Positions 1 through 64,000 of a stretch of 64,000 nucleotides of DNA are shown here, piece by piece (the stretch's first letter is position 1; the number at the start of each line of letters is the position of its first letter). Location: assembly GCA_951828515.1 (NCBI GenBank), contig OX639992.1, positions 310,001 through 374,000 on the forward strand, written 5' to 3'. The notes beneath the pieces are model-generated. The model was not told the origin of the DNA. It saw only the letters and a list, made by a program, of their open reading frames with translations, and ran no database searches. The position numbers were made by a program, and so were the translations under genes. This DNA is from an uncultured Poribacteria bacterium (GTDB lineage Bacteria > Poribacteria > WGA-4E > WGA-3G).

Positions 1-1
1 T

Positions 2-103
2 ATCAGTGACCTGCTTGCAAGCGGAAAAATTAAAGACCTGGGTGCCGGACGCATGGGCTACACGACTGAGGAAGTTGGCGATCTTGTTGCGGAAGGGTTG
101 TAA
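2..103 (+). CDS. 3' end of an unidentified gene (partial)
   Basis: An open frame enters from the left edge and stops at TAA 101-103, giving the last 33 residues of a protein. The tail ends in MGYTTEEVGDLVAEGL. The pattern Gly-Tyr-Ser/Thr-x-Glu-Glu followed by Ala-Glu-Gly at the extreme C-terminus is reminiscent of CaiB/BaiF CoA-transferases, but the fragment is too short to assign. Codon use looks coding up to the stop, after which the sequence turns into hairpin repeats. Confidence 0.4.
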   Translation: MSDLLASGKIKDLGAGRMGYTTEEVGDLVAEGL

Positions 104-114
104 TCATTCACAGC

Positions 115-250
115 GGGCAGGCACAAGACCTGCCCCTACATGCGTTTTCTCATATTCGGTAATATCCGGGCAGGCACAAGACCTGCCCCTACATGCGTTT
201 TCTCATATTCGGCGGGCAGGTACGAGACCTGCCCCTACATGCGTTTCTTC
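115..250. repeat. Three direct copies of a short palindromic repeat
   Basis: Units start near 115, 168 and 213. Each has a hairpin GGGCAGG-(cacaa/tacga)-GACCTGCCC followed by the same CCCTACATGCGTTT tail. The third copy has compensating changes in the arms (GGTac...GACC), so the stem is kept. It lies just after the stop of the left-edge gene and could act as a 3' hairpin, but there is no T-run. Confidence 0.85.
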
Positions 251-271
251 ATTTTTGGATACCACTCATGT

Positions 272-1030
272 TCAGAGCAAACGTGCTGTAAAATTAATCC
301 GATCTGAATAGCGGTTCCAACGATTGAAGGTGTACATGTCGTAAGCACTCAATGGTTTGTAGCCGGAACTCTTGAGCAAGTCATTAACAGTGCTAACTTC
401 AAAGATTCGTTGCTGGTGAACCTCCTCATAACGACGAAACAGATCGCCTTCTCGGATGAAGAAGGTTAGGACGGTTCGACACATCTTGGAATGATGGAGG
501 TAGTTGTTTTTCCAGATGTAGGTATAATCATCATGATTTGACGCGAACGTTTTGTTGTGGAAATGCTCAACGATATTCCGTTCCGTTGTCACGTCAAAGA
601 TAAATAAGCCGTCCGGTTCGAGATGCTCAGCGACACGCTGAAAGACGTTGCTTAATTCGGTTTCATCGTAAGCATAATTAATGCTATCGTAGGTGCAGAG
701 GACGGCATCAAACCGTTGGTTGAGTTGGAATTCGCGCATGTCGCCGTCATGGAGTTCAATGTCTATATCGTGTGCCTCGGCTTTTTCCTTCGCAATGTCC
801 AGCATGCCAACTGCCCGGTCTACCCCAGTCATCTCATAGCCTTTTAATGCGAGTTCTATCGTCAAAGCACAGGTGCCACATGCCAAATCCAGAACCGTGT
901 GTGGCTTGCAATCATATTTGTCGAAAAGCGATTCAATGTAATGGGTCCAACGCGTGTAGTTGACGTTTGTCATCATCCTGTCGTAGGCGTAGGCGAATTT
1001 CTCATAAGGGGGAGTTAGTTGTGTCCGCAT
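272..1030 (-). CDS. Class I SAM-dependent methyltransferase
   Basis: A 252-residue protein with a Rossmann-type methyltransferase fold. Motif I is VLDLACGTC (about residues 46-54). The acidic residue ending strand 2 is in GVDRA (about 71). Motif II is in HDGDMREF and motif IV in DAVLCTYDSINY. The substrate cannot be told from sequence; the family includes small-molecule and lipid methyltransferases (ubiE/cypemycin type). Its start lies 34 bases downstream of the stop of the small membrane protein encoded at 1065-1454 on the same strand, so the two are probably co-transcribed. There is no membrane segment, so it is predicted cytoplasmic. Confidence 0.85.
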   Translation of the reverse strand: MRTQLTPPYEKFAYAYDRMMTNVNYTRWTHYIESLFDKYDCKPHTVLDLACGTCALTIELALKGYEMTGVDRAVGMLDIAKEKAEAHDIDIELHDGDMREFQLNQRFDAVLCTYDSINYAYDETELSNVFQRVAEHLEPDGLFIFDVTTERNIVEHFHNKTFASNHDDYTYIWKNNYLHHSKMCRTVLTFFIREGDLFRRYEEVHQQRIFEVSTVNDLLKSSGYKPLSAYDMYTFNRWNRYSDRINFTARLL

Positions 1031-1064
1031 CGTTTAAGTGCCGCTTGCAAGTTAGTAGTGCAAG

Positions 1065-1454
1065 TTACTCGGTTCCTCCTTTAACTCCGACAGAAGCGTC
1101 CATCATCCTCAGGAGCGTGTTAATCTCATCGGCGTCCCAAGATTCATCAGCGTTTGCTTCTATCGCATATCTACCAACGGCTCTGATTTTACGGAGACTG
1201 ATTCTTCCGGTAAGGAAACTGAATGGCAACTGCATCCCGGCTGATTTGACCCGATCAAAGGTCGCCTCAATGTCATAGCGGTCGACTCCCTCAGGGGCTT
1301 GTCGAATTAACGCGTCTTTCACCATATCCGCGCCGAAACTAAATAATTCTTTGATGATGAACCATTGCAAAACGGCGAGGCATATCGTGAGGATTAAGAG
1401 AACCGTCAAGACCTTAACGATGTGCCGCTTCCTCGTTCCGCTCTCAGCTGCCAT
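1065..1454 (-). CDS. Small single-pass membrane protein, unknown function
   Basis: I do not recognise this 129-residue protein. The start is placed at the ATG at 1454, preceded by an AGAGGAGGA ribosome-binding site. A longer open frame to 1502 runs into the repeat array and is not preferred. Residues about 12-33 (VLTVLLILTICLAVLQWF) form one hydrophobic anchor after a basic N-terminus. About 95 residues follow, probably outside the cytoplasm, containing FDRVKSAGMQLPFSFLTG. It lies directly downstream of a triple 85-bp repeat on its own strand, so the repeat may be in its leader, and upstream of the methyltransferase. Confidence 0.65.
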   Translation of the reverse strand: MAAESGTRKRHIVKVLTVLLILTICLAVLQWFIIKELFSFGADMVKDALIRQAPEGVDRYDIEATFDRVKSAGMQLPFSFLTGRISLRKIRAVGRYAIEANADESWDADEINTLLRMMDASVGVKGGTE

Positions 1455-1480
1455 GTTTGATCCTCCTCTGGGCTTTTTTA

Positions 1481-1735
1481 TTATACCTTGCGGAGAAAGC
1501 ACGTCCGTTATGTCTATCGCGTGCGCCCCTCATATCCGCCTGCGCCGTTGTTGCAGGCTTTCTAATTATACCTTGCGGAGAAAGCACGTCCGTTATGTCT
1601 ATCGCGTGCGCCCCTCGTATCCGCCTGCGCCGTTGTTGCAGGCTTTCTAATTATACCTTGCGGAGAAAGCACGTCCGTTATGTCTATCGCGTGCGCCCCT
1701 CGTATCCGCCTGCGCCGTTGTTGCAGGCTACTGTT
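1481..1735. repeat. Tandem array of three 85-bp units
   Basis: Three nearly identical units begin at 1481, 1566 and 1651 with exact 85-bp spacing. Each opens with TTATACCTTGCGGA and closes with CGCCTGCGCCGTTGTTGCAGGCT. The terminal part folds as CCTGC-loop-GCAGG, and GCGGA near the left end can pair with TCCGC before the right hairpin. The ends recur at 42628-42853 (two units) and 59345-59425 (one unit) with different middle sequence, so this is a dispersed family. It is not a CRISPR: there are no unique spacers. Confidence 0.9.
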
Positions 1736-1844
1736 TGGCTTTTTATTTAACACTTAATCTTAATACTTAAGGCGGATCTTGTCAACAGATTTTCTGGAGT
1801 ATCAAGGTAGTTAGAACCTTACTCACGAAACAAACAGGAAAAAA

Positions 1845-2939
1845 ATGAAAATAGGAATTGTAGGCAGACCACAGGTCGGAAAAACAACGGTATTTAATAC
1901 CTTAGCCCAATCCAATGCAGAAGTTGGGGGTTACACCAGTCGCGGGCAAATAAACCTGAGTACTGCCAACATCCCAGACGAACGCCTGGAACAGATCGCA
2001 AAGATATCTGAGTCTACAAAAACAACGCCAGCTACAATTGACTACGTAGACGTTGCCGGGGTAACGAAATCGGAGATGGAGCGAGCAGCGTTAGATTCTG
2101 GCATGATCGCAGAACTCCGCACAGTCGATGCCCTTGCACATGTCGTTAGGCTTTTTGAAGACGAAGCGGTTCCACACGTTGACGGGAGCGTTGACGCAGA
2201 ACGCGACCTTGAGAGTGTCGCCCTTGAGTTCGCACTGGCAGATTTACAAATCGTTGAAGGTAGACTTACCCGACTCCGCAAACAATTCCAAAATCAGAAA
2301 CTCCCGGAACAGCAGAGTGAAATCAAACTTTTAGAGACGTGTCAGAAAACGCTTGAGGCTGAAAAACCGCTCCGAATCCTCGACCTATCTGCCAATGAAG
2401 AGAAGTTGATACGCGGTTACGGATTCTTGACCCAGAAACCGTTGCTGTTAGTCTGCAATATCGGTGAATCGCACCTCGACGCGGCTGACGACATTCTTGA
2501 ACGCTTCACTAAATATGAAACGGACCCACAAACGGCAGTCATTGTACTCGCTGCGCAGTTGGAAATGGAACTGGCACAACTCGATAAGACGGATGCCGAG
2601 ATTTTCATGGCGGAAATGGGATTGCAGGAATCCGCTTTAGAGCGGTTCATCCAGACTTCGTACCGGTTATTAAGGCTGCTAACGTTCTTTACAACCGGTC
2701 CAGTCGAGACGCGAGCGTGGACACTGCGTGAGGGTCAAACGGCTGTCGAGGCTGCGGGGCGCGTCCATACCGATTTCGCAAAAGGCTTCATTCGCTCGGA
2801 AACAATTAATTGGGCGGACTTAATAACATGCGGCAGCTATCCACACGCGCGAAGTAAAGGTTTGCTGAGAGCCGAGGGCAAGACTTATCAGGTTCAAGAG
2901 GGTGACGTTTTACTCATTTTGGCAAGCCCGACGAACTAA
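1845..2939 (+). CDS. ychF: YchF/OLA1-family ribosome-binding NTPase
   Basis: A 364-residue P-loop protein of the usual YchF length. The G1 motif is GRPQVGKTT (about residues 7-15; most relatives have GLPNVGKST). The G3 motif is DYVDVAGV and the G4-like motif is CNIGE, in the NxxE form typical of YchF. A coiled-coil insertion with many charged residues (about 120-170) precedes it, and a TGS domain forms the last 80 residues (TFFTTGPVETRAWT, GDVLLIL). YchF binds the 70S ribosome and hydrolyses ATP rather than GTP, with a role in stress and redox regulation. AGGAAA precedes the ATG. Its last 26 bases overlap the 3' end of the convergent acyltransferase gene. Confidence 0.93.
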   Translation: MKIGIVGRPQVGKTTVFNTLAQSNAEVGGYTSRGQINLSTANIPDERLEQIAKISESTKTTPATIDYVDVAGVTKSEMERAALDSGMIAELRTVDALAHVVRLFEDEAVPHVDGSVDAERDLESVALEFALADLQIVEGRLTRLRKQFQNQKLPEQQSEIKLLETCQKTLEAEKPLRILDLSANEEKLIRGYGFLTQKPLLLVCNIGESHLDAADDILERFTKYETDPQTAVIVLAAQLEMELAQLDKTDAEIFMAEMGLQESALERFIQTSYRLLRLLTFFTTGPVETRAWTLREGQTAVEAAGRVHTDFAKGFIRSETINWADLITCGSYPHARSKGLLRAEGKTYQVQEGDVLLILASPTN

Positions 2940-3582
2940 ACATATTATCCCGTAAATCCACGATCGCCTCCATCATCTGATTGCCCATCTGTTGATACAT
3001 CTCGCGTTTCGTCTCGAATTCTTCGGCAGTAAGTTCAAGAGGAGCACCGAACGAGACAGTTAATTTTGCTCGACGCAACCGTTTACTGTTACGTGGCAAC
3101 ATCCACTCCGCGCCGCTGTGGAAAACAGGAATAGTTGGCACGCCTGCTCGATGTGCGATAAAACATGCCCCATCCCGCGCTTTGCCTAATGTGCCATCTA
3201 CGCTACGAGTGCCTTCGGGAAAGATAAGCACAGCGTTCCCCGCTTTCAAAAGCGAAATAGTCCGCCGCAACGCCCCTAAGTCAGGGGCACCTCTATTTAC
3301 GGGATAGGCATTATAGGCTGAGATGAGTGTCCCCAAGCCGGGAATGTCGAATGCATTACTCCTCGCCATATAATGGATCTCACGGTTGGCAGCAGACCCA
3401 ACGATAACTGGGTCAAGAAAACTGACGTGATTTGAGACGAGGAGCACCCCACCCTCTCTCGGAAGATGGTGAACGCCTTGCGCATCAAGGTGTCCCATCG
3501 TTTTACAGAAGAGATTTGTAAGTCGATGTCCCCATCGGTAGAGTGCTCGGGGTGTCCAGAACTGATTATTGGTATACCACAT
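2914..3582 (-). CDS. plsC: 1-acyl-sn-glycerol-3-phosphate acyltransferase (PlsC family)
   Basis: A 222-residue protein with the acyltransferase blocks in order: NHVSFLDP (H52-x4-D57, catalytic), an RSNAFDIPGLG block near 74-84, and FPEGTRS (121-127) binding the glycerol phosphate. The family transfers an acyl chain to lysophosphatidate at the inner face of the cytoplasmic membrane to make phosphatidate. It is the third gene of a minus-strand group tyrA-cmk-plsC, starting 38 bases after the cmk stop. This order is common in diverse bacteria. It overlaps the ychF tail convergently. Confidence 0.9.
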   Translation of the reverse strand: MWYTNNQFWTPRALYRWGHRLTNLFCKTMGHLDAQGVHHLPREGGVLLVSNHVSFLDPVIVGSAANREIHYMARSNAFDIPGLGTLISAYNAYPVNRGAPDLGALRRTISLLKAGNAVLIFPEGTRSVDGTLGKARDGACFIAHRAGVPTIPVFHSGAEWMLPRNSKRLRRAKLTVSFGAPLELTAEEFETKREMYQQMGNQMMEAIVDLRDNMFSSSGLPK

Positions 3583-3620
3583 AAAAAATATCGAGGCTAC
3601 AACCCCCTCCTACTTTACCA

Positions 3621-4295
3621 TCACCGCTCGTTTGGATACACGTGTGCAATAATAAGGTCAACCACTTCTTCAATTGTTTTATCGGTCGTATCAACGGTAG
3701 CCGCATCGTCAGCCGCACGCAACGGACTGTGTTCTCGTGTCGTATCTTTTTTATCTCGCTCGCGAATCTCTGCCTCAACCGCGACTAACGTTGCCTTTTC
3801 GTTCTGTGCTTGGAGCTCGGCAAGTCTACGTTTTGCACGCTCTGTCACAGAAGCATCAAGATAAAACTTAAAATCGGCGTTCGGAAAGACGATCGTCGTT
3901 AAATCCCTACCTTCAGCAATGATGCTCCCTTCGGCACCGATCCGCTGTTGATGTTTCACAATTTCACGACGAATCTCTGGAATTTTCGCGACATCTGCGA
4001 CCAATCTGTTGACTGCTGGCGTTCGAATCTGGACAGACACATCCTTGGTATCAAGTAGAATGGTTCTGCCATTATCCATGAACTCAATATGACACGTTTT
4101 CACGCGATCAATGAGTTTTGGGCTATCCGCTGCGAGTCCTTCCTGTAATGCCAAGAGAGTCACCGCTCGGTACATTGCCCCGGAATCGAGATAAAGCAAT
4201 CCGAGTTTTTCTGCGATGCGTCGAGCTACGGTGCTTTTCCCGGACCCAGCGGGTCCATCCATCGCAATCGTTACCTGAGATCCAACTTCTTTCAT
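3621..4295 (-). CDS. cmk: Cytidylate kinase
   Basis: A 224-residue kinase of standard length. The P-loop is GPAGSGKST (about residues 14-22), followed by the CMP-binding YLDSGAMYRA segment (35-44) and EGRDLTT further on. It phosphorylates CMP/dCMP with ATP in pyrimidine nucleotide recycling. Its ATG overlaps the tyrA stop by four bases (ATGA), so translation is probably coupled. Confidence 0.95.
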   Translation of the reverse strand: MKEVGSQVTIAMDGPAGSGKSTVARRIAEKLGLLYLDSGAMYRAVTLLALQEGLAADSPKLIDRVKTCHIEFMDNGRTILLDTKDVSVQIRTPAVNRLVADVAKIPEIRREIVKHQQRIGAEGSIIAEGRDLTTIVFPNADFKFYLDASVTERAKRRLAELQAQNEKATLVAVEAEIRERDKKDTTREHSPLRAADDAATVDTTDKTIEEVVDLIIAHVYPNER

Positions 4296-5197
4296 GAGCC
4301 TCCTAATACTTTTTTACGCTTTTCGACGATAACCTGTGCCTCGAGAAGCACACGTTCTATCTCAGCAAGATCATTCGCCTGAAGCAGGGATTTGAATTCG
4401 ATTAAATTGTCAACAATGTCATCAATGAGTGATAAAAGGACGTCTCTATTCTGGGTAAAAATGCCGGTCCATAAGTCAGGCGACCCCGCGGCGATACGTG
4501 TGGAATCCTGAAAACCGGTCGCCGTAAAGTCCAATGCTTTATGCTGCTCCGTTTCCACATTCGCAACAGTATTGGCGAGTAGACTCGCCATGAGATGTGG
4601 GAGATGACTTGCGGCACCGATGAGCAAATCGTGGATTTCAGGAGAGAGGAGATGCGGGACTGCTCCGACAAAATCCCACAGATTTTTAACCCGCTGTAGG
4701 GAATCCGGATCAGTATTTTCTGTGGGTGTCACAATACACGTGGCGTTTTCAAAAAGCGTTGCCCGCGCTGCGTCAACGCCGGTTTCGTGTGAACCTGCCA
4801 TCGGATGCCCCCCTACAAAAGAAAGGGTGTCCGAACCGTGTTGCCTCAGCTGTGCTTCGACCGTCTTCACCAAGACCGATTTCGTACTACCGACATCTGT
4901 CAGCACCATAGACTGCTGCGAGCCAACACCTTCAATAATTTGCTGGACAAATACTGGAACCATCTCAACGGGGGTACACAGGACGACAAGTTCGCTTTCA
5001 TGTAGCCCTTCCGCCATGTCTGTCGTAACCACATCAACCGCATCGTGTTGGCGTGCTTTTTCAAGTCTACCGATGTTTCGGCCCAATCCGACACGTTGTC
5101 CTCTAAATCCATTTTTTTTCAGTGCAAGTCCAAGCGACCCACCGATTAAGCCGACACCCCATATTGTAATTCGACGAAGTTGTTGTATTTGTCCCAT
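4292..5197 (-). CDS. tyrA: Prephenate (or arogenate) dehydrogenase
   Basis: A 301-residue NAD(P)-dependent dehydrogenase. The Rossmann motif is GVGLIGGSLG (about residues 14-23), and the conserved active-site block is GGHPMAGSHETG. The C-terminal all-helical dimer domain is present and there is no ACT domain, so end-product regulation is not evident. It makes 4-hydroxyphenylpyruvate, or tyrosine from arogenate, in tyrosine synthesis; the substrate choice cannot be read here. It is the first gene of the tyrA-cmk-plsC group, with a promoter at 5266-5295. Confidence 0.92.
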   Translation of the reverse strand: MGQIQQLRRITIWGVGLIGGSLGLALKKNGFRGQRVGLGRNIGRLEKARQHDAVDVVTTDMAEGLHESELVVLCTPVEMVPVFVQQIIEGVGSQQSMVLTDVGSTKSVLVKTVEAQLRQHGSDTLSFVGGHPMAGSHETGVDAARATLFENATCIVTPTENTDPDSLQRVKNLWDFVGAVPHLLSPEIHDLLIGAASHLPHLMASLLANTVANVETEQHKALDFTATGFQDSTRIAAGSPDLWTGIFTQNRDVLLSLIDDIVDNLIEFKSLLQANDLAEIERVLLEAQVIVEKRKKVLGGS

Positions 5198-5265
5198 AGC
5201 TAGTCTCGGAACCCTTCAATTTGTGAGCATATCGTGGTATACCCGACAGGTAGAAATCTGATTAT

Positions 5266-5295
5266 ATTTTATGGGAATCCATAACGCTTTGTCAA
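5266..5295 (-). promoter_or_regulatory. Sigma-70-type promoter for tyrA-cmk-plsC
   Basis: On the minus strand TTGACA (5290-5295) is followed after 18 bases by TAAAAT (5266-5271), about 70 bases before the tyrA start. Confidence 0.65.
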
Positions 5296-5320
5296 GTGAA
5301 AAACGGTAGACGCGGTATCC

Positions 5321-7228
5321 TCACCAAATAAACCGATACATTGGCTTTTCGAGGAAAATACCGAGCAGTCCCCAGACACTCCCCACCAAAAATTCACCCA
5401 AAATTAGCCCCAAAAAGAAGGGTGCGACCCTCCGAAACGTCCGGACACCCCCGAAACGTAGAATTGCTAACTTGACGAAATAACTGATGAACACCGAAAA
5501 CCAGAAGAAGTTCACTGCCCACGTCCCAGAGATGGCATATCCTATCGGATACAGGGGCCACCAGAAAAAGCGGAGCCGAACCAAAGTCAGACCAAACGCG
5601 AACAGAAGACCGTAAACCATGGCGATTAACGACGGGATGTCCACAGGCATCGGGTTCGTCAGCCAACTCTGGGTACGGTTGAACACAGACCCCGACCAAA
5701 CCTCAATCGCACCACTCTCATAGCCGAGGTGAAGTGCGCCCCAAAATGCTGCAAGGGGACTGAGTACCATCGCGAGGAGCATCGCGACGGCAATCCGTCG
5801 TGTAGAACTACGCGACCGTTCCGCCAATTTCAAGCCCTCTAACTGGTGCGGCATCGTATTGCCTCGGTAGGCACGATTGAAACAGAATATCAATGAAAAC
5901 AGCGCGAGATTCTGTCCTCCGAGTTTACGCATCCCGAACATTTTGGGGAGTAAGACATCGGGTCCCATAGAACGTAGATCGTGAATCGGCGGACCCAGTT
6001 CGGCACGGATACGCGTAATCACGGTCACTGTCGTCAGATGGATAGCAAAGACGAGGACTGCTACCCAAAAAGACATCCCCGCAACCCACCAAAAACCGGC
6101 GAGCAACAGAAACCCACAGATTAAGCCTAACACCGCAGCGCGATAGGACATCGGTTCGTTGGACTCGGTTCTTCTGCCCCCATGCCATGCCTGCCTAAAA
6201 ACATCTCGCAAATGGTTCCGTGCACTCCACAACGCCATACCAAGGACACCGACACAAACCCCGAACGACTGATCGAAGATGAATGGGAACCCTGGAATCC
6301 GTTGCAAGCCAGCGATACTCCCGAAGATCATTTCAAATTTCCAGAAGACATAGAAGAACCAGAATGTAAACGAGAGGTCGAGCGGGATAAAATACGCCAT
6401 CCCGACAACGAATGGAAAGAAAACGATGGGTGTCCAACCGATGGCATTCCACGGTTTCGTTGTAAACAAGGGATGCAGATCATAGAATTCACCCCCGAGT
6501 CCCGGAAAGCTTGGAAATAGAAAATGCAGTCCGTTCACGACATCTATCCCACCGGCGAGGATGATACCGACCCACAACGGTTTTGAGCGGAAGAAACGCG
6601 CGGTTGTCATCTGATACGGTAACTCAATAATCGGGTAACTGAGCCGTTCAATTTCAATCCACTGTCTTCGTAGCATCACATTGATGCAAAAAGTCGTGAA
6701 CAGCAGGACGATGATAAATCCGCTCCACGCAAGCACAGGTTTCCACCACATCTCAAGGTGCGGACGCAGATAAAGGCTGGACTCTCCCGTAAAATAGACG
6801 GTCAAACGGTTCTTGTCCGTCAAGGCGAGCCACTCTGGAAGATAACGATGGAAAAGCGTGGCCCATTCATTCTCCTCTGTTGCCAACCAACCGACCGTGG
6901 CGATGTTCGTGATAATTACCTCAAACAGATCGTGTCCACAGATAGCGGATGCCACAGACAGCATTGCGTAGAGCGTCAACAATTCGCCTTGGGTGAGTGC
7001 GGCGCGCGGTGCGAACCGATGCAGGATGGTATTGATGGCGATTAGGACAGCGAGTGCGAAGATGGTGTTGAAAAAGAGGGACATCGTTGTCGGGAACCCT
7101 TGATCCCAACGTAGCGATGCGAAGACCCAATAGTTATTGAAGGGAATCAGCGCGAGTCCAAGCCATATAATCCGCCAACGGATTTTCTGATGAGGAGAGG
7201 TAGAGAGGGCAGGCGAGTGTTGCTGCAT
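5321..7228 (-). CDS. Large multi-spanning membrane protein (DUF6784/DUF6785-like), copy 1
   Basis: A 635-residue, strongly hydrophobic protein with roughly 14 predicted membrane segments from residue about 18 to the end. It has no known catalytic motif. Conserved landmarks shared with the paralog at 38666-40555 include RRQWIEIERLSYPIIELP, RAELGPPIHDLRSMGPD, FNRAYRGNTMPHQLEGLKLAERS near residue 465, and the ending RFGGVRTFRRVAPFFLGLILGEF. Such proteins are known as uncharacterised in Planctomycetes and Poribacteria, and the general layout suggests a transporter. The ATG codes MQQHSPAL; the same codons recur upstream at 7279-7294 as a direct repeat flanking a palindromic element. Confidence 0.75.
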   Translation of the reverse strand: MQQHSPALSTSPHQKIRWRIIWLGLALIPFNNYWVFASLRWDQGFPTTMSLFFNTIFALAVLIAINTILHRFAPRAALTQGELLTLYAMLSVASAICGHDLFEVIITNIATVGWLATEENEWATLFHRYLPEWLALTDKNRLTVYFTGESSLYLRPHLEMWWKPVLAWSGFIIVLLFTTFCINVMLRRQWIEIERLSYPIIELPYQMTTARFFRSKPLWVGIILAGGIDVVNGLHFLFPSFPGLGGEFYDLHPLFTTKPWNAIGWTPIVFFPFVVGMAYFIPLDLSFTFWFFYVFWKFEMIFGSIAGLQRIPGFPFIFDQSFGVCVGVLGMALWSARNHLRDVFRQAWHGGRRTESNEPMSYRAAVLGLICGFLLLAGFWWVAGMSFWVAVLVFAIHLTTVTVITRIRAELGPPIHDLRSMGPDVLLPKMFGMRKLGGQNLALFSLIFCFNRAYRGNTMPHQLEGLKLAERSRSSTRRIAVAMLLAMVLSPLAAFWGALHLGYESGAIEVWSGSVFNRTQSWLTNPMPVDIPSLIAMVYGLLFAFGLTLVRLRFFWWPLYPIGYAISGTWAVNFFWFSVFISYFVKLAILRFGGVRTFRRVAPFFLGLILGEFLVGSVWGLLGIFLEKPMYRFIW

Positions 7229-7294
7229 AGAGAGTTTGTAGGAGCGAGTTTCACTCGCGATTCCTCCATCAAGAAAAACAGGCGAGTGTTGCTG
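7210..7294. repeat. Palindromic repeat bracketed by a 16-bp direct repeat
   Basis: The sequence CAGGCGAGTGTTGCTG occurs at 7210-7225 (covering the first codons of the membrane protein) and again at 7279-7294. Between the copies lies the palindrome GTAGGAGCGAGTTTCACTCGCGATTC (arms GCGAGT/ACTCGC), a family seen again at about 28530-28560. The layout looks like an insertion with a target duplication. The rest of 7295-7385 shows nothing else. Confidence 0.7.
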
Positions 7295-7385
7295 GATAAA
7301 GAATCACAGTCGAGATATGTGTCGTGTCACCCATAAATCGCAACGTTATTATACCGCAAAACTGAACTGCGCTCAAGATTTTTGT

Positions 7386-7414
7386 TTGCAACATTAAAGC
7401 AGATATGGTAAAAT
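7386..7414 (+). promoter_or_regulatory. Sigma-70-type promoter for the TPR gene pair
   Basis: TTGCAA (7386-7391), a 17-base spacer and TAAAAT (7409-7414) lie about 45 bases ahead of the ATG at 7460. Confidence 0.55.
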
Positions 7415-7459
7415 GCCGCTAAAATTAACCCGAAAATAATCTTCTTTTTTCCCAAGCAA

Positions 7460-9448
7460 ATGAACGCTATAAAAGAGGCACACTATAACCTCGGTATCGC
7501 TTATCTGGAGGCGGGACAATACAACAGAGCAGTCCCTGAGTTTGAAGCAGCCATTAAGTTGGATGCGGATTTCATAGGTGCTCACTGCGCGCTCTGCCGA
7601 GCGTATCTTGAACAGGACGAATTGGAGAAAGCAAGCACCTTGGTCACAGCAGCGTTAAAACTCGATGCTACCCACCAACCTGCGCGGCTACTCTGCAATA
7701 CCATCACCCAAGCATACTACGATAGAGGTAAAGAATATCTCAACACGGAACGGTATACAGAAGCCGTTTCTACGTTCCAGAAAGCACTAACCTTTGATGC
7801 AGACTTGGAAGGCAACTCGCAGGTCTCCGATATTGAAAACAAGCATATCTATGCCCATCTCGGTGCCGCCTACATCAGACTCAAAGCGTATCAAGAGGCA
7901 ATCGACGCGTTACAAAGTGCGATCGCCTTAGATGCCGATCTCGTCGATGCACACTACAACCTCGGATACGCTTATGTCGAACAGGGATATTACGACAAAG
8001 CGATACCACACCTTGAGCGTGCTATCGTCATCGCTCCGAATCTCAAGCGTACCCACTATAACCTTGCCCGTGCCCACCGAGAATTAGGTAATTTGGAAGC
8101 GGCGACACACGCCATCACAGAGACATTAAGACTCGACCCTAACTACCAACGTGCTCATGAACTCGCAAACTCGATAAAACAGGCGCACTACAATAGGGGC
8201 ATCACCTATCTCAACGATGAACGCTATAGCGAAGCCATTACAGCCTTTCAGAACGCCATAACACTCGATCCTGATTTCACTACTGCGCACTACAACCTCG
8301 GGTTAACCTATCTGAAGATGGAAATCTACCCCCGTGCTGTAGATGCACTTCAGAAGACGATAACTCTGGATCGCAGCTATAAAGCCGCGCACCATGCGCT
8401 TGCCCTTGCCTACCTCGGACAGCAGGAACTTGGAAAGGCAAGAGATGCCGCGAGGGATGCGTTGAAACTGGATCCGAACTATCAACCCGTACGCTCCCTT
8501 TTGGAAGCGATAGATCCGAGTTTCACGCCCACTGAATCTCAGGTTGCTGCATCTTCAGTTGATAAAGCAGAAACCGCAGCCAACACGGCACCAAACATTG
8601 ATCCTAACCCCCAACCTGCGGATCAACCGTTAGGCGAGGTCAGACAGGCACAGCTGCCCCAATCTACACAGCCTGCCATCCCCTCAAACGTAACCGATGT
8701 AAAGAAGCACTACGAACGGGGAGAGGCGTTCCTTAAAAATAAGCAGTATAACGAAGCCGCTGCTGCATTCAGAAGGGCCATAAAGGAAGATCCGAATTTT
8801 GCAGAGGCACACTACGGTTTAGGTGTCGCTTATTTAGAGCTGGGTGCTCTTGATGACGCAAAAGTTGCAGCGGAAGAAGCGTCAAAACTGAAAGCTGATC
8901 GCCAACTCGTACTCGAGTTACTCACAGCAATAAAGGTTGTTGAAAAAAGTCTACGCAGACGGAAAGTTTGGAAAAAAGTACTGTCCTACACCGCTGTCTT
9001 AGGCATTGTTACGATAGTTACCTTTTTCATTACTCAATTCATTATAGATGATAAAGAAACACAGTCAGACTCAGAGGCTGATAAGGTAAATCTGGGACCC
9101 TTACCTACATCTCCAAGTCTCTCAATAGACGCGTCTTTAAGTGAGGGTTATCTCTTTGCTGGTAAAACAGCGGACCTTGTGTTGAAAATCAAGAACAACG
9201 GAGGCATGGCACGCAATGTTGAAATCCAACTTGAACCACAGTCTAATGCGGATGGAGTACACTATGAACTCCCCAAACCTATTTCAGAAATAAGTGAAAA
9301 TAATGAAGAAAAGATTAAAATTCCTGTTAGAGCACATAGGACTGTACAAACCCGAGAAGAAATCGTGAAAATTGCATTGATTGGGAAAGATGGAACGAAA
9401 CTTGCAATTACAAATTTTTCTTTTAAAGTTTTCAGTCCAGAGCGATAA
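7460..9448 (+). CDS. TPR-repeat membrane protein, N-in/C-out
   Basis: A 662-residue protein made mostly of tetratricopeptide repeats (about 11-12 units in residues 3-350 and 415-490), recognisable by recurrent AHYNLGIAYLE-type helices. A Pro/Gln/Ala-rich linker (about 355-412) separates the last pair. One membrane segment lies at about 508-530 (LSYTAVLGIVTIVTFFITQF). The final 130 residues (about 535-662) form a beta-rich domain resembling CARDB/NEW3-like domains (VLKIKNNGGMARNVEIQLE). With no signal peptide, the TPRs should face the cytoplasm and the C-terminal domain the outside. It is probably a scaffold; partners are unknown. Sixteen bases separate it from the next TPR gene. Confidence 0.75.
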   Translation: MNAIKEAHYNLGIAYLEAGQYNRAVPEFEAAIKLDADFIGAHCALCRAYLEQDELEKASTLVTAALKLDATHQPARLLCNTITQAYYDRGKEYLNTERYTEAVSTFQKALTFDADLEGNSQVSDIENKHIYAHLGAAYIRLKAYQEAIDALQSAIALDADLVDAHYNLGYAYVEQGYYDKAIPHLERAIVIAPNLKRTHYNLARAHRELGNLEAATHAITETLRLDPNYQRAHELANSIKQAHYNRGITYLNDERYSEAITAFQNAITLDPDFTTAHYNLGLTYLKMEIYPRAVDALQKTITLDRSYKAAHHALALAYLGQQELGKARDAARDALKLDPNYQPVRSLLEAIDPSFTPTESQVAASSVDKAETAANTAPNIDPNPQPADQPLGEVRQAQLPQSTQPAIPSNVTDVKKHYERGEAFLKNKQYNEAAAAFRRAIKEDPNFAEAHYGLGVAYLELGALDDAKVAAEEASKLKADRQLVLELLTAIKVVEKSLRRRKVWKKVLSYTAVLGIVTIVTFFITQFIIDDKETQSDSEADKVNLGPLPTSPSLSIDASLSEGYLFAGKTADLVLKIKNNGGMARNVEIQLEPQSNADGVHYELPKPISEISENNEEKIKIPVRAHRTVQTREEIVKIALIGKDGTKLAITNFSFKVFSPER

Positions 9449-9463
9449 AGTAAGGAGATAGTC

Positions 9464-11563
9464 ATGAACGCCAGAATTTGGGGTATCATCGGCGGGGTCG
9501 CCTTGGTGCTTGCTCTCCTATCTCCACTCGTATTAGGGAGTGCCCAAAAGGTAGAGAGGCTTTTTGAAGCCGCCGAAGCATTATATGAACGCTCCGATTA
9601 TGATGGGGCAATCGCAAAATATAAAGAGGCACTAAAGGAGTCAAAAAAGTTCGGTGCGAAAACGGAGCGGATTGACAAAGACTTTACAACCCTTGTTAAT
9701 CTTAGAATCGCGCGATGCTACTACGAACTCGGTGAGGATAGCAGCGATGTTAGACATTATCAAAGTGCTCTCAGGCATATTGAAGAGGTTGTATTAGAGG
9801 CACAAGTTGTCAAGCACAAGGAAGAGCTCACTTATCTTTGGGCAGAAACACTCTACAAAACTGGAAAACTCGATCAGGCAAAATCCAAATTCTCTTGGCT
9901 AATGGAAAAATTTCCAAACAGCCAATGGATGGAGAAAGCACTTTACTCTATTGGAGAAATTAACTATCAACAACAAGATTACGATACAGCATGTAAGACT
10001 TTTCAAAAGCTCATTGCTGAATTTCCACACTCTGAACTTAAAGCAGAAGCAGAACGACGCATTGCCGAACTAGCTCTGTTGTGTGATGAATCCGACCCAC
10101 CTGTCCCGGATCCGTGCGAAGCGATGTATGGAGCCGCTTCTAATTTACAACGACAAGACAAAGTTCACGATGCCTACCAAGGTTATACAAATCTTATCAC
10201 ACGGTGCCCTGAAAGTGAATATGTCACTGATGCCTATGTTGGAAAAGCAGAAATTCATCTTGAAGCAGGGGATTACAAGGGAGCACGAAGAAACTACGAA
10301 TGTGCCATGGACAGTACGGAAGATGAGGAAAGAATACTAGAACTTTATGAAGCATATCATCGTACCTACCTCGTTCCTGAGTATTCAGACAGAAGAATAC
10401 AATCCGACCCGAGTGATGAACTCTTCGTAATTGCCAGACTTCTTCGGCTGGAGGAACGGTGGTTAGAAGCCGCTGAAAAATATGAGCAGCTTGCCAATAA
10501 CAATCTCTCTACAGAAGATACGATTTATGCACTCTACTGGGCAGGACGTTGCTATCATAATGCCGCTCTCCAAAATCCAACTTTAACCGACCAAACACTG
10601 TTTAGAAAGTCAGTTGATGCTTTCAAAACACTTATCTCAAACTATGAAGGAAGTTCATATACTATTAAAACATACTACTACTTATCTCTTGCCTATAGAG
10701 ATTGGGCAGAAAAGTTCAGAGATCAATCCAAATGCCAGTTAGTGATCGACACAGTTGAGGAAACTAACATGAAATATGCTGACGTTGACAACAATGACAC
10801 CACAGTTCAGGGATGGCTAAGTCGTATGGGAGAGCTTAAAGACGAAGCACGTGAAAAATTATTTTCACCGACAGATCCACTACAAGAGGAAGCAGAACGT
10901 GCCATTGCAGAAGCAGAAGCAGCGATTGCAAGCGCAAAGCGGGAAAATATGGAAACTCAGTCGATTTACAAAGCAAGCGAATACTTAGCAAACGCTCAGC
11001 AGGAAATGCGTAGAAACAATTACAGGACCGCAATTAATCAGGCAAAAAAATCTATCGAGGCCATAAATAATGACCGCCCACAGCCAATCGAACGTTATGT
11101 TGAAGAAGGGCACATATTCCTTAAACAAAGCAAACTTGAAAAAGCAATGGAGAAGGCAAAACAAGCCTTAAGCCTTGATCCAAATTACGCACCCGCCCAC
11201 GAACTTCTGTCAAAAATAAAACAGAGATACTACGGTCTCGGCTGGACATTTTTTGACGAAGAGCAGTACGACCAAGCAATTGCTGCCTTTCAAAACGCCA
11301 TCAGTATTGCCCCAAAGTTTAAAGAAGCACACAACCACTTGGGAGTAGTTTATATTAAGCAGGGAAAATATCTTGAGGCAATAGTAGCCCTTGAAGAAGC
11401 AATAAACATTGATGAGGCGTTTAAGGAAGCATATTTCAATCTTGCTCTTGCTTATTTAGAACTCGGTGAATTTGAAGCCGCAATAAACGCTGCAAACTAC
11501 GCTTTAGAAATTGATCCAAAGTATGAACCTGCACGCATGCTTATAGAGTTCATAACCGATTAA
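9464..11563 (+). CDS. Membrane-anchored TPR protein (BamD/YbgF-like repeats)
   Basis: A 699-residue protein. It begins with a signal anchor (residues about 4-24, IWGIIGGVALVLALLSPLVL), followed by TPR units of the outer-membrane lipoprotein type (YDTACKTFQKLIAEFPHSELKAEAERR, about 165-195). A Glu/Ala-rich coiled-coil segment (about 475-530, AIAEAEAAIASAKRE) precedes three or four C-terminal TPRs very like those of the upstream protein (YDQAIAAFQNAIS). AGGAGA precedes the ATG. The repeats should face the periplasm, opposite to the upstream protein, so the two could span the membrane as a pair; this is inference. Codon use is more AT-rich than in the flanking genes. Confidence 0.75.
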   Translation: MNARIWGIIGGVALVLALLSPLVLGSAQKVERLFEAAEALYERSDYDGAIAKYKEALKESKKFGAKTERIDKDFTTLVNLRIARCYYELGEDSSDVRHYQSALRHIEEVVLEAQVVKHKEELTYLWAETLYKTGKLDQAKSKFSWLMEKFPNSQWMEKALYSIGEINYQQQDYDTACKTFQKLIAEFPHSELKAEAERRIAELALLCDESDPPVPDPCEAMYGAASNLQRQDKVHDAYQGYTNLITRCPESEYVTDAYVGKAEIHLEAGDYKGARRNYECAMDSTEDEERILELYEAYHRTYLVPEYSDRRIQSDPSDELFVIARLLRLEERWLEAAEKYEQLANNNLSTEDTIYALYWAGRCYHNAALQNPTLTDQTLFRKSVDAFKTLISNYEGSSYTIKTYYYLSLAYRDWAEKFRDQSKCQLVIDTVEETNMKYADVDNNDTTVQGWLSRMGELKDEAREKLFSPTDPLQEEAERAIAEAEAAIASAKRENMETQSIYKASEYLANAQQEMRRNNYRTAINQAKKSIEAINNDRPQPIERYVEEGHIFLKQSKLEKAMEKAKQALSLDPNYAPAHELLSKIKQRYYGLGWTFFDEEQYDQAIAAFQNAISIAPKFKEAHNHLGVVYIKQGKYLEAIVALEEAINIDEAFKEAYFNLALAYLELGEFEAAINAANYALEIDPKYEPARMLIEFITD

Positions 11564-11690
11564 CTCCGATCAAGGATCAGGAGTATTCACACCGGCAGCC
11601 CGCTGCTTCCTTGATTCAGCATCTCAGGTTGTGTTATAATCCTTATACTCAGAAATAGTTGTTCGCCTTCCTTTTTTTATACGGAACTTC

Positions 11691-11987
11691 ATGCTTGATG
11701 TCATTTTTTTCGCACACTTCGAGGAAATGAACCTGTGCGAGTATGGCTCAGCAACTTTGGTGAGGAAGATGGAAACGCAAATGAATAAGTATTATGGCAG
11801 CAAGTTTGAGGAATACCTCAAAGAGAAAGGCACGTTTGAGGAAATTTCAGTGATCGCGCAATAGCATTGGGAAGCATTACAAACTGAGGAACCGGAGGCT
11901 TCCGCTGAAATTACTGAGGATTTGCCGAGAGGCATCAACAGATTTTTCCAATGGCTCCGCCATGCCATCAATAACCTCGTTTCATAA
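11691..11987 (+). pseudogene. Short open frame broken by an in-frame amber codon
   Basis: From ATG 11691 the frame reads 57 codons (MLDVIFFAHFEEMNLC...), hits TAG at 11862-11864, and stays open for 40 more codons (HWEALQTEEPEASAEITED...) to TAA at 11985. The charged, helix-rich composition looks coding on both sides of the stop. I do not recognise the family. A decayed gene is likeliest; a real 57-residue protein is possible. The rest of 11564-12040 shows nothing I can name. Confidence 0.4.
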
Positions 11988-12040
11988 CCCAACGCGCGCC
12001 TCTATTCTATGCACCAATCATCGTAAAAGGAGTGAGCTAT

Positions 12041-13825
12041 ATGAAAAAAGTCTATCTATTCGTTGTCGGATTTCTATTAATAATCACGAGTCTATTCTCA
12101 ACAAATGTTTCCGCCCAAGATTACACCCAATGGGATTTACCCTCAAGTGCAAGAGCTCGTCTCGGCAAAGGTTGGGTGAAAGATATAAAATTTTCTCCCT
12201 ACAGTGACCGATTGGCCGTCGCAACCACCATCGGCGTTTGGATCTATGATGTCCGTACAGGTGACGAGCAGACCCTATTCTCAGGGGTTATGGGGGGTGC
12301 TAATGCCGTATCATATTCTCCAGGAGGATCCATACTTGCAGCAGCACATTGGGATCAGACAGTTAGGTTATGGGATGTTAACACGGGTAACCATCGACCC
12401 CTATCCACTTTCACAGGACATAGAGGTGAAATCCACGCTGTGGCATTCTCACCGGACGGTAGTATGCTTGCAAGCGGCAGTGCAGACAATACAATCAGAG
12501 TTTGGAGTGTTCAGGCTGAAGAACTTCTGGCGATCCTGCCATATAATGATATCATTAATACAGTAGCCTTTTCGTCAGATAGTCGGATGATAGCCGGTGG
12601 AAGTGAGGATGGCACAATTCAAGTTTGGGATGCTGGAACTGGAGATCGAATCTACGAGTTCAAAGGACATACAGATTCAGTTTGGGAGGTCGACTTCTCA
12701 CCAAGCGGTCAAATCCTTATCAGTGCAAGTCTGGATGGTACAATTCAATTGTGGGATCTCGTGGCACCCGGCGGTAGACTTGATGAACCGACACGACACA
12801 ATATGCCTGTTTACGCGGTAGATTTCTCACAGGATGGAAGCAGCTTCGCTACCAGTGGAGCAGACAAGGAAATCCGCGTATGGAACGCTCACACCCGTGA
12901 ACTTACATCTACCCTTGAAGGGCATAACGATATAGTGCCAACTGTCGAATTATCACCAGATGGAACTACTCTTGCCAGTGGTAGTTTAGATGGAACAGTC
13001 CGCTTATGGGACATGCGCCTCTTTCGAGGGCGGTTAACACTCGCAGGACATACCGGTGGAATCAAGGCATTGACATACACAGAAGACAACCGCATTCTCG
13101 CATGTGGAACAGGATTAGATAACAAACTCCGATTGTGGGATGCAGGTACAGGCCAGCAACTCTCCAAACTTCGCGACCATAGAGGATTAACACAGACAGT
13201 CGCTCTCTCCGATAATGGAAAAACCCTTGCCAGTGGTGGAAATGGAAACGGCATCATCTTCGTATCGGACGAACCTTTTGATGAAGATAGCTTAAAAGCA
13301 ACATTGACAGGAAACACACACGGGATCACCGCATTGGCACTTTCACCGGCTGAAACCACACTTGCCAGTGGTGGTGCAGATGGTAGAATTTATCTATTGG
13401 ATGTTGATACTGGCAGGGAACTCAGGATAATTAGAGGTCCTCAGAGTACCATTACAGCACTGACATTCTTTGCCGACGGCACCCACCTTTTCAGTGGTGA
13501 AGAAAACGGAATCATCCGACGATGGGATGCCCTTACCGGCAGAGAGATACAACATTATAGAGGCTCATTCAGTGCAATTACTGCCTTATCATTTTCCAGG
13601 ACTGGACGGTTTCTTGCAATTGGGGATAAAGTGGGGAAAATCCGGTTATTCGATTTTGATGCAGAAGCTGAAAACCGTGAAATCCGTATATTTACACGAC
13701 ACACCCGCCAGATAACTGCTCTCATCTTTTCTTGGAATAGTGACACTCTTGTTAGTGGTAGTGAAGACGGGACCGTTCTCCTTTGGAATACAGATGAAAT
13801 AATATCACAAGCAGACCAACAATAA
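12041..13825 (+). CDS. Secreted WD40-repeat protein
   Basis: A 594-residue protein. ATG 12041 is preceded by AAAAGGAG at proper distance; a GTG nine bases upstream sits inside that site and is rejected. An N-terminal signal peptide (MKKVYLFVVGFLLIITSLFS, cleavage near SAQ) is followed by about 13 WD40 blades. These are marked by VAFSPDGSMLASGSADNTIRVW-type segments, enough for two seven-blade propellers. The first blade (RLGKGWVKDIKFSP...TTIGVWIYD) matches the N-terminus of the WD40 protein at 17402, so they are paralogs. It is probably a periplasmic or surface binding scaffold; no enzyme domain is seen. Confidence 0.85.
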   Translation: MKKVYLFVVGFLLIITSLFSTNVSAQDYTQWDLPSSARARLGKGWVKDIKFSPYSDRLAVATTIGVWIYDVRTGDEQTLFSGVMGGANAVSYSPGGSILAAAHWDQTVRLWDVNTGNHRPLSTFTGHRGEIHAVAFSPDGSMLASGSADNTIRVWSVQAEELLAILPYNDIINTVAFSSDSRMIAGGSEDGTIQVWDAGTGDRIYEFKGHTDSVWEVDFSPSGQILISASLDGTIQLWDLVAPGGRLDEPTRHNMPVYAVDFSQDGSSFATSGADKEIRVWNAHTRELTSTLEGHNDIVPTVELSPDGTTLASGSLDGTVRLWDMRLFRGRLTLAGHTGGIKALTYTEDNRILACGTGLDNKLRLWDAGTGQQLSKLRDHRGLTQTVALSDNGKTLASGGNGNGIIFVSDEPFDEDSLKATLTGNTHGITALALSPAETTLASGGADGRIYLLDVDTGRELRIIRGPQSTITALTFFADGTHLFSGEENGIIRRWDALTGREIQHYRGSFSAITALSFSRTGRFLAIGDKVGKIRLFDFDAEAENREIRIFTRHTRQITALIFSWNSDTLVSGSEDGTVLLWNTDEIISQADQQ

Positions 13826-13885
13826 ATAATACCAATTCTGATTGATGATTCCTCTTAAAAGGTCCCACTGTTTTTGGTTATGCCC

Positions 13886-14293
13886 GGTGCGGTTAGGAAA
13901 CCGCACCATAGGTGTCAATTTAGCGGTCCCCAGGCCCGGTAGGTTCGGTTTCCTAACCGAACCGGGCTTAACCCAAGGACAGTGCGCCCGTAGGTTGGGT
14001 AGAACGGTGTTGAGAAGGCGAACATCGGTGTTCCAAACACACCTGAAATCTGATAGACGCTGATATACTCTCAAGACCATAGTGAAACCCAACTTTATAG
14101 CGTTAGAATCCCGCGAACTTCACAACAAATGCGTTGGGTTTCACTCGGTATCTGATGGATATAGCGTGTCTGGCGAGACTTCATTTTTTTATGACTTTTT
14201 CGGGATTTGATGGAATCCGTTCTACCCAACCTACGCTGCCACGGACATATTTTTCTTAAATTGACACCTATGGTGCGGTTTCCCAACCGCACC
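13886..14293. repeat. Composite nested palindrome, 408 bp
   Basis: Outer arms of about 37 bases (13886-13922 and 14257-14293) pair with each other, and each also contains its own hairpin GGTGCGG-loop-CCGCACC. Inside lies an inner element (13989-14235, 247 bp) with 19-base inverted ends CGTAGGTTGGGTAGAACGG / CCGTTCTACCCAACCTACG. Deeper still is the pair GTGAAACCCAAC...GTTGGGTTTCAC. A separate hairpin with arms CCCGGT/ACCGGG lies at about 13933-13970. No open frame is convincing here. Confidence 0.85.
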
Positions 14294-14395
14294 GAGTACT
14301 GGTGAAAATTACCCGATTAAATTCTTAATCTTCATTAGGGGTGCTATGTCTATAGAAAACGAATCAAGAAGACTCCATCATCTTGTAAATCCTTG

Positions 14396-14419
14396 AATCC
14401 TGTAAATCCTGATTCAGAC
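14396..14419. repeat. Short dispersed repeat (AATCCTG...GATTCAGAC family)
   Basis: AATCCTGTAAATCCTGATTC plus AGAC recurs at about 57125-57165, in the opposite orientation at about 38545-38580, and as the variant with AATCCGCG at 49595-49640 and 51733-51760. It lies in a 300-base stretch between the two large palindromic elements. Confidence 0.7.
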
Positions 14420-14531
14420 GATGAACACCTACATGTCTCCATAAACAAGTCATCTTTTTCTAAAATTGGCCCCTATGGCTTCAAAACCCACCCCGCCGCT
14501 GACGAGGTTTCTAACCTCGCCTCTTGAGTCT

Positions 14532-14777
14532 CGTAGGTTGGGTAGAACGGATGCCACCAAACCCGTAAATATCATAGAAAGCGAAGGTCGGTCCATACAC
14601 GCCCCATTGATCAGAAACCGAGAGAAACCCAACGCTTTCGGCGTCAAGTGCCGGCACCTCTGCGGGTATGACGTTGGGTTTCGCTGGGGTATTGAGTGGG
14701 TATGCCGGCATGTCGTATTTCAGGCGTATTTGGCACCCCTACGTCTTCTTTTTGCGTTCCGCTCTACCCAACCTACG
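14532..14777. repeat. Second 246-bp inverted-end element
   Basis: It shares the inverted ends CGTAGGTTGGGTAGAACGG / CCGCTCTACCCAACCTACG and the inner GAAACCCAAC...GTTGGGTTTC pair with the element at 13989-14235, while the middle sequence differs. It encodes no transposase, so it looks like a non-autonomous MITE-type element. Its right end abuts the truncated protease fragment exactly. Confidence 0.8.
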
Positions 14778-15058
14778 GGACTATTGGCAATCCACGAGGT
14801 TTCTTAGAAGGCACAGTATCAGATGGTATTATCAGTGGAATCCGAGGGGCAGGAAACAATAAATTGCTTCAAATGACTGCCCCTATTTCGCCGGGAAGTA
14901 GCGGAGGTCCCGTCCTAAACACGAATGCAGAAGTCATAGGTATTGCTGCTGGAGACTACTCACTACAAGATCCCACACTAAAAATTAATCGTTCACAGAA
15001 TCTCAATGTTGCCATTCCGTCAAATTATCTCAAGGCATTGCTCCGCGAGGTAGAATAA
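14778..15058 (+). pseudogene. HtrA/S1C-type serine protease, C-terminal fragment
   Basis: Immediately after the right end of the inverted-end element the frame reads TIGNPRGFLEGTVSDGIISG, then ISPGSSGGPVLN with the catalytic serine, and ends ...NVAIPSNYLKALLREVE. This is the C-terminal half of a trypsin-like HtrA protease domain. The upstream half with the catalytic His and Asp is absent; the preceding sequence is repeat. No PDZ domain follows. It is a remnant cut at or near the insertion point of the element. Confidence 0.8.
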
Positions 15059-15070
15059 TACCGACCACGC

Positions 15071-15122
15071 GAAACAGCGGCATTGCGCGAATCTCATTCT
15101 ATCCGCGCGATGCCGCTGTTTC
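15071..15122. terminator. Strong intergenic hairpin between convergent genes
   Basis: Arms of 19 bases (15071-15089 and 15104-15122) pair with one mismatch around a 14-base loop (GAAACAGCGGCAT...ATGCCGCTGTTTC). The hairpin sits between the protease remnant and the convergent small gene. There is no T-run on either side, so intrinsic termination is only plausible. Confidence 0.45.
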
Positions 15123-15123
15123 A

Positions 15124-15354
15124 CTATTGAATATCATCGAGTGTTTCTGCGTTCATCACCTTCTCAAAGAACGCCTCCAACTGTGAGATATGGCGGAGTT
15201 CGGTCATGTGGCTCGTGATGGATTCGGGAACTTCGCCAAATCGGTGCCGTAGGAGTTTGAGAACAGCTTCGCGCGTAGCGCGTGTTGCTCCTTGTTCTAT
15301 GCCTTGTTCTATGCCGCGTTGCATGACGCGTTGGTAAAAAGGAGATTCTTGCAT
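15124..15354 (-). CDS. Small protein equal to the C-terminal tail of Rpn-type nucleases
   Basis: A 76-residue protein. MQESPFYQRVMQRGIEQGIE is followed by AVLKLLRHRFGEVPESI, which aligns with the C-terminus of the Rpn-type protein at 47085-48203 (AVLKLLQLRFQHVPETLSRE). The PD-(D/E)XK nuclease part is missing. A GGAG site precedes the ATG, so it may be expressed. Free Rpn C-terminal tails are known as separate small proteins that can restrain the nuclease, but a truncated relic is equally possible. Confidence 0.55.
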   Translation of the reverse strand: MQESPFYQRVMQRGIEQGIEQGATRATREAVLKLLRHRFGEVPESITSHMTELRHISQLEAFFEKVMNAETLDDIQ

Positions 15355-15520
15355 GAGTGCCTCCGATATAGGATTCTGAAAAAACTCCTATGGGTGTACT
15401 AAACTCCCAAAAAGTGAGAAGGCAAATAACAATGTTCCCCGTGTCGCAAAAATAGGGACTGCATACCCAAAATTTTGTAAGTCACAACTTGGGTTAAGAC
15501 AATAGTAGAAGTCTTTCAAA

Positions 15521-15892
15521 TCACGAAAGGAGTCGGACAAAGCCAGCTTGTTCAAAGTGATGATCCGTCGTTAGCGCATCTGTCAAGCCCCGGTGTTCCA
15601 TGACAACAAAACTTGCACAGTCAACCAGGCTCCACGTCTTATCCAATCTGTTTTCCAGTAACTCCCACGCTCGTGCGTCAAGTCGCTCGTCGATATGTAC
15701 GATTTCGACCCAAGTCTCGGCGCGGATGCTCTGAATATAAGAAACACTTCTCGAACGCGGTATCCGCAAACGCGCGCAGAGGGCGATGAGCTCACCCAGC
15801 ACATAGTTTGTCGTGACAACGTGCCGATTTTCTGCTGCCCACCGCGCCATTAAGGTAATAGCCTTCACATTCCAACGTCCCTGCCAATGCAA
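15521..15892 (-). pseudogene. PIN-domain toxin lacking its N-terminus
   Basis: The frame holds the C-terminal three quarters of a PIN domain: the conserved Glu in NYVLGELIAL, Asp in WSLVDCASFVVM and Asp in ALTTDHHF are present. The first strand with the leading catalytic Asp (xxDTSxL) is absent. The frame merges upstream with the out-of-frame end of the antitoxin gene. A deletion removing the antitoxin tail and the toxin start explains both. The toxin is probably inactive. The 170 bases between this stop and 15354 show nothing recognisable. Confidence 0.65.
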
Positions 15893-16061
15893 GGAGCGGC
15901 TCCGCCTTATCCGAACTTTTTAGTGCTTCCGACTCCGCTTCAGTCGCCCAAAGATCAGAACTCTCAAGAGCAGCGAGGTAGTCAAGAACGACTTCAAGCT
16001 TTTCAGTCGAAAGTCGCTCAATATAAGCAATCGCTTGTTGTTTAAGTTCAACGTTCTTCAT
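15792..16061 (-). CDS. Antitoxin-like protein (VapB/DUF2281-type), altered C-terminus
   Basis: ATG 16061 opens MKNVELKQQAIAYIERLSTE, matching the antitoxin at 23603-23851 (LQQQAVTLIGQLSTEKLRAAVDYL). From about residue 65 the sequence becomes compositionally odd (NGAVGSRKSARCHDKLCAG) because it reads the toxin region out of frame. It is therefore a fused, probably defective antitoxin of 89 residues. A frame extending to 16109 lacks a better ribosome site. Confidence 0.6.
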   Translation of the reverse strand: MKNVELKQQAIAYIERLSTEKLEVVLDYLAALESSDLWATEAESEALKSSDKAEPLLALAGTLECEGYYLNGAVGSRKSARCHDKLCAG

Positions 16062-16173
16062 GATGCCCCAAAGTGATATACCCACGACAGCTAAGGTTTC
16101 CGTTACCACATTTTTCGCGGGTTCCTATTTGATCTGCCGCCGCTATTAGACGCGGATTTGTGTAGATTCCTGT

Positions 16174-16950
16174 CTACTCTTCCTTAATCACGAAGAATTT
16201 TTCCTCTTTAATCCGTTCTTCAGGGAACCGCGCACGCGCCCAGATCGCTTTCGCATTCTCGATCATCTGTGGATGTCCACACGCATAGACGACCGCATTC
16301 GTGTGATCGTAACCGAGTTGATCGCCATACTTCCGAATCACATCTTCGGCACGTCCACTCTCACCTTGCCACGCTGGGTCCTCCCATGGACGACTTACCG
16401 TCTGGACAAACGTGAACCACTCTTCTTGTGCCGCGAGTTCGTTGAGTTCATCCGCGTAATATCCAAGTTCCCATGAAAGGCTCGCACCGACGATCGCCAA
16501 TATCTGATGTGGGCTCGCTTTGCCCTGTTCCTGCTCAATTTTTTGCGTCCGCGCAATGCTAATATACGGTGCCGCACCTGTGACAGTTCCTGCCATGACG
16601 TGGCGCGTCATCCCGCTCTCCGTATCCAAGACAAACTTTCCAACGAGACGTTCCCGAATAAACACGCTGTCCCCCAATTTCAGTTCCCAAAACAGGGGGG
16701 TCGTCACGCCCTCCGGCACCAATTCCACGAAAACCTCCATAAACGGCTCGTGTGGTGAGGAGACGATCGAATACGGACGCTGGACAATCTTTTCACCCAC
16801 CTGAAAACCGATCGTAGCGTATTGCCCAGGTATGAATGGCAACTGCTTATCAACACGGAATTTGAATGCGGCTAAATCTTCAGAAAAGTCCTCGCGTTCA
16901 ATCAATTCACCCTTTAAATATTGCGCTCTGGCGCGTCTTCTTCTTCCCAT
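16174..16950 (-). CDS. fpr: Ferredoxin/flavodoxin-NADP+ reductase
   Basis: A 258-residue flavoprotein, the usual length of bacterial subclass I FNR. ATG 16950 has a GAAGGGAA site; the longer frame to 17040 crosses the promoter. The FAD-binding RPYS motif is at residues 58-61 and the NADP-binding GTVTGAAPYISIART in the middle. YACGHPQMIE lies near the end, and the tail is EEKFFVIKEE. It moves electrons between NADPH and ferredoxin or flavodoxin in the cytoplasm. It stands alone on the minus strand. Confidence 0.9.
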   Translation of the reverse strand: MGRRRRARAQYLKGELIEREDFSEDLAAFKFRVDKQLPFIPGQYATIGFQVGEKIVQRPYSIVSSPHEPFMEVFVELVPEGVTTPLFWELKLGDSVFIRERLVGKFVLDTESGMTRHVMAGTVTGAAPYISIARTQKIEQEQGKASPHQILAIVGASLSWELGYYADELNELAAQEEWFTFVQTVSRPWEDPAWQGESGRAEDVIRKYGDQLGYDHTNAVVYACGHPQMIENAKAIWARARFPEERIKEEKFFVIKEE

Positions 16951-17040
16951 AATATTTCCCTTCAAATTTTCTATGATAAGTTTCGACTTGCAAATTACGT
17001 CAAAAAGAAAATAATAAAATTTTGATGACCTTTTCGGCAC

Positions 17041-17069
17041 ATTATACTCAAAACGAAAATTGAAATCAA
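17041..17069 (-). promoter_or_regulatory. Sigma-70-type promoter for fpr
   Basis: On the minus strand TTGATT (17064-17069), a 17-base spacer and TATAAT (17041-17046) give a leader of about 85 bases. Confidence 0.6.
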
Positions 17070-17122
17070 GTTTTTTTATACGAATAGCAGTCAGTTATCA
17101 GCCGTCAGCGGTCAGGAAGAGT

Positions 17123-17160
17123 CGCGAGCATAGCGGAAACAGCCACGCAAAACACTCGCG
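17123..17160. repeat. Palindrome carrying a short A-rich cassette in its loop
   Basis: Arms CGCGAG (17123-17128) and CTCGCG (17155-17160) enclose GAAACAGCCACGCAAAACA (17136-17154). This is a diverged copy of a roughly 20-base cassette found in three other palindromes (18558, 24855, 42797). It follows a stretch of CAGTCAGTTATCAGCCGTCA-type short repeats (17090-17116). Confidence 0.55.
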
Positions 17161-17401
17161 CCTATACGGAAGTGTTGCGATTCAGAGACTTGTCGTGATA
17201 AACTAAAATAGGAATGATGAACCAAACCCGCCCGATTTCGTGCAATTGGGCATAAAGAATGCCCAACTTTGTGCGGTTTTTTATCACTATTTCGCCTAAA
17301 GTTTCTGAGGCAGTATCCTTCAAACTGGCACGGAATTTGCTCTCCATTATGATACAGACATTCCAAAGATAAAGGCACTGCCCAAAAAGGAGTTCAAGTT
17401 C

Positions 17402-18418
17402 ATGAGAAAGACCCACCTTCTCTATATCGTATGTTTTTTGCTTTCCAGTTTACTGCTACCAAAGGGTATTGCCCAGGACTTTGCGACACAGTGGCACTTA
17501 CCTGAAGGTGCGAAAGCCCGTCTCGGAAGAGGTACATTAATTAATATCAAACTCTCACCCGATAGCACACGCATTGTCGCGTCAACGTCGATCGGTATCT
17601 GGATTTATGACGCACAGACAGGTGAAGTCGTCTCACTGTTCACGGAGACACAAATCGGCGGCGAACGAGACGGATTTATGTCCAAAACCCCACCGGAGGC
17701 ACTGACGTTCTCCCTCGACGCTTCAATTATTGCAACTGCTCATGGAAACAGCATTTATGTTTGGGACACCTTCACAGGCAATGCGTTCGCGATGCTTGAC
17801 GAACACCCCGACGCAATTAACGCAACCGCCCTTTCACCGGATGGCACAAAACTCGCGACTGCAGGCGGCGACTGGACGGTGCGTTTATGGGAGGTTAGCA
17901 CGGGTAAATACATCAATAGCCTGACGGGACATCCGAGTGCAGTCAACGCGGTGGCGTTTTCGCCAGACGGTAAAATCCTTGCGAGTGCGGGGAGCACACT
18001 CCGTCTGTGGGATGCCGATACCGGTGAATTGCTACACGCCGATAGTAAGGATCTGGGATCCATTAGTCTGCTCGCCTTTTCACCCGACGGCAAAACCCTC
18101 GCAACTGGGGGCGGCTGGGACCACACCGTGCATCTGTGGGATTGGGATGTCGAGACGGGTAACCCGATCAGTACCTTCGACGCTGTGGAGACTGTCACTG
18201 CCTTAGCCTTCTCGCCAGATGGAAAAACGCTCGCAAGCGGTAGTGAAAAAGGGTTAATTCAGGTATGGAAACCAGATCAGGATTACCAGATACAAACCAC
18301 TCTCAGGGGACATCAAGGGGCTGTTCATGTGTTGATGTTCTCTCCGGATGGGAACACACTCGCAAGCGGTAGCGACGACGGCACAATCCTTCTCTGGGAT
18401 TGGGAAAGGCTCAAATAG
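17402..18418 (+). CDS. Secreted WD40-repeat protein, short paralog
   Basis: A 338-residue protein with a signal peptide (MRKTHLLYIVCFLLSSLLLP, cleavage near IAQ) and seven WD40 blades (VAFSPDGKILASAGS..LRLWD type), enough for one propeller. Its first 55 mature residues (RLGRGTLINIKLSPDSTRI..SIGIWIYDAQTGE) match the opening of the larger WD40 protein at 12041. AAGGAG precedes the ATG. No catalytic domain is present, so it probably serves as a periplasmic or exported interaction platform. Confidence 0.85.
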   Translation: MRKTHLLYIVCFLLSSLLLPKGIAQDFATQWHLPEGAKARLGRGTLINIKLSPDSTRIVASTSIGIWIYDAQTGEVVSLFTETQIGGERDGFMSKTPPEALTFSLDASIIATAHGNSIYVWDTFTGNAFAMLDEHPDAINATALSPDGTKLATAGGDWTVRLWEVSTGKYINSLTGHPSAVNAVAFSPDGKILASAGSTLRLWDADTGELLHADSKDLGSISLLAFSPDGKTLATGGGWDHTVHLWDWDVETGNPISTFDAVETVTALAFSPDGKTLASGSEKGLIQVWKPDQDYQIQTTLRGHQGAVHVLMFSPDGNTLASGSDDGTILLWDWERLK

Positions 18419-18503
18419 CGGTCAGCAATCGGCTTTCAGCCATCAGTAAAGAGGGTTTCTTACCGATAACTATGGTAGTAGAATTATTTGGACCCTCTAA
18501 AGA

Positions 18504-18622
18504 GGCGAGGTTGGGAAACCTCGCCAGCGGGGACATTTGACACTCTAAAGAGGCGAGAGAAACACCCTATCAAAAACACCTCGCCAGCGGGGACGAAAGA
18601 GGCGAAGTTGGGAAACCTCGCC
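18504..18622. repeat. Three copies of the GCGAGGTT...AACCTCGCC palindrome, one with a cassette
   Basis: Copies lie at 18504-18525, 18552-18585 and 18601-18622, each followed by CAGCG. The outer two have the short loop TTGGGAAA. The middle one has the 21-base loop AGAAACACCCTATCAAAAACA in its place. The same palindrome family is scattered through the window (for example 33192-33212, 38625-38655, 59465-59490). Confidence 0.85.
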
Positions 18623-18644
18623 AGCGATGCAAGGTTGTTGCTTC

Positions 18645-20081
18645 CTACATCTCCGCCAATTTCTTTTGAAGCCATCGCGTCATTGGTGCCTGCTCTGGAT
18701 CGCAGACCTCAATGAAATGTCCCGGTAAGGGTTGTCCGATCAATGCCTCGACGTCCCGTCTTCGTTCTGCGATAATCGCTGGATGGTCACTCGCAATGTT
18801 CACTTTTTCCTCGGGATCATTTCGGACATCAAAGAGTTCATCGCCGTTCTCGGCTATGTAGCCGACTGAAGTGCAGAAGTTCCAGTGGTTATCGCGGACA
18901 CTGACACGTCCTCGTGCATTCCCCGTGGTGAACCCTGCCCAACCGGTGATAATCCGTTCGCGGAGAGACGCCTTTTCCTGCGTAACGAGCTGCCACATAT
19001 CCTCACCATCCGTCCAACCGCACGGAATGCCCAACTGATTTAGGAGTGTCGGCATCAGATCGTGATTCTGCACAAACGCCGAAATGTCTTTATCATGTGG
19101 TCCGTCTGGGTGCCGCATCATCAGGTTCAGCTGCGTATTAAACGGATGCAACTTGTTTGGTCCTTTTCCGAAGCTTCCGTGATCACGGAGTTGTGTGCCG
19201 TGGTCGGACATTAAAACAATCAACGTCTCGTCTCGGATGTTTAACTGCTCTATTTTGTCAAGTAGTACGCCGACCCATTTATCGACAAACGTCACTTCGC
19301 CGAGATAGAGTGCCTCAATCCGACGGAGTTCCTCTTCTGTAGGTCCATCGCCTTCGTTTGCGTTGCCCGGCGTAATGAAATCCTTACCCGAATAGTCAGA
19401 GAAATAGAGGTCTGCGTAAGATTTAGGTGGATCCCACGGCTCATGCGGGTCGAAACTATCGACCCATAAGAAGAACGGACCGACGGTGTGATTGTCTTGG
19501 AGCCACTCCGATGCGGCACGGAAGACCCGGGCACAACTATAGTCATCCTCCGATTGGCGGTGCCGTTGCGACAAGAGGTAGTTGACGAGTCCAGCATGCC
19601 GTTGCCAATTGAGCGGTTCACGGACGTGTTTTCGGAGTTGGTCTTCAATCAACCTCGGATCCCCGCTGTGCCAGTTATCCGATTCCTGTCCGCGGATGAA
19701 ATCGAAATGTGCGAACCCGCGCGAGAAATTCATCGTCGGCTTGAACATGTGATACGTATCTGCGATTAAAGCAGTGAGATAACCGCGCTCGAGTAAGACT
19801 TCAGCGATCGTATCCTGTTCGGGTGGAATCTTATGCCATCCGGGGGCATGGTGCCAATGTCCGCGTCGGTCAAAATTATACTTCCACGGAAAACTCCGCA
19901 TCCCGGTAAAGTTGGCGCGACGCACCTGAAGTGTCGGCTGTCCCTCACCAAACGCGCGTGTGAAACGGACGGACTCTGACGCCAAGGCATCGAGGTTCGG
20001 CGTTTGCACGTGGCTATACTTTTTGCCTTCACCGATGATGTCCGCACGAAACGTGTCTAAACAGATACACACAATGTTCAT
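18645..20081 (-). CDS. Sulfatase-fold (alkaline-phosphatase superfamily) protein without the usual nucleophile
   Basis: A 478-residue protein. N-terminal metal ligands are in VCICLDTFRADI (D9), and later ones in WVDSFDPHEPWDPP and VLMSDHGTQLRDHG. The sulfatase signature C/S-x-P-x-R is replaced by L51-Q-V-R-R55 (QPTLQVRRANFTGMR), so formylglycine cannot form at that position. It may use the neighbouring Thr50, act on another ester, or be inactive. There is no signal peptide, so it is predicted cytoplasmic. It starts 4 bases after the pyrF stop, so it is co-transcribed with pyrF. Confidence 0.8.
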   Translation of the reverse strand: MNIVCICLDTFRADIIGEGKKYSHVQTPNLDALASESVRFTRAFGEGQPTLQVRRANFTGMRSFPWKYNFDRRGHWHHAPGWHKIPPEQDTIAEVLLERGYLTALIADTYHMFKPTMNFSRGFAHFDFIRGQESDNWHSGDPRLIEDQLRKHVREPLNWQRHAGLVNYLLSQRHRQSEDDYSCARVFRAASEWLQDNHTVGPFFLWVDSFDPHEPWDPPKSYADLYFSDYSGKDFITPGNANEGDGPTEEELRRIEALYLGEVTFVDKWVGVLLDKIEQLNIRDETLIVLMSDHGTQLRDHGSFGKGPNKLHPFNTQLNLMMRHPDGPHDKDISAFVQNHDLMPTLLNQLGIPCGWTDGEDMWQLVTQEKASLRERIITGWAGFTTGNARGRVSVRDNHWNFCTSVGYIAENGDELFDVRNDPEEKVNIASDHPAIIAERRRDVEALIGQPLPGHFIEVCDPEQAPMTRWLQKKLAEM

Positions 20082-20085
20082 AGTC

Positions 20086-20799
20086 TTATGCCCCTTTCAT
20101 CTCCTCAAGGATCGTTTTGGCGGCTGCCAACGGATCCTCTGCCTCAATAATGGGTCTACCGACAACAATATAATCCGCACCTCGTTGAATCGCCTCCGCT
20201 GGCGTGGTAATACGCCGCTGATCGCCTTGAGATGCCCACTTTGGACGGATACCGGGTGTGACAATTACAAAATCATCACCACAGGCTTTCCGTATGGGTT
20301 CGATTTCCAGCGGTGATGCGACAACGCCACTCAATCCTGCTTCCTGCGCTAACTGCGCGAGATAGACGACCTGTTTTGTAAGCCCGCGTTCTGATCCAAA
20401 GTTCCGCTGAAAGCCTGTTTCGTCAATACTCGTTAGAACAGTTACACCGAGTAGAATGGGCATTGGAATACTGTTTTTGGCTGTTGCATTCTCTGCGCTT
20501 TTTCTTGCGGCTTGCATCATTTCAGATCCACCGGAGGCATGCATGTTAATCATGTGCGCGCCGTGTTTTGTCATCATACCGACATCGCGTGCGACTGTAT
20601 TCGGGATGTCGTGGAACTTCAGGTCAACAAAGGCTTTATGGCCGTTTTGTTCAAACCATGGAAAAGCTTCCATTCCGAGCGCACTGAACGCCTGAAAGCC
20701 CATTTTAAACCAACGGACTGTATCCATAAGCGTGCCAGATAGCCAGTCAATCTCCTCACCATCGTCCGTATCCAATGCGACGATCAATCTGTCCCTCAA
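20086..20799 (-). CDS. pyrF: Orotidine-5'-phosphate decarboxylase
   Basis: A 237-residue TIM-barrel enzyme of standard length. It shows ALDTDD at the first strand, the catalytic signature DLKFHDIPNTV (Asp-x-Lys-x-x-Asp, about residues 78-88), and GVVASPLE followed by VTPGIRP at the phosphate-binding end. It converts OMP to UMP, the last step of de novo pyrimidine synthesis. The next gene downstream is the sulfatase-fold gene, four bases away. Confidence 0.95.
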   Translation of the reverse strand: MRDRLIVALDTDDGEEIDWLSGTLMDTVRWFKMGFQAFSALGMEAFPWFEQNGHKAFVDLKFHDIPNTVARDVGMMTKHGAHMINMHASGGSEMMQAARKSAENATAKNSIPMPILLGVTVLTSIDETGFQRNFGSERGLTKQVVYLAQLAQEAGLSGVVASPLEIEPIRKACGDDFVIVTPGIRPKWASQGDQRRITTPAEAIQRGADYIVVGRPIIEAEDPLAAAKTILEEMKGA

Positions 20800-20907
20800 T
20801 TTTCGCCCTCCTTGTCTACGTTTAAGAGTATTCGCATCTTCTTCACCTTATGAGGGTATGCCAATACTTTTGAACCTATGAATTCGCAGAAACTCCCGCG
20901 GACTTCC

Positions 20908-21267
20908 TTACCCAGCTACAATCTCTTTTTTAGCACTCGGGTCTTGTAGCACTCTACACTCCTCAATGCGCTCAGCCAGTTCTGGCATTTGTGCATGGTC
21001 ATACTTTTCAATAAGCAGGAGAGCGAATTCCATCAATGGCGCGAAAATGTGATTTTCGTCGTCACGCACGACATCCGTTAATTCACCGAGCAGCACTACA
21101 AGGTAGTCGTAGTCGTCTTCGGTCAAAGCGGTGATGTCATCCGTATACGCGTCAACCGCCTGAATTAAAACTGCTAAGGCGGCTGCAGGTGACTGCGAAT
21201 TGCCATGCGGATCTCGCTTCAATTTTACTCGCGATCCGTCAGATATACGGTGTTGTTCAGTTAACAT
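20908..21267 (-). CDS. Helical protein downstream of HigB; putative antitoxin partner
   Basis: An acidic, helix-rich 119-residue protein I cannot place in a family with confidence. Its segment IFAPLMEFALLLIEKYDHAQ resembles the N-terminal helices of HigA-type antitoxins (LLELLAVLIEDYE). No helix-turn-helix domain is visible. Its position 40 bases after the HigB toxin gene on the same strand suggests the antitoxin role. It also precedes pyrF by about 108 bases. Confidence 0.5.
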   Translation of the reverse strand: MLTEQHRISDGSRVKLKRDPHGNSQSPAAALAVLIQAVDAYTDDITALTEDDYDYLVVLLGELTDVVRDDENHIFAPLMEFALLLIEKYDHAQMPELAERIEECRVLQDPSAKKEIVAG

Positions 21268-21307
21268 AATTTACTCCTGACGTTTTCAGTAATAGATTTT
21301 CATTTCG

Positions 21308-21589
21308 TCAAGGTCTCCATCTATCATACTCGGAGTGTGTTAGCACACGATCGATAGAAACCGTCTGCCGCCCATAATGGATGAATGCGATAAGGCGAGC
21401 TTTGTTGCCACCAATATTAAAGACTGTCCACCCGTCAACCCGGTCAGCGTGGGGAAACACTTCACGCAACTCAGCAATTGAACGAAAACTTCTTCCACTT
21501 ATCAATTCATACCAATACTCAAGAGCCGATCTGGTATTCGGATGTTTCTGTGCGAAGCCCCTCATCGGTTTGTATGGACCCGTATGCAT
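21308..21589 (-). CDS. higB: HigB-family mRNA interferase toxin
   Basis: A 93-residue protein from ATG 21589, preceded by GGAGAG. A longer frame to 21637 overlaps argH and is not needed. Conserved HigB features are the FAQKHPNTRSALEYWYELI start, FPHADRVDGWTVFNIGGNKARLIAFI in the middle, and VLTHSEYDRW at the end. HigB toxins cleave mRNA at the ribosome. The gene follows argH by 32 bases and precedes a probable partner, the toxin-first order usual for higBA. Confidence 0.85.
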   Translation of the reverse strand: MHTGPYKPMRGFAQKHPNTRSALEYWYELISGRSFRSIAELREVFPHADRVDGWTVFNIGGNKARLIAFIHYGRQTVSIDRVLTHSEYDRWRP

Positions 21590-21621
21590 CGTTTTTCTAC
21601 GTTCTCTCCTACAATATCGTC

Positions 21622-23115
21622 TCAACTGGCACTGCAAACTTCATTAACGATTCGCAGCGTTTCCCGGTGTGCGGACTCAATCTGGGTCTGGCAAGTATAG
21701 ATATACGACGCAATCTCACTGAGTTGTTCTTCAAAGTTGTCTATCATCCGATGCACCTCTGCAGGCGATGTGCCACCGAGGCTCTGGTTATTCTGAATTG
21801 CCGATTCCGCGTCCAGTATCCGTTTGAGTTGCTCAATAGGGATGTCAATCTCTCGCTGTTTCAGGAGTTCCTGCGTGAGTTCCCAATCGGCGAACGTTTT
21901 TTCCTGTTTCACGAGTTCCCCGACGAGCCATCCGACCATCTCATGGCATTCCCGAAAACTGATTTGATGCTCCTTAACGAGATAGTTTGCTAACTCTGTG
22001 GCTGTGGCGAAGTTCGCATTCGCCAATTCAGCCATGCGTTCCGTTTTGAAATCCGTCGTTCTGAGGAGTTCCGGTAGCAGACCGAGACACGCTTTCACAA
22101 CATCAAACGCCTCCCAGAGCGGGGGTTTATCCTCCTGAAAATCGCGATTGTAGCCCATTGGTAAGCCCTTGAGGTTTGTCAAGAGGTCGAGCAATGCGCC
22201 ATAGACGCGCCCTGTGCGACCCCGTGTGAGTTCGGCGATGTCGGGATTCTTCTTCTGTGGCATGATGGAGCTTCCGAAACTATAGGCATCGTCAAGCACT
22301 GCCATCCCAAATTCGTAGGTCGTCCAATAGACAATTTCTTCGCTGATTCGCGAGAGGTTTGCCATCACAAGCGATAATGCAAAGAGTGTCTCGGCGATGA
22401 AATCTCGACTGCTGATGACATCGAGAGCGTGTTCGTGTGGTGCGTCAAAACCGAGCAGTTTCGTCGTTAGGTGTCGATCAATTGGGAATGTCGTGCCAGC
22501 CAAAGCACACGCGCCGAGAGGGTTCGCATTGGCGAGTGCATACGCAGATTGCAGACGCTTCTGATCCCGCAGGAACATACTGACATAAGCCGTCGCCCAG
22601 AAACCGAGGCTAATGGGCTGCGCGTGCTGGGTATGTGTGTAGCCGGGCATGACAGTGTCGGCATGTTCTTTGGCGATATGTAGGAATGCCTCACAGAGCG
22701 CGGAGAGACCGCGCTGGACATTGAGGATCTCATCCCGAATGTAGAGGTGTGCGTCTACGAGTACCTGATCGTTACGAGAACGAGCGGTGTGGAGTCTACC
22801 ACCGAACTCGCGTCCGGCGTTCTCAATCAGATACGCTTCGACGTTCATGTGAACGTCCTCTTTATTCGGATCGAGGGTAAAATCGCCGTTCTGAAAATCC
22901 GTCTCTGCTTTCTGGAGCCAGCGCAAAATCTCGCGTAGATCGGCATCGGAGATAATCCCTTGTCGAGCGAGCATAATTGCGTGTGCCTGACTTCCCCAGA
23001 TATCGTATCCGATGAGTCGGGTATCGGCTTCAATGGAGTGCGTGAAGGCTATCGTCTCTGTGGTGAGACTCGTGCTGAAACGCCCACCCCAGAGCGTTTT
23101 GTTTGGTTTTTCCAT
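21622..23115 (-). CDS. argH: Argininosuccinate lyase
   Basis: A 497-residue member of the fumarase/aspartase superfamily, slightly longer than the usual 460 because of a C-terminal helical extension (EEQLSEIASYIYTCQTQIES). Conserved blocks are ARSRNDQV (substrate binding), TVMPGYTHTQHAQP (catalytic His) and the flexible signature GSSIMPQKKNPD. GGTSPAEV lies near the C-terminus. It cleaves argininosuccinate to arginine and fumarate in the cytoplasm. No other arg genes are in the window. Confidence 0.95.
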   Translation of the reverse strand: MEKPNKTLWGGRFSTSLTTETIAFTHSIEADTRLIGYDIWGSQAHAIMLARQGIISDADLREILRWLQKAETDFQNGDFTLDPNKEDVHMNVEAYLIENAGREFGGRLHTARSRNDQVLVDAHLYIRDEILNVQRGLSALCEAFLHIAKEHADTVMPGYTHTQHAQPISLGFWATAYVSMFLRDQKRLQSAYALANANPLGACALAGTTFPIDRHLTTKLLGFDAPHEHALDVISSRDFIAETLFALSLVMANLSRISEEIVYWTTYEFGMAVLDDAYSFGSSIMPQKKNPDIAELTRGRTGRVYGALLDLLTNLKGLPMGYNRDFQEDKPPLWEAFDVVKACLGLLPELLRTTDFKTERMAELANANFATATELANYLVKEHQISFRECHEMVGWLVGELVKQEKTFADWELTQELLKQREIDIPIEQLKRILDAESAIQNNQSLGGTSPAEVHRMIDNFEEQLSEIASYIYTCQTQIESAHRETLRIVNEVCSAS

Positions 23116-23169
23116 AGTCTATTAGACTCTTTAGCGATTAATACGACAGTACCTTGCTGTAGGAACCAA

Positions 23170-23592
23170 TTAGAGATGTGTCCAAGGATTGATAAGTTCA
23201 ACTTCAATCCCTTCAAAATCCGTAACATTTCGAGTTGCGAGGGATGCCCCTCGGGAGCGAGCAATTGCAGCGATCTGACAATCGGCTTGGCTTATCGGTC
23301 TACCAGCTGCGTGTCGCTGGACAAAGATTTCGGCGTAAATGCTCGCTGCATCACTGTCAAAAACTAGAATGCGTCCAGCGAATAACGCAGTGAATACGCG
23401 ATCAGCAGACTCCGCAAGGCCGCTCCTCCGCCTTCCGTCCGGCAAGAGCGCGATGCCTGTCAAAATTTCTGCTTCGGTGACAGTTGTCACGAACAAGCTG
23501 CTTGTAGGCTGGGCATCAAACCAAGTCAGAACCGTCTGTTGTGGACTGCCCCGCATGAGCTCCGAAATGACATTAGTATCAAGAACAATCAT
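23170..23592 (-). CDS. PIN-domain toxin (VapC/FitB type)
   Basis: A 140-residue PIN endoribonuclease from ATG 23592. The four acidic positions are visible: D5 in MIVLDTNVISE, Glu in TVTEAEIL, Asp in SQADCQIAAIA and Asp in NVTDFEG. FitB/VapC relatives cleave RNA and are held in check by the upstream antitoxin. It lies 10 bases after the antitoxin gene and is a complete counterpart of the truncated PIN gene at 15521-15892. Confidence 0.85.
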   Translation of the reverse strand: MIVLDTNVISELMRGSPQQTVLTWFDAQPTSSLFVTTVTEAEILTGIALLPDGRRRSGLAESADRVFTALFAGRILVFDSDAASIYAEIFVQRHAAGRPISQADCQIAAIARSRGASLATRNVTDFEGIEVELINPWTHL

Positions 23593-23602
23593 GGTCGGTA
23601 TT

Positions 23603-23851
23603 TTAGTCAAAGCGAGGTGGTTCTCGCATTGGCTCCCGTGGGGGTATCTCAAGTTCCACCCCGCCGAAAGGTTTGAAAATAGCGTGGATCACCGTTCCAA
23701 GACCCCGCGGTGGAATATCCTGATCAGGCAAGTTGCTTCGCGCGTCCCTATCTTGAAGATAGGAGAGATAGTCAACGGCTGCTCTGAGCTTTTCAGTAGA
23801 GAGCTGTCCGATTAACGTAACTGCCTGCTGTTGCAAATCTACTTTTCGCAT
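23603..23851 (-). CDS. Antitoxin partner of the PIN toxin
   Basis: An 82-residue protein from ATG 23851 with a good AAGGAG site; a longer frame to 23941 overlaps PhyH and is rejected. The N-terminus VDLQQQAVTLIGQLSTEK matches the antitoxin at 15792-16061. The C-terminus is Pro/Glu-rich (ELEIPPREPMREPPRFD), a likely toxin-binding tail. It was probably acquired as a unit with the PIN gene. Confidence 0.75.
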   Translation of the reverse strand: MRKVDLQQQAVTLIGQLSTEKLRAAVDYLSYLQDRDARSNLPDQDIPPRGLGTVIHAIFKPFGGVELEIPPREPMREPPRFD

Positions 23852-23919
23852 TATGAATCTCCTTAAATTTCCATTCAAAACCTTCAGCAGTAAAACATTT
23901 CCAGAAAAGACATCACGCG

Positions 23920-24774
23920 TTACACTATCTGTGGTGGGCATCGCGGTGCCGTCGGCTGGATAATCTTGCGTTGATCGGGTGTCAACCGTGCCAACAATTC
24001 TTTTGAATGGGGATAGTCAAAACGTTCACGAACATATCTCGGAGAATAGCGATAGACGATAGATCGTCGATACCCCTCATTCGTCCGTTCTGCCGACCCG
24101 TGCGTAATCGCGTCTGTGAACATGACGACATCGCCTGCTTTGAGATAGATCTCCTTCGTTCCAAAGGCTGTCCCTGCGGGTTTACCGCTCACACCGTCGT
24201 AGACTAAACCTTTCCCATCAGCATTCAAACGCGGGTGGATCTCTGTGCATTTATGGCTACTCGGAACCAATACGGGCGCGCCATCCCCCGGTCCAATATC
24301 GTCCAGTGCCATGAGGACGTTAATCTGTCCTACCATCCATTCGCCGGTGTTTTCTTGACGGAATGTCAGGTAACTCAGCGGGACATGTCCACCACAGTGG
24401 ATATGAATGAAACCGCCGGGACCGCGGACGTTAAGGAAGTTCTCGTGGATAGAAAGTCCGTTGACTTCGTGGACGTATTTCCGTACCAGACCGATCCATG
24501 ATGGATGGTCGATGAGTTTCTGAAAAACGTCCCCACCCTCAATGATATTCTGGAAATTCACACCGTTCTCGATGTTGTAGGTATGCGTTTCGATGTTCCC
24601 GATCCAGCGTGGAATCCGTCTGTCCTCGGTTTCTTCCTCCCACGGTTTTTCAACGTATTCCCAATGCGCATCGATCCACACGTTCATTTCATCGAGATCG
24701 GTTTTCGAGATTGCGTTCTCTAAAATTAGATAGCCTTGTAGGTCGAAGAGATAATCTTGTAGATTTTGCTCCAT
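23920..24774 (-). CDS. Phytanoyl-CoA dioxygenase (PhyH) family protein
   Basis: A 284-residue 2-oxoglutarate/Fe(II) oxygenase. ATG 24774 has AAGGAG; the frame extends to 24861 through a repeat. The iron-binding HxD...H triad is probably within GFIHIHCGGHVP and DAITHGSAERTNEGYRRS, the latter also holding the 2-oxoglutarate Arg. The N-terminus QGYLILENAIS is typical of the family. The substrate is unknown; PhyH paralogs are abundant in Poribacteria. Its stop overlaps upstream sequence of the antitoxin gene. Confidence 0.82.
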   Translation of the reverse strand: MEQNLQDYLFDLQGYLILENAISKTDLDEMNVWIDAHWEYVEKPWEEETEDRRIPRWIGNIETHTYNIENGVNFQNIIEGGDVFQKLIDHPSWIGLVRKYVHEVNGLSIHENFLNVRGPGGFIHIHCGGHVPLSYLTFRQENTGEWMVGQINVLMALDDIGPGDGAPVLVPSSHKCTEIHPRLNADGKGLVYDGVSGKPAGTAFGTKEIYLKAGDVVMFTDAITHGSAERTNEGYRRSIVYRYSPRYVRERFDYPHSKELLARLTPDQRKIIQPTAPRCPPQIV

Positions 24775-24847
24775 GTTTCGTCTCCTTACCCAACAGATGC
24801 GGTTAGATACGGTTGAAAAATAATTCGATAATCTTCTAACAATGCCC

Positions 24848-24881
24848 GGTGCGGGAAACACCCCAGCAAAAACACCGCACC
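24848..24881. repeat. GGTGCGG/CCGCACC palindrome with a 20-base cassette in its loop
   Basis: Arms GGTGCGG (24848-24854) and CCGCACC (24875-24881) enclose GAAACACCCCAGCAAAAACA. Copies of the same palindrome elsewhere (13886-13907, about 29748-29771) have a short TTAGGAAA loop instead. Confidence 0.8.
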
Positions 24882-24969
24882 TACCGAGTCTGGGAAAACC
24901 GGGATTACCGTTTTAAATACTTAAATTTCATTCAACCTCACGCACAGAATAGCCCGAATTATTCCGCAA

Positions 24970-25773
24970 TTACAGATACGCCTCCAATTCCATTTCGGTT
25001 GGTGTCGGCGTGGAGATACCTCCTTCAGGGACTTCCATCTTTGCTGTCCAGACGATCCCGTTGAGAATTAACTTACGGAATTGATCATTCCCCCAATTCT
25101 GATGGTAATGTCCACCGGTACATCCGAACCCACGCCCGCCATCGGGACGTTCGACACACCAACCCAAGTGCTGTGGTTCGCCCTTTGCAACCGAAGCACG
25201 GACTTGTGGATTGCCGCTGTATGGTCCATCGGGTCTTTTGAGCGTTGATGCAGGTGCAATCGCACTCAACACAGGTGTCACGCCCCGCATATTTTCACGA
25301 AACCGCATGTGATAATACCACTCATCTTTCAATGAAAATGGCTCCATTCCACGTGTTATCGGGTGTTCAGAAAATTCAGTAAACGTTGCTATCCAATAAG
25401 GATTCACCGAAAGTCCTGGTTCAAAGTAACCACCGATCCAGTCTAAGAAACAATCACCCGGCTTGCCCTTCGGCACCTCGACTGCAAAGTGTAACATTGC
25501 GAGTCCTATGCCCTGTGCCATCAATTCGCTGATCTGATCAAGATGCGGGATGCTAAGATGTTCTTCACCACCGCCTGAATAAACAATAATAGCATCTGTA
25601 TCGGTGAAAATCGCTGGATCTTCGGGCCACCCCTGAGAGACCTCTGCCGCTACGCCGTCGACATTTTTGTTTAACTGCTCGGCAAGAAAGGCACACCCAG
25701 CGGGATGCTCATGCGCGCCACTGCCACGACTTCCACTTCCTGCCACCAAAACAATTCGAGATTTCTTTGCCAT
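24970..25773 (-). CDS. ThuA-like glutamine-amidotransferase-fold protein, copy 1
   Basis: A 267-residue protein from ATG 25773 (GGAGGA site). It belongs to the trehalose-utilisation ThuA group with a class I glutamine amidotransferase-like fold: VLVAGSGSRGSGAHEHPAG start, DTDAIIVYSGGG, GIGLAMLHFAVEVP at the nucleophile-elbow region, and EWYYHMRF. The usual catalytic Cys is not at the elbow (LHFA), as is normal for ThuA. It probably acts in sugar or glycoside metabolism; the reaction is unknown. It is a tandem duplicate of the next gene. Confidence 0.8.
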   Translation of the reverse strand: MAKKSRIVLVAGSGSRGSGAHEHPAGCAFLAEQLNKNVDGVAAEVSQGWPEDPAIFTDTDAIIVYSGGGEEHLSIPHLDQISELMAQGIGLAMLHFAVEVPKGKPGDCFLDWIGGYFEPGLSVNPYWIATFTEFSEHPITRGMEPFSLKDEWYYHMRFRENMRGVTPVLSAIAPASTLKRPDGPYSGNPQVRASVAKGEPQHLGWCVERPDGGRGFGCTGGHYHQNWGNDQFRKLILNGIVWTAKMEVPEGGISTPTPTEMELEAYL

Positions 25774-25822
25774 ATTTTTTCGATCCTCCAACAGAATTAC
25801 CCAAATCATTCTAAAACTACAC

Positions 25823-25974
25823 AGGACTTACGCAATTTTGATCACCCCCTGTGCCCTGAGAAAGGTATCGTATAAAAAACGCAGGCGGTCTGTGGCACAA
25901 ACTAACAGTTTTGCGGCGTACTCGCCCAGATGCGACGTGCATCATGCTACAAAAGAGCGGCATGCGTAAGTCCT
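25823..25974. mobile_element. MITE-like 152-bp element with 12-bp inverted ends, filled by a cassette
   Basis: AGGACTTACGCA (25823-25834) and TGCGTAAGTCCT (25963-25974) are perfect inverted ends. Inside, the host sequence GGCACAAACTAACAGTTT / ATGCTACAAAAGAGCG is split by a 32-base cassette (25912-25943). An unfilled relative is at 29571-29619. There is no open frame. The right end lies 2 bases from the stop codon of the second ThuA gene. Confidence 0.75.
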
Positions 25975-25976
25975 AA

Positions 25977-26780
25977 CTACAGATATGCATCCAATTCTGC
26001 TTCGGTTGGGGTCGGCGTAGAGATACCGTCCTCAGGGACCTCCATCTTCGCTGTCCACACGATACCGTTGAGAATGAATTTACGAAGTTGATCGTCCGCC
26101 CAATTCCGATGGAGATGTCCGCCGGTAAATCCGAATCCACGTCCGCCATCGGGACGTTCCACACACCATCCCAAGTGCTGCGGCTCACCGTTTGCGACCG
26201 ATGCACGCACATGCGGATTCCCGCTATGCGGTCCGTCGGGTCGCTCAAGTGTCGAAGCAGGTGCGATGGCACTCAACACAGGTGTCACACCCTGCATATT
26301 TTCACGAAACCGCATGTGGTAATACCACTCGTCTTCCAATGAAAACGGCTCTATTCCGCGTGTTGTGGGGTGTTCAGGAAATCCGGTAAACGTTGCTGTC
26401 CAATACGGATTGACCGAAAGGTGGGTCTCAAAGTAGCCGCCGATCCACTCCAAGAAGCGATCTCCGGGTTCCCCCTTCGGCACTTCCACAGCATAGTGTA
26501 ACATCCCAAGTCCGATACCCTGTTCCACCAGTCCAGAGATCTGTTCAAGGTGTGGAATGCTAAGATGCCCAGCACCACCGTCCGAGTAAACAATAATGGC
26601 ATCTGTATCGGTGAAAGTCGCTGGATCTTCGGGCCATCCCTGCGAGACCACGACTTCCACGCTGTCCACAGCCTTGTTCAACTGATCGGCGAGATAGGCA
26701 CACCCCGCGGGATGCTCATGCGCTCCACCGCCATGACTCGCACTTCCTGCCACCATAACAATCCGAGATTTTTCTGACAT
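25977..26780 (-). CDS. ThuA-like protein, copy 2
   Basis: A 267-residue tandem paralog of the gene at 24970, most residues identical (IVMVAGSASHGGGAHEHPAG, DTDAIIVYSDGG, MLHYAVEVPKG, EWYYHMRFRENM). GGAGG lies upstream of the ATG. Changes cluster in the region that would bind substrate, so the copies may have diverged in specificity. A MITE-like element separates it from copy 1, which is on the same strand and downstream. Confidence 0.8.
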   Translation of the reverse strand: MSEKSRIVMVAGSASHGGGAHEHPAGCAYLADQLNKAVDSVEVVVSQGWPEDPATFTDTDAIIVYSDGGAGHLSIPHLEQISGLVEQGIGLGMLHYAVEVPKGEPGDRFLEWIGGYFETHLSVNPYWTATFTGFPEHPTTRGIEPFSLEDEWYYHMRFRENMQGVTPVLSAIAPASTLERPDGPHSGNPHVRASVANGEPQHLGWCVERPDGGRGFGFTGGHLHRNWADDQLRKFILNGIVWTAKMEVPEDGISTPTPTEAELDAYL

Positions 26781-26861
26781 ATCCTTAACGCCTCCATTGG
26801 AAATATCTATCAGTTTAGCACATCATCAGACTTTTTGGCAAACCCTTTTGGTAAATGGCTA

Positions 26862-27012
26862 TCAGGGGTTAGCAGTCAGCGGTCAGTGGTCAGCAATTAG
26901 CAATTAGCAATTAGCGGTCAGTAGGCAGGGGAATAGCCGTCAAGAGCCAGTTGGTAGGAAGAACGTGCGATGAATGCACGTTGCATTTGGGCGAGTACGC
27001 CGCAAATCGCAC
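26862..27012. repeat. CAGTCAGCGGT/AGCAATT short tandem repeats, then a filled palindrome
   Basis: From 26862 to 26935 degenerate 7-8-base units alternate (GCAGTCAGCGGTCAGTGGTC, AGCAATT three times). Similar tracts occur at 36407-36475, 37845-37932 and 61645-61675. At 26965-27012 the palindrome GTGCGATGA...ATCGCAC carries a 32-base cassette (26974-27005) that is absent from the twin at 43970-43985. No gene lies between 26781 and 27220. Confidence 0.75.
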
Positions 27013-27089
27013 TACTACAAACGAGGAATAGTAGTCAGTAGTCAGGGCGGGTGATACGTACCGTTGTGTAGAACCTATCAAAACCTAAA

Positions 27090-27232
27090 GAATCTATCAA
27101 AACCTATAGATCTTTGAGTTTGTGTCGACTTCCTGCTTCTTCGTTTCGTGCCTCTCAACGAGGTCTTACCGAAACTCCACAGGCGTTTCGCGTCTCGGTG
27201 CAACTCACCGCGACGGTGCTTTATGAGACAGG
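27090..27232 (-). ncRNA. Probable omega-RNA / right end of the TnpB element
   Basis: TnpB guide RNAs come from the 3' end of the gene and the element end. Here the minus strand after the TAA continues with the hairpin CACCG-TCG-CGGTG and GC-rich stems, and ends in a purine-rich GAAGCAGGAAGTCGA near 27125. Beyond it lie AAAACCTAT-type repeats. The exact boundary is not visible; folding and family comparison would settle it. Confidence 0.4.
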
Positions 27233-28315
27233 ACACAGGTTGATTGCTGCGTTAAGGTCTCTATCGCAGTCAAAACCACATTCGGAGCAATGATAGGTTC
27301 TCTCAGAGAGTGGCAAATCTGCCTTCTTGTGTCCGCAGTGGCTACAGGTTTTACTTGAGGCAAAGCATTGGGGGGCTTCGGTTATCGGTATGCCCCGTCT
27401 CGCTGCTTTGTATTTGAGTTTCGTCAAAAAGCCACCCAACGCTGAATCGGATAACGCTTTGGCAAGTTTCCGATTCTTAAGCATGTTGGTGATTTTGAGC
27501 GTCTCAATACCGATAGCCGAGGCTTTGCGAACAATCCGTATTGTCGCTTGGTGATGAGCGTCTTCACGGATATTACCGATCCGTGCATGCACAGAAGTGA
27601 GTATACGCTTTGCCTTATGCCAGTTCTGACTACCTTTCTGCCTGCGCGAAAGTCTGCGATTGGCGCGTGCTAACTTGCGTTCATATCGCTTCAGCGGGCG
27701 TGGATTCTCAAATGTTGTCCCGTCAGAACACGTCGCAAGCGTATTGATACCTACGTCAATACCTATCGGTGGCTTATCGTCAAACAGAAGCGGTTGGTGC
27801 TTATAGTTGTTGCTATCGAGGCGTCTGACGGTGATAGATACATACCATTTGTCGTTATGTTTCGACACAACCACTTTTGTGATTTCGCCAGTATACCGCA
27901 ATGCTTCACGCAGGCGTATCCACCCTATCTTTGGAAGGTTGATACGCTTTTTATAGACATCAACAGTTCCTTCGCCATTGTCTGCTTGGTAAGAGCATTT
28001 ACCAGATCGGTTCTTATAGACCGGGAACTTGTTTTGTCCTTTTTTCCAGCGTGTTACAGCGTCTCCAAGATTGTGGATAGCATTCTTAGACGCATTCTGT
28101 GAGAGGTCAGAACACCAGTGAAACTTATCGTATTTGACGGCGTTAAACTCACGCTTGATGTCAACATGGGTGCGCCAGTCGTCTTGGTCTAAACCGACTT
28201 TGAAAGACGACAAAGCAAAGTTGAAGGCAACACGGGCATAGCCACAATGTTGAGATATTTGTGTGGCTTGCTTGTTATTCGGATTCAGCTCTATTTGCTG
28301 TGTTCGTAAAGGCAT
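27221..28315 (-). CDS. tnpB: TnpB (IS200/IS605-type RNA-guided nuclease), solo
   Basis: A 364-residue protein of normal TnpB length. The N-terminal helical domain (RTQQIELNPNNKQATQISQHCGYARVAFN) is followed by the split RuvC nuclease: first Asp in IGIDVGINTLA (about 184), Glu in IGIETLKI (about 270), last Asp in FDCDRDLNAAI (about 350). A four-Cys zinc knuckle CSHCG...CSECG is present. All catalytic residues are intact. No TnpA transposase is nearby, so mobility would need help in trans. A strong promoter lies at 28414-28442. Confidence 0.9.
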   Translation of the reverse strand: MPLRTQQIELNPNNKQATQISQHCGYARVAFNFALSSFKVGLDQDDWRTHVDIKREFNAVKYDKFHWCSDLSQNASKNAIHNLGDAVTRWKKGQNKFPVYKNRSGKCSYQADNGEGTVDVYKKRINLPKIGWIRLREALRYTGEITKVVVSKHNDKWYVSITVRRLDSNNYKHQPLLFDDKPPIGIDVGINTLATCSDGTTFENPRPLKRYERKLARANRRLSRRQKGSQNWHKAKRILTSVHARIGNIREDAHHQATIRIVRKASAIGIETLKITNMLKNRKLAKALSDSALGGFLTKLKYKAARRGIPITEAPQCFASSKTCSHCGHKKADLPLSERTYHCSECGFDCDRDLNAAINLCPVS

Positions 28316-28413
28316 GGATTCTCACGTATCACGCTTTTACCGCTTATCACTGTCGGTCGGCGAGGAGGCTGCACAAGCGTGCAGGTGATAAGTCCTCGCC
28401 ACGTGATATAATT

Positions 28414-28442
28414 AGTATAGCACTTTCTCAAAGTATTGTCAA
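28414..28442 (-). promoter_or_regulatory. Sigma-70-type promoter for tnpB
   Basis: On the minus strand TTGACA (28437-28442), 17 bases and TATACT (28414-28419). The leader of about 90 bases contains an inverted pair around AAGTCCTCGCC and GGCGAGGAGG. Confidence 0.65.
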
Positions 28443-28593
28443 GAAAAAAACGATACAACTTTAGATTCTAACAGATTCTTATAGGTTTTAGTAGGAAATA
28501 CCGAACTGCAACTTACCCTGTCAGTGAAAGAATCGCGAGTAAAACTCGCTCCTACTGAAGAATGGAATGCCCTGAATTGGAAAAAGAAAATAT

Positions 28594-28622
28594 TTGACAA
28601 TTTCGGGGAGAAGCCTTAAAAT
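28594..28622 (+). promoter_or_regulatory. Sigma-70-type promoter for the amidohydrolase
   Basis: TTGACA (28594-28599), a 17-base spacer and TAAAAT (28617-28622) lie about 45 bases before the ATG at 28669. Confidence 0.65.
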
Positions 28623-28668
28623 ACCTTCAAACTTAAATACAATTAAAGGTGAAATATAGGAGCACGCA

Positions 28669-29526
28669 ATGGAGCAATTCCCGATCGTTGATACACACGT
28701 CCATCTATGGCATCCAGAACAGTTGAGATACCCGTGGCTCACGGAAGTCCCAGCCCTAAACAGACCTTATCTCCTAAAAGATTACAACGATGCGTCCGGC
28801 GAACTGGATATCGAATCCATCGTGTTTGTCCAGTGCGATACACATCCGGATGACGGATTGAAAGAGACAACGTGGGTTACCGATCTTGCGACGACAGTAG
28901 ATCCCCGGATTCGGGGTATTGTCGCATGGGCACCGCTCGAAGAGGGAGGACAGGTCGCCCCTTTTGTTGAAAAGTTGGCAGAGAATCCGCTCGTCAAAGG
29001 TATCCGCCGCCTCATCCAATCTGAAAGCGTGGATTTCTGCGTTCAACCCGATTTTGTGAGCGGTGTTAAAACGCTCTCCCGCTACGGATTGAGTTTCGAT
29101 ATCTGTATTTTCCATCCGCAACTCGTCAATGCCATTCGGCTCGTGGAACAGTGTCCGCACGTCCAATTCATCTTAGACCACATCGGTAAACCGGACATCA
29201 AAAACCGACTTTTTGACCCGTGGAAACAGGAGCTCCAAACGCTCGCGGCGTTGCCGAATGTCCATTGTAAAATATCAGGTCTGGTCACAGAGGCTGACTT
29301 AGAAGCATGGACCCCTGCCGATCTACAGCCGTATATCGAACACATTATTAACTGCTTCGGCTTCGACCGTGTCATATACGGTAGCGATTGGCCCGTCTCC
29401 ACGCAAGCCTCGGAGTATCCACGGTGGGTAGAGACCTTGAGAACGGCAGTATCCGGGTGTTCACCTGAAGCGTTAGATAATCTCTTCCGCAACAACGCCA
29501 TCAGATTTTATAGACTTGACGCATAA
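28669..29526 (+). CDS. Amidohydrolase-2 family TIM-barrel hydrolase
   Basis: A 285-residue metal-dependent hydrolase of the COG3618 type. It has IVDTHVHLWHPE (HxH on strand 1), the His in FILDHIGKPDI, and the Asp of YGSDWPVS on the last strand. Relatives hydrolyse sugar lactones such as L-fuconolactone and L-rhamnono-lactone or aromatic lactones. TAGGAG precedes the ATG. It stands alone between a TnpB element and glcB, with its own promoter and a strong terminator. Confidence 0.85.
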   Translation: MEQFPIVDTHVHLWHPEQLRYPWLTEVPALNRPYLLKDYNDASGELDIESIVFVQCDTHPDDGLKETTWVTDLATTVDPRIRGIVAWAPLEEGGQVAPFVEKLAENPLVKGIRRLIQSESVDFCVQPDFVSGVKTLSRYGLSFDICIFHPQLVNAIRLVEQCPHVQFILDHIGKPDIKNRLFDPWKQELQTLAALPNVHCKISGLVTEADLEAWTPADLQPYIEHIINCFGFDRVIYGSDWPVSTQASEYPRWVETLRTAVSGCSPEALDNLFRNNAIRFYRLDA

Positions 29527-29570
29527 TCTGTTAGTTCCGTATGCGAGGGTTCCCAACCTCGCTTTTTCAC

Positions 29571-29619
29571 TTGGCACAAACTAAAAGTTTATGCTACAAA
29601 AGAGCGTTATGCATAAGTC
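29571..29619. repeat. Unfilled copy of the GGCACAAACT...CATAAGTC repeat
   Basis: Here GGCACAAACTAAAAGTTT runs directly into ATGCTACAAAAGAGCG and then ATGCATAAGTC. The copy at 25895-25972 has the same flanks with a 32-base insert at that joint. Related AAACT-AGTTT hairpins occur at 41400 and 41610. Confidence 0.75.
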
Positions 29620-29625
29620 ATAAAG

Positions 29626-29660
29626 AAAAGGGAAGGATGCAGGCTACATCCTTCCCTTTT
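29626..29660. terminator. Rho-independent terminator, probably bidirectional
   Basis: A perfect 14-bp stem AAAAGGGAAGGATG / CATCCTTCCCTTTT around a 7-base loop, followed by TTGTTTTT. It lies between the converging amidohydrolase and glcB genes. Confidence 0.92.
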
Positions 29661-29789
29661 TTGTTTTTCGATTCCGTCGTCATTTAGGGCGGTGTCTACA
29701 TCCCCCGAATCAATTCAAGGGTTTGACACCGACATACGATAAAATCCGGTGCGGTTAGGAAACTGCACCTACCAGTGTTGGAGACAGGC

Positions 29790-31973
29790 TTAGCCGCCTG
29801 CTTTGACCTCTCGTCGACGCGGATGTAGCACGAACTCGGTATACCCGTTCGGTAGTTCACACCCTTTAAAAACCAGATCCAAAGCCGCTTGAAACGCGGT
29901 GCTCTGGTCATAATTCGGTGACATATCCCGATAATTCGGGTCATCGGCGTTCTGCTCGTCAACGATCTTTGCCATCCGCTGGAACGTTTCGGTTACCTGT
30001 TCCTTCGTAACGATCGCGTGGCGTAACCAATTTGCGATGTGTTGACTCGAAATCCGCAGTGTCGCTCGATCCTCCATTAACCCGACGTTGTTAATATCAG
30101 GTATCTTCGAGCAACCGATACCTTGGTCCACCCATCGGACGACGTATCCCAAGATACCCTGCGCGTTGTTATCCAATTCGTGCTGAATCTCATCGGGTTG
30201 TAACTCGCGATCCTTCAACAGCGGCGGTGTTAGCAGATCATCCAAACTCGCACGCTGTCTCGCCGACAATTCCTTTATCCAATTTCCAACATCAACCCGG
30301 TGGTAGTGCATTGCATGAAGCGTTGCGGCTGTCGGTGATGGCACCCACGCCGTGGTCGCACCCGCCAAGGGGTGATTCACCTTCGTTTCAACCATCTCTG
30401 CCATCTGGTCAGGTTTCGTCCACATCCCCTTCCCAATTTGCGCAGTACCGAGCAGTGCGGTTTCAATCCCGATATCGACGTTCCAATCCTCATAAGCGAG
30501 CATCCACGGCTCGTTGCGGATGTCCATCTTCGGAATCACGGGTCCCGCTTCCATACTCGTATGGATTTCATCGCCGGTTCTATCCAAAAACCCGGTGTTA
30601 ATAAAGACGAGGCGTTCCTGTGCGACTCGGATCGCCTCTTTGAGATTGACGGTCGTCCGTCGTTCCTCATCCATAATCCCAATCTTAATAGTATTCGTTG
30701 GAAGCCCAAGTGCCGATTCAATCCACTCAAACATCCGAATCGTCATATCAACCTCTTCAGGACCGTGGAACTTCGGCTTGACGATGTAGATACTCCCCGT
30801 TTTGCTATTGGTGCGGGGACCGTTGCCCTGGAGGTCATGCATTGCGGCGAAACTCGTTACCATGGCATCAAGAATGCCTTCTGGAACCTCCTCACCGTCG
30901 GCTGTCGTGACGGCATCGGTGTACATGTGGAGCCCCACATTCCGAATTAGGAGCAGACTTCTGCCGGCCACGGTCACTGTCCCGCCATCGGGTGCGGTAA
31001 ATGTCTTATCCGGTGCGAGGCGACGGGTAAGCGTTTCGCCGTTTTTTTCAAACGTTGTCTCCAGCGTCCCCTTCATAATGCCGTTCCAATTGCTATAGAC
31101 GCGTACCTTGTCGGCGGCATCCACCGCGGCGACAGAATCCTCGCAATCTTGGATCGTCGTGATTGCCGATTCAAGGATAACATCAACAACACCGGCGGGG
31201 TGCACCTTTCCAACGGGATGATCTCGGTCTATTTGTATTTCAATGTGCAGTCCGTGGTTGCGTAGCAGAATAGCACTGAGTTTACCATTGTTTTGCGTAA
31301 AACCTACAAATTTGGTTGGATCGGCTAACCCGACCTCACTGCCATCACTGAGTGTAGCCCGTAACTGCTGCTCGTCTCGGACGGTTTTGAGGGAAAATCC
31401 CGTAACGTCGGAGAAACTTCCAGTTTCAAGTTCCGTCATTTCATCTAAAAAATTTTCGGTGTACGCGATGACTTTCGCCCCGCGGATCGGGTTATAGGCA
31501 GTCCCTCGTGTCGCCCCGTCCGATTCATCGATGACATCGGTGCCGTAGAGTGCATCGTAGAGGCTTCCCCAGCGTGCGTTCGCGGCGTTTAGGGCATAGC
31601 GAGCGTTATCGGTCGGGACGACCAATTGTGGACCTGAGATGAGCGAAATCTCTGTGTCAACGTCTTCGGTAATCACAGTAAAATCCTGTCCTTCAGGGAG
31701 CAGATAGCCTATCTCCTTCAGAAACGCCGAATACGCCTCATTGTCTAACGGTTCATCTTTGCGCGCCAGATGCCACTCGTCAATCTGCTGTTGGAGTGTA
31801 TCCCGTTTCTCTAAGAGTGCTTTATTTTCTGGTACGAACGCCGCAACGATGTCGCCGAACGCTTTCCAGAAGGCATCCGCCTCTACCCCCGTACCGGGTG
31901 CGATCTCATCTTTTACTAATGCATACAAATCTTCATCTATCCTGAGATTACCGACTTCAATCCGGTTTCCCAT
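29790..31973 (-). CDS. glcB: Malate synthase G
   Basis: A 727-residue enzyme of the long G isoform. ATG 31973 has a GGAG site, and the next residues [20 protein letters not shown] match the family start; a longer frame to 32057 crosses the promoter. Diagnostic blocks are [58 protein letters not shown] and [41 protein letters not shown] lies near the end. It condenses glyoxylate with acetyl-CoA to malate. No isocitrate lyase or glycolate oxidase gene is in the window, so the glyoxylate source is unknown. Confidence 0.96.
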
Positions 31974-32068
31974 ACTCTTTTCTCCATTCCAAGATGCTGT
32001 AAGGTGTTGGATCCTCGTTAATCGATGCTTCATTGCACCGACAACAAATTTTGCCACAATTGTTAATT

Positions 32069-32097
32069 ATCATAGCAAGAGATTTGTAGTTTGTCAA
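32069..32097 (-). promoter_or_regulatory. Sigma-70-type promoter for glcB
   Basis: On the minus strand TTGACA (32092-32097), 17 bases and TATGAT (32069-32074), just after the stop of the upstream gene. Confidence 0.65.
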
Positions 32098-32104
32098 TCG
32101 TTTT

Positions 32105-32905
32105 TTAAATGGTGGGGTAATTCGGCTGGTTTTTCTTCTTGATGGGGGATTTTCGCCGATCTTTCCGTCGCGATTTAAACACATCGCTTGTCTGTTCAAT
32201 GTGTTTAACACGATCCAAGAAGTACAAGCGCATAGGAGCCGCAGATTTATAATGCGGGTTATCCAAAAAAACATCTGGTTCGCCTAACAATTCGCTGATA
32301 AGCCCTTTTGTCCAGCCACGTTCAGAGATGAGCCGTGTCTGGGTGATTTTTTCTTTCTCACGCACTTCCTTGCGTTTTGCGGCTTTCTGCTGCTTTTCGG
32401 TTTGCCACAAGATTTTGAAATCGTCTGAACGTTCGACTTTGCGAATATCGGATTTTAGATAAATTGGATAGGTTAAGCGACCCTCTAAAAAGGTCATAGA
32501 GAAAGACTCATGCGACAAGAATCTATCTATGCGTTCGGGTGTCCAATGTCCACGCCTCAACAATTCTTCGTGCGAGAAGTGGGTGTCGGGATGTACTTCC
32601 ATTTCTATATTCCAAATCTCGCAGAATGTTTTTCGCATTGAGACATCGTGAAAATTCTCAATCATCAATTCTTTTTCTGCTTTCTCAATATCCTTGTAGC
32701 GAAAGAGCCGCACCGTGTTTAAGTCCTCTATTGTAATCACATTAACACCATCTATCGTTCTCCCTACTTTTCTTTTGACTTCAAAATCAAAGAGTTGTGA
32801 GTCAGAGAGAATCGTGCCACGTTTTCCGAGTTGGGATTTGGTGATGTATCCACCTTTTCTGACCGTAAAATTACGTGCGGGTCTCCGATGCTTTTGCTGT
32901 TCCAT
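32105..32905 (-). CDS. Hypothetical basic protein, unknown function
   Basis: I do not recognise this 266-residue protein. ATG 32905 has a CGGAGGT site; the frame to 32941 is less likely. It is rich in Lys/Arg/Glu with a basic start (MEQQKHRRPARNFTVRKGGY) and a long charged helix (QTEKQQKAAKRKEVREKEKI, about 180-199). A very basic C-terminus (KSRRKDRRKSPIKKKNQ) follows. RLISERGWTKGLISELLGEPD looks like a helix-turn-helix-like element, and the segment DSQLFDFEVKRKVGRTIDGV precedes it. Nucleic-acid binding is possible, but that is inference. Confidence 0.6.
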   Translation of the reverse strand: MEQQKHRRPARNFTVRKGGYITKSQLGKRGTILSDSQLFDFEVKRKVGRTIDGVNVITIEDLNTVRLFRYKDIEKAEKELMIENFHDVSMRKTFCEIWNIEMEVHPDTHFSHEELLRRGHWTPERIDRFLSHESFSMTFLEGRLTYPIYLKSDIRKVERSDDFKILWQTEKQQKAAKRKEVREKEKITQTRLISERGWTKGLISELLGEPDVFLDNPHYKSAAPMRLYFLDRVKHIEQTSDVFKSRRKDRRKSPIKKKNQPNYPTI

Positions 32906-33016
32906 GCTGAATACCTCCGGGCAGTTTTGTGTCGTGCCCAAGACGGTTTCACTATCAGATTATATCACATTTTTAGACAATTGCCACCTCCTTTTTGACC
33001 GAAGCCATTCAGATAG

Positions 33017-33212
33017 GTCGGGAATCGGAGTTCCCTCCTACAGGAGAATCAAATGGCTCTGGGACACCCTTCTCATGCGACTTGCGAAAATGCTGAACTT
33101 GTGTTAGTATGTTAATCGGAATAGAGAGTTCCCTTTCTCACTGAAGCGGAATATATAGTAAAACCCGTAATTACTTATACACCAACGCAAGGGCAAGGTT
33201 CCAAACCTCGCC
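33017..33212. repeat. Two palindromic repeats upstream of thiC
   Basis: GTCGGGAATCGGAGTTCCCT plus CCTACA lies at 33017-33042; the same family occurs at about 36546, 38595 and 56967. GGCAAGG-loop-CCTCGCC lies at 33192-33212. In the 450 bases before thiC I see no thiamine riboswitch consensus and no gene. Confidence 0.7.
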
Positions 33213-33314
33213 AGCGGCGGTGGGCTCTTGTTCACTGACGAATTGTAAACATAATTACGGACGGTTTGGCAAACGACACGGTAGAACGACGGCAACAGAG
33301 GCACAGACAATTAA

Positions 33315-35291
<1,977 letters not shown>

Positions 35292-35320
35292 AGGCAGTCC
35301 AGGAGCACATAGTTAAAAAT

Positions 35321-36400
35321 ATGAACATTGGAATTATTGGTTGTGGAACCATCAGCAGTGCCTATTTTGAGGGCGCGCGAAAAACTGACATCTTAGAAAT
35401 CAAAGCCTGTGCTGACCTCCGAATGGAATCCGCACAGGCACAAGCCGAAAAATATAACTCCCACGCATGCACTGTCGATGAATTGCTTGCAGATGATGAG
35501 ATCGAACTCGTCGTGAACCTCACCATCCCGCGGGCACACGTCGAAGTCGGTCTGCAAGTCTTGGAAGCCGGCAAGCACGTCTATAGTGAGAAACCGCTCG
35601 GTGTGGATACCGACAGTGGGAAACAACTGATTGATAGCGCTGCTGAAAAAGGACTCCGTGTCGGTTCAGCACCCGATACTTTTCTCGGTGCAGGCGTCCA
35701 GACCGCACGGCGGACACTGGACGCAGGAAAAATCGGGCGACCTATCGCCGGGACAGCGTTCATGTGTGGACACGGACACGAAAGTTGGCATCCCAACCCC
35801 GCCTTTTACTACGATCTCGGTGGTGGTCCGATGCTGGATATGGGACCTTATTATGTGACAGCACTCGTCAATATCCTGGGTCCCGTCAAACGCGTTGCCG
35901 CGATTACGACGAAAGCCTTTGAAGAACGTGTCGCGACGAGTCAAGCCGTGCGTGGTTTGCGGATCCCCGTTAAAATCACGACCCACCTCACCGGCTCAAT
36001 CGAATTCCAGAACGGTGCGATCATCACAATGATTATGAGTTTCGATATGTGGCGACACAGTCTCCCGTGCATCGAAATCTACGGTGAAACCGGCTCAATG
36101 ACGGTGCCTGATCCGAATGGATTCGGCGGTCCCGTAAACGTCTGTCCCGCAGGGGGTGATTGGGAAGCGGAGGAAATCCCTTTCCCGAACAATGCTCGGA
36201 TGATTGGGGTCATTGATATGGTGTCCGCTATCGATTCAGGACGCATGCATCGCGCGAACGGTGCGTTGGCATACCATGTGCTTGAGGTGATGTGCGCTTT
36301 CGACAAATCTTCTGAAACAGGTGAGCATGTCGTCATCGAAAGCACGACGGAACGTCCTGAGCCTGTGCCAACTGGTTTACAGGAATGGGAAATCGATTGA
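35321..36400 (+). CDS. Gfo/Idh/MocA-family oxidoreductase, copy 1
   Basis: A 359-residue NAD(P)-dependent sugar or inositol dehydrogenase type protein. The Rossmann motif is NIGIIGCGTISSAYFE (residues 2-17), and the family motif is YSEKPLGVD with the catalytic Lys. A C-terminal alpha/beta domain holds the putative substrate site (GGGPMLDMGPYYV). The substrate is unknown. It starts 29 bases after thiC but has a separate AGGAG-containing leader. That leader (GGCAGTCCAGGAG...TTAAAAAT) is repeated ahead of copy 2, showing the unit was duplicated together with its ribosome site. Confidence 0.85.
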   Translation: MNIGIIGCGTISSAYFEGARKTDILEIKACADLRMESAQAQAEKYNSHACTVDELLADDEIELVVNLTIPRAHVEVGLQVLEAGKHVYSEKPLGVDTDSGKQLIDSAAEKGLRVGSAPDTFLGAGVQTARRTLDAGKIGRPIAGTAFMCGHGHESWHPNPAFYYDLGGGPMLDMGPYYVTALVNILGPVKRVAAITTKAFEERVATSQAVRGLRIPVKITTHLTGSIEFQNGAIITMIMSFDMWRHSLPCIEIYGETGSMTVPDPNGFGGPVNVCPAGGDWEAEEIPFPNNARMIGVIDMVSAIDSGRMHRANGALAYHVLEVMCAFDKSSETGEHVVIESTTERPEPVPTGLQEWEID

Positions 36401-36406
36401 ATATAT

Positions 36407-36575
36407 AGCGGTCAGCGGTCAGTAATCAGCAGTCAGCAGTCAGCGGTCGGCAGTCAGCGATCAGCCATCAGCGATTGGATATGAGGGATGCGTCTATAGA
36501 AAGAGGAGTGAACGGCACACGGAGTGTGCCTACTACTTTTAAAGAGTCGGGATTCGGAGATCCCTCCTACAAGGC
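36407..36575. repeat. CAGTCAGCGGTC short repeats and a GTCGGGATTCGGAG palindrome
   Basis: 36407-36475 is a run of GCAGTCAGC/GGTCAGC-like units. GGCACACGGAGTGTGCC near 36514 is a hairpin, and 36546-36571 is the GTCGGGATTCGGAGATCCCT repeat. Nothing coding is visible up to 36757. Confidence 0.7.
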
Positions 36576-36757
36576 GAATCCATGTTAAGACCGCACAAAT
36601 CCTTAAGTTACGTACGAATTAACCCAAAACCTGCCTGAAATGAAATTTGGTTCTCCTTAAATGGCATAATTTTGCTTCGCATTGTCCCGCAAGCCTCTAT
36701 AGTCTTGCGCAGAACACTTTACATTTAGAAGGCAGTCCAGGAGTCATAGTTAAAAAT

Positions 36758-37837
36758 ATGAAAATTGGAATTATCGGTTGTGGAACCATCAGTGGTGCCT
36801 ATTTTGAAGGGGCGCGAAAAACTGACATCTTAGAAATCAAAGCCTGTGCTGACCTCCGAATGGAAGCGGCACACGCACAAGCCGAAAAATATAACTGCGA
36901 GGCATGTACCGCCGAAGAATTGCTCGCAGACGATGAGATCGAACTCGTCGTGAATCTCACGATTCCGCGCGCACACGTGGATGTGGGTCTGCAGGTATTG
37001 GAAGCCGGTAAGCACGTCTACAGCGAAAAACCGCTCGGCGTGGATACCGCAAGCGGAAAGCAACTGATTGATACCGCCGCTGAAAAGGGATTACGCGTCG
37101 GATCGGCACCCGATACCTTCCTCGGTGCGGGTATCCAGACTTCTCGACAAACATTAGATTCAGGGAAGATCGGGAGACCTATCGCTGGCACCGCCTTTAT
37201 GTGCGGACACGGACCCGAAGGCTGGCACCCGAACCCTGCATTCTTTTACGACATCGGTGGTGGACCGATGCTGGATATGGGTCCTTATTATGTGACTGCA
37301 CTTGTCAATCTTCTGGGTCCCGTCAAGCGCGTCGCCGCGATCACGGGCAAGGGGTTTGAAGAACGAACCGCAACGAGCCAAGCGTTGGATGGCATGAAAA
37401 TCCCTGTCCATATCACAACGCATCTTACAGGTACGCTGGCGTTTGAAAATGGGACAATCGTCACGGCAATCATGAGCTTCGATATGTGGCGGCATAGTCT
37501 CCCGTGCATCGAAATCTACGGTGAAACCGGCTCAATGACGGTGCCTGATCCGAATGGATTTGGCGGTCCCGTGAATGTGTGTCCGGCGGGTGGCGATTGG
37601 GAAGCGGAAGAAATCCCGTTTCCGAATAACGCTCGGATGATTGGGGTGATTGATATGGTGTCCGCTATCGGTTCAGGACGGATGCATCGAGCGAACGGCG
37701 CGTTGGCATACCATGTGCTTGAGGTGATGCTTGCCTTTGATAAATCTTCTGAAACGGGTGAACATGTCGTCATTGAAAGCACGACGGAACGTCCTGAGCC
37801 TGTGCCTGTCGGTTTACAGGAATGGGAAATAGATTGA
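36758..37837 (+). CDS. Gfo/Idh/MocA-family oxidoreductase, copy 2
   Basis: A 359-residue tandem paralog of the preceding dehydrogenase. ATG 36758 lies in the same sequence context as copy 1, so the longer frame from 36647 is rejected. The first 25 and last 115 residues are almost identical to copy 1; the middle (about 150-240) differs more. NAD-binding GIIGCGTIS and SEKPLGVD are kept. The role is probably related to copy 1 with shifted specificity. Confidence 0.85.
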   Translation: MKIGIIGCGTISGAYFEGARKTDILEIKACADLRMEAAHAQAEKYNCEACTAEELLADDEIELVVNLTIPRAHVDVGLQVLEAGKHVYSEKPLGVDTASGKQLIDTAAEKGLRVGSAPDTFLGAGIQTSRQTLDSGKIGRPIAGTAFMCGHGPEGWHPNPAFFYDIGGGPMLDMGPYYVTALVNLLGPVKRVAAITGKGFEERTATSQALDGMKIPVHITTHLTGTLAFENGTIVTAIMSFDMWRHSLPCIEIYGETGSMTVPDPNGFGGPVNVCPAGGDWEAEEIPFPNNARMIGVIDMVSAIGSGRMHRANGALAYHVLEVMLAFDKSSETGEHVVIESTTERPEPVPVGLQEWEID

Positions 37838-37844
37838 ACATACG

Positions 37845-37932
37845 GCGGTCAGCGGTCGGCGGTCAGCAGTCGGCAGTCGGCGGTCAGAAGAATAGCAATT
37901 AGCAATTAGCAATCAGCAGTCAGCAGTCAGCG
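37845..37932. repeat. GCGGTCAGCGGTCGGCAGTC short tandem repeats
   Basis: Degenerate units of 7-8 bases (GGTCAGC, AGTCGGC, AGCAATT) follow the stop of the second dehydrogenase. This is the same class as 26862-26935 and 36407-36475. Confidence 0.75.
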
Positions 37933-37979
37933 ATGAATCTCTGTCTTTGCTCGACCCGATCTATTTTCTGTGTTGCCCA

Positions 37980-38522
37980 TTAGGAAGCAGGAAAATAAAG
38001 CGTGTCATTCACAAAAGGGATTAATGCTAAAGTTATGCCTTGTACCTGATTTTGGAATCTGTTCATCCTACCATTTGTCAAAAACCCAATGGTGCCGTGT
38101 TCACGTGCGGCGTAGGTATCATCGGCAAGTTCACCCATGGCACGTCCTAATCCTTTTTCGATCAGAAGGTCTTCCGATATCGCACTCGGCAATTCATAAA
38201 GTCCTGTTGTGGCAAAACTGTCTCGATTGTGCTGATCTAAAATATAAACGACGTTCAAACAAAACCACCTCTCCTGCAATTGAAGCACGCCGCCTTCAAT
38301 TCCGACAAAAAACGTCGCGCCGAGGTTCTGTTGATCGTTTATTCGCTTGATGTTCTCAGCGCGATTTTTGGCACCCTCAAATGTCGCATCATTAATAGGT
38401 TGCTCGGCAACACCTGTATCAACGTGTATACCTTCGACCTCTACATGTTCAAAAAATGTTAAAAAACCGTCCTGCACGCTCTGAATTTTTACTGGATTCT
38501 CGGAACCGACCAAGACTTTCAC
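37980..38522 (-). CDS. Inosine/xanthosine triphosphatase (DUF84/YjjX family)
   Basis: A 180-residue protein. GTG 38522 is chosen because GGAGGTG lies just ahead; a TTG 12 bases upstream is inside that site. The start MKVLVGSENPVKIQSVQDG, VDTGVAEQPIND and FFVGIEGGV match house-cleaning NTPases that remove non-canonical purine nucleotides (ITP, XTP). The active-site Glu lies in the central GIEGG region. It is alone on its strand. Confidence 0.85.
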   Translation of the reverse strand: MKVLVGSENPVKIQSVQDGFLTFFEHVEVEGIHVDTGVAEQPINDATFEGAKNRAENIKRINDQQNLGATFFVGIEGGVLQLQERWFCLNVVYILDQHNRDSFATTGLYELPSAISEDLLIEKGLGRAMGELADDTYAAREHGTIGFLTNGRMNRFQNQVQGITLALIPFVNDTLYFPAS

Positions 38523-38544
38523 AATCACCTCCAAGTAATGTGTC

Positions 38545-38655
38545 TGAATCAGGATTTTCAGGATTCAGGGATTTTCAGGATTAGGCATCAGTAATCGGGA
38601 TTCAGAGATCCCTCCTACGTTTAATTCATAGGCGAGGTTAGGAAACATCGCCAGC
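38545..38655. repeat. Cluster of three dispersed repeats
   Basis: Contains the GTCTGAATCAGGATTTTCAG family (inverse of 14396-14419), ATCGGGATTCAGAGATCCCT, and GGCGAGGTTAGGAAACATCG with CCAGCGG. It fills the gap between two minus-strand genes. Confidence 0.65.
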
Positions 38656-38665
38656 GGGGGAAGTT

Positions 38666-40555
38666 TTACAAATTAATCGTAATGTAGGTCTCCACACGGA
38701 ATAGAATTGCCACGGTGCCCCAGAAGGTCGTCACGACGAATTCACCTAACACGAGACCGAGGAAGAAGGGTGCCGCCCTCCGAAAACCGCCGATCCCACC
38801 GTGTTTCGTAATAATCCATTTCAAGATGAAACTCACGAGGAGCGAGAACCAGAAGAAATTCATCGTGAAGGTGCTGGTGACGGCATAGCCCGCTGGATGG
38901 AACGGCATCCACATCCACCGACTGCGGAAAAAAGCCAAGAGGATCGCAACGACGGTCCCGATACTGACTGCACTCAGCACTGCGGTGTCGGGACCCGCGG
39001 GTTGGACGAGTCGTCTACCGAGCCGACTGAAGGTCTCTCTGCCTGCCCACGCCGTATAGACACCGTCCTGATATGAGACGTGTAGATATGCCCAGATCGT
39101 CGCGACAATACTCACACCGATAGCGATGATGACCGCCTTCGCAAAGGTCTTGTTTTCGATGTCAGCACGCTCGGCTATTTTCAGACCCTCAAGATGATGC
39201 GGCATCAACAGGCAATCGTAGGCGCGATTGAAAAAGTAGAGATACGCCAACCCGGTCAGATTACTCGCACCGAGCCGTTTCGCCCCAAAGACCGAATACA
39301 TCATCCTGTCGGGACCGGCATAGTGCTGGTCGTGAACGGGTGATCCGAGTTCAGCGCGCATCCGCGTAATCCCCGTTGCTAACCCGAAGAACAATCCAAA
39401 AAAGGTGGCGATGACCCATAACGACATCCCAAGTTTGTAGCAGAAAACAACAAGGAATACCATACTCAGCAACATCCATGTCACCGCGGCACGGTAAGAG
39501 ATCGGTTCATCTCCGTCATCAAGTGTAGATCGCGCGCCAAACAGCCTACGGAGCACTTGCGTCAAGTAGCGACGCGCACTCCAAGCCGCAACCAGACCGA
39601 TCCCGATATATGCCCCGAAAGATTGTTCCTCCGCATACGGAAACGGTGTCGACAGACCGACTGTGCTCCCTAACACGCGGAGTGCTTGCCAGTACAGGTA
39701 AAAGAACCAACAGGAAAAGGACAACTCCAACGGCATGAAGAACGCCAATCCAACAGCAAATGGGTAAATGCCGATGGGGAACCATGTAATGGCGTTCCAT
39801 GGACGGACGGTAAAGAAATCGGCGATGTCGTACGCACGGATACCGCTGAGTCGCGGGACTTGCGGGAACAGGTAATTGATACCGTTGAGGAGATCTATGG
39901 CAGCGGCGACCCCGAACCCGATCCACATTGCCTTGCTACGGAAGAACCCGCTCCTCGGATTCGCCATCGCCAACGGCAACTGGATCAACGGATAACTCAA
40001 CTTCTCATTTTCGGTCCACTGCCTTCGGAAGATGAAGTTGATACTGAGCATGACCGAAAAGAGTGCGGCGAGGAAGAGTCCCCACCACAACAAGGGGGTG
40101 CTCCACGCCTCGAGATGTGGGTAGAAGGTGGAACCCCCATCGAAAAAGTTTGCGAGTCCGCGCTTATCGGTGACGGATGTCCATGACGGGACATAATGCC
40201 AAAATAGGGATTGCCAATCGTTCTCCGGTGTTGCGTAGGCGAAGGCATAACTGATAATCGGGAGGAGGATCTGCACGCACATGTGCCCACCGATCGCCGT
40301 CGAGAGACACAACATTACATAGATCGTCAGGAGTTCGGCAGTGGAGAGGGAGAGTTGCGGCGAGACTTTTTTCGCGAAGCGGTTGATAATCGTCAGCACG
40401 AACAGCAATGTGACGGTGTTATAGAGCAGTGAGATCATCGACATGTGTGCGATGTCCCAGCGTAGCCCCATCATCTGCCACATCGCATTCGCTGGAATCA
40501 GCAGCAGTCCGATGCAAACGGCTTTTAAACTGAGAGGAGAGAGTTGACGCTTCAC
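38666..40555 (-). CDS. Large multi-spanning membrane protein (DUF6784/DUF6785-like), copy 2
   Basis: A 629-residue paralog of the protein at 5321-7228 with the same landmarks: RRQWTENEKLSYPLIQLPLA, RMRAELGSPVHDQHYAGPDRMMYS, FNRAYDCLLMPHHLEGLKIAERAD, and the ending KHGGIGGFRRAAPFFLGLVLGEF. It has roughly 14 hydrophobic segments and no soluble domain of note. The shared Arg-Ala-Glu-Leu-Gly and His-x2-Glu-Gly-Leu motifs between membrane segments are candidates for a substrate site. The function is unknown; it is probably a transporter. Confidence 0.75.
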   Translation of the reverse strand: MKRQLSPLSLKAVCIGLLLIPANAMWQMMGLRWDIAHMSMISLLYNTVTLLFVLTIINRFAKKVSPQLSLSTAELLTIYVMLCLSTAIGGHMCVQILLPIISYAFAYATPENDWQSLFWHYVPSWTSVTDKRGLANFFDGGSTFYPHLEAWSTPLLWWGLFLAALFSVMLSINFIFRRQWTENEKLSYPLIQLPLAMANPRSGFFRSKAMWIGFGVAAAIDLLNGINYLFPQVPRLSGIRAYDIADFFTVRPWNAITWFPIGIYPFAVGLAFFMPLELSFSCWFFYLYWQALRVLGSTVGLSTPFPYAEEQSFGAYIGIGLVAAWSARRYLTQVLRRLFGARSTLDDGDEPISYRAAVTWMLLSMVFLVVFCYKLGMSLWVIATFFGLFFGLATGITRMRAELGSPVHDQHYAGPDRMMYSVFGAKRLGASNLTGLAYLYFFNRAYDCLLMPHHLEGLKIAERADIENKTFAKAVIIAIGVSIVATIWAYLHVSYQDGVYTAWAGRETFSRLGRRLVQPAGPDTAVLSAVSIGTVVAILLAFFRSRWMWMPFHPAGYAVTSTFTMNFFWFSLLVSFILKWIITKHGGIGGFRRAAPFFLGLVLGEFVVTTFWGTVAILFRVETYITINL

Positions 40556-40850
40556 GGAAAATCGTTGTCAGTTATCAGTTATCAGTTGTCGGAGGTGAAA
40601 CCATTCGTATTGAAGTATTATCGCAGTTGTGAAAATAGATAGACCTCTCAGCGAACAACAGATAACAAAACGCCCTCCGCTCTTGGTGAGATTCCATTGT
40701 TTGTAGTAGGGTAATTCATTACCTGTCCGTCAAGTTTATAGATACCGGCACCTTTTTAACAGGCGTTCGACTTAAACATTCGCGGCGGAAATCTATCGTA
40801 GCATAAACTTTTAGGTTGTGCTACAAACAGGTTACGGTAGGCGAGGTTTC

Positions 40851-41381
40851 TCACGGTTGGCTTGGCTTGTTTACGGTGTAGACTAACCCAACGGTGCCTG
40901 TTTTCTCATACACCGTGTGATCTTTTAACGTCAGTTGGATTCGCTGGGAGGGTTCCTCAATGAGCGGCGTACCGCCACCGAGCACAATTGGGATGATAGT
41001 GACTTCCACCGTGTCAACGAATCCCTCTTCGGCGAAACTCCGAAATAGGGATCCTCCACCGAACAACCAGATGTCTTTCCCTTCTTCCTCTCGGAGCGAC
41101 TGCACGACCTGTTTCCAATTCTCACCGACGATTGTGACATCGTCGTGGTCGCTCTGTTGTAACGTCCGCGAGATCACGAACGTTTGTCCGTCGGGCATCG
41201 CCGCCTCTCCGTGCCCGCGCGTGACTTCAAACGTCCGTCTACCGAGTAGATAGGTGTCGAACTGCTCGGTCATTCCGGCGAAGTCGATATCGGGATCCAT
41301 GACAATCCAATCGAATTCCCCGTTGGGTCCAGCGATATAGCCGTCGAGACTCATAGCGACGCAATAACGAATTCGTCTCAC
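40851..41381 (-). CDS. Dihydrofolate-reductase-fold protein (RibD C-terminal type)
   Basis: A 176-residue protein with a GTG start at 41381 preceded by GCGGAGGTG. RYCVAMSLDGYIAGPNGEFDW opens the fold, YLLGRRTFEV and DIWLFGGGSLFRSF follow the NADP-binding strands, and IPIVLGGGTPLIEE is near the end. It belongs to the YwjB/YyaP group of small reductases related to the RibD reductase domain. Its substrate is unknown. The 295-base gap before it (40556-40850) holds only short repeats (TTATCAGTTATCAGTTGTC). Confidence 0.82.
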   Translation of the reverse strand: MRRIRYCVAMSLDGYIAGPNGEFDWIVMDPDIDFAGMTEQFDTYLLGRRTFEVTRGHGEAAMPDGQTFVISRTLQQSDHDDVTIVGENWKQVVQSLREEEGKDIWLFGGGSLFRSFAEEGFVDTVEVTIIPIVLGGGTPLIEEPSQRIQLTLKDHTVYEKTGTVGLVYTVNKPSQP

Positions 41382-41398
41382 GTTTCACCTCCGCGTGC

Positions 41399-41625
41399 CG
41401 CAAACTAATAGTTTGCGCTACAGTAAGACTGGTGCTACAAACTATGGTAAACTTTAGAATTAATTGTACACTCTGCACCGGCGAGGTTAGAATGCACATC
41501 GCATTTGGTCGAGTACGCCACAAAACCTCGCCTACCCGGGTCTGGGGGAAACATGGAATTACCGAAATATTTATTGAAACCTTATTTTGATTGTATCCCA
41601 TCAGGCGCAAACTAACAGTTTACGC
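41399..41625. repeat. Repeat-only gap with a filled GGCGAGGTT palindrome
   Basis: CGCAAACTAATAGTTTGCGC (about 41399) and GCGCAAACTAACAGTTTACG (about 41608) are unfilled hairpins. At 41480-41532 the palindrome GGCGAGGTT/AACCTCGCC holds a cassette at 41489-41523 that matches those at 25912 and 26974. Confidence 0.8.
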
Positions 41626-41659
41626 TACAAATACGACACTCACGTTATATCAGCAAGGC

Positions 41660-42622
41660 TCAACGCCTGCGGACTTCACTGCTCTTGAGATACCGATAGA
41701 GATCGCTATCGGTTGTTAAGATGAGTTTCGTACTCTCGTTAGTCGTCTGGCGATAGGTTTCAAGGGTCTGGAGAAAGGCGTAAAACTCTGGGTCTTGACC
41801 GTGTGCTTCGGCGTAAATCTGAATGGCTTCTGCATCGGCATCGCCTTTAAGCTGCTCGGCTTCCTTATACGCTTCAGATTGGATCCGCTCTAACTCCTTC
41901 TGCTTCTGCCCCATGATGTCAGCGGCTTCGCCTGCACCCTCGGATTTATATTTTTCAGAGATCCGTTGACGCTCCGAAATCATTTGGTCAAAGACTTTCT
42001 TTCGGACCTCGTCTACATAGTTAATCCGTTTTATCTGGACATCGACGAGTTCAATGCCGAATTGTGGAACGGTCGCTTGGACCTTCTCAAGGATCATGCG
42101 TGTAATCCGTTCCCTGCCAATCTGAATCTCTTCCAACGGTTCGCTGGATTGCCCTTCTTCATCTTCAAGGACTTCCAGATCCAGACTTAACACCCGATTT
42201 GAATCCCGCACGACTTCAATCAGTAACTGCGCTGTCACTAAATCCCGCGCTGCGGAGTCAATAATGTCATCTAAACGAGATTGTGCGAACTGTTCGGTTC
42301 CGAGGGCTTGATAGAATTTGAGAGCGTCTTTAATACGCCAGCGCGCTGTGGTATCCAACCAGATGAATCGCTTGTCTTTTGTCGGGATCTGGTTAGCGGA
42401 GCCATCCCATTCAAGCACGCGTTTTTCAAAGCGGTGTACCTGCTGAATAAAGGGGGTCTTCACTTTCAAACCCGCAGTGATGATCGGTTGACCAATAGGG
42501 CGACCGAATTCGGTAATTACGATCTGTTCACCTTCATGGACGGTATAGAACACACCTGACATAACCAATACCCCCACAACTGCAATAACAATCAAGGGTA
42601 TAAGAACTGTTTTCGTTTTCAT
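41660..42622 (-). CDS. hflC: HflC, SPFH-domain modulator of FtsH
   Basis: A 320-residue protein. One N-terminal membrane segment (residues 4-25, TVLIPLIVIAVVGVLVMSGV) is followed by the SPFH/band-7 domain (EGEQIVITEFGRPIGQPIITAGLKVKTPF). A long coiled coil (DQMISERQRISEKYKSEGAGEAADIMGQK) leads to the C-terminal YLKSSE. With HflK it forms a periplasm-facing cage around FtsH. It is the second gene after hflK; the 245-base gap between them holds two repeat units. Confidence 0.92.
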   Translation of the reverse strand: MKTKTVLIPLIVIAVVGVLVMSGVFYTVHEGEQIVITEFGRPIGQPIITAGLKVKTPFIQQVHRFEKRVLEWDGSANQIPTKDKRFIWLDTTARWRIKDALKFYQALGTEQFAQSRLDDIIDSAARDLVTAQLLIEVVRDSNRVLSLDLEVLEDEEGQSSEPLEEIQIGRERITRMILEKVQATVPQFGIELVDVQIKRINYVDEVRKKVFDQMISERQRISEKYKSEGAGEAADIMGQKQKELERIQSEAYKEAEQLKGDADAEAIQIYAEAHGQDPEFYAFLQTLETYRQTTNESTKLILTTDSDLYRYLKSSEVRRR

Positions 42623-42627
42623 TTTTT

Positions 42628-42853
42628 AATTTTACCTTGCGGATCAGTAACGGGATGTGTGATTTGACGCTTTCTGTGTTCGAGTCGCCCGCGCCGTTGT
42701 TGCAGGCTTCGTTTTCGCGTCTAACTCGATTCCTAATTTTACCTTGCGGATCAGTAACGGGATGTGTGATTTGACGCTTTCTGTGTTCGAGTTGAAGAAA
42801 CGCCCAAGCAAAAACCCCGCGCCGTTGTTGCAGGCTTCGTTTTCGCGTCTAAC
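42628..42853. repeat. Two tandem units of the ACCTTGCGGA...GTTGTTGCAGGC family
   Basis: Units start at 42628 and 42734. Both share ACCTTGCGGATCAGTAACGG and GCGCCGTTGTTGCAGGCTTC. The second differs from the first chiefly by a block around 42795-42816 (GAAACGCCCAAGCAAAAACC), which matches the cassette in the palindromes at 18558 and 24855. They lie between hflK and hflC, whose transcript must cross them. Confidence 0.85.
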
Positions 42854-42867
42854 TTACCTTACGGTTC

Positions 42868-43836
42868 TTATTCCTTGAGTTGCAAAAGTGGGATAGGTGC
42901 GTTGGCTTTACCGTCAATGACATAAATCTCTTTCATCTGGGGCAACACTTCTCGCATCGCTTCGAGATAGAGTCGGCGACGGGTAACCTCTTTCGCCTTC
43001 TGATATTCCGTGCGAATCGATTTGAACCGATCGGCATCGCCTTGCGCCTCGTTGACGCGTTTCAGTGCGTATCCCTGTGCTTCCGAAATCCGCTGTGTCG
43101 CCACACCTTTGGCTTTCGGGACAGATTGGTTGTAATCACGCCATGCCTCATTGATGAGCCGTTCTTTCTCCTGCTTCGCCTCATTGACGGCGTTAAAGGC
43201 GGACTTCACGGCTTCTGGTGGATTCACATCCTGCAAGGTTACCGTTGCGACATCTAATCCGGTCTGGTAGAGATCCAAGAGTTCCTGCAGATGTTTTTCA
43301 ACCTCCGCGGCGATCTCAATACGCCCGACGGTTAGCACTTCAGTGACAGTCCTGTCGCCAATGATCCGGCTCATCACGGATTCCGAGAGGTCGCGTAAAG
43401 CCTGTCTCGGATTTCTCACAGAAAACAGAAAATTTTTCGGATCTTTAACCTTATACTGGACCACCCACTCGACATCGGCGATACTTAGATCGCCGGTTAG
43501 CAATAAAGATTCGTCGGCATAATCGCGGGTGTCATACTGCGTCCGAACCCCGGCTCTCAGCGTCCGAAAACCGAATTCCTCTTTGAAGACCTTCCGGACG
43601 GGAACGTTAATGGCTCTCTCAATACCGAGGGGTAATTTGAAATGGAGTCCCGGTTCGGCTTGTCGGACAGATTTTCCGAACATCAGGACGACAGCGATTT
43701 CGTCTGCTTCGACCATATAAAAACTCGTCGCTAAGCAGGCGAAAACGATCACACCGAGAACCGCAAACAGAATCCGTTTCGGGGTGATGAGACGCGTGTA
43801 GGGTTGTTGTGTTATCAAGTCCTGGAGGTCTTGCAC
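42868..43836 (-). CDS. hflK: HflK, SPFH-domain modulator of FtsH
   Basis: A 322-residue protein with one membrane segment (about 22-44, RILFAVLGVIVFACLATSFY). The SPFH domain begins EADEIAVVLMFGKSVRQAEPGLHFKLPLG, followed by TVTLQDVNPPEAVKSAFNAV and a coiled coil. HflK and HflC together regulate FtsH. It lacks the Gly/Pro-rich N-terminus of the E. coli protein and is therefore shorter. It is the first gene of the pair, with a promoter at 43898-43926. Confidence 0.92.
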   Translation of the reverse strand: MQDLQDLITQQPYTRLITPKRILFAVLGVIVFACLATSFYMVEADEIAVVLMFGKSVRQAEPGLHFKLPLGIERAINVPVRKVFKEEFGFRTLRAGVRTQYDTRDYADESLLLTGDLSIADVEWVVQYKVKDPKNFLFSVRNPRQALRDLSESVMSRIIGDRTVTEVLTVGRIEIAAEVEKHLQELLDLYQTGLDVATVTLQDVNPPEAVKSAFNAVNEAKQEKERLINEAWRDYNQSVPKAKGVATQRISEAQGYALKRVNEAQGDADRFKSIRTEYQKAKEVTRRRLYLEAMREVLPQMKEIYVIDGKANAPIPLLQLKE

Positions 43837-43897
43837 GAAGATTTCTCCTTTTTTCTTCTTCTACATTTAAGGATGTACACGATAATAAACGTTTACA

Positions 43898-43926
43898 ATC
43901 ATAACGCATTCAGCGAAAGCAGTCAA
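43898..43926 (-). promoter_or_regulatory. Sigma-70-type promoter for hflK-hflC
   Basis: On the minus strand TTGACT (43921-43926), 17 bases and TATGAT (43898-43903). Confidence 0.6.
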
Positions 43927-43963
43927 GGGAAAGATGAAAAGTAATCAGCCGCCAGCAGTCAGG

Positions 43964-43997
43964 AAGAACGTGCGATGAATCGCACGACTACAAACGT
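43964..43997. repeat. Unfilled GTGCGATGAATCGCAC palindrome
   Basis: AGGAAGAACGTGCGATGAATCGCACGACTACAAACG spans about 43961-43996, given here in outline: arms GTGCGAT and ATCGCAC with only GA between. The copy at 26961-27020 has the same flanks and arms plus a 32-base insert. Confidence 0.75.
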
Positions 43998-44033
43998 TAG
44001 CCAGCGGGAATCGGTATGCCTTCCTACAGGTAT

Positions 44034-45200
44034 TTAGGGTTGAGCAAGATATGCCCGATAGAGGTGACGCTTGAGATCTGCCTTAATCTCCGGTTGTGAT
44101 AATTTCTTATAGAGATCCAACTTACTATTGACGAAACCCAATAAAATTTCATCAAACACCTCATCAAACTTATACCGTTTGTTGCTCTCCGAATTATCCC
44201 CGTCAATCACCTGCCGAAGTTCCTCGTTTTCGCGCACTTTCTGGTGCATGGTCTCAAGGTCAACCTTATCTTCCGGTGTGAATTCCGTCTGATAGGCACT
44301 GTTTAGCGCGTCAATGATATTGGAGAGGAAATCCTGCTCAGGATCCCTGATGACAGCGACATCGCTACCGATCCCTTCGACCTCACTATCCCGTGCATCA
44401 AGGGAGAGGTGTAGACTCTCATGCGTTCTCTGCACACGGAATGAATCCAAATCAACAGACGCGAGTACATCTTGCAGGTCGGGGTGTTCCCGTTTCGGCA
44501 ACTTCTTGTTGAGACTGCGACCAAAGATATACAACTTCTCCAACGCCACATCGGTGAAGGTAATCAACTGTGAGATGTATCCGTAGAGCCGAATGTAACT
44601 CTGCAAGGTAGAACGAAACGCCTCCCTGTCCTCTGTTTCAAGTTCTCTCCACCGCTTAACAACGTCATCGAGAATGCCTTGTAGCAGTTCATCAGGTTTA
44701 TTCGTATCGTAAAAGATATTGCAGAATTCTTCGAGCGTCTCCTCACCATAGAGGTCAAACCCGTCCAACTGGTGCTGTAGGTCATACAACTGATTCGGGT
44801 CGGTCCCCTCCGCGAGTTTCGTGGTTTGATAGTATTGCTGAAACGCTTCCTGTATCTGCTCGGGTTCATTCACAAAGTCGAGCACCAACGTATCGGTTTT
44901 ACCTGCGGTAACACGGTTCAGGCGACTCAAGGTCTGAACACATTGCAGCCCGTCCAGCACCCCTCGACCCGCAATCTGTTTGCTCAGACGGTCGAGGAGT
45001 TTAGCGGGTGTCTCCGTACCATACTGGCGTTCCAGTCGCTGATATACGTCCGGTTGTGTGTCCTGAATAAACTGGAGGGTCTCATTAGGTATCAGGCAGA
45101 GGGATTTATCGTAGTCAGCAGATTGTAACGACCGGTAGTCCGACTGATTCAGGTGCTGTTCGATGTGGTCTTCAAAATCTTGTTCTGTATACGTCGGCAC
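44034..45200 (-). pseudogene. hsdR: Type I restriction endonuclease HsdR with a large internal in-frame deletion
   Basis: A 388-codon frame with a GTG start at 45200. Residues 1-84 are an HsdR N-terminus (PTYTEQDFEDHIEQHL, ADYDKSLCLIPNETL). At about residue 85 the sequence jumps to helicase motif VI (CVQTLSRLNR, 87-96) and GKTDTLVLDFVN, then continues through the C-terminal helical domain. Full HsdR is near 1000 residues. The PD-(D/E)XK nuclease and helicase motifs I-V, including Walker A and DEAD/H, are gone. It cannot cut or translocate DNA. The reading frame is intact, so a residual assembly role is conceivable. Confidence 0.85.
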
Positions 45201-45214
45201 GGGTCTACACCTCG

Positions 45215-46834
45215 TTAAATAGATGAGGGTTGTTCCTGTATCACAGGAATCACGTAACTCCGAATCCTCACACCCTCAACCGTCTCAATCTCCACACGCG
45301 GCTCTGGTGTCCTTCGATGATCGAACACAATATAATATCCCTCCGCGACGCCTTCTAATTTAAGATACGCGGCGAGCTGTCTTTTCCCTGATGCATAGTA
45401 ACTGCGTCCTCTCCACACCTTCGTCTCAACAATGTATTTTCGTTGATTGTGTGTGATAAGCATATCCAACCGCCCGCGTCCCGTCTGCACTTCAATGTGC
45501 ATCACGCCCCGTACAATCCTGACGAATTGGTCCAGATACGCAAACAAGAGATACCGTCCGACCGACTCCTGCGGCGTATCTGGGACCTGCAAAATCTGGA
45601 AACCCGCACGTCCGATGAAATCCCGGAAGTTATCAAGTAATGGAATGATATCAATGTGTCCAGAGGGTGTGAGATAATCTCGGAAACCGCTATGGGTGTC
45701 TTCAGAGAGGTATTGGTGTTCTAATCCATTTATCAGCGGTTTGAAAGTTTGTATGATACAATAGAGATAAATGGGATTCAAGATTTCGCAGAGATTGTCA
45801 ACACCTTTGACAATCACCCGATACGTCACGAGTTCGCTGATCCGTTCATCTCGGATATTGAAGGGCACGCCTTCTTCCGATGCCGTAATTTGCATGAGAA
45901 GGGTTGCAAAGCGACGATCTCTGCGGAGATTGGTAACGAGATGTGTAAGATTGGTATTATTTTCTTCAAGGAGTTGTGCATGTGCCTTCGCAAAGTGTGC
46001 CATGGTGAGTGCCTCCGTTTTGGGAATATCTAATTCCTCCGTCAGTATCTGTGCGAAGCGGTTCACCAAGAACGGCTGTCCTGCAGTCTGTGTGCGGATG
46101 GACGCGATGACTTCTGGCGTGAAGGGCTGCCCGACCTCCTTCGTATACTGCGAAAACAACGCAGTCACTTGCTCCAGGCTGAAATTCGGCAAATGAAATT
46201 CATCTTGAATATTGAACGGCGAAACCGACCTATCATAGTCGAGTTGTGCAATGCTCCTGACCCCGACGATCCCGACACTGTGCGGACACTGCATCTCATC
46301 AGAGAGATAAATCTGACGAAGGGTATATAGAAAATCGCTGAGGACGGCTTGCGGAATCCCATCAAATTCGTCAATCAAGAGGACCACCTTCTTGAAAGCA
46401 GGAACATCTTTATGAGAATCGCTGTCCAACAAACTTCCAAGATCCCCAAAGAACGCTTCCATAGAAAAATGATCTGTCAGCGTTGTGTTCTCCAGAAATT
46501 GCCTGAGCGATTCAGAAGGCGTGCCGCCGCGTTTTTGGAAAACACTCTGAATTTGTCTTTGAAGCATATAATACAACTGCTGATAAAAAACAGCAGGCGT
46601 AGCAGTGCGCATCGTTTGAAAATCTAACTGAATAGGGAAATAGGTTGGATCTTCCGTTGTGAGCACATCCATTGCGAATCGAAAGAAAGTCGTTTTACCG
46701 GTCTGGCGGGGTGCGAAGAGCACAACATACCTACCCGCTTTGACGCGATTGATGAAATCGGCAATCTCGGCAGTGCGAGGCACAACATAATGCTGGTCAG
46801 GATATACACGCCCGTATGTTCCAAAACTTCTCAT
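45215..46834 (-). CDS. AAA-type ATPase fused to a PD-(D/E)XK nuclease-like domain
   Basis: A 539-residue protein from ATG 46834 (GAGGTG site). Walker A is APRQTGKTT (41-49) and Walker B is VVLLIDEFDG; an AAA-like lid and winged-helix region follow. The C-terminal domain has GRGRLDMLITHNQRKYIVET then KVWRG, the Asp...Glu-x-Lys core of PD-(D/E)XK nucleases. Such proteins are frequent mobile-cargo or defence-associated genes of unknown action. The open frame continues upstream to 46915 through a copied HsdR start (PRYTETDLVEES). The stop lies inside the repeated hsdS/hsdR junction, 14 bases before hsdR. Confidence 0.8.
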   Translation of the reverse strand: MRSFGTYGRVYPDQHYVVPRTAEIADFINRVKAGRYVVLFAPRQTGKTTFFRFAMDVLTTEDPTYFPIQLDFQTMRTATPAVFYQQLYYMLQRQIQSVFQKRGGTPSESLRQFLENTTLTDHFSMEAFFGDLGSLLDSDSHKDVPAFKKVVLLIDEFDGIPQAVLSDFLYTLRQIYLSDEMQCPHSVGIVGVRSIAQLDYDRSVSPFNIQDEFHLPNFSLEQVTALFSQYTKEVGQPFTPEVIASIRTQTAGQPFLVNRFAQILTEELDIPKTEALTMAHFAKAHAQLLEENNTNLTHLVTNLRRDRRFATLLMQITASEEGVPFNIRDERISELVTYRVIVKGVDNLCEILNPIYLYCIIQTFKPLINGLEHQYLSEDTHSGFRDYLTPSGHIDIIPLLDNFRDFIGRAGFQILQVPDTPQESVGRYLLFAYLDQFVRIVRGVMHIEVQTGRGRLDMLITHNQRKYIVETKVWRGRSYYASGKRQLAAYLKLEGVAEGYYIVFDHRRTPEPRVEIETVEGVRIRSYVIPVIQEQPSSI

Positions 46835-46867
46835 GTTCACCTCTTTGTTATCGCTCTCCTCCACAAG

Positions 46868-47052
46868 GTCTGTCTCTGTATATCTCGGCACAGGTCTCCA
46901 CCTCGTTTCGGACATTAATTTTGCCGGTCACCGCTTCGGAGATAAGGGATTGACGGTATTCTTTGAGGCGTTTGATCTTTCGTCGCTCTGTGTCTATGAG
47001 TTCGTCAATCTGTTGTGTTTTGCGGGCGAGGACGTTGGCGATTTGGGTTCGT
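46868..47052 (-). pseudogene. Remnant of an hsdS 3' end joined to an hsdR 5' end
   Basis: Minus-strand sequence 47052-46901 translates as TQIANVLARKTQQIDELIDT, then KRLKEYRQSLISEAVTGKIN and VRNEV, matching the C-terminus of the intact HsdS (48314-48470; about 80 percent of bases). It continues through AGACCTGTGCCGAGATATACAG, a copy of the hsdR start region at 45175-45217 (MPRYTETDL versus MPTYTEQDF). It is a second hsdS/hsdR junction left between two cargo genes. Confidence 0.85.
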
Positions 47053-47084
47053 TTGGGTATTTTATCACCTTATCAGAGAGACTT

Positions 47085-48203
47085 TCAGGAGAGATGCGTA
47101 TCTATCTCATCTAAACTTTCTGCCATCATCGCTTGCTCTAAGAGAATATCCAAGTGTGCGTGGTTGTGGATATTGCTGATTTCGCGGGAGAGCGTTTCTG
47201 GCACGTGTTGAAATCGGAGCTGCAGGAGCTTGAGGACTGCATCCTGTTTACCTTCTGCTTTACCTTCTGCTTTACCTTCTGCTTTACCTTCTGCTTTACC
47301 TTCTGCTTTACCTTCTGCTTTACCTTCTGCTTTACCTTGTTCAACCCCAAGTTGCATACCTTGTTCTATGAGAAACTCAGCCGTTGTCTGTGCCATGTTT
47401 TCCAACTCCTTATGATCGTGAATATGCTGTCTGATAATATCTACTAACGCATCGCGCTCCTCAAGAGAACGTCGGTGGAATATCAACTGCACAAAATAGC
47501 GGAGTGCCTCCGCAACTTGCGGGGCAAAGTTTTCATCCACTGACGCTAAATGTGATACAGCATCTGCCAATGCTTCACTTATCTCTGTTTTGTCTGAATG
47601 CTCCTTTTGAAGCACACGCAACAACCAGCCCAACGGATGTCCGGATTGCGTCAGAACATCTGTCTCGGTCTCCTTGACCCCTAAGAATAGCGTGTCAAAA
47701 CTCGGTACAAAACGCGCCAAAATTTCAGGAACATCCATTATCGTCGTCAGGGACACCGGCACCGTCCACGGCGCGTCGCCTGTATAAAACAGAACCGGCA
47801 GGATCGGCTGTAAACGTCTTTCACTTTGTGGAATCTTCTCCGTTTCCCACTCCCGCCGTTGCGACTCCCAGATTTGAACCATGTAAGATAACAACCGAAA
47901 CCCCATCGTTTTATCTACAGTAGATTGATGTTCAATGAGGATATAGATGAGCAGAGCATCGGTATCTACAGCATCTGCGTCTTTTTCAAACGGGACACTC
48001 AGTAGGATATCCGACTCGCGTTCTTGCAGTGCCTCAGAAATAAAACTTCTTTCCTCGTATATGATCCGGTTGAAGTCGAGGAACGCCTCGATGTCCGGTG
48101 CGATGATTTGGACTAACCACCGCACATATTCACCGTCTTGGAGCAGGCGTCTGAGGCTCCGGTCAGGGAAGTGTTCTATCTGAATATCCTGTGTTTTGGG
48201 CAT
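47085..48203 (-). CDS. Rpn-type PD-(D/E)XK nuclease with a KAEG repeat tail
   Basis: A 372-residue protein of the Rpn/DUF4351-like group (recombination-promoting nuclease, transposase_31 type). Core residues are the Asp in QERESDILLSVPF and IEHQS (Glu-x-Gln) on the next strand. The N-terminus LLQDGEYVRWLVQIIAPDIEAF is typical. Residues about 290-317 are seven KAEG units, followed by the C-terminal AVLKLLQLRFQHVPETL tail shared with the small gene at 15124. A TTGATT/TATACT promoter (18-base spacer) lies at about 48245. It is flanked by two copies of the hsdS 3' end. Confidence 0.82.
   Translation of the reverse strand: MPKTQDIQIEHFPDRSLRRLLQDGEYVRWLVQIIAPDIEAFLDFNRIIYEERSFISEALQERESDILLSVPFEKDADAVDTDALLIYILIEHQSTVDKTMGFRLLSYMVQIWESQRREWETEKIPQSERRLQPILPVLFYTGDAPWTVPVSLTTIMDVPEILARFVPSFDTLFLGVKETETDVLTQSGHPLGWLLRVLQKEHSDKTEISEALADAVSHLASVDENFAPQVAEALRYFVQLIFHRRSLEERDALVDIIRQHIHDHKELENMAQTTAEFLIEQGMQLGVEQGKAEGKAEGKAEGKAEGKAEGKAEGKAEGKQDAVLKLLQLRFQHVPETLSREISNIHNHAHLDILLEQAMMAESLDEIDTHLS
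47251..47334. repeat. Seven perfect 12-bp tandem units in the Rpn gene
   Basis: CCTTCTGCTTTA is repeated seven times without change; on the coding strand it encodes Lys-Ala-Glu-Gly. The unit is a multiple of three, so slippage would change the length of the linker but not the frame. Confidence 0.95.
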
Positions 48204-48313
48204 AGCTGACTATACTTTCAATGATGAAAAATGTGTTTTACAAGTATAGCATAGGCATACCCAAAAAATCAACGCGATATTTATCGCACGCCGACTCAGA
48301 AAAAAGATAGGGT

Positions 48314-49654
48314 CTATACCTCGTTTCGGACATCTATCTTGCCGGTCACCGCTTCGGAGATGAGGGACTGACGGTATTCCTTGAGGACTTCAATTTTTCG
48401 CTGCTCTGCGTTGATCAATTCGTCAATCTGTTCAGTTTTGCGATCAAGGAAGTCAACAATTTGGGTTTGTTCTTGATATGACTTAATGGGTACTTGTGCG
48501 TTCAGAATATCATAAACGTCTGTTCGTGGCATCTTCGCGCCCCTGGATATAGAATTGCAGTATTCAATGAACCGACTGGATAGCATCAGGTAAAAGAGGT
48601 ATTTACCAATATCTTGTAAAGAAGGTCTTATGATTATCATTTCACCGAGAGAGTAACCATCATATTCTGCATAAACCACCTTGTTGAGATAGACGCGAAT
48701 TTTGTTGAACAGCACATCGCCAACTTGAAATTTCACACCGTTTGAATCATAGGAACTGAAAAAATCAAGGACTTTACCGGTTTTCGATTCAACATTTTCA
48801 GGTGAAATTTTTATGGCATCTGTCTCAGGCATAGATTTTTCACTTACGAAAGTTGCGACATGTTTAATTTTCTTTACTTCCCAATGCCTCGGTATCTCTC
48901 CAATCCACTCCACGCCCGACGGTTTCATCTCCACATTCGGGTCAAGTCCCTTTGTTACTGCCTGATTTATGAGTGCGGTGCGTTGTTCGTGTAGCAGTTC
49001 TATCCGTCGTTCTTTGATGCGGATGAGTTCGTCAATCTGTTCGATTTTGCGGTCAAGGAAGTTGGCGATTTGGGTTTGTTCAGAATCAGTAGGTATAGGT
49101 AAAAGTAGATTTTCAATTGATGGTTTTCCCAAACCATATCTGGTAATTCCATTTGATTCCAACTCAAAATATTTTCTTGTCCTATCGGATTGAATAAATC
49201 TAAAAATGAACTCCCCACGACAAGCATAGGGTCTAATCATCGTTAAACGATAACCACAGACAACACTGTTCAAATCGTCTTTGACAAATGTTGGAACACC
49301 AATATCGTCTGGGGTCTCAGAATCCTTGGTAATAATAACATCACCTTTCCTCAAAACAAATTTCGCAAACTCACTTTCCTTGCAACTCCCCTTTTGCAAA
49401 ACGGTATCAACTGTAATATAATCGTTGTAATAAACATCTGTATAATTGCATAATCTGATCTGGATCTCATCTGGATAGATGTGTTTATCAACATTACTTG
49501 GTAGTATCTCCGCAACGTATTTGAGTCTTTTGACCTCCCAATGTGCTGGGATATCCCCAATCCACTCCACGCCGCTTTCTTTATATTCGGGATAATGTCT
49601 GAATCGCGGATTTGCGCGGATTCTGCGGATTTCTCGGATTCTGTTATCGCTCAT
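48314..49654 (-). CDS. hsdS: Type I restriction-modification specificity subunit
   Basis: A 446-residue HsdS with two target-recognition domains. Each is preceded by a conserved start (ESGVEWIGDIPAHWEVKRLK and PSGVEWIGEIPRHWEVKKIK). Each is followed by a conserved helix (QTQIANFLDRKIEQIDELI and QTQIVDFLDRKTEQIDELI). The two TRDs set the two halves of the recognition site. The first 22 residues (SDNRIREIRRIRANPRFRHY) are encoded by a dispersed AATCCGCG repeat. With HsdM it would form a methyltransferase. Coding appears intact. Confidence 0.92.
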   Translation of the reverse strand: MSDNRIREIRRIRANPRFRHYPEYKESGVEWIGDIPAHWEVKRLKYVAEILPSNVDKHIYPDEIQIRLCNYTDVYYNDYITVDTVLQKGSCKESEFAKFVLRKGDVIITKDSETPDDIGVPTFVKDDLNSVVCGYRLTMIRPYACRGEFIFRFIQSDRTRKYFELESNGITRYGLGKPSIENLLLPIPTDSEQTQIANFLDRKIEQIDELIRIKERRIELLHEQRTALINQAVTKGLDPNVEMKPSGVEWIGEIPRHWEVKKIKHVATFVSEKSMPETDAIKISPENVESKTGKVLDFFSSYDSNGVKFQVGDVLFNKIRVYLNKVVYAEYDGYSLGEMIIIRPSLQDIGKYLFYLMLSSRFIEYCNSISRGAKMPRTDVYDILNAQVPIKSYQEQTQIVDFLDRKTEQIDELINAEQRKIEVLKEYRQSLISEAVTGKIDVRNEV

Positions 49655-49873
49655 ATCAACTTTACTTTCATGTCTGAACTGCGGTTTTTATTACGTGTTT
49701 TTAGAATATCAATATCGGATTCGGAGCAAGCGTGGAGAAGCCGGAAGATCAGACGAATGCCTATGAACACACTTTCAATTACGAGTAGCGGCATTGTGTT
49801 GTGATAGAATCAGTCTCTTATATTTTAGGCTTTTCTCACCGAAATTGATTAATAAGGCGACTTCTAATCGATA

Positions 49874-51279
49874 CTAAAGTTTGGACAATTTTAAGAATTA
49901 AGATGTTTGAAAGCAGAAAAGCAGGTATCCTTTCATAAACATTCCACTATTTTGAAAGGAAGGCAAAAAATGCCCCTGCTTCTCCACTTAGAAGGTATTC
50001 TATCGGATTTTCGACATTTGTTCAACTCCCAAAACTTCGCACTTTTCCAAGCGTTTCTCTTCGGATTCATTGCCACAAGCGGGCGTGGAACGCTGACGGA
50101 ACTTTATCAATCGAGTGCTTCGCAGACGCGGTATTGGTCGTTTCCGAAGTTTCTTTCTCGGGGAAACTGGGATCCCGATGCCATCGCCATCTGCCTTCTC
50201 AAAAGGATCCAAGACGTGTTTTCTAACTGGGTTTACGTCTACGATACCACCAAAGCACTGAAGACGGGTAAAACCCAATGGGGTTTACATTTTTTCCGCA
50301 ACTTCAGTTATCAAGGGCATCGCGTGAATCAATCAAAGTTTCACTTCGGACACGAGTTTGGGGCCCTGGGTTTACTGTGTGCGACCCCTAGGGAGTGGCT
50401 CCTTTTTCCCGTCTGGGTAAAACTCATCGTGCCTCAGACGGTTCGAGATAAAGGGGATGCGGTGTTGAAACGTATCTGTTCAAAGATCCCCCGGGGCTTG
50501 ATCCTCTTTGATAGGGGGTTCGCCCGCCGCAGCGTCTTTGAAATGCTCTTGGGACTCGGACATGATATCTTGTGTCGTGCCAAGTCAAATGCGGTGTTCT
50601 ATCGTTTACCGAAACGTCCGAAGCGGCCGGGGCGCGGGCGTCCGAAGAAATATGGCGACCGTCTGCAGATCCACCGCTTACGGTATAAAGAACTTTCGAT
50701 CCTCGAGAAACCCTATCAGGTCGCCTCAGAGGTCGTGCGGACGAAAATGTGTCCGGCAGATGTCCGACTCGTCGTGATACGCACGCGACCCAAACGCTCG
50801 AAACCGTATCGGTATTTCTGTGTCTTTACAACAGACGTGGCACTCGAGATACCCAAGATCGTTGAATACTATCGACAGAGATGGCAGATCGAAACTGCCT
50901 TCCGAGATGTCAAGCAGCATTTCGGGTTTGATGCCTATCGGGTGAAATCCCGCAAAAGCATCAATCGGTTCGTGCAGTTGAGTTTCGTTGCGGCTTCGCT
51001 GACGAAGCTAATCTTCTCGATACCCGCTCCACACGCCTCGGATCAGAGACCCAGCGTCAAGGAGGTCTGCGAGCATCTCGGTATTCATTGGTATCATCCG
51101 AGGCACCTCACGCAAGGGTTACGGGTCGCTTATTTACAATCGCACCTCAGAGCGTTGGAATATTCTGCGAGTTGCCAAGAAAAGACTAACTCACAGAATA
51201 TTCAGCCTATATCTCAACACGATACCACGCTGCCTTTCGACAAAGCAGCTTGAAACTTACAATATTGTCCAAACTTTAG
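49874..51279 (+). mobile_element. Complete 1406-bp DDE insertion sequence with 9-bp target duplication
   Basis: Inverted ends CTAAAGTTTGGACAAT (49874-49889) and ATTGTCCAAACTTTAG (51264-51279) are perfect over 16 bases. The target TAATCGATA is duplicated at 49865-49873 and 51280-51288. Removing the IS and one duplicate rejoins the GxxExxY frame. The end structure and transposase fit the IS4-type superfamily; the subgroup is uncertain. Confidence 0.95.
49970..51253 (+). CDS. IS4-type DDE transposase
   Basis: A 427-residue transposase from ATG 49970 (GAAAGGAAGG site); the frame to 49907 is longer but less supported. The DDE residues are probably Asp in VYVYDTTKAL, Asp in LILFDRGFARRSVFE, and Glu in the C1 signature YRQRWQIETAFRDVKQHFG (Y-x2-R-W-x-I-E). 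A basic RPKRPGRGRPKKYG segment is typical of the insertion domain. It is intact, with perfect IS ends, so it is probably recent and active. Confidence 0.92.
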   Translation: MPLLLHLEGILSDFRHLFNSQNFALFQAFLFGFIATSGRGTLTELYQSSASQTRYWSFPKFLSRGNWDPDAIAICLLKRIQDVFSNWVYVYDTTKALKTGKTQWGLHFFRNFSYQGHRVNQSKFHFGHEFGALGLLCATPREWLLFPVWVKLIVPQTVRDKGDAVLKRICSKIPRGLILFDRGFARRSVFEMLLGLGHDILCRAKSNAVFYRLPKRPKRPGRGRPKKYGDRLQIHRLRYKELSILEKPYQVASEVVRTKMCPADVRLVVIRTRPKRSKPYRYFCVFTTDVALEIPKIVEYYRQRWQIETAFRDVKQHFGFDAYRVKSRKSINRFVQLSFVAASLTKLIFSIPAPHASDQRPSVKEVCEHLGIHWYHPRHLTQGLRVAYLQSHLRALEYSASCQEKTNSQNIQPISQHDTTLPFDKAA

Positions 51280-51732
51280 TAATCGATACGCCTTCAAATA
51301 ATTTAATGTCTGTACTACATGAACATCTTCCAACACGGTGATAGCTTTCAGTTCTACTAACACTTTTTGTGCTACCACAAAATCTGCTCTACGCGTTCCG
51401 ATGGGTTTTGGAAAATCTTTGTAGTAAATATTTTGCTCAATTTCTCTACTAAATTCTAACCCCGCTTTCCGCATCTCAACCGACAATGCGCGTTGATAAA
51501 TCACCTCTTGAAAACCGTTCCCAAAAACGTATGTACTTCAAATGCTGCGCCGATGCCCTTTTGCGTTATATCTTTATGTTTCAGGGTAGTGCTCATTTGT
51601 AATTCCGTTTCTCGATGGCCCTGTCTGTATCCATCGCGCCTTATATTATTACCGATCAAAGGTTAAACGAGCAGATTCTAACTTTTTAGGGCGTGATAGA
51701 ACAGATTCAATACTCCGCGCAATCCGTCTAAT

Positions 51733-51760
51733 CCGCGGAAATCCGCGATTCAGACAAATG
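51733..51760. repeat. AATCCGCG-type dispersed repeat
   Basis: AATCCGCGGAAATCCGCGAT then TCAGACA recurs as the first codons of hsdS (49595-49640). The 540 bases from 51597 to 52137 hold this repeat, an hsdM remnant, a promoter and a terminator, and no other gene. Confidence 0.7.
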
Positions 51761-51775
51761 GAGTCTGTCCAAACC

Positions 51776-51826
51776 TCATACTCCTAACACCTCATTCAAC
51801 AAGCCTTCACTTTTCCGCTCCAGTGC
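51776..51826 (-). pseudogene. Remnant of an hsdM 3' end
   Basis: The minus strand reads ALERKSEGLLNEVLGV-stop, matching the C-terminus of intact HsdM (ALERKSEGLLNEVLGL-stop at 55182). Further upstream the similarity fades (VRLILNDCMG). It marks a second hsdM end next to hsdS, with cargo genes lying between it and the intact hsdM. Confidence 0.8.
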
Positions 51827-51904
51827 TCCCATGCAATCGTTGAGTATCAGCCTCACATAGTTTGCGACTATTCGCCTATATTTGCCTTATATATTACGCA
51901 CATC

Positions 51905-51934
51905 ATGATACTCCAATTTGCCCGCAATGTCAAG
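51905..51934 (-). promoter_or_regulatory. Sigma-70-type promoter
   Basis: On the minus strand TTGACA (51929-51934) then TATCAT (51905-51910) with about 18 bases between. It reads toward the hsdM remnant, the GxxExxY pseudogene and hsdS. Confidence 0.55.
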
Positions 51935-52035
51935 GGAATTTGAAAATCAAAACGCCTGGCATGCTGAACGATAGGAGAAAGCGTTACAATTTTTAGCAAA
52001 GTGGGTTACGTCCCTCATGAAGGGAAACTTAACCG

Positions 52036-52064
52036 AAAAAAGCACGGAAACGCGGGTTCCGTGC
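52036..52064 (-). terminator. Rho-independent terminator after the retropepsin-like gene
   Basis: Stem GCACGGAA / TTCCGTGC (52042-52064) with a 7-base loop, followed on the minus strand by six T residues (52036-52041). Confidence 0.8.
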
Positions 52065-52137
52065 TCCTAATTGGCAGCTATGTGAGAAATAACAGACAGG
52101 CTGGTTCATGCCTTTAACAAAAGGAGAAAAACGATGT

Positions 52138-52545
52138 TTAAAATTGGATAGGTTTGGTTTCTATTATTCCTTTTGAATAACTAATAGTAGTATCAAAATT
52201 GCGCAGAAAATCCAAACCTAATATGGCATCTGCAACTATATCAGGACCTAATTGATGAAGTACAATATCCATATCACTTACCGATTCACCAATTGCTTCA
52301 ACTTTTGAAACACTTATAACCTTACTCCACCCTGAAGCATAAACCCCAGCAAACTCTACCATCTCTTTAGGTTCCGAAATATCGTAGCCTAAATTTGCAG
52401 CGACTTTTGGCGGTATAATACTACGCACCGCACCAGTGTCCAGCACTGCATTCATTGTTAAAGAAGTTTCAAGTGCCCCACTATATACAGTCAAATTCAA
52501 GATGATTAAATTATCTTTAGAAATATTAAAACGAATACGTCCCAT
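52138..52545 (-). CDS. Retropepsin-like aspartic protease
   Basis: A 135-residue single-domain protein. The active-site triad is D36-T-G-A39 in NAVLDTGAVRSIIPP, and the second conserved strand is ADAILGLDFLRNFD (Ile-Leu-Gly-x-Asp). Like retroviral proteases it would act as a dimer. Bacterial members of this group are common but mostly uncharacterised. Its ATG overlaps the upstream stop (TAATG), so it is translationally coupled to the 75-residue gene. A terminator follows. Confidence 0.82.
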   Translation of the reverse strand: MGRIRFNISKDNLIILNLTVYSGALETSLTMNAVLDTGAVRSIIPPKVAANLGYDISEPKEMVEFAGVYASGWSKVISVSKVEAIGESVSDMDIVLHQLGPDIVADAILGLDFLRNFDTTISYSKGIIETKPIQF

Positions 52546-52772
52546 TAAAGTAAGAACAATTTACCTTCAGGCATTTTGCCAGTATAGTGTATCGCTGCTC
52601 CTCCTATAAATCCATCTAACGCGTCATAGATGTCATCACGGACTCTGCTATGAACAGAAACTATACCGCCCAGGAGTTCAGTATTCTCACTGATTTCAGG
52701 TTCTATAATAAATAACCACTCATTTGGATATTTCCGTTCCATTTCTGGTATCGTTAAACGTTCAGCACACAT
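52545..52772 (-). CDS. Small hypothetical partner of the retropepsin-like protein
   Basis: A 75-residue acidic protein (TIPEMERKYPNEWLFIIEPE, then a GKMPEGKLFLL tail) of unknown function. Small proteins with this KYPxEWxxxxxPE pattern are often found directly before retropepsin-like genes in bacteria and look like a conserved two-gene unit. Its own promoter is at 52834-52862. Confidence 0.7.
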   Translation of the reverse strand: MCAERLTIPEMERKYPNEWLFIIEPEISENTELLGGIVSVHSRVRDDIYDALDGFIGGAAIHYTGKMPEGKLFLL

Positions 52773-52833
52773 TTTATACGCTCCTCGTCTCTGAAAAGGC
52801 TGACTAAGATTAAAAAGTTTTTAACCTTGGGGT

Positions 52834-52862
52834 ATTGTACCATATTTTCTACTCTTTGCCAA
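52834..52862 (-). promoter_or_regulatory. Promoter of the retropepsin pair, duplicated at 55148
   Basis: On the minus strand TTGGCA (52857-52862), 17 bases and TACAAT (52834-52839). The whole region from the -35 box to AACCTTG...AAAAACTT matches 55126-55176 nearly base for base. Confidence 0.7.
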
Positions 52863-53061
52863 GTCAATCATAAATCTCCATTTTTTCCTTGACAGTTCGT
52901 CCGAAACTGTGGTAAACTTAAAGTATCAAGTTGGCAGACATGCAAAGCGTTACCGCTTGGTAACGTGTCTGCCTACCCACTTTGCAGGGGTTAAAGACTT
53001 GAGACGTGAGACTTGATATACCCTGCGAAACACAAAAGATAAACTTTTCAAAGATAAGACG

Positions 53062-54234
53062 TTGCGCCACTTGCACGATGAGTTGAATATCTGTGGCGTT
53101 GTGCGAAATCATTTCATTGCCCTTTGTATGCGATACTATCGCCGATATGGCAAAGGGATTTCCTATAAGAAAATGTCTGCTCATTTGACGAAACTTAAGA
53201 AACTTGAGAAGTATCAGCATTGGAATATCCCTTACGCATGGGCATTACAAAATGTCCTAAAACGATTAGCACAAAGTTTCCGTGAAATGAAAACACTTGG
53301 TAGAGGTCATCCGCAGTTCAAGTCGTGTAAGAAACACAAAGGTATGACCTTTCGAGGTGAACAGGTTAAGTTCGAGTATCTTCTACCGAAGCAGAAAAAC
53401 GAAAGAAACCACCCAACGTATCGTATTCGTCTCAACGGACGTTGGTATCGTTTTGCCCTACACAGACCGATGGAAGGTCGCATTGTGCAGGTGCAAGTTA
53501 CACGAGACGCCCTCGGGGACGTGTATATCACCCTCACAGAAGCATGCACGGAAGTCAAACCCGAACCCAAGACAGGTAAAGCTGAAGGGTTCGACTTTGG
53601 TATCAAAGACTTCTTGACTGGTAGTGACGAACACCGATATACCTCTCCAATGTTCTACGAACACAACGCTGATAAGTTAGCGAAAGCACAACAGGCACAT
53701 TCCCGCAAGGTTAGAGGTTCTCATAACAGAGAGCGAGAACGCAAGAACGTTGCGCGTATGCATAAGAAGACTGAAAATCAGAGAACAGACCACCACTGGA
53801 AACTCGCCATAGAGGTGTGCGAAAAGTTTGATGTGCTGTTCTTTGAAGATCTGAACCTTGAGGGTATGAAACGCCTGTGGGGAAAACAGATATCTGACCT
53901 TGCTTTCGGTGAGTTCCTGCAGAAACTCAAACACCAAGTCCGTAAGCGTCTGCGTTGTGTGTTGAAGATTGACCGCTGGTCTCCGACAAGTCAGTGCTGC
54001 TCTGTTTGTGATCAGAAAAATGAAACCCTCACGTTAGCAGCCCGTCATTGGCAATGTCCGAAGTGTGAGACACACCTCGACCGTGACCAGAACGCTGCTA
54101 TGAATATTCTTAAGGAAGGGGTAGCTTCCTTTGGCTTAGGAGTCGTCAGACCGATTGTCCTGTTCAACAGGATTGTTGGCACCTCCGTTGAAGCGACCAG
54201 TCCGCTTCTGAAATCCACAAATGCTTTCGCATAA
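53062..54234 (+). CDS. tnpB: TnpB-type RNA-guided nuclease, solo, N-terminus uncertain
   Basis: About 390 residues. Catalytic Asp in GFDFGIKDFL (about 177), Glu in LFFEDLNLEGM (about 260), a CSVCDQKNE...CPKCETH zinc knuckle and last Asp in LDRDQNAAMNI are all present. There is no ATG near the start: the given start is TTG 53062, with CTG 53023 an alternative, and TGA 53014 closes the frame. Homologs usually have a further beta strand before RHLHDELNICG, so the N-terminus may be slightly cut. It differs strongly from the TnpB at 27221, so the two elements are unrelated arrivals. Confidence 0.85.
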   Translation: MRHLHDELNICGVVRNHFIALCMRYYRRYGKGISYKKMSAHLTKLKKLEKYQHWNIPYAWALQNVLKRLAQSFREMKTLGRGHPQFKSCKKHKGMTFRGEQVKFEYLLPKQKNERNHPTYRIRLNGRWYRFALHRPMEGRIVQVQVTRDALGDVYITLTEACTEVKPEPKTGKAEGFDFGIKDFLTGSDEHRYTSPMFYEHNADKLAKAQQAHSRKVRGSHNRERERKNVARMHKKTENQRTDHHWKLAIEVCEKFDVLFFEDLNLEGMKRLWGKQISDLAFGEFLQKLKHQVRKRLRCVLKIDRWSPTSQCCSVCDQKNETLTLAARHWQCPKCETHLDRDQNAAMNILKEGVASFGLGVVRPIVLFNRIVGTSVEATSPLLKSTNAFA

Positions 54235-54267
54235 CATTGCGGAAGCCCCCGAATTCATTCGGGGGTC
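54110..54267 (+). ncRNA. Probable omega-RNA / right end of the second TnpB element
   Basis: The 3' part of the gene and its tail carry stems such as GTCCTGTTCAACAGGA, and end with GGAAGCCCCCGAATTCATTC then GGGGG (54241-54265). This GAAGCCCCCG hairpin is the usual right-end structure of this TnpB type, so the guide would start near 54268. The 146 bases from there to 54413 show nothing else. Confidence 0.55.
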
Positions 54268-54413
54268 TATCACGAGCATGAAGATTTTCGCGGTTCATAA
54301 TCGAAAAGGTCCTCCCCAGTAGCGTCCATACGGTTTCAAGTGGATATGAAAAACGGCTCAAACCAAGTTATTACTGGATTCAAGCCGATTTGGAAAATGT
54401 CTAATATTTACGC

Positions 54414-55112
54414 TTATCGGGCGTTTTTGATGCTTCCCCATGTGGTTGTGAGCTTGGCTTTAGGGTCTACGGCGGTAAGATTCGCATCGCCGAAGTACTC
54501 AATTTCGCCAATTTGAAAGTACGCCCCAGACGGGTTCGATGCCGTGTCTAAAGTAACATGCCGAAAAAACCGATACCCGGTGGTTTGAACTTCAAAATCT
54601 TCCCCTGCCTCAAAAAGGACGACTTGCAGTCGCTGATCCCAAAAGCCATCCCCGTCGTGAGCAAAGATGGTCGTAAATTCCTCGCCGTCATTCGACCCCT
54701 GAACTTCCCACACTGTAGGGTCCCTCGCAGGAACATCGTTCGCTGAAGATAAGGTGAAGTGTGTCAATGCGTACGGCTCCTCAAACTCAGCTGTCACGTG
54801 TAAACCTTCATCCGGAATGCCACCCCCAAGTCCGCAGCACCATTTGTCATTGCTGGGACCAAGGCGGTTATCGAAGACGTTAAACGCAAATTCCCCGCCC
54901 GCGAATCCGGGTTCATCGTTGGCTGAGAAAATGGCGTTGTAACCTTCATCTGATTCAGGATCACCATCGTCTTCTGGGTCGGTTAGGTCGCCTCCTAACA
55001 GTGAATCTGTTCCTGTTCCCAAGACTTCCTCCGCCTGTGCCATGTCGCTCGTGCTGATAACACAATAGGTTATCATCAACACAAATCCTGCTAATACCAT
55101 CATAATTTTCAT
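54414..55112 (-). CDS. Secreted discoidin (F5/8 type C)-like protein
   Basis: A 232-residue protein from ATG 55112 (AGGAGG site); a TTG nine bases upstream is rejected. The signal peptide MKIMMVLAGFVLMITYCVIS ends near AQA. The mature part has a beta-sandwich pattern (FNVFDNRLGPSNDKWCC, TVWEVQGSNDGEEFTTIF, GYRFFRHVTLD, FQIGEIEYFG) typical of discoidin-like carbohydrate-binding domains. The C-terminus ends VDPKAKLTTTWGSIKNAR, possibly an export or anchoring tail. It is probably surface-associated, binding polysaccharide. Confidence 0.75.
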   Translation of the reverse strand: MKIMMVLAGFVLMITYCVISTSDMAQAEEVLGTGTDSLLGGDLTDPEDDGDPESDEGYNAIFSANDEPGFAGGEFAFNVFDNRLGPSNDKWCCGLGGGIPDEGLHVTAEFEEPYALTHFTLSSANDVPARDPTVWEVQGSNDGEEFTTIFAHDGDGFWDQRLQVVLFEAGEDFEVQTTGYRFFRHVTLDTASNPSGAYFQIGEIEYFGDANLTAVDPKAKLTTTWGSIKNAR

Positions 55113-55147
55113 GCCGTTCAACCTCCTAAAGTTTTTAACCTTGAGGT

Positions 55148-55176
55148 ATTATACCGCATCTTCTACTCTTTGCCAA
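55148..55176 (-). promoter_or_regulatory. Promoter of the discoidin-like gene
   Basis: On the minus strand TTGGCA (55171-55176), 17 bases and TATAAT (55148-55153). It is a near copy of 52834-52862 and lies directly after the hsdM stop. Confidence 0.75.
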
Positions 55177-55181
55177 GCAAA

Positions 55182-56909
55182 TTACAACCCCAACACCTCA
55201 TTCAGCAAGCCTTCACTTTTCCGCTCGAGTGCCAACAATTCGTCCGTGATTTCCTTCAGGGACCGCAGCGGCGTGTACTGGTAGAAATACCGATTGAAGT
55301 TGATTTCGTAGCCCACCTTATCCTTCTTTCTATCCAGCCAACTGTCAGGCAGATGCGGTTTCACTTCTCGTTGGTAATAATCGTTAACATCGTCCGTGAG
55401 GGGCACGCGCTCAGCGTCTCGCAACTTGGTATCCGGTTTCGGATTGCCCTTTTTGTCCCGAACGACATCCGCTGTCTCCTCGTCAATGAGCGGTCTCTCA
55501 ACCGTTACCTTCGTGTAGCCGAAAAAGTCGTTTGGATAGATTTTGGAGTGTTCGGTCTCTTCAAAGTCGGTATAGAGTTCTACGATGTGACGGATATGGC
55601 TATCGGAAATGAGAGCGTTTTTGTCTCCGAGATTTCTTTTCATCTCGTCGTGGAAGTCAACGGCGTTGATGAGTTGGATCTTCCCCTGTCTCGCCTCCGA
55701 TTTTCGATTCGTCAAGATCCAGATATAGGTGGAAATACCGGTATTGAAGAACAACTTTTCAGGCAGTGCGATGATACACTCCAGCCAGTCGTTTTCGATA
55801 ATCCACCGTCGGATTTCACTCTCGCCGCTACCGGCATCCCCCGTAAAGAGCGGCGACCCGTTAAAGACAATTCCCACCCGACTCCCGCGATTCTCCATCT
55901 TGGAGAGCATGTGTTGCAGGAACAGTAACGCCCCATCGGAGGTGCGCGGTGCCCCTGCTGAGAACCTACCGGTGGCGGTCTGCGCTTCCGCTTTCACCGC
56001 CGTCTCGTCGGATTTCCAACTCACACCGAAGGGCGGATTGGTTATCATATAATCGAAACGTTGCCCTTGAAATTGGTCGTCGGAGAGACTCGAACCGTGT
56101 CGAATATTGTCGGGATCCTCGCCGGTAATGAGCATATCCGACTTGCAGATTGCGTAGGTCTGCGCGTTCAACTCCTGACCCAACAGCCGAATGTCGGCAT
56201 CCGGATTAATCTGTTCGCGGAAGTACTCCTTCCCAATCGTTAACATGCCGCCTGTTCCGCAACATGGATCGAAGATGCTGCGGATAATCCCCTGCCCGCG
56301 CAAATCCTCGCCGTGTTCCGCAAATAACAACGAAACCAACAACCGCACGACATCCCGCGGCGTGTAGTGTTCCCCACTCGTCTCGTTGGACATCTCCGAG
56401 AATCGGCGGAGCAGTTCCTCAAAGACCTGTCCCATCGTGTGGTTGTCCACCTGATTCGGGTGCAGATCGATTTCGGTGAACTTATCGCAGAAGATGAACA
56501 AACGGTTATTTCTCTCCAATCGCTCAATAAACTGATCAAGATTGAAGTTTTCAATGATGTCGCGCACGTCTTGACTGAACCCGCCGAGGTAGTTTTCAAA
56601 ATTGAGGCGGATGTTGTTCGCGTCCTCTTTCAGTCGAGCGAGATCGTATTGGGAGGTGTTGTAGAAGCTGGTGCCTGTCGCTTGCCGAATAATCGGTGGG
56701 AGCTGATCTTCCGGTACTAAGTCTTTAAACTGATTGTAGGTATTGATGGCTTCCTCTTTTCGTCCGTCCTCATCTAAGATACAGTCCAATCGGCGTAGCA
56801 CCAGAAACGGCATCGTGATGTCGCCATATTCGTGCGGTTTGAAGAGTCCGCGCAGCACATCGTCTGCAACAGTCCAAACCAGATGTGCCAGTTCTTGATA
56901 ATTCGCCAC
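55182..56909 (-). CDS. hsdM: Type I restriction-modification DNA methyltransferase subunit
   Basis: A 575-residue N6-adenine methyltransferase. An N-terminal helical HsdM_N domain (ELAHLVWTVADDVLRGLFKP) comes first. The SAM-binding motif is FDPCCGTGGM (about 214-223) and the catalytic motif is NPPFGVSW (about 288-295). The C-terminus interacts with HsdS. It appears intact. Cargo genes now lie between it and hsdS. With an intact hsdS and a gutted hsdR, the system probably methylates but cannot restrict. Confidence 0.93.
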   Translation of the reverse strand: MANYQELAHLVWTVADDVLRGLFKPHEYGDITMPFLVLRRLDCILDEDGRKEEAINTYNQFKDLVPEDQLPPIIRQATGTSFYNTSQYDLARLKEDANNIRLNFENYLGGFSQDVRDIIENFNLDQFIERLERNNRLFIFCDKFTEIDLHPNQVDNHTMGQVFEELLRRFSEMSNETSGEHYTPRDVVRLLVSLLFAEHGEDLRGQGIIRSIFDPCCGTGGMLTIGKEYFREQINPDADIRLLGQELNAQTYAICKSDMLITGEDPDNIRHGSSLSDDQFQGQRFDYMITNPPFGVSWKSDETAVKAEAQTATGRFSAGAPRTSDGALLFLQHMLSKMENRGSRVGIVFNGSPLFTGDAGSGESEIRRWIIENDWLECIIALPEKLFFNTGISTYIWILTNRKSEARQGKIQLINAVDFHDEMKRNLGDKNALISDSHIRHIVELYTDFEETEHSKIYPNDFFGYTKVTVERPLIDEETADVVRDKKGNPKPDTKLRDAERVPLTDDVNDYYQREVKPHLPDSWLDRKKDKVGYEINFNRYFYQYTPLRSLKEITDELLALERKSEGLLNEVLGL

Positions 56910-56964
56910 GTGTCTCCTTCTCTTTGTAATAACCTAATACCAAATCTGAAAAATAAAGTCAGGC

Positions 56965-57165
56965 ATCGGGAATCGGAGTTCCCTCCTACAAGAGAGGGCA
57001 GTTATCATTGACATATGGGAGAAGTGGCATCGAGGATTACAAAGACTGTTCCCGAAATGCTTACTGTGAAATTTCTAAGGGTTTATGTTCTTGGACCCTT
57101 CTTCGCGCTCGCGACTCTCTCAATCCTGCCCATCCTTGAACCCTGTAAATCCTGATTCAGACACC
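56965..57165. repeat. Dispersed repeats between hsdM and bioD
   Basis: ATCGGGAATCGGAGTTCCCT then CCTACA lies at about 56966-56992, and CCTGTAAATCCTGATTCAGA C at about 57140-57163. These belong to the same families as 33017 and 14396. No gene lies between 56910 and 57241. Confidence 0.7.
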
Positions 57166-57184
57166 TGATGACCGAACCCTCTAA

Positions 57185-57934
<750 letters not shown>

Positions 57935-57935
57935 T

Positions 57936-59339
57936 ATGGAGATAAAAACGGCGATTGTACTCGCCGCAGGATTAGGACGTAAGGTGTGGCCCTACGGGGA
58001 GTTTCGACAGAAATGCACCCTCCCCGTCGCCAACACCCCAATCGTTCGCCGAGTCGTAGAGAATCTGATTGAGGCCGGATGTGAGCGGATCGTTGTGGTG
58101 GTGGGACATTACGCGCAACAGGTGCGCGGCACACTCGCCGATATACCAAACGTTACCTTTGTTACACAGCACCCGATTGACGGCACTGCGAGTGCTGTGT
58201 TAACCGCATTAGAATATGTCGAAGATGAAGAACCGTTCCTCGTCACTTATGGGGATATTGTAACCATCCCTGACAATTTTCGTAACTTAATTAGGGGTTT
58301 TTATACCCACAACACGGAAGCGGCGGCATTGGTGCAACCGCTCGGCAATGAAGATCCAAGCGATTGGCTTTGTGGTAGTATTAACACAAAAGAGGTAGAG
58401 GGCAATAGTGTCACAAAACTTACCGGTATTGAGGGCCACCCTCGCGGGGGTTCATATCGGCTCTGTGGTGTCTACGCCTTTGGTCCTACAGCGACCCCTT
58501 ACCTTTTAAGGAACCCTGGGATCGTTACAAGGGTGCCTGTCGGCGGAATGCCGCCACCCGAATCCGAGATTGCGCAATCCATACAGCTCATGGTAGACGA
58601 GGATAGGGAAGTGTTAGCGGTTCAGACGGAGGGGTTCCTCGTCGATGTCGATAAGCCGTGGCATGTCCTGGAAGCGAACAACCGGTTGGTCGATCACCTC
58701 GCGGCACAGGTCACGGAAGACCAAATTGCGGCGGGTGCCAAAATCTCAGATGCGGCTGAAATCAACGGACACGTCGTTCTGGGGAAAAACTCCGTTATCG
58801 GGCCGCGCGTCGTTGTCAATGGGACACTCATTGCGGGGGCAAACAACAACATAACGAACGGTGCGATTTTACACGGAAATATCTTCGTTGGAGACCAGTG
58901 CAGGATTAGCGATTACTGCGATGTCGGCAGTACCGCCATTGGAAATCGGTGTATCATCGGTCACGGTGCTGAGATGGCGGGCGTGTTGTTTGATAAAGTC
59001 TACCTCTACCACTATTGTGAGATGTCTGGCGTTTTCGGATGCGCGACGGATATAGGTGCCGCGACGGTGTGTGGAACCCTCCGCTTCGATGATGGGGATA
59101 CACCGATGCGGGTGGAGGGTCGTTACGAAGTACCATCTTACGGCGCGAACGCGACCTATATGGGTGACTATTGTCGGACGGGTGTCAATGCGATTATTAT
59201 GCCGGGGAGACGCATTGGATCTTACAGTGTCGTGGGACCAGGGGTTATCCTCTATGACGATGTACCGAGCAAAACAATGATCATGGCAAAACAGGAGTTG
59301 GTATCGAAGCCTTGGGGACCGGAGCGATATGGCTGGTAA
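57936..59339 (+). CDS. GlmU-like sugar nucleotidyltransferase with left-handed beta-helix
   Basis: A 467-residue two-domain protein. The N-terminal nucleotidyltransferase domain starts IVLAAGLGRKVWPYGEF, where relatives have GxGTRMxP, and continues RQKCTLPVANTPIVRRVVENL in place of PKxLxPV. VTYGDIVTIPDNF holds the metal-binding Asp. The C-terminal part (about 250-440) is a hexapeptide-repeat helix (GKNSVIGPRVVVNGTLIAGA, CIIGHGAEMAGVLF). Its likely role is making or modifying an NDP-sugar for the envelope. It is one base from bioD, so they form one transcription unit. Confidence 0.82.
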   Translation: MEIKTAIVLAAGLGRKVWPYGEFRQKCTLPVANTPIVRRVVENLIEAGCERIVVVVGHYAQQVRGTLADIPNVTFVTQHPIDGTASAVLTALEYVEDEEPFLVTYGDIVTIPDNFRNLIRGFYTHNTEAAALVQPLGNEDPSDWLCGSINTKEVEGNSVTKLTGIEGHPRGGSYRLCGVYAFGPTATPYLLRNPGIVTRVPVGGMPPPESEIAQSIQLMVDEDREVLAVQTEGFLVDVDKPWHVLEANNRLVDHLAAQVTEDQIAAGAKISDAAEINGHVVLGKNSVIGPRVVVNGTLIAGANNNITNGAILHGNIFVGDQCRISDYCDVGSTAIGNRCIIGHGAEMAGVLFDKVYLYHYCEMSGVFGCATDIGAATVCGTLRFDDGDTPMRVEGRYEVPSYGANATYMGDYCRTGVNAIIMPGRRIGSYSVVGPGVILYDDVPSKTMIMAKQELVSKPWGPERYGW

Positions 59340-59344
59340 TCTTT

Positions 59345-59425
59345 TATTATACCTTGCGGAGGAACAGCGGGTATTTGAACTTTGACTTGCATCCTTTAGA
59401 TCCGCCTGCGCCGTTGTTGCAGGCT
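59345..59425. repeat. Single unit of the ACCTTGCGGA...GTTGTTGCAGGC family
   Basis: TTATTATACCTTGCGGAGGA at the left and CCGCCTGCGCCGTTGTTGCA GGC at the right, with an unrelated 40-base middle. It follows the stop of the GlmU-like gene by a few bases; a GAGGCGAGG...CCTCGCC palindrome lies just beyond at about 59465. Confidence 0.85.
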
Positions 59426-59533
59426 ATAACTATAGTAAAGTTAAGAATTAATTAGACATTCCAAAGAGGCGAGGATACAATCCTCGCCAGCGGGGATGGG
59501 TGCTTGTCCACTAATTGCGGCTAATTGATGTGC

Positions 59534-59920
59534 TTAGAGAATTTCCTTTAGCAACTCGGTGAGTTCATCATTGCCATCGGCGAGTTCAAAGATTCGCTTA
59601 ATTTTTTCTTCACGGGCAGCGTCGGATTGAGATTGTGACGCTCCGTCCGGATCCCAGAGCACCTCAAGTTCCTTGGGATTGAGCCGGTCATAATTAACCT
59701 TGACAAGCGTAAACGGATAGTTTTCAGGAATAATAACGATCCAGTCAATCGTTTCACCGCGAGGGGAGTATTGCCTATCAACGGTTAACTTTGATTCCTG
59801 ATGCGGCACGTTTTTTTTAATCCACTGTTCGCGACCGAGCGAATCTGTTTCAAAATGTCCAACTTCCAGCCAATTACGTCCCGCGCCGTTGGGTTTGGTG
59901 GTAACTTCGATGCGATGCAT
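59534..59920 (-). CDS. Hypothetical protein, unknown function
   Basis: A 128-residue protein I do not recognise. It opens MHRIEVTTKPNGAGRNWLEV with a beta-rich centre (ETIDWIVIIPENYPFTLVKV), and ends in a charged helix (AAREEKIKRIFELADGNDEL). There is no signal peptide or membrane segment. It lies convergent to the GlmU-like gene and divergent from larA. The region 59921-60264 holds GCGTCAGTTGTCAGCGGTC-type short repeats only. Confidence 0.6.
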   Translation of the reverse strand: MHRIEVTTKPNGAGRNWLEVGHFETDSLGREQWIKKNVPHQESKLTVDRQYSPRGETIDWIVIIPENYPFTLVKVNYDRLNPKELEVLWDPDGASQSQSDAAREEKIKRIFELADGNDELTELLKEIL

Positions 59921-60264
59921 GTCAGTCTCACTCCGTTCTGTTTATAGATTTTTGCCCGCAATCCGTTTTGAGAATTCCACCGGTTAGATAGACAAAATTG
60001 TATTCAAAGATTTTAACACATCGTTTGAAAAAAGTCAAATATTTTATAGCAATCAGGCGTCAGTTGTCAGCGGTCGGGAATCAGGCGTCAGGCATCAGTT
60101 GTTAGTTAAGAGAGCGTTCGCGTAACGGATTGAAATCGGAATCGAGATTTTTTGCGAAAAAACGGCGTTGGCGTGCTCCTATTTTGTTTTTGTCACATCG
60201 AAACTTTCATATAGCCAGCAAATTTTGATGAAAAACCTGCAAATTATGACATAAACAAAAAAAT

Positions 60265-60293
60265 TTGCTTTTTTTATGAAAAAACGGTATAAT
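60265..60293 (+). promoter_or_regulatory. Sigma-70-type promoter for larA
   Basis: TTGCTT (60265-60270), 17 bases and TATAAT (60288-60293). The leader to ATG 60375 is about 75 bases with GAAGGGAAA near its end. Confidence 0.65.
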
Positions 60294-60374
60294 ACATGCA
60301 GGGGTTGTATTTTCCACACAAGTGATGTACCAGCATAGACAGCCCGTTTAGCCAACCTGAAGGGAAACTTTGAG

Positions 60375-61646
60375 ATGCGAGTCGAAATGCGATATGGGAC
60401 AGGAACACTACCGATTGAGATTCCCGACCAAAATATAGCCGGGGTTCTTGAAATCTCGGAAAGCGTTCCGTTGTCCGATGGAGATAGAGCCGTACAAGCG
60501 GCACTCGCTCAGCCTATCGTCTCACCTCCGTTGGCTGAGCTTGCGAAAGGTCGCGAGTCGGCATGTATTGTAATCTCTGACATAACTCGCCCCGTGCCGA
60601 ACAAAGTGATTCTCCCTCCAATACTGGAAACACTTGAACAAACTGGCATCCCACGTGAGAAAATTACTATCCTGATTGCGACGGGTATCCACCGCCCGAA
60701 CAACGCGGAAGAACTCGAAATAATGGTTGGACGCGACCTTATGGAAAGGTATCGCATCGTCAATCACTTTTCGCAGCAACCAGAAACCCACGCATATTTA
60801 GGCAGAACCCAGAACGGCACCCCAGTTCACATCGATAAAACCTATCTTGAAGCGGATTTGAAAATTATCACTGGTCTGATTGAGCCACACTTGATGGCAG
60901 GTTACTCTGGCGGTAGGAAGGCTATCTGTCCAGGAATCGCCTCGATTGAGACAATGAAGGTGATGCACGGTCCCGAATTGATGGAACACCCAAAATCTTC
61001 TGTGGGCATCTTGGAAGGAAATCCGTTTCACTTAGAAGCCACAGAAATTGCGCTGATGGCTGGGGCTGACTTTAATCTGAACGTTGCGATTGATAAGGAC
61101 CGTCAAATCACAGGTGTTTTCGCAGGCGACATGGTTGAATCTCACCGTGTCGGTGCAGCGTTTGTCGAAAGACACGCCAGGGTTACACTACCTGCGGCGG
61201 CAGATGCCGTCGTTGTTTCCAGTGCGGGTTACCCGTTAGATACAACCTTCTATCAAGCAGTCAAAGGCTTGCTGACCGCCGTTGAAATTGTGAAACAGGG
61301 CGGCAGTATCTTGCTCGTTGCGGCATGCAGCGAAGGTATCGGTAGCAAGCCGTTTACAGATCTGATTTTCAAAACCGATGATTTAACTGCATTTGTGCAA
61401 GGACTTTACAACCCGACAAATTTTGTCATCGATCAATGGCAATTAGAAGAGTTGGCAAAGGTTGCGAGGAAAGCAGACATCTATTTCTACACCGATGGAA
61501 TCCCGTATCATCAACGTGTAAAATTGTTCGTGCATCCTTTGAAAAGTGCGCAAGAAGGTATCGAAGAGATTCTAACCCGATACGGGGCAGATACTCAAAT
61601 TGCAGTGATTCCCGAGGGACCTTACGTCTTAGCTCAGTTAGAATAG
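60375..61646 (+). CDS. larA: LarA-family nickel-pincer racemase
   Basis: A 423-residue protein of LarA length. Catalytic and cofactor-binding marks are ATGIHRP (His near 108), IEPHLMAGYSGGRKAICPG (His near 173 and the Lys near 184 that carries the nickel-pincer nucleotide), and SSAGYPLDTTFYQAVKG. LarA homologs racemise or epimerise 2-hydroxyacids; lactate is the type substrate, but many homologs use others. The cofactor genes larB, larC and larE are not in the window. Confidence 0.88.
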   Translation: MRVEMRYGTGTLPIEIPDQNIAGVLEISESVPLSDGDRAVQAALAQPIVSPPLAELAKGRESACIVISDITRPVPNKVILPPILETLEQTGIPREKITILIATGIHRPNNAEELEIMVGRDLMERYRIVNHFSQQPETHAYLGRTQNGTPVHIDKTYLEADLKIITGLIEPHLMAGYSGGRKAICPGIASIETMKVMHGPELMEHPKSSVGILEGNPFHLEATEIALMAGADFNLNVAIDKDRQITGVFAGDMVESHRVGAAFVERHARVTLPAAADAVVVSSAGYPLDTTFYQAVKGLLTAVEIVKQGGSILLVAACSEGIGSKPFTDLIFKTDDLTAFVQGLYNPTNFVIDQWQLEELAKVARKADIYFYTDGIPYHQRVKLFVHPLKSAQEGIEEILTRYGADTQIAVIPEGPYVLAQLE

Positions 61647-61677
61647 CGGTCAGTGGTTAGCAGTCAGCAGTCAGCAA
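61645..61677. repeat. GCGGTCAGTGGTTAGCAGTC short repeats
   Basis: A short tract of the CAGTCAGC class follows larA. The rest of 61678-61856 shows nothing I can name; AAGGAAG precedes the minC start. Confidence 0.6.
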
Positions 61678-61856
61678 AGGAAGTTTGCGAGTGCTCGTCC
61701 GTTGCGAAGTAGTAAAATGTGCTAAAGTTTGAAGGTTGACAAGTTATGACCCCTTCATTAACTTTACAGATTTTAGTCCACTTTGAAACACTCTTGTCGA
61801 TAGCCGATTGTTGAAGGCTGATAGCCAATGCCGACTGCCATTAAGGAAGTAGAAGA

Positions 61857-62528
61857 ATGGCAAACTCTATTGTGGCTCTCAGAGCATACAGGGATGGTTT
61901 GCACCTGATTATCAGGCCCCATCTGTCCATCGAGGAAGTTGAAGAGGCGATTCAACAGGAAATCACCCGGATGAATCAACCTTTAATTGGGGCATCTGTG
62001 CAGATTGATCTGAAGTGTCCGACCTTGAAAGAGGAGGAAATGGCGTATTTAACGTCGAAGCTTCAGGAGACTTACAATTTGACAGTCAGGAGTATTGAAG
62101 CCGTTGATGAACAAGTGCCTCCGCCTATTGCCGCCGCGCCAACGACGCACGCAATTGCGCAATCAACAGATACATCGAACAATCGTGATAGCGAACCTTC
62201 AAAGATTATACCGTATACAATTCGCTCGGGACAGGCAGAAAATTTCCCACAAGGAAGTCTCATTATCTACGGCGATGTCAATTCGGGTGCGGAAATAAGA
62301 GCTGGTGGAGATATTGTTGTGCTTGGCGCGTTACGCGGCAACGCACATGCGGGTATAAATGGCAGGCTTTCCGCTGTGGTCATCGCCATGGATTTAGTGC
62401 CTGTACAACTCCAAATCGGTAACTTTACAAATCGACGAACCATTAACCAGAAACCCCGAGGGTATCCAGAAATTGCGCGTATCGGGGTAGAAGATGTAAT
62501 TATTGTTGAAAAATTTGTTAAATTTTAA
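61857..62528 (+). CDS. minC: Septum-site-determining protein MinC
   Basis: A 223-residue MinC. The N-terminal FtsZ-inhibiting domain (about 1-85: GLHLIIRPHLSIEEVEEAI) is joined by a Pro/Thr linker (about 86-115) to the C-terminal beta-helix that binds MinD. The latter shows SGAEIRAGGDIVVLGALRGN and AHAGINGRLSAVVIAMDLVP. It blocks FtsZ assembly at the poles. It is the first gene of a complete minCDE operon; minD follows after 17 bases with GGAGGT. Confidence 0.94.
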   Translation: MANSIVALRAYRDGLHLIIRPHLSIEEVEEAIQQEITRMNQPLIGASVQIDLKCPTLKEEEMAYLTSKLQETYNLTVRSIEAVDEQVPPPIAAAPTTHAIAQSTDTSNNRDSEPSKIIPYTIRSGQAENFPQGSLIIYGDVNSGAEIRAGGDIVVLGALRGNAHAGINGRLSAVVIAMDLVPVQLQIGNFTNRRTINQKPRGYPEIARIGVEDVIIVEKFVKF

Positions 62529-62545
62529 CATAGGAGGTTCGGGTT

Positions 62546-63340
62546 ATGGGAAAAGTAATCGTAGTGACATCAGGAAAGGGAGGTGTCGGAAAAACGACCA
62601 CTACTGCCAATTTAGGCACAGCACTCGCACTTCTTGGTAAAACAGTTGTGGTTGTTGATGCGGATGTCGGGCTTCGGAACCTCGATATCGTGATGGGTCT
62701 TGAGAGTCGGGTTGTTTATACATCCATGGATGTAATCGACAAACAATGCGAACTTAGCAAAGCCCTCGTGAAAGATCGGCGTGTTGATGGGTTAACGCTA
62801 CTTGCGGCATCCCAGAAAAACAACAAAGACGACATGCAACCGGAGGAAATGAAAGCGATTTGTAGCAAGTTACAGACGGACCACGATTTTGTGCTGGTTG
62901 ACTCACCGGCGGGCATTGAACGCGGTTTCAACAATGCTTCGGCAGGTGCCGAGGAAGCCATCGTTGTCACGACCCCGGACGTATCAGCGATTCGGGATGC
63001 TGACCGGATTATCGGGTTGTTGCAACACGCTGGCATTGAACCGATCAACCTCGTTTTAAATCGCTTCTCCCCACAACTTGTAGGGAATGGTAGCATGATG
63101 GACCAGGCCGATGTCTTGGATATTCTTAATATAGATTTACTCGGTATTGTTCCTGAAGACCTGGGTGTGATTACTTCTACGAATCGTGGGATTCCTTTAG
63201 TGTACGAAGACACTTCCGCCGGATCCCAAGCTTACATGCGCATTGCGCGCCGGCTCACCGGACAGCGAATCCCGATACCTGACTTAGAGGAAAAAGGCTT
63301 TCTTTCAAATATTGTCAATTGGTTCACCAGAAATAGATAA
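62546..63340 (+). CDS. minD: Septum-site-determining ATPase MinD
   Basis: A 264-residue deviant Walker ATPase: GKGGVGKTTTTANLG (about 10-24), VVDADVGLRNLDIVMGLE and LVDSPAGIERG. The C-terminal amphipathic membrane-targeting helix is LSNIVNWFTRNR. It recruits MinC to the membrane and is released by MinE. It is the middle gene of minCDE. Confidence 0.96.
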   Translation: MGKVIVVTSGKGGVGKTTTTANLGTALALLGKTVVVVDADVGLRNLDIVMGLESRVVYTSMDVIDKQCELSKALVKDRRVDGLTLLAASQKNNKDDMQPEEMKAICSKLQTDHDFVLVDSPAGIERGFNNASAGAEEAIVVTTPDVSAIRDADRIIGLLQHAGIEPINLVLNRFSPQLVGNGSMMDQADVLDILNIDLLGIVPEDLGVITSTNRGIPLVYEDTSAGSQAYMRIARRLTGQRIPIPDLEEKGFLSNIVNWFTRNR

Positions 63341-63351
63341 GGGGTCTTCTT

Positions 63352-63621
63352 ATGAATATTAGCATAAAACAATTATTCGGGCGCAAGCCGAAGTCGAGTA
63401 GCATCGCTAAGCAGCGCCTGAAACTTGTCATTACACAAGACCGACTCGATGTAGACGACCGCTTTATGACGAGGTTACATCACGAGTTAGCAGAGGTTCT
63501 GGCAAAGTATTTTGAATTCTCCGTTAACTCCGTCCAGATGTCGTTGAAACAGGAAGGGAACTCTTATGTACTCGTTGCGGATATTCCTTACAAAAAGTTT
63601 CACGATGCCAATCCGAGGTAA
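63352..63621 (+). CDS. minE: Cell-division topological specificity factor MinE
   Basis: An 89-residue protein of typical MinE length. It has an N-terminal membrane-binding helix (MNISIKQLFGRK), the MinD-contact segment SIAKQRLKLVITQDRL, and a C-terminal dimer domain (LHHELAEVLAKYFEF...YVLVADIPYK). It stimulates MinD ATPase and sets the pole-to-pole oscillation. It ends the operon. Confidence 0.94.
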   Translation: MNISIKQLFGRKPKSSSIAKQRLKLVITQDRLDVDDRFMTRLHHELAEVLAKYFEFSVNSVQMSLKQEGNSYVLVADIPYKKFHDANPR

Positions 63622-63683
63622 TGATTGTCAGTAAAGTGGTCACTCGACTGGAGAGCAAACATGAGGGAACACAATCGAATGCT

Positions 63684-64000
63684 TCAGAGAATCAATTCCC
63701 AAATAGCTTTTGCGACTCCGTCATCGTCATTTGTCGTCGTAATATGATCGGCGCAGGCACGGATTGGTGGCACTGCGTTCGCCATTGCTATGCCGAAACC
63801 CGCTGTTTTGAGTAAACTTTCATCATTGTAACTATCACCGAAAGCAACAACTGTCTCCATCGGAATATCAAATCGATCGGCGAGGGCTGTTAGCGCGCTT
63901 CCCTTAGCGACTGCCGGATTCATAAATTCAATATATTCTGCCTGGGTCTGCGTGACGTAAAGCTTCTCTGCATAATTGGTTTGAAAATTGTCTAAGAGCG
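63684..64000 (-). CDS. Cof-type HAD-IIB phosphatase (partial)
   Basis: The C-terminal 105 residues of a HAD phosphatase running off the right edge; the frame stays open from 63684 to 64000. KGSALTALADRFDIP (motif III Lys) and VVAFGDSYNDESLLKTAGFGIAMANA (motif IV GDSxND) are diagnostic for the Cof/YidA group of sugar-phosphate phosphatases. It converges on minE with a 62-base gap. Confidence 0.88.
   Translation of the reverse strand, partial: LLDNFQTNYAEKLYVTQTQAEYIEFMNPAVAKGSALTALADRFDIPMETVVAFGDSYNDESLLKTAGFGIAMANAVPPIRACADHITTTNDDDGVAKAIWELIL

Follow-up and report, generated by a model that had tools for sequence, protein, structure and literature searches.

The window, a 64,000-nucleotide stretch of an uncultured Poribacteria genome, carries on its minus strand the genes of a type I system. 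The intact hsdM gene (55182..56909), encoding an N6 methylase (Pfam N6_Mtase, 1.6e-63; HsdM_N), ends in ALERKSEGLLNEVLGL followed by the stop codon, and this native 3' end (55182..55232, minus strand) includes a GAGG ribosome-binding motif. Just past the stop lies a 50-nt repeat with a promoter-like TTGGCA-17-TATAAT sequence (55148..55176, minus strand; 11/12). The repeat matches positions 52814-52863 at 90%, and this second promoter-bearing copy (52834..52862, minus strand) stands ahead of a pair formed by a 75-aa ORF (52545..52772, minus strand), similar to cargo in several other Poribacteria hsd loci, and its partner, a retropepsin-like clan AA aspartic protease gene (52138..52545, minus strand; PADLOC candidate PDC-M08B). 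Between the two repeats are a gene for a discoidin-like (F5/8 type C) secreted protein (54414..55121, minus strand), also found as cargo in the surveyed loci L146, L152, L154 and L176, and a TnpB gene (OrfB_IS605; 53062..54234), which is a later insertion and lies on the plus strand, opposite to the cargo direction.

Beyond this cargo, an ectopic copy of the hsdM 3' end, with both GAGG and ATGA kept, occupies 51776..51827 on the minus strand. The core match covers 44 nt (51783-51826) at 93% identity, and with a profile (nhmmer, E 9.5e-11 in a search of the 39 loci surveyed) it extends over 51776-51827. The last ~50 nt of the window hsdM are the parent of the copies, and a genome-wide search with the 44-nt match (E 1.6e-11) returned two copies only in the 5.85 Mb genome. 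Thus, the repeat of the hsdM end at 51776-51826 that a first-pass annotation of the window had noticed is real, and the cargo that it had named between the two ends (the discoidin gene, TnpB, and the 75-aa ORF with the clan AA protease) is indeed there. The ectopic copy is separated from hsdS (48314..49654, minus strand; Pfam Methylase_S 1.8e-19), whose first codons come from a dispersed repeat, by a dispersed repeat and by a GxxExxY (PDDEXK_3) gene. The 5' part of the latter (51283..51659, minus strand) is split off by a DDE_Tnp_1 insertion sequence (49872..51281, plus strand) with 21-bp terminal inverted repeats and a 5-bp target duplication, ATCGA. The ectopic copy does not serve as the end of a functioning gene.

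The presence of two hsdM ends with cargo between them would be in line with one insertion that brought in the copy and the cargo together. In the window, however, the last ~17 codons of a HEC-03A-like PIN gene stand ahead of the copy and run into it (51810..51860, minus strand; tblastn 76% over 17 aa, E 4e-5), and the same junction of PIN remnant and hsdM end is common to the window, L146, L158, L171 and L175. Moreover, relatives have another cargo order. A single framed insertion is contradicted by these observations, and we consider it highly improbable. As PIN codons precede the copy, it represents the tail of a lost AAA-PIN cassette: a deletion left it as a scar, and it is no partner end to the cargo now present. 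On the hsdS side, its flank matches the junction between hsdM and GxxExxY in L147 and L151, which is the ancestral one.

The hsdS-hsdR joint of the window is also occupied. It holds an Rpn/YhgA-like (Transposase_31) gene (47085..48203, minus strand; Pfam 2e-29), followed by a 154-nt copy of the hsdS 3' end (46900..47053, minus strand; 81%) that runs into a copy of the hsdR start, and by an AAA_35 gene (45215..46915, minus strand), whose called start is inside the hsdS-end copy. Directly before hsdR, a 16-nt copy of the hsdS tail (AACGAGGTGTAGACCC; 45201..45216, minus strand) supplies the hsdR ribosome-binding site. The hsdR gene itself (44034..45200, minus strand) carries an in-frame internal deletion of residues 87-677 of a 992-aa relative. 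Consequently, hsdM and hsdS are present in the window and a full hsdR is not; relatives have a full hsdR. In other genomes as well, Rpn cargo between hsdS and hsdR came with 14-16 nt copied from the hsdS tail. This copy holds the ribosome-binding site of hsdR and stood ahead of hsdR in 10 of 11 Rpn loci, although per-locus shuffle tests, which are underpowered, failed at L157, L161 and L167, where the local hsdS tail has diverged. The proposal that each hsd boundary holds cargo together with a repeated gene end was therefore borne out at this joint by Rpn, AAA_35 and the hsdS-end copies, but not for the window hsdM copy as a frame of the present cargo, since that copy is the tail of a lost cassette.

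Mapping of hsd loci in Poribacteria, which the first-pass annotation had suggested as a check, covered 39 loci, 35 of them with a gap between hsdM and hsdS. The distance between the two genes ranged from -3 bp, at four empty sites (L159, L168, L173 and L179, at all of which hsdM and hsdS overlap at ATGA), up to several kb. We found 29 out-of-place copies of the hsdM end in 23 of the 35 gap loci, and copies in 17 of the 22 gap loci in which hsdS was also visible. No copy was found in 12 of the 35, for some of which contig ends are to blame. The copied piece came almost always from the last 36-100 nt of hsdM and had the orientation of hsdM throughout, with none on the opposite strand; its length was mostly 36-51 nt, but in L172 and L174 it reached about 90 nt. 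These results support the proposal of the first-pass annotation that some general process loads genes where hsd genes meet, both across the phylum and for each of the two joints. Recombination between several type I loci, put forward there as a possible cause, is not supported within the genome, as it has one hsdM of this family and the next matches are only 27-33% identical. Exchange between strains fits better.

The copies could also be decayed remains of whole second hsd operons, either tandem duplicates or imported ones. Such remains would account for L151, with hsdM pieces of two regions, for the broken hsdM genes in L180 and L182, and for old, longer hsdM-like stretches ahead of hsdS in L160, L172 and L174. 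Elsewhere, however, just the last 36-51 nt were present, with sharp and shared borders, and in several loci the copies stopped exactly at the start of hsdS. In the 131 kb of gap DNA, 22-36 places matched the final 100 nt of hsdM, against four at most for any earlier 50-nt segment of the gene, the latter only in L151, L180 and L182; thus, outside such loci other hsdM segments were absent from the gaps. This specificity for the gene end makes second operons a quite improbable source, and it led us to reject phylum-wide the independent degraded hsd genes that the first-pass annotation had named as the alternative. Several hsdS-side flanks matched hsdM downstream flanks of other genomes (the window, L146 and L149 with L147 and L151; L163, L167 and L182 with L150; L161 with L163), as target duplication predicts.

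Cassettes closed by copies of the hsdM end contained an AAA+PIN pair, a ParE toxin, a small protein with a retropepsin, an Argonaute pair or PD-Lambda-4. By profile matches to defence models, the cargo appears to consist of defence-type genes, the most frequent cargo matching HEC-03B (1.6e-142) and HEC-03A (2.6e-32). Cassettes were stacked, and their order varied among genomes: hsdM, AAA-PIN, ParE, small protein with protease and hsdS in L171; hsdM, the discoidin-gene cargo, AAA-PIN and hsdS in L154; hsdM, AAA-PIN and the discoidin-gene cargo in L176. The HsdM tree groups L171, with its three cassettes, as sister to the empty L173, and at least 10 changes on this tree are required to account for the presence of AAA-PIN. 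PIN genes away from hsd loci end in DDIRSILS before the stop, and those in the slot end in the hsdM-derived GSTGTEK. At least six cassette types were distinguished, with breakpoints at about 2, 34, 39-40, 41, 48 and 52 of the 90-nt end model. The breakpoint was common to the members of a type, in types with more than one known locus, and its difference from type to type indicates several independent origins. Copies were about equally similar to the hsdM end of their own locus and to same-cassette copies elsewhere, with no clear signal, so that this comparison does not single out cassettes travelling with their tails.

A single target, a single orientation, tandem cassettes and a gene end restored at every junction are what one would expect if the hsdM 3' end were the attachment site of a site-specific recombinase, in the way that tRNA ends are for integrases, with the copies as attL/attR or cassette sites. 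Against this, the left breakpoint and the copy length vary with the cassette type, no recombinase was found among the roughly 20 cargo proteins scanned, and the hsdS end has a comparable copy of its own ahead of hsdR. Neither did five copies tested fold better than their shuffles, and no attC-like hairpin was seen in them. Recombinase action at this end is thus improbable.

The copied hsdM piece spans GAGG...ATGA, the ribosome-binding and stop-start signal of hsdS. The first-pass annotation had noted neither that the copied segment includes the start overlap and the ribosome-binding site of the hsd gene that follows, nor that the window copy belongs to a deleted cassette. ATGA was kept in 5 of the 6 copies adjoining hsdS versus 7 of the 23 elsewhere (Fisher one-sided p 0.03, two-sided 0.056, a weak test on copies that share descent). 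As the majority of copies are now apart from hsdS and lack the start codon, an argument from translation is direct for six loci only. Independent cases came from other phyla, namely from one planctomycete and one Bacteroidales genome; the Aeoliella copy (L089; 52 nt, 90%) ends at ATGA, where the next ORF begins. Weak alignments in L085 and L056, at or barely over the shuffle maximum, were left out of the count, and in most gap loci outside Poribacteria no hsdM-end copy was found. The commonness of gaps without copies there, the many copies away from hsdS with ATGA lost, and the presence of some cargo with its own promoter would agree with ordinary illegitimate or homologous recombination, in which duplicated ends are a by-product of unequal crossover or template switching, without selection on translation. 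Yet time and again the duplications contain the ribosome-binding site and reach no further than ATGA, with parallels at the second joint and in another phylum, and we regard a mere by-product as unlikely.

We consider it probable that the genes were inserted, with a long duplication of the target, into a joint whose genes are coupled in translation, that the downstream ribosome-binding site was kept by selection, and that stacking followed by homologous recombination between strains. The hsdM and hsdS genes of EcoKI share an overlap and show translational coupling (PMC3510504). In the operon family studied here, both the hsdM-hsdS and hsdS-hsdR joints would be cargo slots, and hsdS would be translated through the ATGA overlap from a ribosome-binding site within the last 20 nt of hsdM. 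With that site inside the hsdM end, an insert would be tolerated only if the end is present twice, once to end hsdM and once to start hsdS. Foreign defence-type genes may have been inserted in events that duplicated a long stretch of the target, its length varying from 36 to 51 nt and reaching about 90 nt in one family, and selection would have retained those events in which the ribosome-binding site was duplicated. Each entry would yield a cassette made of a start at or near ATGA, the ORFs and a copied hsdM end. Since all cassettes finish with hsdM-like sequence, homologous recombination between strains could stack, re-order and remove them, through one crossover in hsdM or hsdS and a second one within a copy of the hsdM end. 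For the hsdS-hsdR joint, it would be the hsdS tail that is duplicated. In the window, the tail is what remains of a former AAA-PIN cassette, and cargo of another kind, which has promoter repeats of its own, lies between hsdM and the scar. No enzyme for the insertion was identified. Ku-dependent end joining is out, as Ku was absent from the source genome (the B. subtilis control was positive). Tentatively, one may go further and see here a recombinase-free cassette platform, in which the hsdM 3' end would act as both translation signal and homology tag. General recombination would then add, permute and remove any gene that has gained this tail, so that an integron-like array of defence genes forms in a coupled joint.

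The embedding of genes in type I loci is already known. As described in the passages searched, prrC in EcoprrI (PMC3874165), the rlo/mlo ORFs in Campylobacter type I loci (PMC5183652, citing Miller 2005) and DarTG2 between hsdS and hsdR (PMC12255303) likewise place defence or accessory genes between hsd genes, including at the hsdM-hsdS and hsdS-hsdR joints; copied gene ends were not found in those passages, whereas here they occur in most gaps, with several cassettes per slot. Insertion with long target duplication (Nobusato, Uchiyama, Ohashi and Kobayashi 2000, as cited in PMC3031569) shares, as far as the citing text describes it, long and variable direct target copies flanking the insert, empty sites in relatives and the link to restriction-modification. 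There, however, restriction-modification genes are the insert, while here the operon is the target and the cargo consists of other, putative defence-type genes; the piece copied here is a gene end with the ribosome-binding site of the next gene, and inserts stack. The literature searched yielded reports of embedding and of long target duplication, but none of cassettes tailed by hsd gene ends. Our reading may offer a candidate mechanism for embedding, until now described mainly by its outcome, and would explain how defence genes can pile up in restriction-modification loci. It suggests a testable rule, that genes entering a coupled operon must bring or create a second ribosome-binding gene end, and makes repeated hsd gene ends a search handle for embedded defence genes. 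As in integron gene cassettes, there is a single slot, a single orientation, an exchangeable order and a common tail sequence; unlike in them, no recombinase was seen in the cargo proteins scanned, and the tail varies in length and comes from the operon itself. The commonest cargo matches HEC-03, a PADLOC candidate AAA and PIN pair, but differs from it in that here the hsdM end supplies the last codons and the stop of the PIN gene.

The source genome is a single 5.85-Mb contig (the window is its 310001-374000), and hsdM, intact on the minus strand at 56909-55182, is the only gene of its family in it; its close relatives lie nearly all in records named Candidatus Poribacteria. The first-pass annotation had described cargo between hsdM and hsdS bordered by copies of the hsdM 3' end. 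Indeed, the end is repeated at 51776-51826: 44 nt recur at 51783-51826 with 93% identity, a profile search widened the copy to 51776-51827, and a genome-wide search found only two copies. The cargo named (a discoidin gene, TnpB, a 75-aa ORF and a clan AA protease) does lie between them.

Together with the window, 38 stretches round related hsdM genes of the same phylum (L-numbered loci) gave 39 loci. The hsdM-hsdS distance was -3 bp at four of them (L159, L168, L173, L179), 0.9-6.8 kb at the remaining loci with both ends seen, and more than 9 kb at one contig-limited locus. This survey extended the pattern to 23 of the 35 gap-bearing loci, with 29 copies in total. Such copies could have been remnants of independent degraded hsd genes. 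However, when entire hsdM genes were compared against all gap DNA (131 kb), the final 100 nt matched at 22-36 places and earlier segments at no more than four, limited to L151, L180 and L182; no minus-strand matches were found. The copies are thus a gene-end phenomenon rather than the product of random decay of second hsdM genes.

Among 65 hsdM loci outside the phylum, a gap was apparent in at least 17, the HsdS motif search used having missed many; the copies are therefore rarer there. In L089 (Aeoliella straminimaris), a 52-nt copy (90%) stops precisely at the ATGA with which the next ORF, an Mrr-like PDC-S02 candidate, begins, and in L048 (a Bacteroidales genome) a 52-nt, 86% copy lies behind a Cap12-like TIR gene.

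Cassettes closed by a copy comprise AAA_15/21 with DUF3696 plus PIN (AAA-PIN; PADLOC HEC-03B/A), a ParE-type toxin with a partner, a small protein with a retropepsin (the protease pair), Argonaute with an Aga-REase partner, PD-Lambda-4 and a membrane-protein-like unit; other gap cargo includes a SEFIR/TIR protein. Whereas PIN genes elsewhere than in hsd loci have natural final codons, those in the slot continue into the hsdM end, which supplies their stop in a frame other than that of hsdM. The fusion point is specific to the cassette type and the same in all members where several are known, so the cassettes had several origins and then spread. L171 carries AAA-PIN, ParE, the protease pair and hsdS in this order, with a copy after each cassette, and the discoidin unit precedes AAA-PIN in L154 and follows it in L176. 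The HsdM tree requires at least 10 changes for AAA-PIN, 8 for the copies and 4 for empty sites (hsdM and hsdS overlapping), and three-cassette L171 is sister to L173, which has none. The gaps of L156, L167 and L176 hold a long Argonaute (AlbA_2 + HATPase + Piwi), with the DUF4365/Aga-REase partner in L156 and L167. A cargo protein of ~840 aa directly upstream of hsdS (L152, L160, L177, L178) had no Pfam, PADLOC or NCBIfam match. L191 (genome G070), where the AAA-PIN end and an hsdM-end copy are joined to the hsdS end and no matching hsdM was found in the genome, is a locus that lost hsdM.

The window's copy is joined to the final codons of a PIN gene, a junction common to L146, L158, L171 and L175, and its hsdS-side flank matches the point where hsdM meets GxxExxY in L147 and L151; it is therefore the scar that an AAA-PIN cassette left when it was lost. 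Between hsdM and this scar sits the present cargo, with its own promoter repeats. A promoter, TTGACA-17-TATCAT (51905-51933), which may drive the downstream hsd genes, lies just upstream of the copy; L146 holds a similar sequence.

At empty sites, hsdS starts at an ATGA overlapping the hsdM stop, with GAGG some 9-10 nt upstream, within hsdM, and the copied stretch spans the place of this signal. EcoKI hsdM and hsdS likewise overlap and are translationally coupled (PMC3510504). Copies adjoining hsdS (L154, L160, L167, L171, L172, L174) kept GAGG in 6/6 cases and ATGA in 5/6, the hsdM frame being broken in most, whereas ATGA was kept in 7/23 other copies (one-sided p 0.03, copies not independent). 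Similarly, a ACGAGRTKTAGACC-like sequence, which is the hsdS tail and carries the ribosome-binding site of hsdR, precedes hsdR in 10 of 11 Rpn loci. The window has three occurrences of this tail: one follows hsdS, and the others stand ahead of the AAA_35 gene and of hsdR.

The pattern fits insertion with long, variable target duplication, described with restriction-modification genes as the inserts (Nobusato 2000, as cited in PMC3031569); here, in contrast, the operon is the target. An inserting enzyme would duplicate a long, variable target at the hsd joint, and selection for the ribosome-binding site of the next gene would account for the duplication of a gene end in particular. For cassettes to stack or change order, homologous recombination via the copies and hsd flanks would be enough. 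Cargo at both hsd joints is already known in other bacteria (PMC3874165, PMC5183652, PMC12255303); in the portions of the literature searched, we found no report of cassettes tailed by gene ends.

Downstream, the window's gene order is GxxExxY, hsdS, Rpn-like, hsdS-end copy, AAA_35 and hsdR. A DDE_Tnp_1 IS (49872-51281; 21-bp inverted repeats, 5-bp duplication ATCGA) interrupts the GxxExxY (PDDEXK_3) nuclease-like gene. As hsdR (44034-45200) lost 591 codons in frame (residues 87-677, nuclease and motor), with the deletion at a short GTGCTGGACG-like repeat, the system is probably methylation-only. A 50-nt promoter repeat (TTGGCA-17-TATAAT), with only two copies in the genome, precedes the discoidin gene (55128-55177) and the 75-aa ORF/protease pair (52814-52863); similar sequence follows hsdM in L153, L154, L160, L162, L163 and L166. 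A dispersed ~45-nt repeat (CTGAATCGCGGATT...) occurs at 51714-51757 and about 40 genomic sites, and supplies the first codons of the window's hsdS.
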